Shown: piece by piece, positions 1 to 42,649 of the stretch
Layout of the letters: each line of letters opens with the position of its first letter
How positions within the stretch are numbered: the stretch's first letter is position 1
Assembly (NCBI GenBank): GCA_016937255.1
Contig: JAFGWG010000039.1
Coordinates: forward strand, 1-42,649
Direction of reading: 5' to 3'
Origin: Bacteroidales bacterium
GTDB lineage: Bacteria; Bacteroidota; Bacteroidia; Bacteroidales; DTU049
DNA: 42,649 bases
Notes under the pieces: model-generated
Database searches by the model: none
What the model was told of the DNA's origin: nothing
What the model saw: only the letters and a program-made list of their open reading frames with translations
Position numbers and translations under genes: made by a program

Positions 1-98
1 ACTTTGATTCAGATCGTCAGCCGGAACCCGTGTATACACTTCCACGCCCTGTAAGCATCAGAGCCAATTGGGAATCGAGAAATTACTGGTCATTATAA
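1..98 (+). CDS. C-terminal tail of an unidentified protein (5' end outside window)
   Basis: The frame whose codons start at position 3 stays open from the window edge to a TAA at 96-98 and encodes about 31 residues, including TLPRPVSIRANWESRNYW. The proline/aromatic-rich ending resembles the last strand of Bacteroidota TonB-dependent receptors or other outer-membrane barrels, but the piece is too short to assign. It lies on the same strand as the nitroreductase, whose ATG follows 12 bases after the stop, so the two may be cotranscribed. Seen: the open frame. Inferred: that it is a real gene end. Confidence 0.5.
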   Translation, partial: FDSDRQPEPVYTLPRPVSIRANWESRNYWSL

Positions 99-109
99 AA
101 TCTTTTAGC

Positions 110-625
110 ATGGAATTGAAAGACGTTATCTTCAAAAGACGGAGTATTCGTAAATATTCTGAAGGCATTATCAGCAAAAAAGAAATCGAAGAAATTATAA
201 AAGCCGGCATGTATGCGCCTTCTGCAAGAAATTTCCAAAGTTGGCATTTTTTGGTAACCGAAAGCAATGAAGACCTTGCAGCCTTGTCTGAAATTCACCC
301 TTATGGCAAGATGTTGAAAAATGCTGCTGCTGCCATTTTGGTTTGTGGAGATCTAAATATTGAGCCTTCACCGGAATATAATGCTATTAACTGTTCTGCA
401 GCCATACAAAACATGCTTTTAATCATTCACGACATGAATCTGGGCGCAGTTTGGCTTGGGGTTTTCCCGAGAGAAGAAAGAACCATTGCGTTGAAAGAAT
501 TTTATAATTTACCACAATATATTCTACCCATTGGACTGATCAGTATTGGATATCCCGCAGAAGAACCAGCCTTCCCCGATCGTTTTAAGCCGGAGCGGAT
601 TAGGTATGGGAAGTGGGGTGAATAG
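110..625 (+). CDS. Nitroreductase family protein
   Basis: A 171-residue FMN-dependent oxidoreductase-like protein of the nitroreductase superfamily, expected to use NAD(P)H to reduce nitro compounds or quinones; the substrate cannot be told. The N-terminal RRSIRKYSEG motif (FMN phosphate contacts), the APSARNFQSWHF segment and the C-terminal IGLISIGYP motif are in the usual order and the length is normal for small family members. The ATG at 110 is preferred over the TTG at 68 because family members begin just before the RRSIR motif and the extra 14 residues look unrelated. It is convergent with the SulP gene, with a small shared hairpin between the two stops. Confidence 0.85.
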   Translation: MELKDVIFKRRSIRKYSEGIISKKEIEEIIKAGMYAPSARNFQSWHFLVTESNEDLAALSEIHPYGKMLKNAAAAILVCGDLNIEPSPEYNAINCSAAIQNMLLIIHDMNLGAVWLGVFPREERTIALKEFYNLPQYILPIGLISIGYPAEEPAFPDRFKPERIRYGKWGE

Positions 626-636
626 GATGTTAGAGA

Positions 637-661
637 TATAGCTTAGGGCTTTCTAGCTATA
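637..661. terminator. Possible bidirectional hairpin between convergent genes
   Basis: TATAGCT (637-643) and AGCTATA (655-661) form a 7-bp inverted repeat with an 11-base loop. It lies between the nitroreductase stop and the SulP stop and overlaps the latter. There is no good T-run, so the terminator role is a guess from position. Confidence 0.3.
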
Positions 662-2312
662 CCGCTTTCTCAAATTTATCACGCAGAAACTCAGCACATT
701 CAGAAAAGCTATCGAATACGAATTCTTCTTCAATCAAGGCAGGAATCATTCTTACCCTTTTCATCATGTAAAGTGGCTGTTCCTGAATCATGGTAAAAAG
801 CACTTTAACATTATTGGATTTCAATGTGCGCACTGCATCTTCAATGGCATATAGGCCGCTTTGGTCGATAAATGCTACTTTTCGCATTCTAATGATCATT
901 ACTTCTACATCGGGAGGAACCATAGAGAACTGATCACGGAATCGGTTTACCACACCAAAAAAGAGTGGTCCATCGAGGCGCAAAATATGTACTTTTTTAT
1001 AAATATCGGGGTGGATATCTTTTTCATCGTCCCATGGTAATTCTCGGTCGCCGGCAGAAACCGGGTTAATATCGACACTTTCTTCAACCAGATCGCCGGC
1101 TCTTTTCATAAATAGCACCGAAGCGATAACCATTCCAATGGCTACTGCCTGAAGTAAATCTACAAATACGGTAAGTAGAAGTACAAGCATTAGAACAACA
1201 GCATCTGCTTTCGGGATTTTCAAAATATCGCGCAAGCCACGTTTGTCAATAATTCCAATTCCAACAGTAATCAGTATTCCTGCCAAAACTGCATTAGGAA
1301 TTAATTTCACATAAGTCCCCAAGCCCAAAAGCATTAATAATAGAACAAGACTATGAATTAGCCCGGAAAGTTTTTCTCTTCCGCCCGATTTTACATTAAC
1401 AAGCGTACGCATAGTAGCACCTGCACCTGGAATACCACCAAAAAAACCGGCTACTATATTGCCAATTCCCTGTCCAATAAGTTCTTTATTGCTATTGTGT
1501 TTTGTATTTGTCAAATTATCGGCAACAACAGAAGTAAGCAATGTATCGATAGAGCCCAAGCCTGCCAAAGTTAGTGCCGGAATTACGGCAAGCAAGATCA
1601 AATTTATGTCAATGATTGAGAAATTCGAAATTTTAAGTGTCGGCATTCCTTCAGGAATAGTAGAAATGGTTAGAGCAGAATCATAATTGAGATATACCGA
1701 AATAATAGTCATGAGAAGCAACGCAATCAGAGTTCCGGGTATCTTTTTTGAGACCAAAGGCCATGAATATATTATTACGATGGTTCCAGCAGCCAATGCA
1801 ATAGATTGCAGATTTATATTATCGAATATAGTTGGAAATTCAGTAATAATAGCCATTGTTCCTGATGGGGAAGTTTGACCGGTTAATGGGAAAATTTGGA
1901 GTAAAATGATAATGATGCCAATACCACTCATAAAACCGGATAAAACAGGATAGGGAATGTATTTTATGTACTTACCAAGACGAATAATTCCAAAAAGGAT
2001 TTGGAAAAGACCTGTGAATATAAAAATAAGCAGCATGAGTGCCATCAGCTTATCTAGACCAATATCTGCTGATAAATAGGTGGCAAAAACTGAAGCTACT
2101 ACTAATGTTATTGGTCCTGTAGGTCCACTTATTTGTGAAGGTGTGCCTCCAAATAATGAAGCAAAAAAGCCAACAAAAATAGCACCGTAAAGACCTGCTT
2201 CTGCGCCCAGTCCTGATTGTACCCCAAAAGCCAATGCAAGTGGAAGGGCTACGATTCCTGCGGTAAGTCCACCGAAGACATCACCCCGGAGATTTGAAAA
2301 CATCGATTTCAT
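657..2312 (-). CDS. SulP family inorganic anion transporter with STAS domain
   Basis: A 551-residue inner-membrane transporter of the SLC26/SulP family, which moves sulfate, bicarbonate or dicarboxylates; the substrate is not decidable here. Residues 1 to about 410 hold the hydrophobic core with the SulP signature region (LYGAIFVGFFASLFGG followed by SGPTGP). The last ~110 residues form a cytoplasmic STAS domain with the IDQSGL loop typical of anti-sigma-factor-antagonist folds. Length and domain order are normal. The ATG at 2312 lies 17 bases downstream of a TAGCTTTG -7 box, so the gene probably has its own promoter. Confidence 0.93.
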   Translation of the reverse strand: MKSMFSNLRGDVFGGLTAGIVALPLALAFGVQSGLGAEAGLYGAIFVGFFASLFGGTPSQISGPTGPITLVVASVFATYLSADIGLDKLMALMLLIFIFTGLFQILFGIIRLGKYIKYIPYPVLSGFMSGIGIIIILLQIFPLTGQTSPSGTMAIITEFPTIFDNINLQSIALAAGTIVIIYSWPLVSKKIPGTLIALLLMTIISVYLNYDSALTISTIPEGMPTLKISNFSIIDINLILLAVIPALTLAGLGSIDTLLTSVVADNLTNTKHNSNKELIGQGIGNIVAGFFGGIPGAGATMRTLVNVKSGGREKLSGLIHSLVLLLMLLGLGTYVKLIPNAVLAGILITVGIGIIDKRGLRDILKIPKADAVVLMLVLLLTVFVDLLQAVAIGMVIASVLFMKRAGDLVEESVDINPVSAGDRELPWDDEKDIHPDIYKKVHILRLDGPLFFGVVNRFRDQFSMVPPDVEVMIIRMRKVAFIDQSGLYAIEDAVRTLKSNNVKVLFTMIQEQPLYMMKRVRMIPALIEEEFVFDSFSECAEFLRDKFEKAV

Positions 2313-2329
2313 CTCAATATTTTAAGGCG

Positions 2330-2337
2330 CAAAGCTA
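2330..2337 (-). promoter_or_regulatory. Bacteroidota -7 box for the SulP gene
   Basis: On the minus strand this reads TAGCTTTG, matching the TAnnTTTG consensus of the Bacteroidota primary sigma factor. It is placed shortly before the ATG at 2312. No convincing -33 TTTG is visible at the usual distance. Confidence 0.5.
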
Positions 2338-2408
2338 TGTAAAAACTTCATGCTAAAAACAGGTTCAGAAAAATATAGGATTATATTGATTAGATGATAT
2401 GATAATTA

Positions 2409-2450
2409 GCTGATTAGCAGAACTCTGCATCAGCTAATATGCTAATCAGC
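2409..2450 (-). repeat. Inverted repeat, possible terminator of the upstream lipoprotein gene
   Basis: GCTGATTAGC (2409-2418) and GCTAATCAGC (2441-2450) are exact reverse complements separated by 22 bases. Imperfect AATTAGCTGATTAG-like words continue outward on both sides. It lies just past the stop of the lipoprotein gene at 2462. The composition resembles dispersed AT-rich intergenic repeats of Bacteroidota; termination is possible but there is no T-tract. Confidence 0.4.
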
Positions 2451-2461
2451 CAATTAGCTAA

Positions 2462-3109
2462 TTAATACTTCACCACAACGCCCAAATCCATTCCTTTGAT
2501 GATCTCGGTTAGGGTGCCTTTTATTTCAACCACATTGTCGGCCGTTTTTCTGGCCCTACCGTTTTTCTTGATTTTCTTAACAGGTGAAGGCGTTTCAATT
2601 ATGGTTCTGACATTAATAAACGATGTTGCTTCCGTTCCCATAAAAGACTGAGTAAAGAATTCATTGTCGCTTTTTTCTATAGCTCTGGCCACCATAGGTT
2701 GAATATTGGTTCTTTTGAAGCGATGTTTGCCCACTTTCATATAATTGGGCACAATGAAGCCGTATTTCATTCCAGCAAGTTTCAGCAAAGCACGTTTAAA
2801 AGCACTATGGTTCTGAAAATGAAATGAAACTTGATACAAACCGGCTTTTTCATCAGAGCTTGATTTTATATCTGAAATACCACTTACATCTTTCACAGCT
2901 TCGCTAATAAACTGTGGGAATGTCAATAGCTCTTCAGGGACATCAAATTCGCCGGCACCCATAGATGACAAGGCACTCATGTCTAATTTCAGAGAGTATT
3001 CACCACTTTTATCAGAATTAATAGTGATTTTTTCTTCAAGCTCAATGCAGGACTGAAAAAGCAGACCTGTGAGCAGAATGATCGGAAGGAATTTACTGAA
3101 TGATCGCAT
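2462..3109 (-). CDS. Hypothetical lipoprotein
   Basis: A 215-residue protein of unrecognised family. The first 21 residues are a lipoprotein signal ending in LLFQSC, so the mature protein should be anchored through Cys21 in the cell envelope. A segment at about 24-45 (ELEEKITINSDKSGEYSLKL) is a beta-rich start seen in Bacteroidota lipoproteins of unknown role. No catalytic motif is visible. Its ATG lies inside the end of the DUF4197 gene (17-base overlap), which indicates translational coupling and probably a shared envelope process. Confidence 0.75.
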   Translation of the reverse strand: MRSFSKFLPIILLTGLLFQSCIELEEKITINSDKSGEYSLKLDMSALSSMGAGEFDVPEELLTFPQFISEAVKDVSGISDIKSSSDEKAGLYQVSFHFQNHSAFKRALLKLAGMKYGFIVPNYMKVGKHRFKRTNIQPMVARAIEKSDNEFFTQSFMGTEATSFINVRTIIETPSPVKKIKKNGRARKTADNVVEIKGTLTEIIKGMDLGVVVKY

Positions 3110-3812
3110 TGGGATTAAAAACTTTTTTGAGTATTTCGCTTACACGTGCAGCAGGATCGGTACGTATTTTCTTTTCTTCATCGGCAATTTTAGTAAAAAG
3201 AGCGCCCATGGCTTTATCGGTTACATATTTTGCCAGATCCGTTTCCACTTTGGTTACAAAAGGAATCTTATTGTAGGTAGAAGTAATATCTGACCAGTAT
3301 TTTGTGGCATTAACCTGATCTAAAGCAGTTTGAATGACCGGCTTAAACAGATTGAAAAGTGCCCCGGAAGTTTTGGACTTAAAATAATTGGTAGCGGCAT
3401 TGTCTTCTCCTTTAAGAATGTTTTTAGCATCCTCGAAAGTCATTGAAGTAATTGCATCAACAAAAATTGGGGCAGCTTTTGAAACAGCTTGCTCAGCACC
3501 ACGGTTAATACTCACAATAAAATTATCCACCAATTCATGCATTCCGAGTTCACGTAATTTGGTTTCAACTTTTTGCGCCTCTTCCGGGAATGGAATTTTA
3601 AACGAAGGATTTTTTAGAAATCCATCTGTTTTTCCCAAAAAAGAAACCGAATTATTGGTTCCAACATTTAGCGCTTCTTTGAGTCCTGCCACAATATCAG
3701 ATTCTGATAATGAAACAACTCCATCAATAGGCAAGTTAATATTTTTAAGAGTATCGCAAGAGTTGAATACCAGAGCGGGCATCAACAAAATGGCAAACAG
3801 AATTTTTTTCAT
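3093..3812 (-). CDS. DUF4197 family lipoprotein
   Basis: A 239-residue protein with a lipoprotein signal ending in LVFNSC at about residue 18. The DUF4197 pattern follows: a GLKEALNVGTNNSV helix near the start, the FPEEAQKVETKLRELG segment, and an ALFTKIADEEKKIRTDPAAR segment near the end. The domain's function is unknown; it occurs in envelope proteins of Bacteroidota and Proteobacteria. The ATG at 3812 is chosen because the 46 residues of upstream open frame are not signal-like and come from intergenic repeat DNA. It is followed by the overlapping lipoprotein gene, so the two form an operon. Confidence 0.8.
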   Translation of the reverse strand: MKKILFAILLMPALVFNSCDTLKNINLPIDGVVSLSESDIVAGLKEALNVGTNNSVSFLGKTDGFLKNPSFKIPFPEEAQKVETKLRELGMHELVDNFIVSINRGAEQAVSKAAPIFVDAITSMTFEDAKNILKGEDNAATNYFKSKTSGALFNLFKPVIQTALDQVNATKYWSDITSTYNKIPFVTKVETDLAKYVTDKAMGALFTKIADEEKKIRTDPAARVSEILKKVFNPNAIIQ

Positions 3813-3887
3813 GTTTATGAGTTTTAGGATATAAAAATACGAAACTGCGGGGATATTGCAATAATTACACCAAGAATAGTGATAATG

Positions 3888-3953
3888 GAAAATGGTTAAT
3901 GGTTGATTGGTGCAATGGCTAAATGGTAGCCATCCCACGCCAATTACCATTTT
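3888..3953. repeat. Degenerate AATGGTT-rich intergenic repeat with hairpin
   Basis: Short words AATGGTT/GATTGGT/AATGG recur several times on the plus strand. AAATGGTA and TACCATTT form an 8-bp inverted repeat near the right end. It lies in the spacer before the DUF4197 gene. It looks like a dispersed intergenic repeat; no function can be read. Confidence 0.35.
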
Positions 3954-3971
3954 ACCAATATACTATTTTTC

Positions 3972-4010
3972 AAAAAAACGGCCATCCAATAAAAGTGGAC
4001 AGCCGTTTTT
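3972..4010 (-). terminator. Rho-independent terminator of the MFS gene
   Basis: On the minus strand AAAAACGGCTGTCCA pairs with TGGATGGCCGTTTTTT (two mismatches) around an 8-base loop, with the T-run right after the stem. It starts 20 bases beyond the MFS stop codon. Confidence 0.75.
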
Positions 4011-4029
4011 ATCAAAATATGAAGTTATT

Positions 4030-5415
4030 TTATTTCTCCAATTCCTTTTCGATATTAGGAAGCTCAAGACCGTAGCCTTTGCGCTTATCTTCAGCTTTAA
4101 GCCAGAATGCAATCAATAAAGCAAGAATGGTACATCCGACAAAGATTAGCCAAGTAGTCTCGTAATTGTAGGAAACATCATTACCTGATTTCAATGATTC
4201 TGCAACACCTGGGTTTGTTTTCTCGAGCACAATTCCAACGAGTAGTGGAATCCCCCATAATCCAAAATTCTGAATCCAGAAAATAAAAGCATACGCAGAG
4301 CCAATTTGCTTTTCGGGAATAATTTTTGGAACTGAAGGCCACATGGCTGAAGGAACCAATGAGAAACCAATTCCCAATAAAATTGCATTTGCAAAAGCAA
4401 GATACATACTGGTAATTCCAGGCATCCAATAGATAATGTGAACAACTACAAGAATAAATGCTCCAATAATCATCATGGTAGCACCTTTTCCTCTTTTATC
4501 ATAAATTCCACCAAAGAATGGAGTTAAGAAGATTGTTCCAAAGGGTACAATACTTGGGATGAGACCTGTCCAATCTTTAGACACCCCAAATTTATTAAAC
4601 ATCAGATCCGGCCCATATTTATAGAATGGAAATACGGCAGAATAAAACAATACACAAAGAATGGCAATCAACCAGAAACCTCTGTTTGAAATAATTACAC
4701 CAAGATCTCTGATTCTAAATTTATCTTCTTCAGTATAATCGATAGCTGATTTATCTTGCTTGTCAAGATTCTTGTCCATTATATTGTACACAATAAAGCC
4801 AAGTAAACCAATGACTAAGAATAATAGACCCATGAAGATATAGGTAGGAACAGCAGTTAGACTAACGAAATATGCGCCAAACATCAGCGGTACAAATGAG
4901 CCTAAACGGGCAATTGCCACCTGCATACCCATGGCTAAAGCAATTTCCTTCCCTTTAAACCATTTCACCACAGCCTTTGACACCGTTATACCCGCAAACT
5001 CCACACCGACTCCAAAAATCGCGAAGCCTATACAGGCCGTCATAAGTCGTGCTCCTACACCAAAGATTTGGGCATCGCCCATATCTGTTTTAAAGGCATA
5101 ATACTTAATTCCGGCACCAATAATCATTATTAATGCAGAAGAAATTGTACTAAAACGTATCCCAAGTCTGTCAAGCAGAATTCCCACAACAATCAACATG
5201 ACAAAGAATACATTAAACCAGGCATAGGCTCCGAAGAACATACCAAAATCAGATCCATCCCAGCCAAAACTCGGATCGGCATCAATAATGGGTTTCAAAG
5301 GAGAAATAATTTCATTAAAAAGATATCCGGCAAACATGGTAAATGATAAAATCACCAAGGCTGTCCAACGGGCTCTTTTAGATTCTCTTAGACTTTGTTT
5401 AATTTTTTCTACCAT
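4030..5415 (-). CDS. Major facilitator superfamily transporter
   Basis: A 461-residue inner-membrane secondary transporter with about 12 hydrophobic segments split by a charged central loop (around residues 215-235, DKNLDKQDKS). The short loop GILLDRLGIRFST is the MFS signature between helices 2 and 3. Related Bacteroidota proteins are annotated only as MFS transporters, so no substrate is assigned. The ATG at 5415 is used because the open frame upstream (from 5460) adds 15 residues from AT-rich leader DNA. It is monocistronic, with a good terminator downstream. Confidence 0.85.
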   Translation of the reverse strand: MVEKIKQSLRESKRARWTALVILSFTMFAGYLFNEIISPLKPIIDADPSFGWDGSDFGMFFGAYAWFNVFFVMLIVVGILLDRLGIRFSTISSALIMIIGAGIKYYAFKTDMGDAQIFGVGARLMTACIGFAIFGVGVEFAGITVSKAVVKWFKGKEIALAMGMQVAIARLGSFVPLMFGAYFVSLTAVPTYIFMGLLFLVIGLLGFIVYNIMDKNLDKQDKSAIDYTEEDKFRIRDLGVIISNRGFWLIAILCVLFYSAVFPFYKYGPDLMFNKFGVSKDWTGLIPSIVPFGTIFLTPFFGGIYDKRGKGATMMIIGAFILVVVHIIYWMPGITSMYLAFANAILLGIGFSLVPSAMWPSVPKIIPEKQIGSAYAFIFWIQNFGLWGIPLLVGIVLEKTNPGVAESLKSGNDVSYNYETTWLIFVGCTILALLIAFWLKAEDKRKGYGLELPNIEKELEK

Positions 5416-5493
5416 TTTTTTGATTTTAAGGCGCCAAATTAAGAAAAATAATCCATACAAAATTTTATATGTAAATTAATTTTGCGACAAATT

Positions 5494-6105
5494 TCAAAAG
5501 TACAGACTTACAAGCTTTTTCGTTTCAAAAAACTCTTCGCTGAAATGGCTGGAGAGATTTTGAACAAAGCTAGCGCAGCTTAACTGCTCCAATTCTTCTT
5601 CAACTTCTCCACCCTTAAGATATAATACCGAAGGGAAAGACTTAAATTGTTTTGTTTTATGTTCAACCCAGCGATAAAAATCGGGTAAATTGGTTACAGC
5701 ACGGCTAATTACGATATGCCACTTGCCTTTCATATTTTCAGCTCTTTCCTGAAAAGCCTTTACGTTTTCAAGTCCAAGCGCATCGCTCACTTCATTAACT
5801 ACCTTTATTTTTTTACCAATACTATCAATCAAAGTAAAATTTGTTTCGGGAAACATTATCGCCAGAGGTATTCCTGGGAATCCGCCCCCTGTGCCAACAT
5901 CCAGAACTTTCATGCCAGACTCAAAAGTGTAGAATTTTGCAATTCCTAATGAATGCAAGACATGTCTTTCGTAAAAATGCTCAAAATCCTTACGAGAAAT
6001 TACATTAATTTTTGAGTTCCAATCTTCATACAAAGGCATTAGAGCTTCAAATTGCTCCAGCTTTTTCGAATCGAGATCGGGAAAATATTTTTTAATCAGT
6101 TCCAT
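5494..6105 (-). CDS. rsmG: 16S rRNA (guanine527-N7)-methyltransferase RsmG
   Basis: A 203-residue SAM-dependent methyltransferase of the GidB family, which modifies G527 in the 530 loop of 16S rRNA in the cytoplasm. The family-specific N-terminus (WNSKINVISRKD, HVLHSL) is followed by the SAM-binding VLDVGTGGGFPGIPLA motif at about 67-82 and by VISRAV, the usual RsmG motif. Length is normal. The ATG overlaps the end of the C40 peptidase gene by 14 bases, making it the last gene of a pepT / C40 / rsmG transcript. Confidence 0.94.
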   Translation of the reverse strand: MELIKKYFPDLDSKKLEQFEALMPLYEDWNSKINVISRKDFEHFYERHVLHSLGIAKFYTFESGMKVLDVGTGGGFPGIPLAIMFPETNFTLIDSIGKKIKVVNEVSDALGLENVKAFQERAENMKGKWHIVISRAVTNLPDFYRWVEHKTKQFKSFPSVLYLKGGEVEEELEQLSCASFVQNLSSHFSEEFFETKKLVSLYF

Positions 6106-6685
6106 CTTCTCCAGGTTGAGGGGTGTCGAAAATCGGCATTCTCCGCGATTTGAAATAGTAACGTGTATAATACTGGCTGCTTAGATAATCGAAGCGAATA
6201 CCGCCATTTACAGCTGCATGAATAAATTTGACATCATTGTCTAATATTTCATATACAATGGCAACATGCGATATTTCATTCGGCCCTCGATATCTGGATG
6301 TGCCTTTATAAAACATAATATCGCCGGGCTGTAAAGCTGAATCAGGGACTTCTCGTCCAAAACCAAATATTCCTCGTGCATCGGGTGATAAGGTGACGCC
6401 AATATGCTGATACATGGTAAAAACAAAGCCGCTGCAATCGAAACCGTTGCGACTTCGGCCGGCATATCGATAAGGAACGCCCAGAAAAGACTTGGCATAA
6501 GTGAGCAATTCCCAAATGAGACTGTCTTGCGTGGTTTCAAAATGGGGGATGGAGTCTTCAATGACAAGCGCCGTCGAATCAGAGACAATTTGAGACGAAT
6601 CTGCAGCCATCATAGTAGAATCTGTTTGTGCATACAAGGTTACTGTGCCAAACAATATGAGTATATTTAATAGTAGTTTTTTCAA
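6092..6685 (-). CDS. C40 family (NlpC/P60) peptidase, TTG start
   Basis: A 197-residue exported cell-wall hydrolase-like protein. Residues 1-20 are a signal peptide ending in YAQ; a Ser/Thr/Asp-rich linker runs to about 50, then the NlpC/P60 domain with Cys84 (FDCSGF), His140 (ISHVAIV) and His156 (FIHAAVNGG) as the probable catalytic triad. Family members cleave gamma-D-Glu-diamino acid bonds in peptidoglycan stem peptides. The start is a TTG whose last bases form a TTGA overlap with the pepT stop. GAGGAG lies just upstream as a ribosome binding site, and the frame gives a proper signal peptide from this codon. Confidence 0.88.
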   Translation of the reverse strand: MKKLLLNILILFGTVTLYAQTDSTMMAADSSQIVSDSTALVIEDSIPHFETTQDSLIWELLTYAKSFLGVPYRYAGRSRNGFDCSGFVFTMYQHIGVTLSPDARGIFGFGREVPDSALQPGDIMFYKGTSRYRGPNEISHVAIVYEILDNDVKFIHAAVNGGIRFDYLSSQYYTRYYFKSRRMPIFDTPQPGEDGTD

Positions 6686-7914
6686 ATTTTCTCCTCTGCA
6701 AATTTTACAATATTGACAATTACTTCTGTGGCTTTCTGCATCACATCGAGTGAAACATACTCGAATTTGCCATGAAAATTATGTCCGCCGGCAAAAATAT
6801 TCGGGCAGGGTAGCCCCATAAAAGACAATCTGGCTCCATCGGTTCCACCGCGTATGGGTTTCATAATCGGCTTAATATCACTTTGAACCATTGCCCTGGC
6901 AGCCAAATCAATAATATGGTAATGCTGCTCAATTACTTCGCGCATGTTGCTATACTGGTCTTTCAACTCAAGACTTACCGTTCCTTCGCCGTATTTCTCA
7001 TTTAATTCAGCAGCTTTCTCCTCCATTATGTTTTTACGAAGCTCAAATTTATTCTTGTCATGATCGCGAATAATATAGCGCATGGTACATTTTTCTACAC
7101 TAGCATTTTGCTCAATAAGATGGTAGAATCCTTCGTATTTCTCTGTGTATTCTGGTCGTTCTTTTATCGGAATCAAAGCATCATATTCATTGGCTACACG
7201 AATGGTATTCAACATTTTACCCTTGGCATAACCCGGGTGGATATTGTTTCCCTGAATTATAATATCTGCTGAAGCTGCGTTAAAATTTTCAAATTCCAGT
7301 TCACCGGGGCCACTTCCGTCCATGGTATAGGCAAAGTCGGCTCCAAATCGTTCCACATCGAAATAATCTGTTCCTCGACCAATTTCCTCATCGGGAGTAA
7401 AAGCAATTTTTATCGGGCCGTGCTCAATTTCAGGATGTTCCAGCAAATATTCAATAGCGGTCATGATTTCTGCAATTCCGGCTTTATCATCTGCACCCAG
7501 CAATGTGGTTCCATCCGTACAAATAAGTGTATGGTCTTTATAATGTTCTATTTCCGGGAAATCGGCAGTTTTCAAAATAATATTTTTCTCTTCATTCAAT
7601 ACAATGTCTTTCCCATCATATTCTTCAATAACACGTGCTTTAACATTGGCTCCGGGCATATCGGGAGAAGTATCCATGTGTGAAATGAATCCTATAGAAG
7701 GTAGATTCAACGCTGTATTTGCAGGAATTGAAGCATACACATAAGCATAATCGTCTACCATGGCATTATCGAGCCCCATTTCCTTCAGCTCTTTCACCAG
7801 CAGTTTCGCCAGTTTCCACTGCTTTTCAGTGCTGGGCGAATTATCGCTTTTATCATCGCTTTGGGTGTCGATGGCAACATATCGCAGAAATCTTTCAAGA
7901 AGTTTTTCCTTCAT
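6682..7914 (-). CDS. pepT: Peptidase T (tripeptide aminopeptidase)
   Basis: A 410-residue dinuclear zinc aminopeptidase of family M20B that removes the N-terminal residue of tripeptides in the cytoplasm. Visible metal and catalytic motifs in order are GFISHMDTSPD (His, Asp), LLGADDKAG (bridging Asp), FTPDEEIGRG (catalytic Glu and metal Glu), YTMDGSGPGE (Asp) and a late GGHNFHGKFE (His). Length matches the family. The ATG at 7914 is chosen over the ATG seven codons upstream because it directly begins the conserved KLLERFLRYV segment. It is the first gene of an overlapping operon with the C40 peptidase and rsmG. Confidence 0.94.
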   Translation of the reverse strand: MKEKLLERFLRYVAIDTQSDDKSDNSPSTEKQWKLAKLLVKELKEMGLDNAMVDDYAYVYASIPANTALNLPSIGFISHMDTSPDMPGANVKARVIEEYDGKDIVLNEEKNIILKTADFPEIEHYKDHTLICTDGTTLLGADDKAGIAEIMTAIEYLLEHPEIEHGPIKIAFTPDEEIGRGTDYFDVERFGADFAYTMDGSGPGELEFENFNAASADIIIQGNNIHPGYAKGKMLNTIRVANEYDALIPIKERPEYTEKYEGFYHLIEQNASVEKCTMRYIIRDHDKNKFELRKNIMEEKAAELNEKYGEGTVSLELKDQYSNMREVIEQHYHIIDLAARAMVQSDIKPIMKPIRGGTDGARLSFMGLPCPNIFAGGHNFHGKFEYVSLDVMQKATEVIVNIVKFAEEKI

Positions 7915-7932
7915 AATGCGAGTATAGAATAG

Positions 7933-7940
7933 CAAAAATA
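7933..7940 (-). promoter_or_regulatory. -7 box for the pepT operon
   Basis: The minus strand reads TATTTTTG (TAnnTTTG) 18 bases before the pepT ATG. The expected -33 region has no clear TTTG. Confidence 0.5.
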
Positions 7941-7952
7941 CGAATTGTTTTA

Positions 7953-8005
7953 GAACCTGTCAGGTTCTTAAAACAGGTGCATTGCAGTAAAAACCTGACA
8001 GGTTT
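7953..8005 (-). repeat. Pair of AACCTGnCAGGTT palindromes, probable terminator of the cysteine operon
   Basis: GAACCTGTCAGGTTC (7953-7967) and AAACCTGACAGGTTT (7991-8005) are near-perfect palindromes and also pair with each other. They begin two bases past the serine acetyltransferase stop. The same word recurs at 16169-16183 and, with one change, at 16200-16214, so it is a dispersed repeat as well as a likely transcript end. Confidence 0.6.
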
Positions 8006-8006
8006 T

Positions 8007-8864
8007 CTAAAAAGTAACACGAGAATTTGCCTCTACATCTTTGGTCACCCATGTGTTGCCGCCAATAACAGCATTTTCTCCGATGGAAACCCTTCCCAGA
8101 ATAGTTGCATTGGCATAAATGATAACATTATCACCTACTATAGGATGCCTGGCTATTCCCTTAATCGGATTGCCATTTTCGTCAAGTGGAAAGCTCTTGG
8201 CCCCTAATGTAACGCCCTGGTAAATCTTTACATTATCGCCTATAACGCAGGTTTCGCCAATTACTACCCCTGTGCCGTGGTCGATGGTAAATTGACGTCC
8301 GATTTTTGCGCCGGGATGAATGTCTATACCTGTTTCAGAATGCGCCATTTCTGATATCATGCGCGGTATAATCGGGATTTCCAGTTTGTATAGTTCATGC
8401 GCTACTCTGTGATGAATCATGGCCTGAATTACCGGGTAACAAAGTATTACTTCTCCATGACTTTTGGCTGCAGGATCGCCAAGATATGCTGCATGAACAT
8501 CGCTTATTAAACTATCCTTTATTTCAGGGATCTTTGACAAGAATGTATTGGAAGCTGTACGGGCAAATTCCAGTGAACTTTTGCATGTTTCGGCAGAGTC
8601 TGCACAATCGAAACAGAAGCCCTTATGAATAATTTGTGGCAATAATGTTTGAAGTTTTTCCAGGATCTGTTTCAGAAAATCATCAAACAGAATAACCTCT
8701 TCCGGCTTGTAATAATCGGGGAAGAACAAAGATTTCATGACGGCAACGGCTTCGATAATTTCCTCCTTATAAGGAACTCCGGAACCGCAATGGTCCTTGT
8801 ACTCATATGGATAAAACCGCTCTTTTTCGGTCAGTTTTGACAGTATTTCCTGTATGTTTTTCAT
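8007..8864 (-). CDS. cysE: Serine O-acetyltransferase
   Basis: A 285-residue enzyme that acetylates L-serine with acetyl-CoA to O-acetylserine, the substrate of the next step in cysteine synthesis. An alpha-helical N-terminal region contains the serine acetyltransferase segment SDVHAAYLGDPAA (121-133), and paired histidines lie at 151-152. The left-handed beta-helix of hexapeptide repeats follows, with IHPGAKIG and IDHGTGVVIGET, carrying catalytic His residues near 183 and 196. Its length fits the larger EpsC-like subgroup. The ATG overlaps the cysteine synthase stop as ATGA, so the two enzymes are translationally coupled; they often form a complex. Confidence 0.92.
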   Translation of the reverse strand: MKNIQEILSKLTEKERFYPYEYKDHCGSGVPYKEEIIEAVAVMKSLFFPDYYKPEEVILFDDFLKQILEKLQTLLPQIIHKGFCFDCADSAETCKSSLEFARTASNTFLSKIPEIKDSLISDVHAAYLGDPAAKSHGEVILCYPVIQAMIHHRVAHELYKLEIPIIPRMISEMAHSETGIDIHPGAKIGRQFTIDHGTGVVIGETCVIGDNVKIYQGVTLGAKSFPLDENGNPIKGIARHPIVGDNVIIYANATILGRVSIGENAVIGGNTWVTKDVEANSRVTF

Positions 8865-9772
8865 GATTGATTGCGTATTGTGGCTTCTCTACTATCGAAA
8901 TCAGCATTTTCGCATACAAAAGTAATAATGTTCTTTACAGCATGACTTTCCAATGATGCCAATTGTATTGCCTTGGCAATATTTGCCCCGGATGACGCAG
9001 AAATTCTCAAATTGAACTCCCTCCTCATAAAGGATACACATTCAAGGCTTTCCATTTCGGAAACCGGCATGATTTCATCAATGTAGTTGCGATGAAAATT
9101 TTCCGGAACAAAACCGGGGGCAATTCCGCTGATTTCATGCGGGGCATGCTCACCACCGCGTAAAACATGCGTTTGCTCAGGCTCAAGAGCAATGGTTCTG
9201 ATACTCGGGTTTTTCTCTTTCAAAAACCTGCTGCAACCCGAAATTGTACCTCCGGACCCACTTCCGGCAACCAGTACATTAATATTCCCATTGGTTTGCT
9301 CCCAAATTTCAGGGCCTGTTGTCAGATAATGTGCCTCGGGATTTGCCGGGTTGGAAAACTGATCCGGATGATAAATGTTCTCTGAGTTTTGCAAATGCTT
9401 TTTCAGAGCTTCAATACTTCCTTTCATGCCCTCTTCTGAAGGCGTAAACACCAAATCAGCCCCCAGAATTCTTAAGATTTCAATTCTCAATTCCGGAGTG
9501 TTTTCGGGCAGAAAAATGGTGCATGGCAGCTTCATTAGTTTACATGCACGGGCAATGCCAATGCCGGTATTTCCGCTGCTGGCTTCCAAAACGCGGGTTT
9601 CTTCGTTGATTTGACCTTTTTCAATCGCCGTTTTAATCATATGAAATGCAGGCCGCTCTTTTACCGAGCCGGTGGGATGGTCTGATTCCATTTTAAGAAA
9701 TACAGATGAGGCTTTTCCAACGGGCAACTTCAACAACCTTGTTGATCCTATTTTTAAGGCATTTGTGTTCAT
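8861..9772 (-). CDS. cysM: PLP-dependent cysteine synthase (O-acetylserine sulfhydrylase)
   Basis: A 303-residue beta-replacement enzyme converting O-acetylserine and sulfide (or thiosulfate) to cysteine. PLP would bind Lys38 in the motif GSVKER, and SSGNTG at 65-70 is the substrate loop. GSGSGGTISG near 170-180 binds the PLP phosphate. The family motif is usually SVKDR; the Glu in place of Asp is seen in CysM-like members, which together with the compact length makes CysM a better guess than CysK. Coupled to cysE by a 4-base overlap. Confidence 0.88.
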   Translation of the reverse strand: MNTNALKIGSTRLLKLPVGKASSVFLKMESDHPTGSVKERPAFHMIKTAIEKGQINEETRVLEASSGNTGIGIARACKLMKLPCTIFLPENTPELRIEILRILGADLVFTPSEEGMKGSIEALKKHLQNSENIYHPDQFSNPANPEAHYLTTGPEIWEQTNGNINVLVAGSGSGGTISGCSRFLKEKNPSIRTIALEPEQTHVLRGGEHAPHEISGIAPGFVPENFHRNYIDEIMPVSEMESLECVSFMRREFNLRISASSGANIAKAIQLASLESHAVKNIITFVCENADFDSREATIRNQS

Positions 9773-9781
9773 AAATCAGTA

Positions 9782-9813
9782 CAAAAATAGTCCTAGAAAA
9801 ATTGATACGCAAT
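9782..9813 (-). promoter_or_regulatory. Promoter of the cysteine synthase / cysE operon
   Basis: On the minus strand the -7 box is TATTTTTG (9782-9789) and an ATTG stands in the -33 place (9810-9813) after 20 bases, one mismatch from TTTG. The -7 box is only 9 bases from the ATG, so the mRNA leader must be very short. Confidence 0.55.
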
Positions 9814-9878
9814 TTATGAGTTGTTTTTAAGTGAAACTACTTAGTTGAGCTTGAATAGTTTTCTTTCTAACTGCTTTT

Positions 9879-10062
9879 ATTGGTTGACGAACTCTTGTCC
9901 GGCCTAACGTGCATAAATAGCCGGACTAAGACTTGTCAACCACGATTCCTAGCACCAGCGAAGCGAGGTGAATACAGCATCTGCGGAGCGAGAGCTGGCT
10001 TGTCGGCTCGCAGCTCATCTGCTTAAATTTAGTAATCTGAGTAATTTGAGTTCATCTGCGGA
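9879..10062 (+). repeat. 184-bp structured dispersed repeat, copy A
   Basis: This copy aligns with 17341-17524 over 184 bases without indels and with about 22 differences. It starts with a long hairpin: GGTTGAC pairs with GTCAACC and GTCCGGC with GCCGGAC, around a variable 15-base loop where 9 of the differences fall. A CACC...GGTG hairpin follows, then a GAGCGAG...CTCGCaGCTC inverted repeat, and the copy ends in a 30-base tail (AATCTG...ATCTGCGGA) that is itself repeated elsewhere. It fills the 387-bp space between the divergent cysteine synthase and M90 genes. It resembles a structured RNA or REP-like element; its function is unknown. Confidence 0.8.
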
Positions 10063-10138
10063 CAGTAAAAATCATTGTTATCAGTGTTCTATGATAAGTT
10101 GTCCCAAAACCACCCACATAAACAATCTCAGAAAGTGC

Positions 10139-10146
10139 TATCTTCG
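10139..10146 (+). promoter_or_regulatory. Possible -7 box for the M90 peptidase gene
   Basis: TATCTTCG resembles TAnnTTTG with one change and lies 13 bases before the ATG at 10160. There is no clear -33 element. Confidence 0.35.
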
Positions 10147-10159
10147 CAAAAAACGTGAG

Positions 10160-11035
10160 ATGGAGTACATAATAGTTCCCGTTGTTTTTATTTTGATATA
10201 TCTTGCAATAAGAGCGGTTTGGCGGAAAAAGAAGTGGCATGAGCCCAATACGCCATTTCCATCAAGCTGGCGAGTTGAACTCACACAGCATATTGCATTT
10301 TACAATAGCCTTAACCCCGAAGAAAAAAAGCTCTTCGAATATGAAGTTCAGGAGTTTTTACTCAACTGCAAAATTACTCCGGTAGAAACCGAGATTAATC
10401 TTACCGACAAACTAATGGTTGCCTCAAGTGCAGTCATTCCCATTTTCGCATTCCCCGACTGGAAGTATTACAATCTGCAGGAGGTGCTGGTATATGAAGG
10501 CAATTTCGATGAAGGATTTCAAACCGAAAGCACGGAGAATCATATTATGGGCATGGTGGGCACCGGCTATATGGAAGGCAAAATGATCCTTTCAAAAACC
10601 GCATTAGAGAAAGGCTTTAGCAATGCTTCAGACAAAGGAAACACCGCCATTCATGAGTTTATTCACCTCATTGATAAAATGGACGGTGCCACCGACGGCA
10701 TTCCCGAACTGCTACTTGACAAGCAATATATTATTCCCTGGCTAAATATCATTCACAAGGAAATTGACAATATCTGGGAAAATAAATCCGACATCAATCC
10801 TTACGGAGGCACCAGCCCAACCGAATTTCTGGCCGTGGCCGGTGAGTATTTTTTCGAAAAAGCACACCTCATGGAAGAAAAACATCCGGAATTGTATAAA
10901 ATGATGGAAATGATGTTCCGCCAGAAGATGGATAAGCGAAAATTGCAGTTGAAAAGCGCAGATGTGGGCCGAAATGCTCCGTGCCCTTGCGGAAGCGGGA
11001 AGAAGTATAAATATTGCTGTGGGGGGAATGGGTAA
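10160..11035 (+). CDS. M90 (MtfA-like) zinc peptidase with C-terminal SEC-C motif
   Basis: A 291-residue membrane-anchored metalloprotease-like protein. A single hydrophobic helix (residues 3-20) is followed by the MtfA/M90 domain with HEFIH at 165-169 (two zinc ligands and the catalytic Glu). A PTEFLAVAGEYFF segment near 220-232 supplies the third ligand, and a SEC-C zinc finger ([16 protein letters not shown]) occupies 272-287. E. coli MtfA binds the Mlc repressor and has aminopeptidase activity; the SEC-C tail is an addition common in Bacteroidota. The ATG at 10160 is chosen because the upstream open frame comes from repeat DNA. A diverged second copy of its 3' end lies at 12180-12319, so this 3' end may have been exchanged. 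Confidence 0.88.
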   Translation: MEYIIVPVVFILIYLAIRAVWRKKKWHEPNTPFPSSWRVELTQHIAFYNSLNPEEKKLFEYEVQEFLLNCKITPVETEINLTDKLMVASSAVIPIFAFPDWKYYNLQEVLVYEGNFDEGFQTESTENHIMGMVGTGYMEGKMILSKTALEKGFSNASDKGNTAIHEFIHLIDKMDGATDGIPELLLDKQYIIPWLNIIHKEIDNIWENKSDINPYGGTSPTEFLAVAGEYFFEKAHLMEEKHPELYKMMEMMFRQKMDKRKLQLKSADVGRNAPCPCGSGKKYKYCCGGNG

Positions 11036-11094
11036 ACTGCCTTTTCCCTCCTTTGCGCATTGGCTGCTTGTATCGTTCTTAGCTTATTACTCTT

Positions 11095-12113
11095 TTAATC
11101 ATCATTCAGTTGCTTTTCTATTAATGCTTTCAACTCTTCTTTTTTCGGCAAATAAAATTGGTACTTTGATACAAAAAGCTGAGAATTCACCCTATTCATC
11201 GCATATTTTACAAGTAATTCGTCTTTGTTTCTCGATAAAACTATTCCAATAGGAGGATTGTCATCCTCTGTATTTTCCTCATTTTCAAAATACCCCATAT
11301 ACATGTTCATCTGGCCTACATCTTCATAACCAACCTCTTCTTTTTTCAGGTCAATTAATACGAAGCATTTTAGAATTCGATGATAAAAAACCAAATCGAC
11401 TCTGAAATGTCTGTTTCCAAGCGTGATCCTATATTGTCTTCCAATAAAAGCAAAGCCTTTTCCGAGTTCTAAAAGAAATTGTTGTAAACTATCAATTATT
11501 CGGGATTCAAGTTCACTTTCACTCAGGCTGTATGGTTCGGGGATTTGTAGAAAATCTAATACATAAGGCTCTCTAATAATGTCTTCTGGTTTTTCTACAA
11601 TTTGTCCTTTTTTTGATAAGGCAAAGATTTCGTCTTTATTTTTAGAAGCAGCTATACGTAAAAATAACGATGTTTTCTTTTGTCTTATTAGTTCTCTGAT
11701 AGACCAATTTTCAATTATGCTTTGTTTTTCATAAAAACTTCGTTCTAATTGGTCATCAATTTTAAGGAGTTCAACATAATGAGACCAACTCAATTGGTGC
11801 GACAGTGTCGCACTATTTGAATATTCATTGTAAAATTGTCTCATTCTTTTTACATTACTTAAACTAAAACCTTTCAAAGCAATGATAAATCTTTTGATAA
11901 TCTTTCTAAAAGACCACTTCCATACTCAGCTTTTTCTTGTCCTTTTTGCTCGAACCTAACAATATGTTCGCCAACTTTCCAATAAGTATTTACCAACTCC
12001 GTATTGACAGCACTTACTGTGTTTTGTTTTCCTGTTAAATACGTTTGAGAGATTTGAGAAATCAAACCACTATAGTCATTTGAAACTATCTTTATGTCAT
12101 TTGATTTTGTCAT
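11095..12113 (-). pseudogene. DUF1016 / YhcG-like PDDEXK nuclease, split by a frameshift
   Basis: Two abutting frames encode one protein. The 79-residue N-terminal part (11874-12113) holds the DUF1016 N-domain and runs through YGSGLLERLSKDLS. The 260-residue second part (11095-11877) resumes at KGFSLSNVKRMRQFY and carries the nuclease core with FRVDLVFYH and VLIDLKKEE (the D...D/E-x-K pattern) and QMNMYMGYF. Family proteins are continuous here, so one base was probably lost near 11880-11887; a TTGA overlap would allow weak coupled restart. YhcG-like proteins are putative nucleases of accessory regions. The gene lies antisense between the M90 peptidase and a duplicate of that gene's 3' end. 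Confidence 0.85.
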
Positions 12114-12138
12114 AGACTTCTATTTGAAAGTTAATTCT

Positions 12139-12146
12139 CAAAATTA
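12139..12146 (-). promoter_or_regulatory. -7 box for the DUF1016 gene
   Basis: TAATTTTG on the minus strand, 25 bases upstream of the ATG at 12113, fits TAnnTTTG. The -33 position has no exact TTTG. Confidence 0.4.
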
Positions 12147-12179
12147 CTGTTTTAAATTAAACTGGCTCCTGATCCTAAA

Positions 12180-12319
12180 GGAAATTATACAAAATGATGT
12201 TCCGACAGAAAATGGATAAGCGAAAATTGCAGTTGAAAAGTGCAGATGTGGGCCGAAACGCACCATGCCCGTGTGGAAGTGGGAAGAAGTATAAGCGTTG
12301 TTGCGGGAGAAAAGCGTAA
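12180..12319 (+). pseudogene. Stranded second copy of the M90 peptidase 3' end (SEC-C tail)
   Basis: This stretch repeats the end of the M90 gene (10888-11035), lacking 9 bases near its start. From the ATG at 12194 the frame is open for 41 codons to TAA and encodes an intact SEC-C finger ([16 protein letters not shown]). Against the first copy, 12 codons differ synonymously and 4 differ in amino acid, all four within the last 8 codons; the first 34 codons have 10 differences, all silent. The copy therefore evolved under protein-level constraint and was later cut off. An in-frame stop (TAA, 12176-12178) precedes it. A functional mini-protein is possible but no good start signal is visible. Confidence 0.85.
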
Positions 12320-12363
12320 GCTAACCCGGGTTTTCATGACCCTTCCGGACCTCTAATCAATTG

Positions 12364-13479
12364 CTATATCCTGACAAATTCCCTGAAATTATTCCTGTCA
12401 ATTGTAGTTCCGGTAGCATTATAGACATCTAAAAATTTTTGCGGGAACTTGCTCTTTTTGTCTTTCCACTTGAATTCGTAAGCAAAGATTTCTCCGTCTT
12501 TTTCTTCAACAAAATCTATTTCCTGCTGTTGTTGCGTTCTCCAGAAAAAAACTCTGGCAAATGTGTCTTTGTATAAATTTTGTTTTTTTCTTTCGGCAAT
12601 AAGAAAATTCTCCCACAGTGCACCTTTGTCAAGTCTTAGGTTAAGCGATTTGAAATCACCAATAATCATATTTCTTACTCCATTATCCCAAAAATATATT
12701 TTACGGTTTTGCTTGATTTCATTTCTAAGATTTCGACTAAAACTATTAAGACGAAAAATGATGTATCCTTTTTCCAAAATATCAATATAATTCTGCACCG
12801 TTATTTTATTGATTTTAAGGAGTTTTGACAACTCATTGTAATTCACCTCACTTCCCGTTTGCAAAGCCAATGCAAGCAATAATTGTTCAAGAATTTCCGG
12901 CTTTCTGATATCTGAAAAAGCCAGCAAATCTCTATATAAATAGCTGTTTACAAGGTTTTTTAGCGTTTCGCGTTCATTCCCCTGATTATTAAGTACTTCT
13001 GGATAAAATCCATATAGCAGGCGGTTTTCAACTTGCTGTTCTGCTTTTACAAATCCTATGCTGTTTTCATATTCTTCCCATGAAACAGGAAACAATTCAT
13101 ATGCCCATTTTCTGCCTGTTAAAGGTTCATTAAGTGCATTCCCCAGATCGAAAGAAGAAGAACCGCTTACAAACAACTGAACATCTTTAAATTGGTCGGT
13201 AATTATTTTCAATGTCAACCCTATCCCTGATATTCTCTGAGCTTCATCAAGAAATACATATTTATGATCTCCGATTATTGTTCTTATCTGCTCTGTAGTT
13301 GGATTTTGCAACAAAGCTCTTGTTGTCGGGTCATCTGCATCCAAAAACAAATAGTCCTTGTCTTCAAGTATCTTTTTCAGAAGCGTGGTTTTGCCTACCT
13401 GTCTTGCTCCTGCAACGATTATGGCTTTTCCGCTGCCAAACTTTGCCTTAATGACATTTTCAATTGTTCTTTCAAACAT
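12364..13479 (-). CDS. AAA+ ATPase with DUF4143 domain
   Basis: A 371-residue protein of the ATPase family common in accessory regions of Bacteroidota. Walker A is GARQVGKTT (24-32) and Walker B is YVFLDEAQ (74-81). LFVSGSSSFDLG follows as sensor 1, then the GRKWAYELFPVSWEEY motif. A winged-helix-like middle (LLKINKITVQNYIDILEKGYI) and a C-terminal DUF4143 region end the protein; the latter has WRTQQQQEIDFV...YEFKWK, a PD-(D/E)xK-like pattern. The role is unknown; nuclease or toxin-related functions have been proposed. The ATG at 13479 is favoured because an ideal promoter lies directly upstream of it. Confidence 0.88.
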   Translation of the reverse strand: MFERTIENVIKAKFGSGKAIIVAGARQVGKTTLLKKILEDKDYLFLDADDPTTRALLQNPTTEQIRTIIGDHKYVFLDEAQRISGIGLTLKIITDQFKDVQLFVSGSSSFDLGNALNEPLTGRKWAYELFPVSWEEYENSIGFVKAEQQVENRLLYGFYPEVLNNQGNERETLKNLVNSYLYRDLLAFSDIRKPEILEQLLLALALQTGSEVNYNELSKLLKINKITVQNYIDILEKGYIIFRLNSFSRNLRNEIKQNRKIYFWDNGVRNMIIGDFKSLNLRLDKGALWENFLIAERKKQNLYKDTFARVFFWRTQQQQEIDFVEEKDGEIFAYEFKWKDKKSKFPQKFLDVYNATGTTIDRNNFREFVRI

Positions 13480-13490
13480 TTTTTTGATTT

Positions 13491-13522
13491 CAAAGATAAA
13501 ATTAATTATTATACTGACCAAA
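13491..13522 (-). promoter_or_regulatory. Promoter of the DUF4143 ATPase
   Basis: The minus strand shows TTTG, 20 bases, then TATCTTTG, a full match to the Bacteroidota consensus. The ATG at 13479 is 11 bases after the -7 box, giving a very short leader. This promoter lies inside the longer open frame, which would begin at 13521, and so excludes that start. Confidence 0.7.
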
Positions 13523-13530
13523 TATTATAA

Positions 13531-13807
13531 GAATTAGTCATTACAATGACAAAAATGTGTTTTCTGCTTCGAAAATTGCCCCACGCTTTTCATGATCCAC
13601 CTTCGATTGCCCGACGGTTCCATGTCCGCCACCATGTGTAATAATCTTCCGGCGGACGGTGGAATGTCGGTCAAGACCTGGTTTAGGCGCAACGATGAAA
13701 AGCTCAGCGCGCAGGCAGCTTGTCCTCGTTCCGAAGGATTGTGGTGGGCAGCTATGGGGGGATCAGTTTTTTTCGAGGACGTTCCCCTCCAAAACATTAA
13801 TTTGATG
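13531..13807. other. GC-richer non-coding segment of unknown origin
   Basis: The base composition is clearly more GC-rich than the neighbouring ORFs. GTCCGCC (13624-13630) and GGCGGAC (13651-13657) form an inverted repeat. Two overlapping open frames on opposite strands (13534-13797 and 13592-13816) encode low-complexity, non-family peptides and are not accepted as genes. It may be a dispersed repeat or a remnant of inserted DNA beside the ATPase. Confidence 0.4.
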
Positions 13808-13815
13808 TATATTTG
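13808..13815 (+). promoter_or_regulatory. -7 box for the aminopeptidase P / riboflavin synthase genes
   Basis: TATATTTG matches TAnnTTTG and lies 34 bases before the ATG at 13850. The upstream -33 TTTG is not clear. Confidence 0.45.
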
Positions 13816-13849
13816 AATTCAGAAATAAATTATTAAAAACAATATTATC

Positions 13850-15244
13850 ATGGAACTCTTTGAAAGTCAAGTGTATCTGCAAAGACGCAATAATCTTCAG
13901 GGTAAAATCAAAAACGGAATTGCCCTAATTCTAGGAAACAATGAAAGCCCAATGAATTATCCGGCCAACGGATATCATTTTCGTCAGGATTCGAGCTTTT
14001 TGTACTTTTTCGGTCTCCCCATTCCCGGTCTTGCCGGCGTAATCGATTTCGATGAAAACAAACAAATCATTTTTGGCAACGACGTGGATATTGAAGATAT
14101 TATCTGGATGGGACCACAACCCATGATGAAAGATCTGGGCGAAAAAGTTGGAATTTCCGACACTCGCCCGTTTGCTGAATTGGAAGCCTACTTGAAAAAG
14201 GCACAAGATGCCGGACGTAAAGTTCATTATTTGCCTCCATATCGTCCCGATAATAAAATTCTCTTGCATAAAACGCTGGGAATTCCATTCGAAGAACTGA
14301 AAAGTAATTGCAGTGTAGAGCTAATCAAAGAAGTAGTTGAGCTTCGCGCAATAAAAGACGAACATGAACTTCGCGAGCTTGACAAAGCCGCTGCAACTGG
14401 TTACAAAATGCACATGGCTGCCTTTCAAATGGCTCGCCCGGGGCTGGTGGAACAGGAAATTTGTGGTCGCATGGAAGGAATTGCATATCAATATGGCATG
14501 GGACCTTCTTTCCCAATAATTTTATCCGTTAGAGGCGAAACTTTGCACAATCACTATCATGGCAATATTATGCAGGATGGCGATTTACTCCTTTCAGATG
14601 CGGGCGCTGAATCCAACATGCATTATGCATCCGATTTTACACGTACAATGCCTGTTAGTGGAAAGTTCAACCAACGCCAAAAAGAAATTTATCAGATTGT
14701 ATTAGATGCCAATAATCGTGCATTTGAAATGGTAAAACCCGGAGTAACTTATCAAAGCATTCACCTCGAAGCAGCAAAAGTAATTGCTCAGGGTCTGATT
14801 GATCTCGGCATCATGAAAGGCAATGCCGACGAGGCTGTTGCTGCCGGAGCACACGCCATGTTTTTCCCTCATGGTCTTGGACACATGATGGGACTCGATG
14901 TTCACGACATGGAAGATTTGGGTGAAAACTATGTAGGATATGACGATGAAGTTAGCCGTATCGATCAGTTTGGAACAGCATATTTGCGAATGGGTCGCCG
15001 TTTGAAAGAAGGACACGTTATGACCAATGAGCCCGGCATTTATTTCATTCCAGCATTGATTGAAAAATGGCATAAAGAAGCTAAATTCACAGAGTTTATC
15101 AATTTTGAAAAAGCCAAATCATATATTGGTTTTGGTGGAATCAGACTTGAAGACGACTTGCTGGTAACAGCTATAGGCGGAAAATATATTGGAAATCGTC
15201 TTCCCATCACTGTTGATGAGGTGGAAGAAGCCATGAGAAAATAA
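13850..15244 (+). CDS. pepP: Xaa-Pro aminopeptidase (aminopeptidase P family)
   Basis: A 464-residue cytosolic dimanganese enzyme of family M24B that removes N-terminal residues preceding proline. The N-terminal creatinase-like domain (1 to about 170) contains YHFRQDSSFLYFFG. The pita-bread catalytic domain shows the metal ligands in order: LLSDAGAE (Asp) and YASDFTRT (Asp), FFPHGLGHMMGLDVHD (His), TNEPGIYF (Glu) and GGIRLEDD (Glu). Length is normal. Riboflavin synthase follows 24 bases downstream on the same strand. Confidence 0.92.
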   Translation: MELFESQVYLQRRNNLQGKIKNGIALILGNNESPMNYPANGYHFRQDSSFLYFFGLPIPGLAGVIDFDENKQIIFGNDVDIEDIIWMGPQPMMKDLGEKVGISDTRPFAELEAYLKKAQDAGRKVHYLPPYRPDNKILLHKTLGIPFEELKSNCSVELIKEVVELRAIKDEHELRELDKAAATGYKMHMAAFQMARPGLVEQEICGRMEGIAYQYGMGPSFPIILSVRGETLHNHYHGNIMQDGDLLLSDAGAESNMHYASDFTRTMPVSGKFNQRQKEIYQIVLDANNRAFEMVKPGVTYQSIHLEAAKVIAQGLIDLGIMKGNADEAVAAGAHAMFFPHGLGHMMGLDVHDMEDLGENYVGYDDEVSRIDQFGTAYLRMGRRLKEGHVMTNEPGIYFIPALIEKWHKEAKFTEFINFEKAKSYIGFGGIRLEDDLLVTAIGGKYIGNRLPITVDEVEEAMRK

Positions 15245-15268
15245 AGTTCACCATTAAAGCAAAATACT

Positions 15269-15883
15269 ATGTTTAGCGGAATCGTTGAAGCAATGGGAGT
15301 TGTCTCCAAAATTAAACGCGAAGGCGGCAATATTCATTTTACCATTAAAACCCCTTTGGCCAAAAAACTGAAAATTGATCAGAGCATGGCACACGATGGC
15401 GTTTGCCTTACCGTGGTTAAAGTGAAAAAGAAAAAACAGGAATACGTGGTTACGGCCATTGATGAAACTTTGAATAAGACCTGTTTGCGCGAGTGGAAAG
15501 AGGGCTATGAAGTGAATCTGGAACGCAGCATGAAATCAGATGGTCGTTTCGATGGCCATATTGTTCAGGGTCATGTAGATCAGACTGCAACTTGTACAAA
15601 AGTTGAAGAATTTGATGGCAGTTGGAAATACTGGTTCGAATATGATGTAAATGCCAATAATTTCACAGTAAATAAGGGTTCTATTTGTGTAAACGGAGTT
15701 AGTTTAACTGTGGTGGATAGCGAACCCGGACTTTTCTCTGTAGCTATTATTCCTTTTACATACGATGTAACCAATTTCCACAATTTCAAAAAAGGGACCA
15801 TCATCAATATTGAATTCGACGTTTTAGGCAAATACATTCAGAAGATTATGGAGTTGTATTTACCGAAGGACGGGGAGAAATAA
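15269..15883 (+). CDS. ribE: Riboflavin synthase, alpha chain
   Basis: A 204-residue enzyme that dismutates two 6,7-dimethyl-8-ribityllumazine molecules into riboflavin. The canonical MFSGIVEAMG start and the two internally repeated lumazine-binding barrels are visible: the first has DGVCLTV (about 45-51), the second VNGVSLTVVD (about 147-156). GHIVQGHVD marks the start of the second half. The family is usually about 200 residues. It is the second gene after aminopeptidase P; other riboflavin genes are not adjacent, although ribF lies 15 kb away in this window. Confidence 0.95.
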   Translation: MFSGIVEAMGVVSKIKREGGNIHFTIKTPLAKKLKIDQSMAHDGVCLTVVKVKKKKQEYVVTAIDETLNKTCLREWKEGYEVNLERSMKSDGRFDGHIVQGHVDQTATCTKVEEFDGSWKYWFEYDVNANNFTVNKGSICVNGVSLTVVDSEPGLFSVAIIPFTYDVTNFHNFKKGTIINIEFDVLGKYIQKIMELYLPKDGEK

Positions 15884-15940
15884 CTTTCAACTTTCCAACG
15901 TCCGGGACTAACGACTTTCGTGTCTTGGAAACGTTGAAAG
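15884..15940 (+). terminator. Hairpin immediately after riboflavin synthase
   Basis: CTTTCAACTTTCCAA (15884-15898) pairs with TTGGAAACGTTGAAAG (15925-15940) with small mismatches and a 26-base loop. It starts one base past the stop codon. There is no strong T-run, so it may also be a dispersed repeat. Confidence 0.45.
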
Positions 15941-15965
15941 GAGAAGATACACGTAGATTATTTCG

Positions 15966-16150
15966 TCCGCAGATTAACGCATATTTCGCAGATCTGATTT
16001 AGAATTAATTCTTGCGGCAATCATATACATTAACGCAGAGTGAATCAGGTAGGCCTGATTCGGGGGTTCATTATTCTTGGATGTTTTCATCCGCAGATTA
16101 TCGCTGATTTCGCAGATTATTTATAATTAAAGCAGATTCACGCAGATAGT
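15966..16150 (-). repeat. Cluster of ATCTGCGGA-type dispersed repeats
   Basis: On the minus strand, units ending in ATCTGCGGA occur at 15966-15993 and 16090-16118, with a partial unit at 16133-16150. Each matches the 3' tail of the 184-bp repeat (10033-10062 and 17495-17524) in the opposite direction. Between them GAATCAGG and CCTGATTC (16042-16061) form a perfect 8-bp hairpin with a TAGG loop. They occupy the 504-bp gene-free space between the convergent riboflavin synthase and lipoprotein genes; no ORF of substance is present there. Confidence 0.65.
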
Positions 16151-16162
16151 TTTAATAATTTG

Positions 16163-16221
16163 CTTGCTAAACCTGACAGGTTTGCAAGAAAAAACACGAA
16201 AACCTGGCAGGTTTCTCCGTG
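16163..16221. terminator. Two tandem AACCTG-type hairpins between convergent genes
   Basis: The first hairpin (16163-16188) is CTTGC..AACCTGaCAGGTT..GCAAG. The second (16195-16221) is CACG..AACCTGgCAGGTT..CGTG. Both use the palindrome seen after cysE at 7953-8005. Placed between two converging genes, they could stop transcription from both sides. Confidence 0.45.
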
Positions 16222-16266
16222 TACAAATTATTAAAACGGAAATATGTGTGTCTTGAGAATGGCATC

Positions 16267-16310
16267 GTAGTATTTTGAGACGAATTGAATACGTCTCGGT
16301 TTGAGTTGAT
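16267..16310 (+). repeat. GAGACG hairpin element, short copy
   Basis: GTAGTATTTTGAGACGAAT followed by ATACGTCTCGGTT matches both ends of the longer copy at 17227-17308 but lacks its middle. GAGACG pairs with CGTCTC. It sits downstream of the lipoprotein gene, and the long copy sits upstream of it in the same direction. Confidence 0.6.
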
Positions 16311-16387
16311 ATCCCGTTAGGGATAACCGCCCGGCAAACCAAATAAACAAAACAACCCTGCATGCCTTTAGGTATGTCCCTTGTCTC

Positions 16388-17116
16388 TCAGAAATACATA
16401 AAGAAACCTCTATCACCTACCTCATATTGCTTTAGTGTACGTTCATCACAATCACATTCATAATAGCTATCTTCGCTATAAACTACTATTGTCATCAGCA
16501 AATTATTCATCCACAAATGCAACTCTCGACTTTTCTCAGTCTTTAGAATTCCATATTCTAATTCTATATAAAACAGCCATTTCCAATACAGTGTCTGAAT
16601 ATATGACGCAATATTGACTATTTCTTTCATTTTTGTATTCTCATCACCCATAATAACAAATAGAATCTCTGAAAGCTCAATATTTTCATCCATTATATGA
16701 TTAACAATACTGGTCAATTCATTAAGGTTATAAACCCTATCTTCAAATTCAACATAATCAGACTCCCACGTGAATGTAGAGTCGGTTTTAATTACTATTT
16801 GCGCCATTGGCAAAATATCTGATATCCTTCCAATGCATCTCAGGCTAAATACATCAATAGGTAATTGATATTCACAAGAATCACAAATAAGGTAGAAGTT
16901 CTGAAAACACACATCTTGTGTTGCACACATTTTCCTATAAATATCTATAATAGATTCATCTGGTGATAGAGAAATATGCGGTACATTAGGATAATAAAAT
17001 GTTTGCAGCACATTTTGAATGGATTGTATTGAATTAGAGTCTTGCTTTTTGCTTCCATTATTACATGCGGAAGTGGTAATAAATACTAACAATAAAAAGA
17101 ATACGTATTTCTTCAT
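16388..17116 (-). CDS. Hypothetical lipoprotein, no recognised family
   Basis: A 242-residue protein with a clear lipoprotein signal (hydrophobic stretch 4-13, lipobox TSAC, Cys18), so it is expected in the cell envelope. The mature part is rich in Ile, Asp, Tyr and Cys, with CXXC-like pairs (DSC near 76-78, YECDCDE near the C-terminus), but no domain is recognised. It is convergent with riboflavin synthase and has no operon partner. Its codon use is AT-rich, and it lies between two direct copies of the GAGACG hairpin element about 0.95 kb apart, which suggests an accessory, possibly acquired gene. Confidence 0.65.
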   Translation of the reverse strand: MKKYVFFLLLVFITTSACNNGSKKQDSNSIQSIQNVLQTFYYPNVPHISLSPDESIIDIYRKMCATQDVCFQNFYLICDSCEYQLPIDVFSLRCIGRISDILPMAQIVIKTDSTFTWESDYVEFEDRVYNLNELTSIVNHIMDENIELSEILFVIMGDENTKMKEIVNIASYIQTLYWKWLFYIELEYGILKTEKSRELHLWMNNLLMTIVVYSEDSYYECDCDERTLKQYEVGDRGFFMYF

Positions 17117-17226
17117 GGCAATAAATGTGAGTAGGTTTCGCCGACTAAAAACTAATCAAATTTGCAATATCAAAGGTACTCAAAATCAATAATAAATCAA
17201 AGAAATATGTGCTTGTTTTGATCATT

Positions 17227-17308
17227 GTAGTATTTTGAGACGAATGCTATTCGTCTCTACAGATATTCGCGTAGAGACGTATTGCATACGTCTCGGTTGG
17301 AATTGATG
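17227..17308 (+). repeat. GAGACG double-hairpin element, long copy
   Basis: Two hairpins lie in tandem: GAGACGAAT-gct-ATTCGTCTC and GAGACGTAT-tgc-ATACGTCTC, joined by about 18 bases. The inner arms CGTCTCTAC and GTAGAGACG can also pair, giving an alternative fold. The flanks match the short copy at 16267-16310. It looks like a small palindromic dispersed repeat. Confidence 0.65.
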
Positions 17309-17340
17309 TTTTGGTTGGTTAGCTTGCCGGTAAGTTTATT

Positions 17341-17524
17341 ATTGGTTGACGAACTCTTGTCCGGCTCTGTGTGCGCATTTAGCCGGACGAAGACTTGTCA
17401 ACCACAATTCGCAGCACCAGCGAAGCGCGGTGCAGACACTATCTGCGGAGCGAGAGCTGGCTTGCCGGCTCGCAGCTCATCTGCTTAAATTTAATAATCT
17501 GTGTAATTTGAGTTAATCTGCGGA
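17341..17524 (+). repeat. 184-bp structured dispersed repeat, copy B
   Basis: Second copy of the element at 9879-10062, same orientation and length. The stems GGTTGAC/GTCAACC, GTCCGGC/GCCGGAC and CACC/GGTG are preserved while the first loop differs at 9 of 15 bases. It ends 34 bases before the radical SAM ATG. With the GAGACG element it accounts for most of the 442-bp space between the lipoprotein and radical SAM genes; its last bases contain the TTTG that could act as -33 for that gene. Confidence 0.8.
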
Positions 17525-17540
17525 TAAATAAATAACTTTG
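17507..17540 (+). promoter_or_regulatory. Probable promoter of the radical SAM gene
   Basis: TAACTTTG (17533-17540) is a full -7 match 18 bases before the ATG. TTTG at 17507-17510 lies 22 bases upstream, slightly longer than the 18-20 seen at other promoters here, and is inside the repeat copy B. Confidence 0.5.
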
Positions 17541-17558
17541 TTCTGAAATAGATTGACG

Positions 17559-18854
17559 ATGCACGAGAAAGAAGAACACCCAACCCAAGTTCCATATATG
17601 CTTTTTGCGGATACGGAAGGTCAGATTTACGATCATCCCGAATACCAGTGCGTAGGGCGCAGCGGGAAAGATACCGTAGAATTAAAGCCCGAAGATTTCA
17701 TTCCCTTACCGGAAGGAACCGATATCTTTTTTCTGCCCGAGCGTAAAGCGCTAGGGTTAAATCCTGAGAGCCAAGAAATAGAGGAACTTGAAGATGAATT
17801 TGCTGTGGCAGCTTTTGTGTCTCCGGCGCATACGCAAACTTATCTTTCAGCCTACCAAACCTCTTCTTCGCGAAAAAGCAAATTGCCTCTTTTTGCTTAT
17901 GCTGCTGTTGGCTGGCTCGACGATAGATTTTGGGTTACCGCCACTCGTGTAGATCCGGATATACGGCAGGATTGCGATCAGTTTGATCAAAAGGTCGTAA
18001 AGAATAATTTCAAATATCTAAGTAAAAAATGGCCTGAAAATCGGCTTTTACAACATATCGGACATTGTGCCACGGTGTATTTTTGTCCGGCAGCGCGAAA
18101 TTTCTTTCAATATCGTTGGGAAGCGCCTCTGCCGACTGCTCCAAAATGCAATGCACGTTGCATCGGCTGTATTTCGTGGCAACCTAAATCTACCGGAGTT
18201 ACTTCACCACAAAACCGTATTGATTTTGTCCCTTCACCCGAAGAGATTGCACAAATTGCTGTAGCTCATTTGAACAGAGCCCCAAATCCCATTGTGAGTT
18301 TTGGACAAGGTTGTGAAGGCGAGCCATTAATGGTTTGGGAAACTTTATTGGAAGCGGTGAAGCTTATTCGCAAACAGACGACAAAAGGTATTATTAACCT
18401 CAACACCAATGCAAGCAAGCCTGAAGCCATTGATGAGCTTTGTGCCAACGGGCTCGACAGTATTCGCATCAGCATGAATTCGGCACAAAAAGACATTTAC
18501 AATGCGTATTATCGTCCGGTGGATTATTCATTTGAAGACTTATTGCAAAGCTGCAAAAATGCCCGCAAGCATAATGCATGGGTTTCGCTGAACTATTTTG
18601 TTTTTCCCGGTTTTAACGATTGCGATGCTGAAGAACAGGCCTTAACGAATTTCATTTCTGAAGGAAATCCCACCATGATTCAATGGCGCAATTTCAATAT
18701 TGATCCGGAATGGTATGCCTCACTTTTTGAAACCGCTCCCAAAGCCATGGGCATCAAGAATTACATGCAGCGGATTCGTGAAAAATTCCCTCATTTATAT
18801 CATGGCTATTTCAATCCGGGCGAGGAGATTATACAAAAATTCTTAGAGAGATAG
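17559..18854 (+). CDS. Radical SAM protein of unknown substrate
   Basis: A 431-residue radical SAM enzyme. The [4Fe-4S] cluster motif is CNARCIGC (Cys197, Cys201, Cys204; Cx3Cx2C), followed by SFGQGCEGEPL (GGE-like SAM contact) and INLNTNAS. DSIRISMNSAQ completes the partial TIM barrel. An unusual ~190-residue N-terminal extension with GHCATVYFCPAARNFF precedes the core; I do not recognise it. No peptide substrate or partner is adjacent. The ATG at 17559 is preferred over the TTG two codons earlier. A decayed copy of its last ~20 codons lies at 20199-20269 beyond the ATPase gene. Confidence 0.85.
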   Translation: MHEKEEHPTQVPYMLFADTEGQIYDHPEYQCVGRSGKDTVELKPEDFIPLPEGTDIFFLPERKALGLNPESQEIEELEDEFAVAAFVSPAHTQTYLSAYQTSSSRKSKLPLFAYAAVGWLDDRFWVTATRVDPDIRQDCDQFDQKVVKNNFKYLSKKWPENRLLQHIGHCATVYFCPAARNFFQYRWEAPLPTAPKCNARCIGCISWQPKSTGVTSPQNRIDFVPSPEEIAQIAVAHLNRAPNPIVSFGQGCEGEPLMVWETLLEAVKLIRKQTTKGIINLNTNASKPEAIDELCANGLDSIRISMNSAQKDIYNAYYRPVDYSFEDLLQSCKNARKHNAWVSLNYFVFPGFNDCDAEEQALTNFISEGNPTMIQWRNFNIDPEWYASLFETAPKAMGIKNYMQRIREKFPHLYHGYFNPGEEIIQKFLER

Positions 18855-18950
18855 TGAAAATTCTTTTCGCAAAAACAGCTTAAACTCGTCAGTGTATTGA
18901 TTGATATATAAGATAAATATGTCATTGCATTGATTGATTATGTAATAATA

Positions 18951-18982
18951 TTTGTAATCGCATTGATTATTTCGTATCTTTG
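18951..18982 (+). promoter_or_regulatory. Promoter of the second DUF4143-type ATPase
   Basis: TTTG (18951-18954), 20 bases, then TATCTTTG (18975-18982): the same arrangement and spacing as the promoter at 13491-13522. It lies 19 bases before the ATG at 19002 and within the longer frame that opens at 18930. Confidence 0.7.
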
Positions 18983-19001
18983 TAAATCAATATCTAATAA
19001 G

Positions 19002-20192
19002 ATGGAAGAACTATTTCGGGGTTTTTATGAGAAATACAACTGGACGAAAACCACACATGTTCGGGAATTCATTCATGAAATTGATTGGAATGATAGGTTA
19101 ATAGGAATAAAGGGAAGTCGTGGAGTAGGGAAAACGACATTAATGCTTCAATATATAAAGAAGCACTTCAATGCAGGAAAAGAAGTTTTGTATGTAAGTC
19201 TTGATCATTTGTTTTTCACAGAGAATACTCTTTATGAATTGGCTGGTAAATTTTACAGGCAGGGAGGTGTTTTACTAGCTTTGGATGAAGTTCATAAGTA
19301 TGCAGAATGGGCAAGGGAATTGAAGAATATTTACGATGATTTTCCCGAATTAAAGATTGTATTTACTGGGTCATCTCTACTGCATATCAGACAGGCAAAG
19401 GTTGATTTGAGTCGTCGGGCTGTCATATATGAAATGCCAGGCTTGTCTTTTCGGGAATTTTTGCTTTTTGAAACCAATGTGAATTATGGGGAGCACACAT
19501 TGGAAGAAATTTTAACAAATCATATTGACATTAGTCTCAATATTAGTTCGCGTTTTAAGCCTTTGCAATATTTTGAAGAGTATCTCAAATTCGGCTACTA
19601 TCCGTTTTTCATGGAGAATAAAAAAACATTTTATCACCGATTAAATGAGATTATTTTGACCATTCTTGAAATTGATATTCCTGTGTTTTCAAATATTTCT
19701 ACTCATAACATAGTCTATTTGAAAAAGTTACTTCGAATTCTGAGCAGATCGGTACCATTTAAACCTAATTTCTCAAATCTGAGTAGCCGTACTGGGATTA
19801 GTATCAATACCTTGAAATCGTATATACAATTGCTTCAAGATGCACAGCTGATCAAACTACTGCATGTGGATGAAGCCGGAATCAACAGTCTCAATAAGCC
19901 CGAGAAAATTTACCTTGATAATTCCGCACTAATGTTTGCACTTGGCGATGAAAATTTAAATATTGGAAACAATCGGGAGACCTTTTTTCTCAACCAAACA
20001 GCCGTAAACTACAAGGTCTTGGCTTCAGAAAATGCTGATTTTTTGATAAACGACACTCATTTTGAGTTGGGAGGACCGCACAAAGGCAAAAAACAAATTA
20101 GAAACCTAAAAAGCGCATATATTGTTAAGGATGAGATTGTTGTTGGACATGAAAACACGATACCTTTGTGGATTTTTGGGTTTTTGTATTGA
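19002..20192 (+). CDS. AAA+ ATPase, DUF4143-related
   Basis: A 396-residue ATPase. Walker A is GSRGVGKTT (38-46), Walker B is LLALDEVH (91-98), and VFTGSSLLHI is the sensor 1 strand. MPGLSFREFLLFE follows, and a helix-turn-helix-like stretch (SSRTGISINTLKSYIQLL) precedes the C-terminal domain with KIYLDNSALMFAL and DFLINDTHFELGG. It is a different subgroup from the ATPase at 12364-13479, with which it shares fold order but little sequence. The ATG at 19002 is chosen because a perfect promoter lies just upstream; the longer start would add 24 hydrophobic residues translated from promoter DNA. It separates the radical SAM gene from a remnant of that gene's 3' end. Confidence 0.85.
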   Translation: MEELFRGFYEKYNWTKTTHVREFIHEIDWNDRLIGIKGSRGVGKTTLMLQYIKKHFNAGKEVLYVSLDHLFFTENTLYELAGKFYRQGGVLLALDEVHKYAEWARELKNIYDDFPELKIVFTGSSLLHIRQAKVDLSRRAVIYEMPGLSFREFLLFETNVNYGEHTLEEILTNHIDISLNISSRFKPLQYFEEYLKFGYYPFFMENKKTFYHRLNEIILTILEIDIPVFSNISTHNIVYLKKLLRILSRSVPFKPNFSNLSSRTGISINTLKSYIQLLQDAQLIKLLHVDEAGINSLNKPEKIYLDNSALMFALGDENLNIGNNRETFFLNQTAVNYKVLASENADFLINDTHFELGGPHKGKKQIRNLKSAYIVKDEIVVGHENTIPLWIFGFLY

Positions 20193-20198
20193 TAATGG

Positions 20199-20269
20199 AT
20201 TGCCTTAATTTATACCACGGCTATTTCAATCTGGGATAGGAGATTATTAAACTGTTTTTGAAAGAATAA
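20199..20269 (+). pseudogene. Decayed second copy of the radical SAM gene 3' end
   Basis: About 51 of 70 aligned bases match 18785-18854. With one extra base allowed, the remnant reads LPNLYHGYFNLG, a stop, then EIIKLFLKE; the functional gene ends in FPHLYHGYFNPG, E, then EIIQKFLER. The +1 shift and the GAG-to-TAG change show it is non-functional. It begins 7 bases after the ATPase stop. It parallels the stranded M90 end at 12180-12319. Confidence 0.75.
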
Positions 20270-20294
20270 GAAGAGCGAGAATGAGAGCGGCTTT

Positions 20295-20885
20295 CTACTC
20301 CGCTTTTGGCCAATGTTCATCAATATATTCATAATACTCGTCATCACTCATTTCATTCCCATCTTTGTCGAAGTATTTTGGTTTTTCCAGAAAAATTCCT
20401 TCACTAAAATACTGAACACTTAAAACTTCACCAGTTTCATAATACATTACCCAATTGCCATCCTGAAAGCCATTATAGAACCTACCTTTTACCCTTAATT
20501 GTCCGTTTTCATAATATTCCTCCAAATCAACATATTCAGGAATGGGCTCAACGACTTTATCTGATCTTTGATATTTCTTTACAGTACCGAAATCATATTC
20601 ACCTTCTCTCAAAATTAAAACGCTATCTGTAAGAGTAAGAATTTTATAAATCCTGTTTCCCATAATTAATGTGGAGTCTGTTTTAATAGTAAACTCCCCT
20701 TTGAAAGGTGCACCATCCATAGTGAAATCTACTGTTCCACCTTCTTGAAAATATAATAAAATTTCCTCGTTAGACCTTTGTTGTTCCCATGTTCCCAAAA
20801 TAAGTTCATCCAAGCTTTTCTGTCCGGAACAAGTAGAGAAAACTACCCCAACAGTAATAATTACTAATAAAATCTTATTTTTCAT
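20295..20885 (-). CDS. Lipoprotein with lipocalin-like N-domain and MORN-type repeats
   Basis: A 196-residue envelope lipoprotein. The signal ends in VVFSTC at about residue 19. Residues 27-100 resemble the small beta-barrel 'lipocalin-like' pattern (LILGTWEQQ, GEFTIKTDSTLIM). Residues about 120-165 carry MORN/YwqK-type repeats (YYENGQLRVKGRFYNG, GNWVMYYETGEVLS). Such repeats are frequent in Bacteroidota secreted or lipid-anchored proteins and are sometimes linked to antitoxin-like annotations; no function is assigned. It is transcribed toward the radical SAM remnant and divergent from the EF-G2 gene. Confidence 0.75.
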   Translation of the reverse strand: MKNKILLVIITVGVVFSTCSGQKSLDELILGTWEQQRSNEEILLYFQEGGTVDFTMDGAPFKGEFTIKTDSTLIMGNRIYKILTLTDSVLILREGEYDFGTVKKYQRSDKVVEPIPEYVDLEEYYENGQLRVKGRFYNGFQDGNWVMYYETGEVLSVQYFSEGIFLEKPKYFDKDGNEMSDDEYYEYIDEHWPKAE

Positions 20886-21008
20886 ATTTAGAGATCTTTT
20901 CCATGCTAAATTACAACTATTTCAAGCAATAATCACCCAAAATTCCTGCAAGATCTACGAAATCAGTGGGAGAATTACAGAAAAACAAACGAATTTCACT
21001 CCCAACGT

Positions 21009-21038
21009 TTTGTCATTCTGAATAATTCATTAATTTTG
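21009..21038 (+). promoter_or_regulatory. Promoter of the EF-G2-like gene
   Basis: TTTG (21009-21012), 18 bases, then TAATTTTG (21031-21038), matching TTTG/TAnnTTTG. It leaves a leader of roughly 38 bases before the ATG at 21082. Confidence 0.6.
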
Positions 21039-21081
21039 TGTCTCTTTTTGAAATGTAAATTGTTAAAATACAGAACGTATT

Positions 21082-23211
21082 ATGAAAGTATATCAAACAA
21101 ATGAGATCCGCAACATCGCTTTGATAGGCGGAGCCAAGGCTGGAAAGACTACTCTGGCAGAATGCATGCTCTTCGAAGGCGGCCTTATTAATCGCAGGGG
21201 AAGCATTGACGATAAAAACACCGTTTCAGATTATCGTGAGATTGAAATAGAAAGGGAAAACTCTGTTTTTTCAACTGTTCTTTACAGCGAGTTTGATGGA
21301 AAGAAAATAAATATAATCGACACTCCCGGATTCGATGATTTCATTGGAGAAATTATTGCCGGAATTCATGTTGCCGATATGCCAGTAATGGTGATCAATG
21401 CACAAAATGGCATTGAGGTTACGACTGAAATTACTTGGCGAATGATGAACGAAAACAATAAGCCAGTTACTTTTGTTCTGAACCAACTCGATCACGAAAA
21501 AGCAAATTTTGAGGAAACACTGAAAGAACTTCAAGGACATTTCGGAAACAAAGTTGTAGCCACTCAATTTCCTGTTTCTACTGGTCACGGCTTCAATAGC
21601 ATAGTTGATGTTCTTGAGATGAAGCTTTATAAATACACCGATGGTAAAGCAGAGATTAGTGATATACCTGCCGATCTTATGGGTAAAGCCGAAGAAATGC
21701 GCAATGCATTAATCGAAGCAGCAGCTGAGAGTGATGAAGCATTGATGGAGAAATATTTCGAGAATGGGGAACTTACAGATGAGGAGTTCTTCAATGGGCT
21801 AGGAAAATCAATTATTCAGCGTAATGTATATCCATTATTATGTGCTTGTTCAAAACACAATATTGGAACCAATGGTTTGATGAATTTCATTAGCAAATAT
21901 GCTCCTGCTCCTAACCAGGTTGAAGGAATGAAAACAGAAAAAGGTGATCTATTGGAATACAAATCAGATGAGCTATTTTCTGCATTGGTTTTCAAGACAT
22001 CTATCGAGCCACACCTTGGTGAAGTGAATTTTATGAAGATTGCAGCTGGTGAGATTTCAGAAGGAAGCGATGCTCTTAATGCAGCCAATGGTACTAAAGA
22101 GCGCATTACTCAGCTGATCGCAGTTGCGGGAAAAAATAGAGAGAAAGTTGCAAAAGCTGTTGCCGGTGATATTATTGCTACAGTAAAACTAAAATCAACA
22201 GGAACCAACGATACTTTAGTTAATGCGAAAAGTAATATCGGAAGATTAAAGAAGATTGAATATCCTGAACCAAAATTCCGTACTGCAGTAAAAGCACAAA
22301 ATACTTCTGATGATGAGAAACTTGGCGGAATTCTGAGTGAAATTAAGAAAATAGATCCTACCGTTATTGTAGAATACTCTAAGGAACTTAAGCAGATTAT
22401 TGTTAGTTGCCAAGGTGAAATGCACATGAATGCTGCTAAATGGCATATTGAAACCATTGAAAAAGTTCCCTTGGATCTTATTGCTCCAAAAATTCCTTAT
22501 CGTGAAACGATTACTAAGAGTGCAAAAGCGAATTATCGTCACAAAAAACAATCTGGTGGTTCCGGTCAGTTTGGTGAAGTTCATATGATGATTGAGCCTT
22601 GGAAAGAAGGAATGAGCTGGACAACAGAATTCCCTGTTCGTGGAAATGATGAGCATATTCTACCTTGGGGTGGAAAACTCATTTTCAACAACTGTATTGT
22701 AGGGGGTGCAATAGATGCACGTTTTATGCCAGCTATTTTGAAAGGTATCATGGAGAAAATTGAAGAAGGTCCATTAACAGGTTCATACGCTCGTGATATT
22801 GTAGTTTATGTTTACGATGGTAAAATGCACCCCGTTGATTCAAATGAAATCTCATTTAAACTTGCCGGACGTCACGCTTTCCGCGAAGCATTTAAAAATG
22901 CTGGGCCAAAAATTCTTGAGCCTATTTACGATGTGGAAGTATTTGTTCCATCCGATCGTATGGGTGATGTTATGACCGACCTTCAAGGAAGAAGAGGCCT
23001 CGTAATGGGAATGGAAAGCGAAGGAAATTACCAGAAAATTCGCGCTCGTATTCCTTTGGCAGAGATGAATAAGTATTCAACTGCTCTTAGTTCTCTTACT
23101 TCAGGTAAAGCTACCTATACTATGAAATTCTTTGAATATCAGCAGGTGCCTACCGACGTTCAGACTACGCTGCTTAAAGCATACGAAGAACAGGAAGCAG
23201 AAGAAGAATAA
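21082..23211 (+). CDS. fusA2: Elongation factor G paralog, EF-G2 type, with altered GTPase motifs
   Basis: A 709-residue protein with the five-domain EF-G layout. The P-loop is intact (GGAKAGKT, 16-23). The ERGIT switch I motif is replaced by ERENSVFST, and switch II reads DTPGF (80-84), with Phe84 where GTPases have the catalytic His. The G4 motif is NQLD (134-137) instead of NKxD. Domain IV has GGSGQFGEV. An EF-G2 of Bacteroides thetaiotaomicron has been reported to support translocation without detectable GTPase activity, and this N-terminus (MKVYQTNEI) resembles it from memory. The canonical EF-G, expected near str operon genes, is not in this window. It is monocistronic, with its own promoter and terminator. 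Confidence 0.88.
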   Translation: MKVYQTNEIRNIALIGGAKAGKTTLAECMLFEGGLINRRGSIDDKNTVSDYREIEIERENSVFSTVLYSEFDGKKINIIDTPGFDDFIGEIIAGIHVADMPVMVINAQNGIEVTTEITWRMMNENNKPVTFVLNQLDHEKANFEETLKELQGHFGNKVVATQFPVSTGHGFNSIVDVLEMKLYKYTDGKAEISDIPADLMGKAEEMRNALIEAAAESDEALMEKYFENGELTDEEFFNGLGKSIIQRNVYPLLCACSKHNIGTNGLMNFISKYAPAPNQVEGMKTEKGDLLEYKSDELFSALVFKTSIEPHLGEVNFMKIAAGEISEGSDALNAANGTKERITQLIAVAGKNREKVAKAVAGDIIATVKLKSTGTNDTLVNAKSNIGRLKKIEYPEPKFRTAVKAQNTSDDEKLGGILSEIKKIDPTVIVEYSKELKQIIVSCQGEMHMNAAKWHIETIEKVPLDLIAPKIPYRETITKSAKANYRHKKQSGGSGQFGEVHMMIEPWKEGMSWTTEFPVRGNDEHILPWGGKLIFNNCIVGGAIDARFMPAILKGIMEKIEEGPLTGSYARDIVVYVYDGKMHPVDSNEISFKLAGRHAFREAFKNAGPKILEPIYDVEVFVPSDRMGDVMTDLQGRRGLVMGMESEGNYQKIRARIPLAEMNKYSTALSSLTSGKATYTMKFFEYQQVPTDVQTTLLKAYEEQEAEEE

Positions 23212-23224
23212 TATTTCTCAAATA

Positions 23225-23246
23225 GGGAGCCTTCGGGTTCCCTTTT
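23225..23246 (+). terminator. Rho-independent terminator of the EF-G2-like gene
   Basis: GGGAGCC-TTCG-GGTTCCC (one G-T pair) is followed by TTTT. The TTCG tetraloop makes a very stable hairpin, 13 bases past the stop. Confidence 0.85.
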
Positions 23247-23280
23247 CATTTACACTCATTATTTATTTAATTCCCTCGTC

Positions 23281-23664
23281 ATGCTTAGGCATATAGGATT
23301 GCAGATCAACGAAGAATCAGAAATTAAAGATTTCTACGAAGATATTCTTAAATTTAAGGAAGTAAATCGTTTTAATTTACACCCTCAAACAAGAAAAGAG
23401 GTTTTTAATACAGAAGAGACTATTCTGGTAGTGCGGATGAAGCAATTTGATATAATGATTGAATTGTTTATTTGCCCTGAAAAAAGAGCCAATAATATGT
23501 CGCATCTTGCTTTTGAATTTTGGAAAGTTTCAAAAATTTTAGATAAGGCAAAAGAAAAAGGATATTCCATAATTGAGTTTGAAAAACCAGGTGGAAGCAC
23601 GGCTCGATATATTAAAGATAAGGCTGGAAATCTTTTTGAAATAAAAGATATTAATCTTATTTAA
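23281..23664 (+). CDS. VOC (glyoxalase/bleomycin resistance) family protein
   Basis: A 127-residue single-domain protein of the vicinal oxygen chelate superfamily. The pattern has two beta-alpha-beta-beta-beta modules: a first His (RHIGLQI, His4), a second module beginning MSHLAFEF with His, and a final Glu in AGNLFEIKD. These residues can bind a divalent metal. The superfamily includes lyases, dioxygenases and resistance proteins, so no reaction is assigned. It sits between the EF-G2 terminator and the deiminase gene, with 63 bases to the latter. Confidence 0.8.
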   Translation: MLRHIGLQINEESEIKDFYEDILKFKEVNRFNLHPQTRKEVFNTEETILVVRMKQFDIMIELFICPEKRANNMSHLAFEFWKVSKILDKAKEKGYSIIEFEKPGGSTARYIKDKAGNLFEIKDINLI

Positions 23665-23727
23665 GTTCTCCGTGCAATCTTTTTCTTTGTATTATTGTCT
23701 GTCAATTACCAACCAAGTTTTTGCACT

Positions 23728-25452
23728 ATGAGATTTATTATTCTTACTGGAATTATTGTCCTGTTTTCATTTGTATCAGGTTTTGCCCAGAATCTTCCTA
23801 AAGGCATGACCGAGGAAGAAAAAGCCATGATGAGCTCTTATGTATTTCCCTCCGGGAAAGGAATTAATTCGCCTCCTACATGGACACCAAGAGCCATGGC
23901 CGAGTGGGAAGAAATTGATGTATTATTAATTACATGGACTTCTTACACATCTGTTCTTGCACAAATTGTTGATGCCGCACAAGAAGAATGCCTGGTGCTA
24001 ATTGCCTGTTCTGACTCAAATCAGGTTAAATCTTACTTGAATTCCAATGGTGTTCCGTTGACAAACCTTGACTATTTAGAAATTCCTTACTCTTCAGTCT
24101 GGATTAGAGACTATGGCGCACATACCATATATAAAAATGAAGTAGATAGTAGTGCATTGGTTGATTGGGTATATAACCGACCACGACCAGAAGACGATGC
24201 CATGCCTGCGTATCATGCTGCATGGGCAGGATTGGACCTATACGAAATGACAGGCGCATGGGAATTCATAGCCACTGGTGGAAATCTTATGGTGGATGGG
24301 TTTGGCACAGCAATGTCTAGCGAACTTATTGTAGATGAAAATCCTAGTCATAGTGTTGCTGAAATTGATACCATAATAAAGAAATTTTTGGGAATTGATC
24401 AGTATGTACTCTTCCCTACACTCCCTTATGATGGAATTCATCATATTGATATGCACATGAAGTTATTGGATGAAGAAACTATTCTGGTTGGCGAATACCC
24501 TAGTGGAATTTCGGATGGACCTCAAATTGAAGCCAACTTGCAATGGTTACTCAGTAATTTTAATAGTGTGTATGGAACGCCTTATCGCGTTGTTCGCATT
24601 CCTATGCCGTCAAACTTCAGTGGTACGCAGTGGCCTAGTACTGGTTCATACTATAGAACCTATACCAACGGAGTATTTGTAAACAACACTTATATTTATC
24701 CTTCATATTACGAAAAATACGATACAACAGCCTACCGTATTTATAGTGAAGCATTACCTGGTTATACCATTGTTCCTATAGACTGTGACCCTGATCCAAT
24801 TAGCGCCAGTGGGGCCATACATTGTATTACAAATTGCATCGGTGCTACCGATCCTTTATTAATTTCACATCAAAGGCTAGCTGATCCCCAAACCACTACT
24901 GGGAATTATCAAGTAGATGCATATATCAAGCATAAAAGTGGGATTGCCACGGCGAATGTATATTACAAAACCACTATGGCTTCGGTATATCAGAGTGTTT
25001 CTATGAGCAGTACCGGAGGTAATAATTGGACAGGCTATATTCCTGCTCAAAATTCTGGCGATAGCGTTTATTATTATATCCAGGCACAGGCTGTTAGCGG
25101 TAAATCGCAAACCCGACCCATGCCCGCACCTGATGGATATTGGGCATTCACAGTATCTGTAGCCGCCAGCCTTGAGGAAAATGCACAACAATCTGTAATG
25201 CTTGATGTTTATCCAAATCCTGCCGCATATCTAACCTGTATACCGGTTCAATGCAGTAATGAATTCAGCGGCAGTTTACAACTGCTTGATGCCAGTGGTC
25301 GCCTTATTCAATTAATACATGATGGGGATTTCCCAGCAGGAGAAAGCAATTATTTTTTTAACGCTCTAACTTTGGAATCAGGTATTTACTTAATTAAACT
25401 GGAAACAGAAGAAGACGTTCAGGTGCAAAAAGTAGTGGTAAGGAATTTCTAA
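23728..25452 (+). CDS. Secreted peptidylarginine deiminase-like protein with T9SS sorting domain
   Basis: A 574-residue exported protein. Residues 1-21 are a signal peptide; about 48-385 form a PPAD/agmatine deiminase domain with WIRDYG (Asp128), TGGNLMVDGFG, HIDMH (His239, Asp241) and GAIHCITN (Cys366) as the probable catalytic set. An NRPR segment puts Arg151 and Arg153 at the spacing of the two Arg residues that recognise a peptide carboxylate in Porphyromonas PPAD. A beta-sandwich linker follows, then a C-terminal T9SS type A signal (YPNPA... to LESGIYLIKLE... KVVV). It probably converts arginine in peptides to citrulline outside the cell. The ATG at 23728 is used because it starts the signal peptide. 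Confidence 0.88.
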   Translation: MRFIILTGIIVLFSFVSGFAQNLPKGMTEEEKAMMSSYVFPSGKGINSPPTWTPRAMAEWEEIDVLLITWTSYTSVLAQIVDAAQEECLVLIACSDSNQVKSYLNSNGVPLTNLDYLEIPYSSVWIRDYGAHTIYKNEVDSSALVDWVYNRPRPEDDAMPAYHAAWAGLDLYEMTGAWEFIATGGNLMVDGFGTAMSSELIVDENPSHSVAEIDTIIKKFLGIDQYVLFPTLPYDGIHHIDMHMKLLDEETILVGEYPSGISDGPQIEANLQWLLSNFNSVYGTPYRVVRIPMPSNFSGTQWPSTGSYYRTYTNGVFVNNTYIYPSYYEKYDTTAYRIYSEALPGYTIVPIDCDPDPISASGAIHCITNCIGATDPLLISHQRLADPQTTTGNYQVDAYIKHKSGIATANVYYKTTMASVYQSVSMSSTGGNNWTGYIPAQNSGDSVYYYIQAQAVSGKSQTRPMPAPDGYWAFTVSVAASLEENAQQSVMLDVYPNPAAYLTCIPVQCSNEFSGSLQLLDASGRLIQLIHDGDFPAGESNYFFNALTLESGIYLIKLETEEDVQVQKVVVRNF

Positions 25453-26055
25453 TCAGAAATCGATTTTCAACTGCTCATTCATATTGAAAGTTAATCGATG
25501 ATATGAGCTAACGCCATGCTCTCCAATAGCTCTTTTATGTGCTTTAGTGGGATAACCTTTATTTTTATCCCAGTTATAATATGGAAACTCTGCATGGATT
25601 TTCCTCATAAAAAGATCCCGATGGGTTTTTGCCAATATACTAGCAGCTGCAATGCTTTTGAATTTTGCATCACCTTTTACAATGGTTGAAAATGGAATAT
25701 TTCCCCAAGGAGTAAATTTATTACCATCAATAATGACATATTTTGGTCTCACTAATAACTGATCTAACGCTCGGTGCATGGCTAAAATTGATGCCTGTAA
25801 TATATTGATTTCGTCTATTTTCTTATGATTGACAAAGCCCACAGCCCATGCCAATGCTTCCTTTTCAATTATTTCTTTAAGTTCCATTCGCCGGCTTTCG
25901 CTTAGCTTTTTTGAATCATCGAGCCATTTATGTGAGAATTTTTTGGGTAAAATAACTGCTGCAGCTACTACGGGTCCGGCCAGACATCCACGACCGGCCT
26001 CATCGCACCCGGCCTCAGGGTATTGACCTGAGAAATTATTTTTCAGATTGGCCAT
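25453..26055 (-). CDS. rnhB: Ribonuclease HII
   Basis: A 200-residue endonuclease that cuts RNA in RNA-DNA hybrids and at single ribonucleotides in DNA. The N-terminal [13 protein letters not shown] motif carries the first two acidic residues (Asp-Glu of DEAGRG). VIIDGNKF and [21 protein letters not shown] hold the remaining conserved residues. Length is normal. It is convergent with the deiminase gene with no gap between the stops. Its ATG overlaps the end of the glycosyltransferase gene by 20 bases, so it is the last gene of the purD operon. Confidence 0.94.
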
Positions 26056-27133
26056 TATTGGTCAATTCATTAAAATATTTGAGATAATATTCTTTCCAAG
26101 TATTAAAAGAATAGGATTCTTCAACTCTTGTTCTGCCTGCTTTTCCAATTTTTTGACGTAATTCCTCCGATTCAATTAGTGTTGAAAGCTTTTCAAACCA
26201 CTCATCTGCGTTTTGCGCCAAAAATCCATTTTCTCCATCTTCAATAATTTCTTTGTTAACGCCAACAGCTGACATTATTGTAGGTATTTCAAGAGCCATA
26301 TATTGCAAACCTTTAAACCCGCATTTTCCATTGGACCATTCGTCGTCGGGGAGAGGCATAATGCCAATATCAATTCTTTCAATATCAGTTATTTCAGTTT
26401 CCAAGTTCCACTGTAGAGTCTTCACTTTCAAATCATTATTTTCATATTCCTGATTGGCAATAACACGAAAACAGACACTGTCACCATATTTTTCTTTAAT
26501 TTTTTCTAAAATAGGCACAGCAATTTCAAAATGCTTAAGGGTTGTGGAAGTACCTGTCCATCCAATACAGATAGGTTTCTCAGACTCATTTTTACTAAGT
26601 TTTCGACTATGATAAATTGTGTCAATTGTAGTGGGGACTACCTTAACATTTGAATTGTACTTACGTGCATATTCTGCCAGATATTCATTCCCCGCAAAAA
26701 CCATGTCGGCATAACCAAGTGTTTTTTTTATTTTGGAAGGTTTTTTTAACCATCTTAATTTAGCATTCCCCTCAGATACATCGTTTAGCCAGATGGAATC
26801 ATCAAAATCAAAAACAAGTTTGGCTCTTTTAGCAAGTCTTTTCTCAAAAAAAACCGATCCCAGCATTATAGCTTCTCGATATACAAAAACAATATCATAA
26901 TTTTGAGCCTTACGCAAGTCTGCAAAGCGATGAAAAACACTTTTCAGCAATATTATGAGTTTTCGAAAGTACTTACCTCTTTTATAAAAGTACAGATCAT
27001 CTTTTTCTGATAAATAGAATGAAAAATCAACTTGGCAATCATTGTCAACAAGATATTGAATATATTGTTCGATTCGGAATCTTTGCCCCGGCGACCTGTT
27101 TCTTCGATGATTTGTAACAACCAGTATTTTCAT
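26036..27133 (-). CDS. Glycosyltransferase family 4 (GT-B) protein
   Basis: A 365-residue GT-B type glycosyltransferase. Its N-terminal half opens with [20 protein letters not shown], an arrangement seen in Bacteroidota GT4 enzymes, and contains [10 protein letters not shown]. The C-terminal nucleotide-sugar domain contains [33 protein letters not shown] and [13 protein letters not shown], with the acidic and Lys residues that bind the donor phosphate. The likely role is surface polysaccharide or glycan assembly; donor and acceptor are unknown. It lies 23 bases after a multi-spanning membrane protein gene and overlaps rnhB. Confidence 0.85.
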
Positions 27134-27156
27134 TTGTTTTTAGTCAGAACACGAAA

Positions 27157-28164
27157 TTAATAAAATAGAGAAAGACTATACTCTTTTAGAAAGATATTTG
27201 CTAAATATATTATCACAGGCAACATATAGATCACCGCACTCAAACCCTTCTTTTTTACATCTGAAACCATTCGCATATAATAAAACAATGAAATGAAAAT
27301 TAAAGACGATAAATACGTAAGGCTATGTATTTCAGGCATAAAAATAATACTAGGTATAAAAACTAAAATAAATAGCAATGTGCTAGAAAAGGCTCTTCGA
27401 ATAGAGATTTTATATTCAGATAATTTGAAATGAACTCTTGCCGAAATCATTATAAGTAAAACAATAAGAAATGCAAGAACATACCCATTAACAAGTTTCA
27501 GCAAATGTTCATACTTCATGAAGCGAAGCTCGCTATTTTTTAAAAATTCAGGCCAAATATTAAAATCAATTAAATACAAATAGGTTAATAAATAGAGAAG
27601 TGGAAGAATAAATGCAAAGCCATACACCAATACTGCTCTCACAGAAAAAATTCGATTGGTAAAAAGTAAAAGGGGGAAAAGCAAAAGTAATACAGCTGCT
27701 GAATCAGAAAACAAGAAAAAGATACCCGCAAGAAAACCGCTTATAAATGTTTTTTTTGTGTCACTTTGTGAAATAGCCATTGACAAAACAAAGGAAAGTG
27801 TTAATGCGCAAATAGCAATAAACATCGCATTAATACTTGTTTCAATAATCCCAGGTGAAGTTAGTAATATCAAAGGAAGAACAAAGTAATGAAGATTGTT
27901 TTTGCGGTTCAATTCAAAACGCTTAACCATTATATCTTGCATAAAATACACAATGAGCGACACTGCTCCGGCAAGTATTAGCACTGAGATAAAAACAGGA
28001 ATTATTAGTCCTTCTGGAAACAGGGGTTTAAGAATAAAGGATAGATGTAAATTGGTGCTATAATTTAGCGAATATAAAGTATAGATGGTTGCAGCTATGT
28101 ATGTCAGCACATACAGCACAGACAGAGAAGGATGAAATTTTCTTTTTCTTTTTATATAGCTCAT
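27157..28164 (-). CDS. Multi-spanning membrane protein (DUF6427-like)
   Basis: A 335-residue protein with roughly 9-10 hydrophobic helices and no charged catalytic cluster. The short loops (VKRFELNRKNNLHYF, ISQSDTKKT) and the overall pattern resemble the Bacteroidota family DUF6427, often found beside purD and glycosyltransferase genes, but I cannot confirm membership by eye. Glycosyltransferase-C type polymerases have a similar helix layout and are an alternative. The ATG forms an ATGA overlap with the purD stop, so it is translated with purD. Confidence 0.7.
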   Translation of the reverse strand: MSYIKRKRKFHPSLSVLYVLTYIAATIYTLYSLNYSTNLHLSFILKPLFPEGLIIPVFISVLILAGAVSLIVYFMQDIMVKRFELNRKNNLHYFVLPLILLTSPGIIETSINAMFIAICALTLSFVLSMAISQSDTKKTFISGFLAGIFFLFSDSAAVLLLLFPLLLFTNRIFSVRAVLVYGFAFILPLLYLLTYLYLIDFNIWPEFLKNSELRFMKYEHLLKLVNGYVLAFLIVLLIMISARVHFKLSEYKISIRRAFSSTLLFILVFIPSIIFMPEIHSLTYLSSLIFISLFYYMRMVSDVKKKGLSAVIYMLPVIIYLANIFLKEYSLSLFY

Positions 28165-29435
28165 CTCTTTAGGTCAAGTCCTATATCACTGCGGAATGTT
28201 TTACCATTGAAATGCACTTCGTATACAGCTTTGTATGCTTTTTCTCTTGCCTCATCAATAGAAGATCCCATTGCAGTTATGGCTAAAACACGACCTCCGT
28301 TAGTGAGAATTTTCTCTCCCTCTTTCTTCGTGCCGGCATGAAATATCAAGGCTTCGCAATTCTCAGGTAAATTTATTTCTTTTCCCTTGTTGTATGATTC
28401 TGGATATCCTTTCGACGCCAGAATTACTGCTATATTCGTTTTATTATTGAATGTGCATTTCTGGCCTTCAAGGTTCCCAGATGCCGCATCCATTAGCAAT
28501 TGAGCAAAGTTACCTTCAATTCTTGGAAGCACTACCTGTGTTTCAGGATCTCCCATACGAGCATTGTATTCAATCACCATTGGGTTTCCGTCCACATTAA
28601 TTAATCCAAAGAAAATGAAGCCTTTGAAATCAATATTGTCTGTTTGCAGCCCTTTCATAGTTGGCTCCACAATACGTTCAATTACTTTATTCATGAAAAT
28701 ACTATCCACAAACGGCACTGGAGAAACTGTACCCATGCCTCCAGTGTTTTTGCCGGAATCCCCTTCGCCAATGCGTTTATAGTCTTTGGCTTCGGGCAAC
28801 ATTACATAGTTTTTCCCATCACAAAGTGCAAACATGGAAACTTCCATTCCGGCAAGAAATTCTTCAATTACAATTTTATTTCCTGCTGCACCAAACATTT
28901 TATCATGAAAAACTTGATCGATATGATCTTGAGCTTCTTCTAATTTATCCAATATTACAACACCTTTGCCTGCTGCAAGGCCATCTGCCTTAATAACATA
29001 AGGAGGGTTAAACTTCTTTAGAAATTCTTTAGCTTCAGAAGCTTGATTTTCCGTAAAACTACCATATCGTGCAGTTGGAATACCGTGTTTATGCATAAAT
29101 TGCTTTGCAAATTCCTTGCTCCCTTCTAAAATTGCTCCATTCGCTCCAGGTCCGAGAATTTTTAGATTTTTGCAACGATCATCGTTCTCAAGATGCTCAC
29201 GAATTCCATTTACAAGAGGGTCTTCCGGACCTACCACCAGTAAATCAATTTGGTACTCAGCTACTGCAGCAGCTATAGCATTGAAATCTACAGCCGAAAA
29301 TTTAAGCTGCGTAGCATATTGTTCAGAACCACCATTGCCTGGAGATATAAACAGGTTTTCTTTTGCAAGATCTTTAGAAATACGCCATGCAAAGGCATCT
29401 TCACGACCACCTGATCCTAATATAAGAATTTTCAT
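28161..29435 (-). CDS. purD: Phosphoribosylamine-glycine ligase (GAR synthetase)
   Basis: A 424-residue ATP-grasp enzyme for the second step of purine synthesis, joining glycine to phosphoribosylamine. The N-terminal MKILILGSGGREDAFAW is diagnostic, followed by PPYVIKADGLAAGKGVVI (ATP-grasp), GGMGTVSPVP and YNARMGDPETQVVLPRI (metal and substrate binding). The ATG at 29435 is chosen: the longer frame to 29483 adds 16 residues and would include the -7 box. It heads an operon with the membrane protein, the glycosyltransferase and rnhB. Confidence 0.95.
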   Translation of the reverse strand: MKILILGSGGREDAFAWRISKDLAKENLFISPGNGGSEQYATQLKFSAVDFNAIAAAVAEYQIDLLVVGPEDPLVNGIREHLENDDRCKNLKILGPGANGAILEGSKEFAKQFMHKHGIPTARYGSFTENQASEAKEFLKKFNPPYVIKADGLAAGKGVVILDKLEEAQDHIDQVFHDKMFGAAGNKIVIEEFLAGMEVSMFALCDGKNYVMLPEAKDYKRIGEGDSGKNTGGMGTVSPVPFVDSIFMNKVIERIVEPTMKGLQTDNIDFKGFIFFGLINVDGNPMVIEYNARMGDPETQVVLPRIEGNFAQLLMDAASGNLEGQKCTFNNKTNIAVILASKGYPESYNKGKEINLPENCEALIFHAGTKKEGEKILTNGGRVLAITAMGSSIDEAREKAYKAVYEVHFNGKTFRSDIGLDLKR

Positions 29436-29452
29436 GCGAATGTGCTTTGGTG

Positions 29453-29460
29453 CAAAGTTA
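29453..29460 (-). promoter_or_regulatory. -7 box for the purD operon
   Basis: TAACTTTG on the minus strand, 17 bases before the purD ATG, matches TAnnTTTG. The -33 region has no clear TTTG. Confidence 0.5.
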
Positions 29461-29605
29461 GGATTTTTGTGAGTACTCGTCATTATGAAAAGTAAAAATC
29501 TACAATATTGATTTTACAATGGTCTTGTAATATTTATAGGCAGGAAATTACGAAATAGAAATATATCAATCAATGCAATTATTTGAAGAAAATCTAATTT
29601 AAAGA

Positions 29606-29630
29606 GAAAAACCCACCTTATGGCGGGTCT
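29606..29630 (-). terminator. Rho-independent terminator of the lipoprotein gene
   Basis: On the minus strand ACCCGCC-ATAA-GGTGGGT is followed by TTTTTCTC. It starts 25 bases after the stop of the gene at 29655-30488. On the plus strand the stem is followed by a T/C-rich run. Confidence 0.75.
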
Positions 29631-29654
29631 TTCTTTTCTCCGATTTAACTAAGA

Positions 29655-30488
29655 CTATATGTAGATTTGATAGTCTGTTCCTTCATATGTAACTATTACC
29701 AGTCCATCGCAGTTGCCATCACCATAATCGATTAGGAGTTGGTTGTTTCCGCTTTCGAGCATTAAAACTCCTTTTGTTACCCATTTGCATCCAATTTCTA
29801 CTCTCAGTGGGCTAACGATGGTCCAATTATAGGCTTCTCCGGCAATATTGGTTCCGTTTGCGGTTCCAGTTACTAGATAAACGTCGTCCCATGGATTAAA
29901 TACTGTGCTTTCGCCTTCAATCCACTCGTTGTTACGATCAGAGTGCCAGTAGATTGTGCCTTCTTGTGTGGTTACGGTTCCGTCTACTTCAATATCGTAA
30001 TTTAGATTGCCGGCAGAATTATGACCGTTATTGGTAATATTGTGATATCCTTCAACGTGATTGTCGTTTACATAATAATCATCTGGGGTTACTGTAATTA
30101 CTGTTCCGCTGTCTCGATACCAGCCCGTGGTTACTATGATAATTTTGCCTTTGCGAAGTTTACCATCATTGCACATTACATTGGTGCTTCCGAAATCAAC
30201 TGTTATTGTTTTTGGGAAAGTTACAAGATCATAAGGATCGATAGTTACAGTTGCTACACCTGTTAGTGAACTGTAAGAAGCGCGATTTCCTTCTACTGTG
30301 CTTTTGGCCATTTCCATTCCGTCTTCTGCTTGCTTAAAAACATCATTGAAGGCGTTTTCTGCTACTGCATTGTCGGTGGCTGAGCGGTTTGGACTTGTTG
30401 GCAGTTCAATGTCGAGATGCTTTTGGCATGAGGTAGATGCTACTGCGAGAGCAAAAAGGGCTGCGAAAATGATTCTTGAAGTTTTCAT
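29655..30488 (-). CDS. Hypothetical Bacteroidota lipoprotein
   Basis: A 277-residue exported protein. The signal ends with the lipobox ASTSC (Cys21), followed by a Ser/Asn/Ala-rich linker, so it should be lipid-anchored in the outer membrane or exposed. The mature part (about 65-277) is beta-rich with many Thr, Val, Tyr and Gly, including NYDIEVDGTVTTQEGTIYW, and two Cys near the C-terminus. I know no named domain for it, though similar lipoproteins are common in marine Bacteroidota. It stands alone, between its terminator and an AT-rich upstream region containing an ACTTACCCCC direct repeat. Confidence 0.7.
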   Translation of the reverse strand: MKTSRIIFAALFALAVASTSCQKHLDIELPTSPNRSATDNAVAENAFNDVFKQAEDGMEMAKSTVEGNRASYSSLTGVATVTIDPYDLVTFPKTITVDFGSTNVMCNDGKLRKGKIIIVTTGWYRDSGTVITVTPDDYYVNDNHVEGYHNITNNGHNSAGNLNYDIEVDGTVTTQEGTIYWHSDRNNEWIEGESTVFNPWDDVYLVTGTANGTNIAGEAYNWTIVSPLRVEIGCKWVTKGVLMLESGNNQLLIDYGDGNCDGLVIVTYEGTDYQIYI

Positions 30489-30541
30489 GGCTTTATTTTT
30501 TTAAGTTTTTATTTTTGTTTTTTCTCGTTCGCTTATAATAC

Positions 30542-30563
30542 ACTTACCCCCATACTTACCCCC
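30542..30563. promoter_or_regulatory. Direct repeat ACTTACCCCC x2, possible operator
   Basis: ACTTACCCCC occurs at 30542-30551 and 30554-30563, a 12-base period, in the otherwise AT-rich space upstream of the lipoprotein gene (start 30488, minus strand). It stands out by composition. A direct repeat of this period could bind a dimeric regulator; no family is implied. Confidence 0.35.
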
Positions 30564-30677
30564 ACGAGAAATTCAAAAAAAAACTAAAAAAAGTTATAAG
30601 ATGCAGATTATCAGCAATATCAATATGAAATAATTTTCAAAAAGTAATAAGGGAGTTAAAAAATGCCGAATTTTTAG

Positions 30678-30685
30678 TAAGTTTG
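30678..30685 (+). promoter_or_regulatory. -7 box for ribF
   Basis: TAAGTTTG matches TAnnTTTG 17 bases before the ATG at 30703; the -33 position has no exact TTTG. Confidence 0.45.
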
Positions 30686-30702
30686 GGTGCGAATTGAGTA
30701 CA

Positions 30703-31641
30703 ATGAAGATTATTGATAAATCAACGGGGATTTTCACTCCCGAAAACGGCACTTGTATTACAGTTGGAACCTTTGATGGTATTCACCGAGGGCATGATGC
30801 TATATTGAATTTTTTGGGAGATACTTCTGTTAAACAGGGTTTGGAGTCTCTTGTTTTTACTTTTGACAAGCACCCGAGATATGTTCTGAAAAAAGATGAT
30901 CAACTTCTTAAATTACTAAATACGGCAGAAGAAAAAGCAGAGATTCTGGCGGGAAAGGGAATACATTATTTATATATACAGGAATTTAATGAGGTTTTTT
31001 ATAAGCTTGAAGCGGAGGATTTCATTAAAAACATTCTCATTGATCGTTTGAAGATGAAAGCTTTGGTGATTGGGCATGATCATTCTTTTGGAAAAGGCAG
31101 AGAGGGAAATATTTCTTTACTGAAGGAGCTTAGCACCAAATATGGATTCAGCGTGCATCAGTTATCAGCGGTAAGTGACTCTGGTTTTGCCATTAGCTCA
31201 TCAAAAATACGAACTCTGTTAGCTGATGGAGATTTGAGGCTTGCCAATGAAATGCTGGGGTATCATTATTCATTAACTGGCAAAGTGATTCATGGCCGTG
31301 GTGTTGGTAAAGATCTTGGTTTTCCTACAGCGAATATTGAAAGCAATCATTATCATAAACTTATGCCTGCTCCGGGAGTCTATATCATTGAAGCTCGTCT
31401 TGAAGGGGATCTTTTTGAAGGCATTTTGAATATTGGAAGCAGACCTACATTTAATGGAGAAGGGCAGCATGTCGAAGCTCATTTATTCGATTTTGATGAG
31501 GATATTTATAATAAAGAGATCAAAATCGAGTTTTTATTGAGGATAAGAGATGAAATGAAATTTGAAAATTTGAATGCGCTAACAGAGCAAATTCATAAAG
31601 ATAAATTTAAGGCCCTTCATTATTTTAAACGCGTATGTTAA
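30703..31641 (+). CDS. ribF: Bifunctional riboflavin kinase / FAD synthetase
   Basis: A 312-residue enzyme that phosphorylates riboflavin to FMN and adenylylates FMN to FAD. The N-terminal nucleotidyltransferase domain shows VGTFDGIHRGHDAIL (about 19-33), IGHDHSFGKGREGN and ISSSKIR. The C-terminal kinase domain (from about 180) shows GRGVGKDLGFPTANI and GVYIIEARL. Length is normal. The ATG at 30703 is used because it follows the -7 box and begins the conserved region; the TTG three codons upstream is less likely. An LRR protein gene overlaps its end by 7 bases. Confidence 0.94.
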   Translation: MKIIDKSTGIFTPENGTCITVGTFDGIHRGHDAILNFLGDTSVKQGLESLVFTFDKHPRYVLKKDDQLLKLLNTAEEKAEILAGKGIHYLYIQEFNEVFYKLEAEDFIKNILIDRLKMKALVIGHDHSFGKGREGNISLLKELSTKYGFSVHQLSAVSDSGFAISSSKIRTLLADGDLRLANEMLGYHYSLTGKVIHGRGVGKDLGFPTANIESNHYHKLMPAPGVYIIEARLEGDLFEGILNIGSRPTFNGEGQHVEAHLFDFDEDIYNKEIKIEFLLRIRDEMKFENLNALTEQIHKDKFKALHYFKRVC

Positions 31642-32225
31642 ACAAGACAAACATATTTTTTCTTTTCCTTTTTTGTGCTTTTTTATCTCTTGCACAGCAG
31701 GAAATTTCATTTGATGGGGAAATTTATACTGACTTGAATGAGGCTTTAAAGGAGCCCGAGAAAGTGATTTTTCTTGATTTATCGAAGAATAAACTCAAAG
31801 AGATTCCTGAAGAGGTTTTTACGCTTACAAATCTTCAATATCTGGTTTTGAGAAAAAATAAAATAAGAGAAATCCCCCCTGAAATTGCTGTCTTGACTAA
31901 ACTTAGGGTTCTGGATATGTCGAGAAATTTAATTGAAGAAATTCCACCTGCTATTGGATCTTGTATTGAGCTGCGAACCATAATATTAAATCAAAATAAG
32001 ATAATTACCATGTGTGCGGAAATCGGAAATTTAAAAAATCTGAAATCGCTGGATTTATGGGGAAATGAAATTGATGAGCTTCCTGCAGAGATTGGTAAAC
32101 TTCAGGAAAGCCTAGATTATCTAGATTTGCGCGTAATTTATATGTCATTTGAAAAGCAACAGGCAATTATTGATTTGTTGCCAGAAACTGATATTTATTT
32201 TTCGAACGGCTGTTCGTGCAATTAG
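31635..32225 (+). CDS. Secreted leucine-rich repeat protein
   Basis: A 196-residue protein with a signal peptide (residues 1-20, ending LAQ) and about five consecutive leucine-rich repeats between about 43 and 165, of the form LxxLDLxxNxIxEIPxEI, 23 residues each. A short cap ends in CSCN at the extreme C-terminus. LRR solenoids bind proteins; the partner is unknown. Lack of a lipobox suggests a periplasmic or released protein. The ATG lies inside the ribF coding region (7-base overlap), so it is probably translated with ribF, an unexpected pairing. Confidence 0.85.
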   Translation: MLNKTNIFFLFLFCAFLSLAQQEISFDGEIYTDLNEALKEPEKVIFLDLSKNKLKEIPEEVFTLTNLQYLVLRKNKIREIPPEIAVLTKLRVLDMSRNLIEEIPPAIGSCIELRTIILNQNKIITMCAEIGNLKNLKSLDLWGNEIDELPAEIGKLQESLDYLDLRVIYMSFEKQQAIIDLLPETDIYFSNGCSCN

Positions 32226-32239
32226 TTAGTCTAATTTGC

Positions 32240-32247
32240 TAACTTTG
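32240..32247 (+). promoter_or_regulatory. -7 box for pdxA-murF/alr
   Basis: TAACTTTG, 16 bases before the pdxA ATG, is a full TAnnTTTG match. The -33 element is weak. Confidence 0.5.
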
Positions 32248-32263
32248 TACTATAATACACTCT

Positions 32264-33322
32264 ATGAAAAGCGAAAAAGAGCACAAACATGTAGTAGCGG
32301 CAATAAGCCATGGCGATGTCAACGGTATTGGCTATGAAGTAATATTAAAAACTCTTTCAGACAAAAGGGTTCTCGAATTTTGCATCCCAACAATATATGG
32401 AAATTCAAAAGCGGCATCGTATCATCGTAAAACATTAGTGTTGAGTGATTTTGTTTTAACAATGGTTAAGGATGCTCAAAATTTGAATGTAGGGAAAAGC
32501 TATATTGTAAATATTACGAGCGAAGAAATTAAAATCGACTTTGGAAAACCAGATAGGGTTGCTGGCGAAATGGCTCATTTGGCATTGGAAAAAGCTATTG
32601 CCGATATAGAAAAGGGTTTTGCTGATGTATTGGTAACTGCACCAATCAATAAAAAAACTATTCAGTCTCAAAATTATCAGTTTCCAGGACATACAGAATA
32701 TCTTGCTGAGAAATTTAAAGTCAAGGACTATATCATGATGATGTTGTCGCCAGAACTGAAAATCGGTGTGGCGACTGGGCATATTCCAATAAAAGATGTG
32801 TCTGAAGCATTGTCTAAAGAGTTGATTTTGAAGAAAATCGAACTCATTGATGCTTCATTGAAACGCGATTTTAGTGTTACAAAGCCGAGAATTGCTGTTC
32901 TTGGGCTAAACCCTCATAGTGGAGACGAAGGATTGTTAGGTACAGAAGATAAAAAGATTATTAGCCCTGCAATTCAAGAAGCCTTTGATAAAAAAATTAA
33001 TGCCTTTGGGCCATTTCCTGCAGATGGATTTTTTGGTTCACTCGAGTATCGAAAATACGATGCAGTGTTGGCAATGTATCATGATCAGGGTCTTATTCCA
33101 TTTAAAATGATTGCTTTTGACAATGGCGTTAATTTTACCGCAGGATTACCAATTGTGCGTACTTCTCCTGCGCATGGAACCGCATACGAAATCGCGGGTC
33201 AAGATAAAGCTTCATGCAGCTCTTTTCGAAATGCATTATTTACGGCTGTTGATATTTTCAAAAACAGAAATGAATACGATGATTCTCGCAGAGTAAAAGA
33301 GGATTCAAAAAATAAGGAATGA
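32264..33322 (+). CDS. pdxA: 4-hydroxythreonine-4-phosphate dehydrogenase
   Basis: A 352-residue NAD-dependent, metal-requiring dehydrogenase of the DXP-dependent pyridoxal phosphate pathway. The SHGDVNGIGYEVILK start, FPGHTEYLAEKF and GLNPHSGDEGLLG (His), AMYHDQGLIPFK (His) and TSPAHGTAYEIAG (His) are the expected metal and substrate sites. Length fits the family. The stop overlaps the start of the MurF-Alr gene as ATGA. The product pathway yields PLP, the cofactor of the adjacent alanine racemase. Confidence 0.95.
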   Translation: MKSEKEHKHVVAAISHGDVNGIGYEVILKTLSDKRVLEFCIPTIYGNSKAASYHRKTLVLSDFVLTMVKDAQNLNVGKSYIVNITSEEIKIDFGKPDRVAGEMAHLALEKAIADIEKGFADVLVTAPINKKTIQSQNYQFPGHTEYLAEKFKVKDYIMMMLSPELKIGVATGHIPIKDVSEALSKELILKKIELIDASLKRDFSVTKPRIAVLGLNPHSGDEGLLGTEDKKIISPAIQEAFDKKINAFGPFPADGFFGSLEYRKYDAVLAMYHDQGLIPFKMIAFDNGVNFTAGLPIVRTSPAHGTAYEIAGQDKASCSSFRNALFTAVDIFKNRNEYDDSRRVKEDSKNKE

Positions 33323-35817
33323 GTGTAGTTTCCTTCACAATAAAAGAAGTCGGTGATATTTGCCATGCTGATCTAAAGCAGGGCAATGATAAGGTTCTAA
33401 TCAGGCATCTTATTATTGATAGTCGTCATATCAGTGATCCTAATGATTCACTTTTTATTGCAATAGTTGGTGATACACATAATGGGCACCGGTTTGCACA
33501 AGAAGCCTATGAAAAAGGCATTCGTAGTTTTCTTTTGTCTGAAGATGTTGTTTTTCTAAAAGATAAAGAGGATTGCAATATTTTAAAGGTGGATGACAGT
33601 CTTTTGTCATTTCAACGTTTGGCTGCTGCACATCGTGCAAAATTCAACTTGTCGATTCTAGCAATTAGTGGTTCTAATGGAAAAACCATTGTGAAAGAAT
33701 GGTTGAGCCAACTGCTTTCTGCCGATTTTAATATTGTACGTAGTCCAGGAAGTTATAATAGTCAAGTTGGCGTGCCAATGTCGGTTCTTAATATTGGGGC
33801 CGAGCATAATCTTGGCATTTTTGAAGCTGGTATTTCCCGAACGGAAGAAATGTCTCACCTCGAAGCTGTTATTCAACCAGAAATTGGCATATTTACCAAT
33901 ATTGGTCCTGCTCACGATGGTAATTTCATCAATATTAGCCAGAAAGTAGCCGAAAAGCTAAATCTCTTTGTGAATTGTAGGCAATTGATTTATTGTGGTG
34001 ATCATTATGATATTGGAGAGAAACTTATCAGTAGCGGGTTAAGTCAGAAAATTAAACTCTTTTCCTGGGGGAAGGGGCCCGATAATAAGCTTGTTGTTAA
34101 AAGCACCAATAATTCCGACTTATTTTCAACGCTAGAATTGGAGTTTGAAGGTAATGTTACCGAAATTCAGATTCCATTTATTGATAAAGCATCGGTTGAC
34201 AATGCCATGCATTGTGTGTCCTTTATGCTGCTTAAAGGATATTCTTTTGATAAAATTAAAGACAGGTTGCCACTACTTACTCCGGTAAAAATGCGACTGG
34301 AATTGAAGGAGGGGATAAATAATTCTGCTATTATTAATGATAGCTATAATTCTGATATTAATTCTTTAAGCATTGCCCTCGATTTTCTAGAGAAAAACAA
34401 ACGTTTCAGAAAGAAAACTCTTATTCTATCAGATATTTTGCAATCGGGAAAACCAGATAAAGTGCTGGCTGGTGAAATAGCGGAATTATTGTCGAAAAGA
34501 GATGTGAGTCGGCTTATTGGAATAGGACCGATACTCACCGAATATAAAGACCTTTTTGAAAGCACAGAAAGCTTTTATGAATCTACCGAAGCTTTCATTC
34601 ATGATTTCGACCCAGGCTCATTTGAAGATGAAATTATATTGTTAAAAGGTGCCCGTAATTTTGAGTTTGAGAAAATCAGTCGTTTGCTTGAAGCAAAAGT
34701 TCATAATACGGTGCTGGAAGTAGATTTTAATGCCCTGACCGATAATCTGAATTATTTTAAAAGTAAACTTGGTAAAGACACCCGCATAATGCCCATGGTA
34801 AAAGCTTTTGCCTATGGAAGCGGGGTGTTCGAAATTGCAAATCACCTACAATATCATCGCGTAGATTATATGGCAGTTGCCTATACCGATGAAGGAGTTG
34901 AATTACGAAAAGCAGGAATTTCTACACCCGTTATGGTGATGAGCCCTGAAGAAGAACATTTGTATTTCTTGATTCGGTATAAACTAGAGCCCGAAATATA
35001 CAGTTTTCACATTTTAAACAAGCTTGTGGAGGTTCTTTCGCAATGGAAAGACAGTTTGGAAGAACCCATGCCTATACATCTGAAATTTGACACTGGAATG
35101 CACCGGCTTGGCTTTGATGATAAAGATTTAGATGAGTTAACTGCATTTTTGAAAGAGCATGAAGATATAATCAAAGTAGCTTCGGTTTTCTCACATTTTG
35201 CTGCCAGCGATGAAAAAGAATATGATGATTATTCCAGACTTCAAATAAAAAAATATAATTCCATTATTTCAAAGCTGGAATCAGCAATTGGAAGTGATTT
35301 TTTTAAGCATATTTCTAATAGTTCTGCCATTTTGCGTTTTCCTGAAGCGCAGTTCGATATGGTTAGGTTGGGTATTGGCTTATACGGCATTGATGAAAGT
35401 GTATTTGATGCTCCTTTGACCAATGTGCTTACTTTTAAAACTCGTATTATTCAAATTCGTGATCTTGATGCTGGTGAAAGCGTGGGTTATTCTCGAAAAG
35501 CAATTGAAAAAAAGAAAAGACGAATTGCCACTCTTTCAGTGGGTTATGCCGATGGCTTTCATCGTAATATGGGCAATGGTAAGTGGTCTATGCTGCTTCA
35601 TGATCAGAAAGCAAAGGTTACTGGTAATGTTTGTATGGATATGTGTATGATTGATATTACCAATATTCCTGAAGCTCAGGAAGGGGATGAGGTTGTAATT
35701 TTTGGAGAAGGAAATTCACTTCACGAATATGCCAAAGCCATGAATACTATTGCATACGAAGCTTTAACCTCTGTTTCTGAGCGCGTAAAACGAGTTTATA
35801 TTCAACGAGGATCTTAA
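33319..35817 (+). CDS. murF-alr: Bifunctional MurF ligase / alanine racemase
   Basis: An 832-residue fusion found in Bacteroidota. Residues 1 to about 450 are UDP-N-acetylmuramoyl-tripeptide--D-Ala-D-Ala ligase with the ATP loop ISGSNGKTIVKEWL, NIGPAHDGNF, and NDSYNSDINSL; they add D-Ala-D-Ala to the peptidoglycan precursor. Residues about 465-832 are PLP-dependent alanine racemase with Lys495 in MVKAFAYGSG, GLYGID, and VGYSRKA...ATLSVGYADGFHR with the catalytic Tyr. Both halves have full length and their active-site motifs. The fusion could channel D-alanine supply and use. The gene overlaps pdxA by 4 bases and converges on the Bax inhibitor gene. Confidence 0.95.
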   Translation: MSVVSFTIKEVGDICHADLKQGNDKVLIRHLIIDSRHISDPNDSLFIAIVGDTHNGHRFAQEAYEKGIRSFLLSEDVVFLKDKEDCNILKVDDSLLSFQRLAAAHRAKFNLSILAISGSNGKTIVKEWLSQLLSADFNIVRSPGSYNSQVGVPMSVLNIGAEHNLGIFEAGISRTEEMSHLEAVIQPEIGIFTNIGPAHDGNFINISQKVAEKLNLFVNCRQLIYCGDHYDIGEKLISSGLSQKIKLFSWGKGPDNKLVVKSTNNSDLFSTLELEFEGNVTEIQIPFIDKASVDNAMHCVSFMLLKGYSFDKIKDRLPLLTPVKMRLELKEGINNSAIINDSYNSDINSLSIALDFLEKNKRFRKKTLILSDILQSGKPDKVLAGEIAELLSKRDVSRLIGIGPILTEYKDLFESTESFYESTEAFIHDFDPGSFEDEIILLKGARNFEFEKISRLLEAKVHNTVLEVDFNALTDNLNYFKSKLGKDTRIMPMVKAFAYGSGVFEIANHLQYHRVDYMAVAYTDEGVELRKAGISTPVMVMSPEEEHLYFLIRYKLEPEIYSFHILNKLVEVLSQWKDSLEEPMPIHLKFDTGMHRLGFDDKDLDELTAFLKEHEDIIKVASVFSHFAASDEKEYDDYSRLQIKKYNSIISKLESAIGSDFFKHISNSSAILRFPEAQFDMVRLGIGLYGIDESVFDAPLTNVLTFKTRIIQIRDLDAGESVGYSRKAIEKKKRRIATLSVGYADGFHRNMGNGKWSMLLHDQKAKVTGNVCMDMCMIDITNIPEAQEGDEVVIFGEGNSLHEYAKAMNTIAYEALTSVSERVKRVYIQRGS

Positions 35818-35822
35818 TCAGA

Positions 35823-36545
35823 TTATCTTCTGTTCAGTAGTCTGAGTATCATTAAAAACAGGTTTATAAAATTCAGATAGAGTCGAAGTGCACTCATTAC
35901 AGTCATTTTACGAGTAGTATCGGGGTGTGCACCGGCATATTGGGCATTTTTCTTAATGTTTTGAACATCATATGCGGTTAATCCGGTAAATACCAGAACG
36001 CCTACAATGCAAATAATGAAATCCATGGCATCGCTTTTTAGGAAAAGATTTACCACACTGGCAATAATAATCCCAATCAGTCCCATAAGCATAATGGATC
36101 CGAATTTCGTAAGATCTATTTTTGTGGTATATCCCAAAACAGCCATGACAGCAAATAAACCAGAAGTAATTGTGAAGGCAAGGTAAATTGTACTAAGCTG
36201 ATAGGCCCAGAAAATAAATCCCAAACTTGCACCCATGAGTGCTGCATAAATAACAAAAATAAGGGTCATGGCATTTCCACTAAGCTTATTATAGCCCAGC
36301 GACATGAGTAGTACAAGACCTAAAGGAGCAAACATTACAATCCAACCCAGTGTTGTAAAACCAGTCTGACTAATTAATAAGCCCAGCAATGAAGCGTTGG
36401 TTCCAAAAAGGAAGGATACAAGAGCTGTAATAACCAGCGCTCCAAACATCCACATAAATACATTGGCAACAAAGGATGTTCCTGTGAAGGTATTCTCATT
36501 AGTAAACACCTTCGGGTCTGAATAACCAGAATAATTGTCTTCCAT
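35823..36545 (-). CDS. Bax inhibitor-1 / YccA family membrane protein
   Basis: A 240-residue protein with seven hydrophobic helices starting at about residue 28, matching the BI-1/TMBIM fold, in which bacterial members behave as pH-sensitive calcium leak channels. Typical segments include ALMGASLGFIFWAY and GVLVFTGLTAYDVQNIK with the acidic residue of the last helices. The ATG at 36545 is preferred to a TTG two codons upstream. It is the last gene in a minus-strand series and lies 16 bases after the folE stop. Confidence 0.88.
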   Translation of the reverse strand: MEDNYSGYSDPKVFTNENTFTGTSFVANVFMWMFGALVITALVSFLFGTNASLLGLLISQTGFTTLGWIVMFAPLGLVLLMSLGYNKLSGNAMTLIFVIYAALMGASLGFIFWAYQLSTIYLAFTITSGLFAVMAVLGYTTKIDLTKFGSIMLMGLIGIIIASVVNLFLKSDAMDFIICIVGVLVFTGLTAYDVQNIKKNAQYAGAHPDTTRKMTVMSALRLYLNFINLFLMILRLLNRR

Positions 36546-36561
36546 TTTCAATAAGTTTTGT

Positions 36562-37206
36562 TTAGTGTAATTTTGCTCCTATAAGGTGCATAAACTCTGC
36601 CCGGGTTTCGTCTTTTCTGAAAGCGCCGGTAAAATCTGAAGTTGTTGTGACAGAATTCTGTTTTTGAATGCCACGCATCATCATACACAAATGGTGTGCC
36701 TCTATTACAACGGCTACACCAAGTGGCTTTAGTACATTCTGTATAGATTCCTTAATTTGTGTAGTAAGTCTTTCCTGTACTTGCAAGCGACGTGCAAACG
36801 CATCTACAATACGTGGAATTTTACTTAATCCAACCACATATCCATTTGGAATATACGCTACGTGAGCTTTCCCATAAAATGGCAACATATGATGCTCGCA
36901 CATGGAATACACTTCAATGTCTTTTACAATGACCATTTCCCGGTAATCTTCCTTAAAAAGTGCGCTTCTTAAAATTTCTTCCGGCTTACTATTGTATCCG
37001 TGTGTAAGGAATTGCATTGCTTTTGCAACACGTTCCGGAGTTTTTAATAATCCTTCACGCTCAGGATCTTCTCCAATATGCAAAAGGATCTCACGATAGT
37101 TTTTCTGCATCTTTTCTAGAAGCTCTTCGTCGTATTGGTCGATACGGCTGTAGCCATCAGAACTGTAATTATCCATTATGTTTTCATGTTTCATAACTGG
37201 GCTCAT
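36562..37206 (-). CDS. folE: GTP cyclohydrolase I (type IA)
   Basis: A 214-residue zinc enzyme converting GTP to 7,8-dihydroneopterin triphosphate, the entry point to folate and other pterins. The [19 protein letters not shown] motif, [13 protein letters not shown] (Cys and His zinc ligands) and HHLCMMMRG (Cys ligand, His) are intact. Three possible ATG starts exist (37206, 37194, 37176); the first is given, but the N-terminus before residue ~25 is not conserved. The next gene upstream is a PTPS-like enzyme that uses the same product. Confidence 0.94.
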
Positions 37207-37218
37207 AGTGCTATGATT

Positions 37219-37644
37219 TTATCCAAAATATTCAACAAAATTATTTTCAGTTTCCTGAATTTTAATGCAATGTACAGAAATGCCATTAAAACTGCTTAAT
37301 TCTTTATTCAGAACTTCAAAAATTTGAATGGCAAGATTCTCTGTTGATGCCAATTTGCCTTCCATAAAATCTACTTCAAGATTAATATTCCTGTGATCGA
37401 GTTTATCTATGACATGTTCTTTAATAATAGAACTGAGAACCTTTAGGTTCATCACAAAGCCTGTCTCAGGATCAACAGGGCCTTTAACTGTTACCAATAG
37501 GGTGTAATTATGCCCGTGCCATAATGGATTGGAGCATTTTCCAAAGACTTCTAGATTTTTTTCATCAGAAAAATCTTCCCGAAAAAGCCTATGCGCAGCA
37601 TTAAATCGTTCTCGACGGGTAATATATACTAGTTTTTCAGTCAT
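37219..37644 (-). CDS. 6-pyruvoyltetrahydropterin synthase / QueD family protein
   Basis: A 141-residue member of COG0720. Zinc ligands are His18 (FNAAHRL) and His43/His45 (WHGHNY). Cys37 precedes HGH with five residues between (Cx5HGH), the spacing reported for PTPS-I rather than the Cx3HGH of QueD. The substrate is dihydroneopterin triphosphate from the adjacent folE. The ATG at 37644 matches conserved starts (MTEKLVYITRRERF) and overlaps the preceding small gene by 8 bases; a longer frame to 37671 is less likely. Confidence 0.88.
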   Translation of the reverse strand: MTEKLVYITRRERFNAAHRLFREDFSDEKNLEVFGKCSNPLWHGHNYTLLVTVKGPVDPETGFVMNLKVLSSIIKEHVIDKLDHRNINLEVDFMEGKLASTENLAIQIFEVLNKELSSFNGISVHCIKIQETENNFVEYFG

Positions 37645-37825
37645 TATGACAGCTGTTTTCATGGCCACCACAAGAACAGCCTAATGATTTTCCTGTTTCC
37701 GGATCTTTAACAGAACATTGTTTTTTGAACTCGCCACCTTTTTTTAAAAACATCTTAATGCCTAATCCAATGAAGAAGAAAGCAACAAAAGAAATTGTTA
37801 TGATAAGAATGGTTAGGAAATTCAT
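37637..37825 (-). CDS. Small membrane protein with Cys-rich tail
   Basis: A 62-residue protein with one N-terminal transmembrane helix (about 3-24) followed by a basic stretch (KMFLKKGGEFKK) and a tail with CSVKDPETGK and GCSCGG, in all four Cys residues. The layout recalls the NqrM (DUF539) assembly factor, which also has one helix and a few Cys, but the spacing is not identical and this is a guess. The tight packing supports a real gene: 16 bases after gap, 8-base overlap with the PTPS-like gene. Confidence 0.7.
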   Translation of the reverse strand: MNFLTILIITISFVAFFFIGLGIKMFLKKGGEFKKQCSVKDPETGKSLGCSCGGHENSCHND

Positions 37826-37841
37826 GAGTAAAGTTTAATGA

Positions 37842-38864
<1,023 letters not shown>

Positions 38865-38880
38865 TTAGAATTATATGCTG

Positions 38881-38888
38881 CAAAGATA
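38881..38888 (-). promoter_or_regulatory. -7 box for gap
   Basis: TATCTTTG on the minus strand is an exact -7 consensus, 28 bases before the gap ATG. The -33 region lacks a clear TTTG at the usual distance. Confidence 0.5.
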
Positions 38889-38965
38889 CAAGATTTTCTT
38901 CATTTGTGCTGTAGTATTGACAAATGAAACTAAGAGTAAAACAATCTTTTGAAATCTTATGTATT

Positions 38966-41305
38966 TTAGTGAAGCAGTGTAATATTGCCCATAATTACAT
39001 GATTATTGCCGCTAGGGTCTTGATAGAAAATTCTGTACACAAATGTGCCTTGTGGCAATAATTCACCATTCATTTTACCATCCCATTCAAAAGCAGGATT
39101 TGAAGACACAAATATTAGTGTGCCATATCGATCATAAATGCGAATTGAAAATTTATCGTCTGGCATATTTATGCCACTGATATGGAATTTATCATTATGA
39201 CCGTCTGGCTTATTAGGGGTAAATGCATTTGGAATATAAAGTGTATAATCGGGTCTAACCAATACTGTGCTAAGAATAGTGTCGCTACAGCCAAAAGTAT
39301 TTTCAACATAGAGATATACCTCGTATTCTCCGTATTCATCTTTTGGGAAAGTATGAATAAATTCTGGCACATCATACATGCTGCCATCTTCTAGTATCCA
39401 CTGCCAAATAATGGGGTTGCCCAAAGAATTATCGTAGAAATGGAAAAGTGGATCGAATGAAGATGCTACTGGAGGCTGAGTGAAAAAATCTGCCACTGGA
39501 ATCGGACTTACCACCAAATATACATCTGCTGTTCCTGTACATCCATTGATATCTGTACCTGTTACTGTATAAGTGACATTAGATCCAGGTGTAACAAAAA
39601 GGAGATCATTTACTTCTCCTGGGATGTCATTTAAACTTACATCTGTTGGAGTACTTTCCCAAGAATACAAATCTGCACCACTGGCGCTGAGTTCAACCTC
39701 TTCTCCTGCACAAATACTATCAGGATCTACATCTGCAGTTACAATAGGTAGTGGGTTTACAGTAACGAGAATGGAGTCTGAGCCAACGCAAATATCAGTC
39801 ACGGTAACCGTATATTGACCAGTATTTGATGGAGTAATCGTTATGGTTTGAGTTGTATCACCAGTATTCCACAAATAGCTGAGCCCTTGATTAACTGTTA
39901 ATGTTGCACTTTCTCCGTTACATAATGCAATATCTGGCCCTAAATCTGCAAAGCCATTTCCAACGGTAATGGTTACATCTCCTGTTATATCCTGATTGCA
40001 ATAATCGGTAATTGTAACCGTATAAGTTGTAGTGTTTGCAGGCGAAACGAAATGAGAAGCTAAGGCAGGGAGAGCATTATTCCAATTATAATTATAAGGA
40101 GGGAAGCCCATTGATGGAAATGCATTAATAAATGCACTATCACCACAAATAGTGGTGTCGGGGGACATGACCAAATTCATAAAGTCGTAATCCATAATCT
40201 GGATTATAATAGTATCTGATGTACTGGAACAACCAAGCTGATTGTCAAGCAGAATGATTAACTCTTCAATTCCTTCTGCAAGACCATCACCATAAGGGCT
40301 AATGGTCATACATACAGAGTCGAATCCAGCAGGAATGATCAGACTGTCTGGTAATAATGGGAAATCTACCCCATTGGTTGCAGTACCTCCAATTGTATAA
40401 TTTACAGTGAAAGCGTTTGTGGTGGGATTTGCCAGTGAAAAACAAAGCATAGCATCGTTACAACCAGCTTCCATAGCAAAGCTTCCAATTACAGTGTCAT
40501 TTACATATTGAGTGCTGGCAATAATGGTTGGGCTAGAAAAGGAGTTGGCTCTTAGGAAAACACCTGAATCATAAGATTGATCTCCGGCATCTCCAACAGC
40601 AAGTTTGATATGGTACTGAACACAGGGAGTAACTACCAGCCAGGCAGTTAATACAGTTGTAAAACCATCGTAAACAATAGTTTGGCCATTGATTCCTTCA
40701 TTATCAACGTAATATGTTGAGTTGGAACCTGAATTAACATTGTCGATTGTTACAGGTAGCCCCCCAGGTAAACGGGCAATATTGTAGTTTGTGTATGCTC
40801 CGCCTAAAGGATTTGGTCCTGAAACAAAAAACCCGAATACATCATTAAAACTCGATCCTACCCATTCAGGATATTCTTCTGATCCAAATACAAAATCGAA
40901 ACTAATAGTGTCTGATTCAGGGATAAAGTCGAATTCAATAAAAGTAGCGTCATTGATGGTATAACCAGGAATAAGAGCCTGAAGTTGAGGATCTGAGCCA
41001 CCAGTTGTTATGGAACTTGCAAAATTACTTACAGGACTTCCAATAGCAGGTTGTCCACCAGAACCATTTACATATCCGGAACTCATAACTAACCCAGAAT
41101 CAAGGCCTAGGTTTGTTGGAGTAGCTCCAGTAGAAAAAAGGCCAATAGAATTGACGTCGCCAGTATAGCTAACATTGGAATATGTAACACCAGCTCCTAC
41201 CAGTTCATCAACATATTGAGCTGGAGTAAGCCCAGATATAACACTTAACTGCGCAGTAGAGCTTAAGGATAAAATCAGGATAAAAATGAAGAATAGATAT
41301 TTCAT
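38966..41305 (-). CDS. Choice-of-anchor L surface protein with T9SS type B sorting domain
   Basis: A 779-residue exported protein. Signal peptide 1-19 (ends TAQ). A choice-of-anchor L domain spans about 38-260, with IEFDFIPESDT, FGSEEYPEW and FNDVFGFFVSGPNP. It is followed by a Calx-beta-like module (IGGTATNGVDF, about 305-370), Ig-like/PKD-like repeats opening with acidic Thr-rich strands, and a C-terminal gliding-type sorting domain (IPNAFTPNKPDGHNDKF ... WDGKMNGELLPQGTFVYRI). It is probably a cell-surface or released adhesin. Its paralog lies 11 bases upstream on the same strand. Confidence 0.88.
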   Translation of the reverse strand: MKYLFFIFILILSLSSTAQLSVISGLTPAQYVDELVGAGVTYSNVSYTGDVNSIGLFSTGATPTNLGLDSGLVMSSGYVNGSGGQPAIGSPVSNFASSITTGGSDPQLQALIPGYTINDATFIEFDFIPESDTISFDFVFGSEEYPEWVGSSFNDVFGFFVSGPNPLGGAYTNYNIARLPGGLPVTIDNVNSGSNSTYYVDNEGINGQTIVYDGFTTVLTAWLVVTPCVQYHIKLAVGDAGDQSYDSGVFLRANSFSSPTIIASTQYVNDTVIGSFAMEAGCNDAMLCFSLANPTTNAFTVNYTIGGTATNGVDFPLLPDSLIIPAGFDSVCMTISPYGDGLAEGIEELIILLDNQLGCSSTSDTIIIQIMDYDFMNLVMSPDTTICGDSAFINAFPSMGFPPYNYNWNNALPALASHFVSPANTTTYTVTITDYCNQDITGDVTITVGNGFADLGPDIALCNGESATLTVNQGLSYLWNTGDTTQTITITPSNTGQYTVTVTDICVGSDSILVTVNPLPIVTADVDPDSICAGEEVELSASGADLYSWESTPTDVSLNDIPGEVNDLLFVTPGSNVTYTVTGTDINGCTGTADVYLVVSPIPVADFFTQPPVASSFDPLFHFYDNSLGNPIIWQWILEDGSMYDVPEFIHTFPKDEYGEYEVYLYVENTFGCSDTILSTVLVRPDYTLYIPNAFTPNKPDGHNDKFHISGINMPDDKFSIRIYDRYGTLIFVSSNPAFEWDGKMNGELLPQGTFVYRIFYQDPSGNNHVIMGNITLLH

Positions 41306-41316
41306 AGTGAATAACT

Positions 41317-42649
41317 CTATTTGTTTCTTAATATAGTCAGCGAGCCATGATATTCCTCAGCAGGATGCTCTACTCCCTCGCTGCGCTGAAGAATGTAGTA
41401 ATATGTTCCTTCCGACAAATCGGTTGGACTCCAGTCGTTTGAATAGCTAGTGCTTTCATACACAATAGCTCCCCATCGGTTGTATACGAGAAGTTCTGAA
41501 TTTGGATACATCTCAAGGTTTGGAAAAACAAGATAGTCGTTTTTACCGTCTCCGTTTGGTGTAACTACATTCGTCGTTAAAATGTCACATTCATTGATTA
41601 CTCGAATAGACTTAACGGCAGATTCATTTCCACAGGAGTCTTCAATCGAAACGGTATAAACTGTTGGGATTGAGGGAGAAACTGTTACTTGTTGGTTATT
41701 GCCAAGGCCATTATCCCAAATGAAATCGAAAGGGCCATATCCGCCTGTAAAATCGACTGAAAGCAATGAAAATTCTCCCTCTTCTGCACAAATTATAGTA
41801 TCTCCACTCAGTGTGATATCCATTGGGTCAACATTAGTGATGTAAATTGTAGCGCTTAATGTATCATTGGTACAACTTATTACCTGAGGTATTGAAAGGG
41901 TAATGGTTTCAGTGGGTTCGCTAATAACATCATTTACAGGATTAATATACAGGTAAGTAGTGTCTTCGCCCGCATTAAATGTAACACTGTTGGTGATAGG
42001 ATTTCCAGTTAGATCAGCATAATCGATGCCGTTAATTGCTGTTCCACCAATAATATAATCGATGGTAAATGGGTTGGTAATATCTCCTCCACGGGTAAAA
42101 ATGTAAGTAGCTGCACCGCAACCTTCAACCATGGTTGAGTCAAATGATGATCCTACTGCCGAGATTTCAATAGCCGGTGAGCTGAAACTCTTTGCTTGGA
42201 GAAATACACCGCTATCAAATGCACCGTCCATTACATCAGCAATTGCAATTTTTATATGGTAGGTTTCACATGCAGTAACCAAAGCAGATGCTTCAAGTAC
42301 CGTGGTAAATCCGTCATATTGGATGGTTGTACCTCCAGTATTGTTGCTGTATAATGAGGAGTATGCAAGACTTGTACATACCCCGAGACCAAATGCACCA
42401 GCAACGCCAGGGTTAATAGAGTTAATAGCTACAGCAATATTTGTTCCTGGTATTTTGGCAATATTTTCATTAGTATAAGATCCGCCAGATGGATTAGGAC
42501 CGCTTAGAAAAAATGCAAAAACATCGTTGAACTCAGAGCAAACATACTCAGGATATTCTTCACTGCCAAATACATAGAAAAATCTTACGGTATCTGAGGA
42601 AGGAATAAAATCAAATTCCAATACAGCTGCGTCATAAGTCGTATTACCA
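41317..42649 (-). CDS. Choice-of-anchor L protein with T9SS type B sorting domain (5' end outside window)
   Basis: The open frame runs through the window edge; the visible ~443 residues lack the signal peptide and the start of the domain. Positions near the edge read GNTTYDAAVLEFDFIP, aligning with NDATFIEFDFIP of the downstream paralog. It contains FGSEEYPEY, FNDVFAFFLSGPNP, a Calx-beta-like module (IGGTAINGIDY), one Ig-like unit and the type B sorting domain (VVTPNGDGKND ... SEGTYYYIL). It is the upstream member of a tandem pair with shorter repeats between the anchor domain and the C-terminus. Confidence 0.88.
   Translation of the reverse strand, partial: GNTTYDAAVLEFDFIPSSDTVRFFYVFGSEEYPEYVCSEFNDVFAFFLSGPNPSGGSYTNENIAKIPGTNIAVAINSINPGVAGAFGLGVCTSLAYSSLYSNNTGGTTIQYDGFTTVLEASALVTACETYHIKIAIADVMDGAFDSGVFLQAKSFSSPAIEISAVGSSFDSTMVEGCGAATYIFTRGGDITNPFTIDYIIGGTAINGIDYADLTGNPITNSVTFNAGEDTTYLYINPVNDVISEPTETITLSIPQVISCTNDTLSATIYITNVDPMDITLSGDTIICAEEGEFSLLSVDFTGGYGPFDFIWDNGLGNNQQVTVSPSIPTVYTVSIEDSCGNESAVKSIRVINECDILTTNVVTPNGDGKNDYLVFPNLEMYPNSELLVYNRWGAIVYESTSYSNDWSPTDLSEGTYYYILQRSEGVEHPAEEYHGSLTILRNK

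Follow-up and report, generated by a model that had tools for sequence, protein, structure and literature searches.

What kind of event leaves the end of a protein-coding gene standing on its own, beyond an unrelated gene that lies on the opposite strand? This question is raised by an M90 metallopeptidase locus in the window, by which we mean the whole stretch of 42,649 nucleotides that was analysed (contig JAFGWG010000039.1 of the Bacteroidales assembly GCA_016937255.1). A preliminary description of this DNA had proposed an insertion that replaced the gene end, as opposed to a simple recent duplication. The explanation that we consider probable, though with real reservations, is that one-sided homologous recombination imported a single accessory gene together with a linked gene end from a related bacterium.

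The end of the M90 gene is present twice

The features of the locus are collected in Table 1. Positions 10910-11035 and 12194-12319 align without a gap over 126 nt with 18 mismatches, and 16 codons differ, 12 of them synonymously and four by replacement. As had been described, all four replacements fall within the last eight codons (codons 35, 39, 40 and 41 of 42, the stop codon counted), and the first 34 codons carry silent changes only, at 10 codons. The full repeat, with an E value of 3e-35 within the window, lies far above chance, and by eye the homology extends slightly further upstream, to about 12176, past a 9-nt length difference.

Open reading frames and Pfam confirmed that the gene between the two copies is an antisense, frameshifted DUF1016 gene. 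Its piece at 11874-12113 covers DUF1016_N positions 2-57, and the piece at 11095-11877 covers DUF1016_N positions 62-137 together with YhcG_C (2.3e-58). The frameshift may be biological or an assembly error. Among the matches listed, the nearest relative of the protein is 73% identical in amino acids (G184).

Two other accounts of the locus were considered and set aside. For a site-specific recombinase or a tRNA target, ARAGORN detected no tRNA in the window, and no recombinase gene was seen between the window's repeats when the open reading frame lists were read by eye. For a conserved partnership of M90 and DUF1016 genes, the DUF1016 pieces matched (E <= 1e-4) the window's own locus only, among the M90 loci compared.

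A repeat search of the whole window revealed a second scar about 9 kb beyond the first, in which an AAA14-DUF4143 gene separates a radical SAM gene from a stranded copy of its end. The other AAA14-DUF4143 gene of the window lies directly beyond the stranded M90 tail, and a search detected neither flanking repeats nor a copied gene end that would belong to it.

Table 1. Features of the two scars in the window and of the DUF4143 gene next to the first.
Feature	Position	Strand	Evidence
M90 metallopeptidase gene with C-terminal SEC-C motif; body plus fused (working) tail	10160..11035	+	PF06167 2.6e-61, PF02810 9e-9; intact open reading frame
Working copy of the M90 gene end (upstream direct repeat)	10908..11038	+	131 nt, 85.5%; mismatch gradient
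Inserted DUF1016/YhcG gene, PADLOC candidate PDC-S02, in two pieces (11874-12113 and 11095-11877)	11095..12113	-	Pfam; PADLOC
Stranded copy of the M90 gene end (downstream direct repeat)	12192..12322	+	Repeat search, alignment
AAA14-DUF4143 gene (PDC-S01) directly beyond the stranded M90 tail	12364..13521	-	Pfam; PADLOC 7e-159
Radical SAM gene with working 3' end	17553..18854	+	PF04055 8.6e-18
Inserted AAA14-DUF4143 gene (PDC-S01)	18930..20192	+	PF13173 2.4e-29, PF13635 1.7e-6; PADLOC 3.6e-29
Stranded copy of the radical SAM gene end, with in-frame stop codon	20203..20247	+	Repeat of 18788-18832, 84%

The inserted genes are candidate phage-defence genes

Both main families of inserted genes, here called cargo, are listed by PADLOC as candidate phage-defence genes, and the HMM scores place the cargo proteins as clear members: the 260-aa piece of the frameshifted DUF1016 gene matches PDC-S02 at 2.9e-108, and the two DUF4143 genes of the window match PDC-S01 (Table 1). 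PDC-S01 has been described as an AAA ATPase/PD-(D/E)XK type and as ranking fourth in frequency among prokaryotic defence systems (PMC12988326); the portion of that paper available to us discusses inter-domain transfers of PDC-S01 and PDC-S02 and does not mention their mode of insertion.

Pfam places an AAA_14 domain in the DUF4143 genes of the window, and the AlphaFold2 model of the protein encoded at 12364-13521 (pLDDT 88.7) has as its best fold match, over the whole model, the archaeal ATPase SSO1545 (E 3.5e-8). Cargo proteins of both families are predicted PD-(D/E)XK proteins, by the YhcG_C domain that Pfam assigns to DUF1016 and by the residues E334-x-D336 and E349-x-K351, invariant in all 17 DUF4143 proteins aligned. 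Sequence searches of the PDB gave only a weak GTPase match for DUF4143 and no match for DUF1016. This genome holds 18 DUF4143 and 3 DUF1016 genes.

Some cargo genes lie between direct repeats

Around other members of the two families in this genome (16 stretches), several more genes were found between direct repeats one gene length apart. With flanking direct repeats scored at E <= 1e-4, imperfect repeats enclose 34 of 128 DUF4143 genes and 15 of 46 DUF1016 genes, as against 3 of 113 size-matched control open reading frames away from cargo (Fisher P 6e-8 and 5e-7). The DUF4143 count combines 23/81 from a first set, made up of all 18 genes of this genome and regions from the strongest matches listed, with 11/47 from a second, subfamily-based set that includes L260 (G291), added after its cargo was known. 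The DUF1016 count combines 5/21, 9/24 and the window gene, the sets having been drawn from 40 regions among the matches listed, two further genes of this genome and the window gene itself.

Two other families of roaming genes were surveyed in the same manner. Four-helix-bundle genes have direct repeats in 3/28 instances in a sample of the order and in 0/6 in this genome, one gene being in both, and the main cargo families exceed them (49/174 vs 3/34, P 0.01, with one four-helix-bundle gene counted twice in the 34). Fic genes, whose products are not nucleases, have them in 3/27 instances in the sample and in 4/9 in this genome, again with one gene in both.

Taken alone, flanking repeats are nevertheless only loosely indicative: many fall between genes, and local repeats are present in these genomes. 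A stricter sign is the duplicated end of a neighbouring gene, which was accepted for 11 of 168 testable cargo genes (79 and 44 of DUF4143, 45 of DUF1016) and flagged in 2 of 111 control open reading frames, a weak enrichment (P 0.055); against the four-helix-bundle genes the comparison is 11/168 vs 0/34 (P 0.12). Besides the M90 and radical SAM genes of the window, the genes affected in this genome are a DUF6508 gene (L134), a GH2-type gene at its 5' end (L136), a class II aldolase-type gene (L137) and pyrD (L138). Elsewhere they are a MacB-like permease (L201), a LOG/lysine-decarboxylase-like gene (L290), an Ogt-type methyltransferase gene at its 5' end (L331), a LarC-like fragment (L343) and an outer-membrane efflux protein gene (L398), where pyrD, LOG, Ogt and LarC are shorthand for Pfam families. 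The L343 target may itself be broken, since its 128-aa open reading frame aligns with no more than the C-terminal third of the family. A twelfth case is a Fic gene of this genome (L400), at a 5' end. With ten further insertions from the two main cargo families and one Fic insertion sharing this architecture, the insertion proposed for M90 gains support.

These counts include decisions made by judgement. The script alone returned 9/79 and 3/47 (DUF4143), and 2/21 and 1/24 in later samples. Removed ahead of the strict count were L139, L182 and L205 (a small open reading frame duplicated in full, or local arrays), L287 and L288, L312 (a tandem array among the four-helix-bundle controls) and the short, weak L403 and L405. 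The controls were left unpruned, and one of the two flagged among 111, L142, is the Fic gene that also appears as L405. Open reading frames less than 1.5 kb from cargo were set aside; 5/111 were flagged there, the window DUF1016 gene included.

In several cases the two copies diverged as working gene ends

An unlikely explanation is insertion with long target duplication, in which an unknown process duplicates some 40-200 bp and the repeats, identical at first, diverge later, perhaps by allelic recombination in the working gene. Such a process is known for restriction-modification genes in Helicobacter pylori (PMC1643837, from the part of the paper available). It would fit the position of the repeats, which are often close to the cargo on both sides and in many instances intergenic; in all 12 gene-end cases the distance between the cargo open reading frame and the stranded copy is 10-183 nt, where 700 nt were searched. 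It would also fit the near-identity of some repeats (98% in L273, and 98% in L360 beside a Fic gene). Against it, not one survey repeat among those listed (at most two per gene) is 100% identical, and in the gene-end cases the two copies are 5-19% divergent, with mostly silent changes in the pool.

The pattern of these differences argues further against it. In a null model in which the stranded copy decays neutrally and the working copy changes only silently, about 68.5% of codon changes are expected to be replacements. The 12 cases together hold 61 silent and 39 replacement changes, which rejects a neutrally decaying stranded copy at P 1e-9, or 3.5e-7 without M90, in a pool that includes the cases that prompted the idea of constrained divergence. 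For M90 alone (12 silent, four replacement) the value is P 0.0004, even with a working copy that changes only silently, which supports the signature of purifying selection noted in the preliminary description and the origin of the stranded copy from a working gene. Neutral decay is rejected singly (P < 0.01) for M90, L201, L290 and L398 and is borderline for L138 (P 0.08) and L331 (P 0.10). It is not rejected for the radical SAM gene, L134, L137, L343 and L400, which give no sign of constraint, nor for L136, in which the sign is at most weak. This constrained divergence indicates that in several cases both copies were working ends when most of the differences arose. Across the gene-end cases, identity of the copies at insertion was not borne out, strongly so in M90, L201, L290, L398 and L331, with the others silent on the point.

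Mismatches crowd toward the cargo in three repeats

The distribution of mismatches along the repeats provides a second line of evidence. In the M90 repeat, the interior half has three mismatches and the terminal half, where the gene ends, has 16 (permutation P 0.002). The corresponding figures are two and 22 for L331 (P < 0.0002), and one against nine toward the terminus for L136 (P 0.011). A reverse gradient at that level was seen in 0 of 12 repeats, and nine of the 12 show no gradient. Mismatches that crowd at the cargo-side terminus suggest that terminus and cargo came together, with a crossover inside the repeat. Under target duplication, a later exchange with a cargo-free allele would hardly yield such a mosaic, since the cargo side offers no homology. 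The mosaics of M90, L331 and L136 thus point to a homologous crossover inside the flanking gene; for the other nine we only infer one. Accordingly read, the terminal, diverged half of the working M90 copy would be donor-derived, and the stranded copy would be the original M90 tail.

For the window itself, a tree of the SEC-C tail region had been suggested as the check on which copy belongs with the rest of the gene. It was run on eight tails (six other genes), and with 0 of 5 inner branches supported it had no power; the motif filter, which kept 6 of the 45 M90 proteins collected, was too strict, tail matches being present in many more loci. The observation that had been named as pointing to local tandem duplication, namely that the two copies are each other's closest relatives, is formally the one made here: they share about 90% of amino acids, and other M90 tails with at least 35 residues aligned reach at most 59%. 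It loses its force, however, because no M90 gene closer than 63% in amino acids was found in the searches, and a donor that was a close relative would give the same pattern. With the closest M90 relative at only 63%, donor and polarity at this locus are what we infer from the remaining evidence.

In one case the stranded end is the native one

Polarity can be read directly in the sole case with congeners, the MacB-like permease gene of G107 (L201), which has relatives in 19 of the 20 genomes of its genus, G107 included. The 1.5 kb beyond the permease gene was examined at 14 of the 18 congener loci, and G400 was examined as well; L236, L244 and L245 were left out, and L248 extends only 668 nt downstream. 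Among these, cargo was found at this locus in G291 only, and G400 is without it. The G291 cargo is 83% identical in amino acids and sits immediately after the permease stop, ahead of the next gene; a stranded tail was not found within 7 kb.

In eight congeners with an empty site, the next gene, for an outer-membrane efflux protein (OEP, as assigned in G107), begins about 13-22 nt past the permease stop. In G107 it is the stranded tail that retains this junction of stop and OEP gene, and the fused tail abuts the cargo; the far-side junction is visible in the sequence. The stranded end is therefore the original and the fused end is new, which is the replacement of a gene end that had been proposed for M90. 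Identity to the congeners does not discriminate between the tails (78-88% for the working, 71-89% for the stranded copy). The fused tail is thus not set apart from them by any greater distance, which makes a near relative the probable donor. A similar comparison for the Ogt-type gene (L331) in the family of G052 yielded no empty site, the best other genome having a gene of 55% amino acid identity.

A one-sided import would account for the scar

In the import that we favour, the donor would be a related bacterium in which the cargo, with short flanks of its own, already stood beside the orthologous M90 gene. At the gene, homologous recombination with the imported DNA would take place inside M90, and the gene end beyond the crossover would become that of the donor. 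On the far side, it would join without usable homology close behind the cargo, and the recipient's own gene end would be kept, severed from its gene. The outcome would be a body with the donor's tail, the cargo, and the stranded native tail; an equivalent event would be possible at the 5' end of a gene. That tail and cargo arrived in one event, that the far side was joined illegitimately and that the window locus has the same polarity as G107 would follow from this model.

Several observations count against it. The stranded copy, never more than 183 nt from the cargo, sits tighter than a random illegitimate joint would place it. Nine repeats lack a gradient and several cases lack constraint, and in G107 distance to the congeners does not mark the fused tail as the newcomer. 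The strict cases are concentrated in this genome (6/19 testable cargo genes, vs 5/149 elsewhere), and their enrichment over controls is weak.

Homing driven by a nuclease, in which the PD-(D/E)XK cargo would cut the cargo-free allele and repair would copy in the cargo along with a recoded tail that can no longer be cut, is improbable in our estimation. It draws on the predicted nuclease character of both main cargo families and on an architecture that matches the fungal mitochondrial hybrids discussed below. The Fic gene L400, in the same genome, has an identical type of scar, and the scar is thus not confined to nuclease cargo; the target genes are mutually unrelated, so that no site specificity is seen; and the difference from the four-helix-bundle genes is modest for repeats and strict gene ends alike.

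That a second M90 paralogue was mostly deleted when the DUF1016 gene arrived, with its tail left behind, is very improbable: it would explain the constraint on both copies and their divergence of about 15%, but it needs a separate coincidence for every other gene (pyrD, MacB, LOG-like, Ogt, OEP and so on), leaves the mosaic unexplained, and finds as a further M90 body in the genome, among the matches listed, only a 29%-identical one on another contig.

If one-sided import is the right reading, the scar is diagnostic, and the direction, donor distance and crossover point of single acquisitions could be read from one genome. Ordinary genes could bear foreign ends as a by-product of accessory-gene gain, by which gene trees would be misled, and orphan gene-end fragments could be native sequence.

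Comparison with known systems

The scar is real and recurrent, and the process is akin to known recombination-borne gene gain. In the literature searched, nothing was found on the insertion mode of solitary PDC-S01/DUF4143 genes, and titles and abstract openings retrieved for gene-end duplication with horizontal transfer and for "long target duplication" held nothing on these families.

Insertion with long target duplication, reported for H. pylori by Nobusato et al. (2000), resembles the present loci in that a defence-type accessory gene lies between long direct repeats holding neighbouring sequence, with no recombinase gene seen between the window's repeats. It differs in that the ends here diverge and are in some cases mosaic, which favours an imported over a duplicated end.

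Homology-facilitated illegitimate recombination, documented in competent bacteria (PMC2884548, PMC3240628), has been proposed for the displaced orphan modules of T6SS and Rhs loci (PMC5361080); for these papers, as for the fungal one below, we rely on the portions of text available. There, one side is homologous and the other illegitimate, as we propose for the present loci, and the displaced old part is retained downstream. In those loci, however, the new module is a different effector with its immunity protein and the part kept is an immunity gene or an orphaned 3' region, whereas here the new end is homologous to the old and what is carried in is a single unrelated gene.

The closest anatomy is that of the mORF hybrids of fungal mitochondria, found in atp6, atp9, cox2 and nad3 and first in atp6 of Allomyces macrogynus (PMC3630166). 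In these, a gene body carries a foreign C-terminus and is followed by a nuclease open reading frame and the stranded native C-terminus, an arrangement whose native polarity is matched here in G107 only. The fungal cases are organellar and involve LAGLIDADG or GIY-YIG homing enzymes; ours are on bacterial chromosomes, involve other predicted nuclease families and affect 5' ends as well. We regard it as a long shot that PDC-S01 and PDC-S02, both widespread single-gene defence candidates, are bacterial counterparts of these elements: selfish genes that would cleave a neighbouring gene's end in the cargo-free allele and be copied in along with a donor gene end which restores the host gene and resists cutting. 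Were that so, defence genes would spread by rewriting housekeeping gene ends.

Apparent repeated use of insertion sites

In the window, the AAA14-DUF4143 gene adjoins the stranded M90 tail on its far side, and no flanking repeat of its own was detected. The own-genome stretch L134, in which the target gene is DUF6508, matches the order of the M90 locus: gene, new tail, first inserted accessory (cargo) gene, old tail, second cargo gene. Both arrangements look as if these sites had been used more than once. Rows of cargo genes, each flanked by direct repeats, occur in two other surveyed stretches, with two consecutive DUF4143 genes in L295 and three consecutive DUF1016-type genes in L383, and may possibly reflect serial insertion at one site.

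Positions of features (local to each stretch)
Stretch	Position	Feature
Window	9877-10062; 17339-17524	186-nt intergenic repeat
Window	12364-13521	AAA14-DUF4143 gene
Window	40545-42649 (window end)	Surface-protein-like ORFs
L139	1-696	Tandem array
L139	2024-2063	Stray partial copy
L295	1448-5362	DUF4143 row
L383	1526-5432	DUF1016-type row
L400	1418-1495; 2742-2819	Repeats flanking Fic
L401	2755-2824	70-nt portion of 186-nt repeat

Repeats beside target and cargo genes and in surface-protein-like ORFs

The two copies of the 186-nt repeat (88% identity) sit a short way 5' of M90 and radical SAM, the two window genes with stranded ends; beyond the portion in L401, no further match was found among the own-genome stretches compared. 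At the window end, two adjacent large surface-protein-like ORFs have diverged repeats in common (59-66%). In L139, a tandem array with a unit of about 76 nt lies next to a DUF4143 gene, with a single stray partial copy on the opposite side of that gene. In the own genome (G000:C114, L400), a Fic gene is flanked by 95% identical repeats that contain the 5' end of the adjoining gene, whose reading frame, truncated by the contig start, stays open for 485 aa or more.
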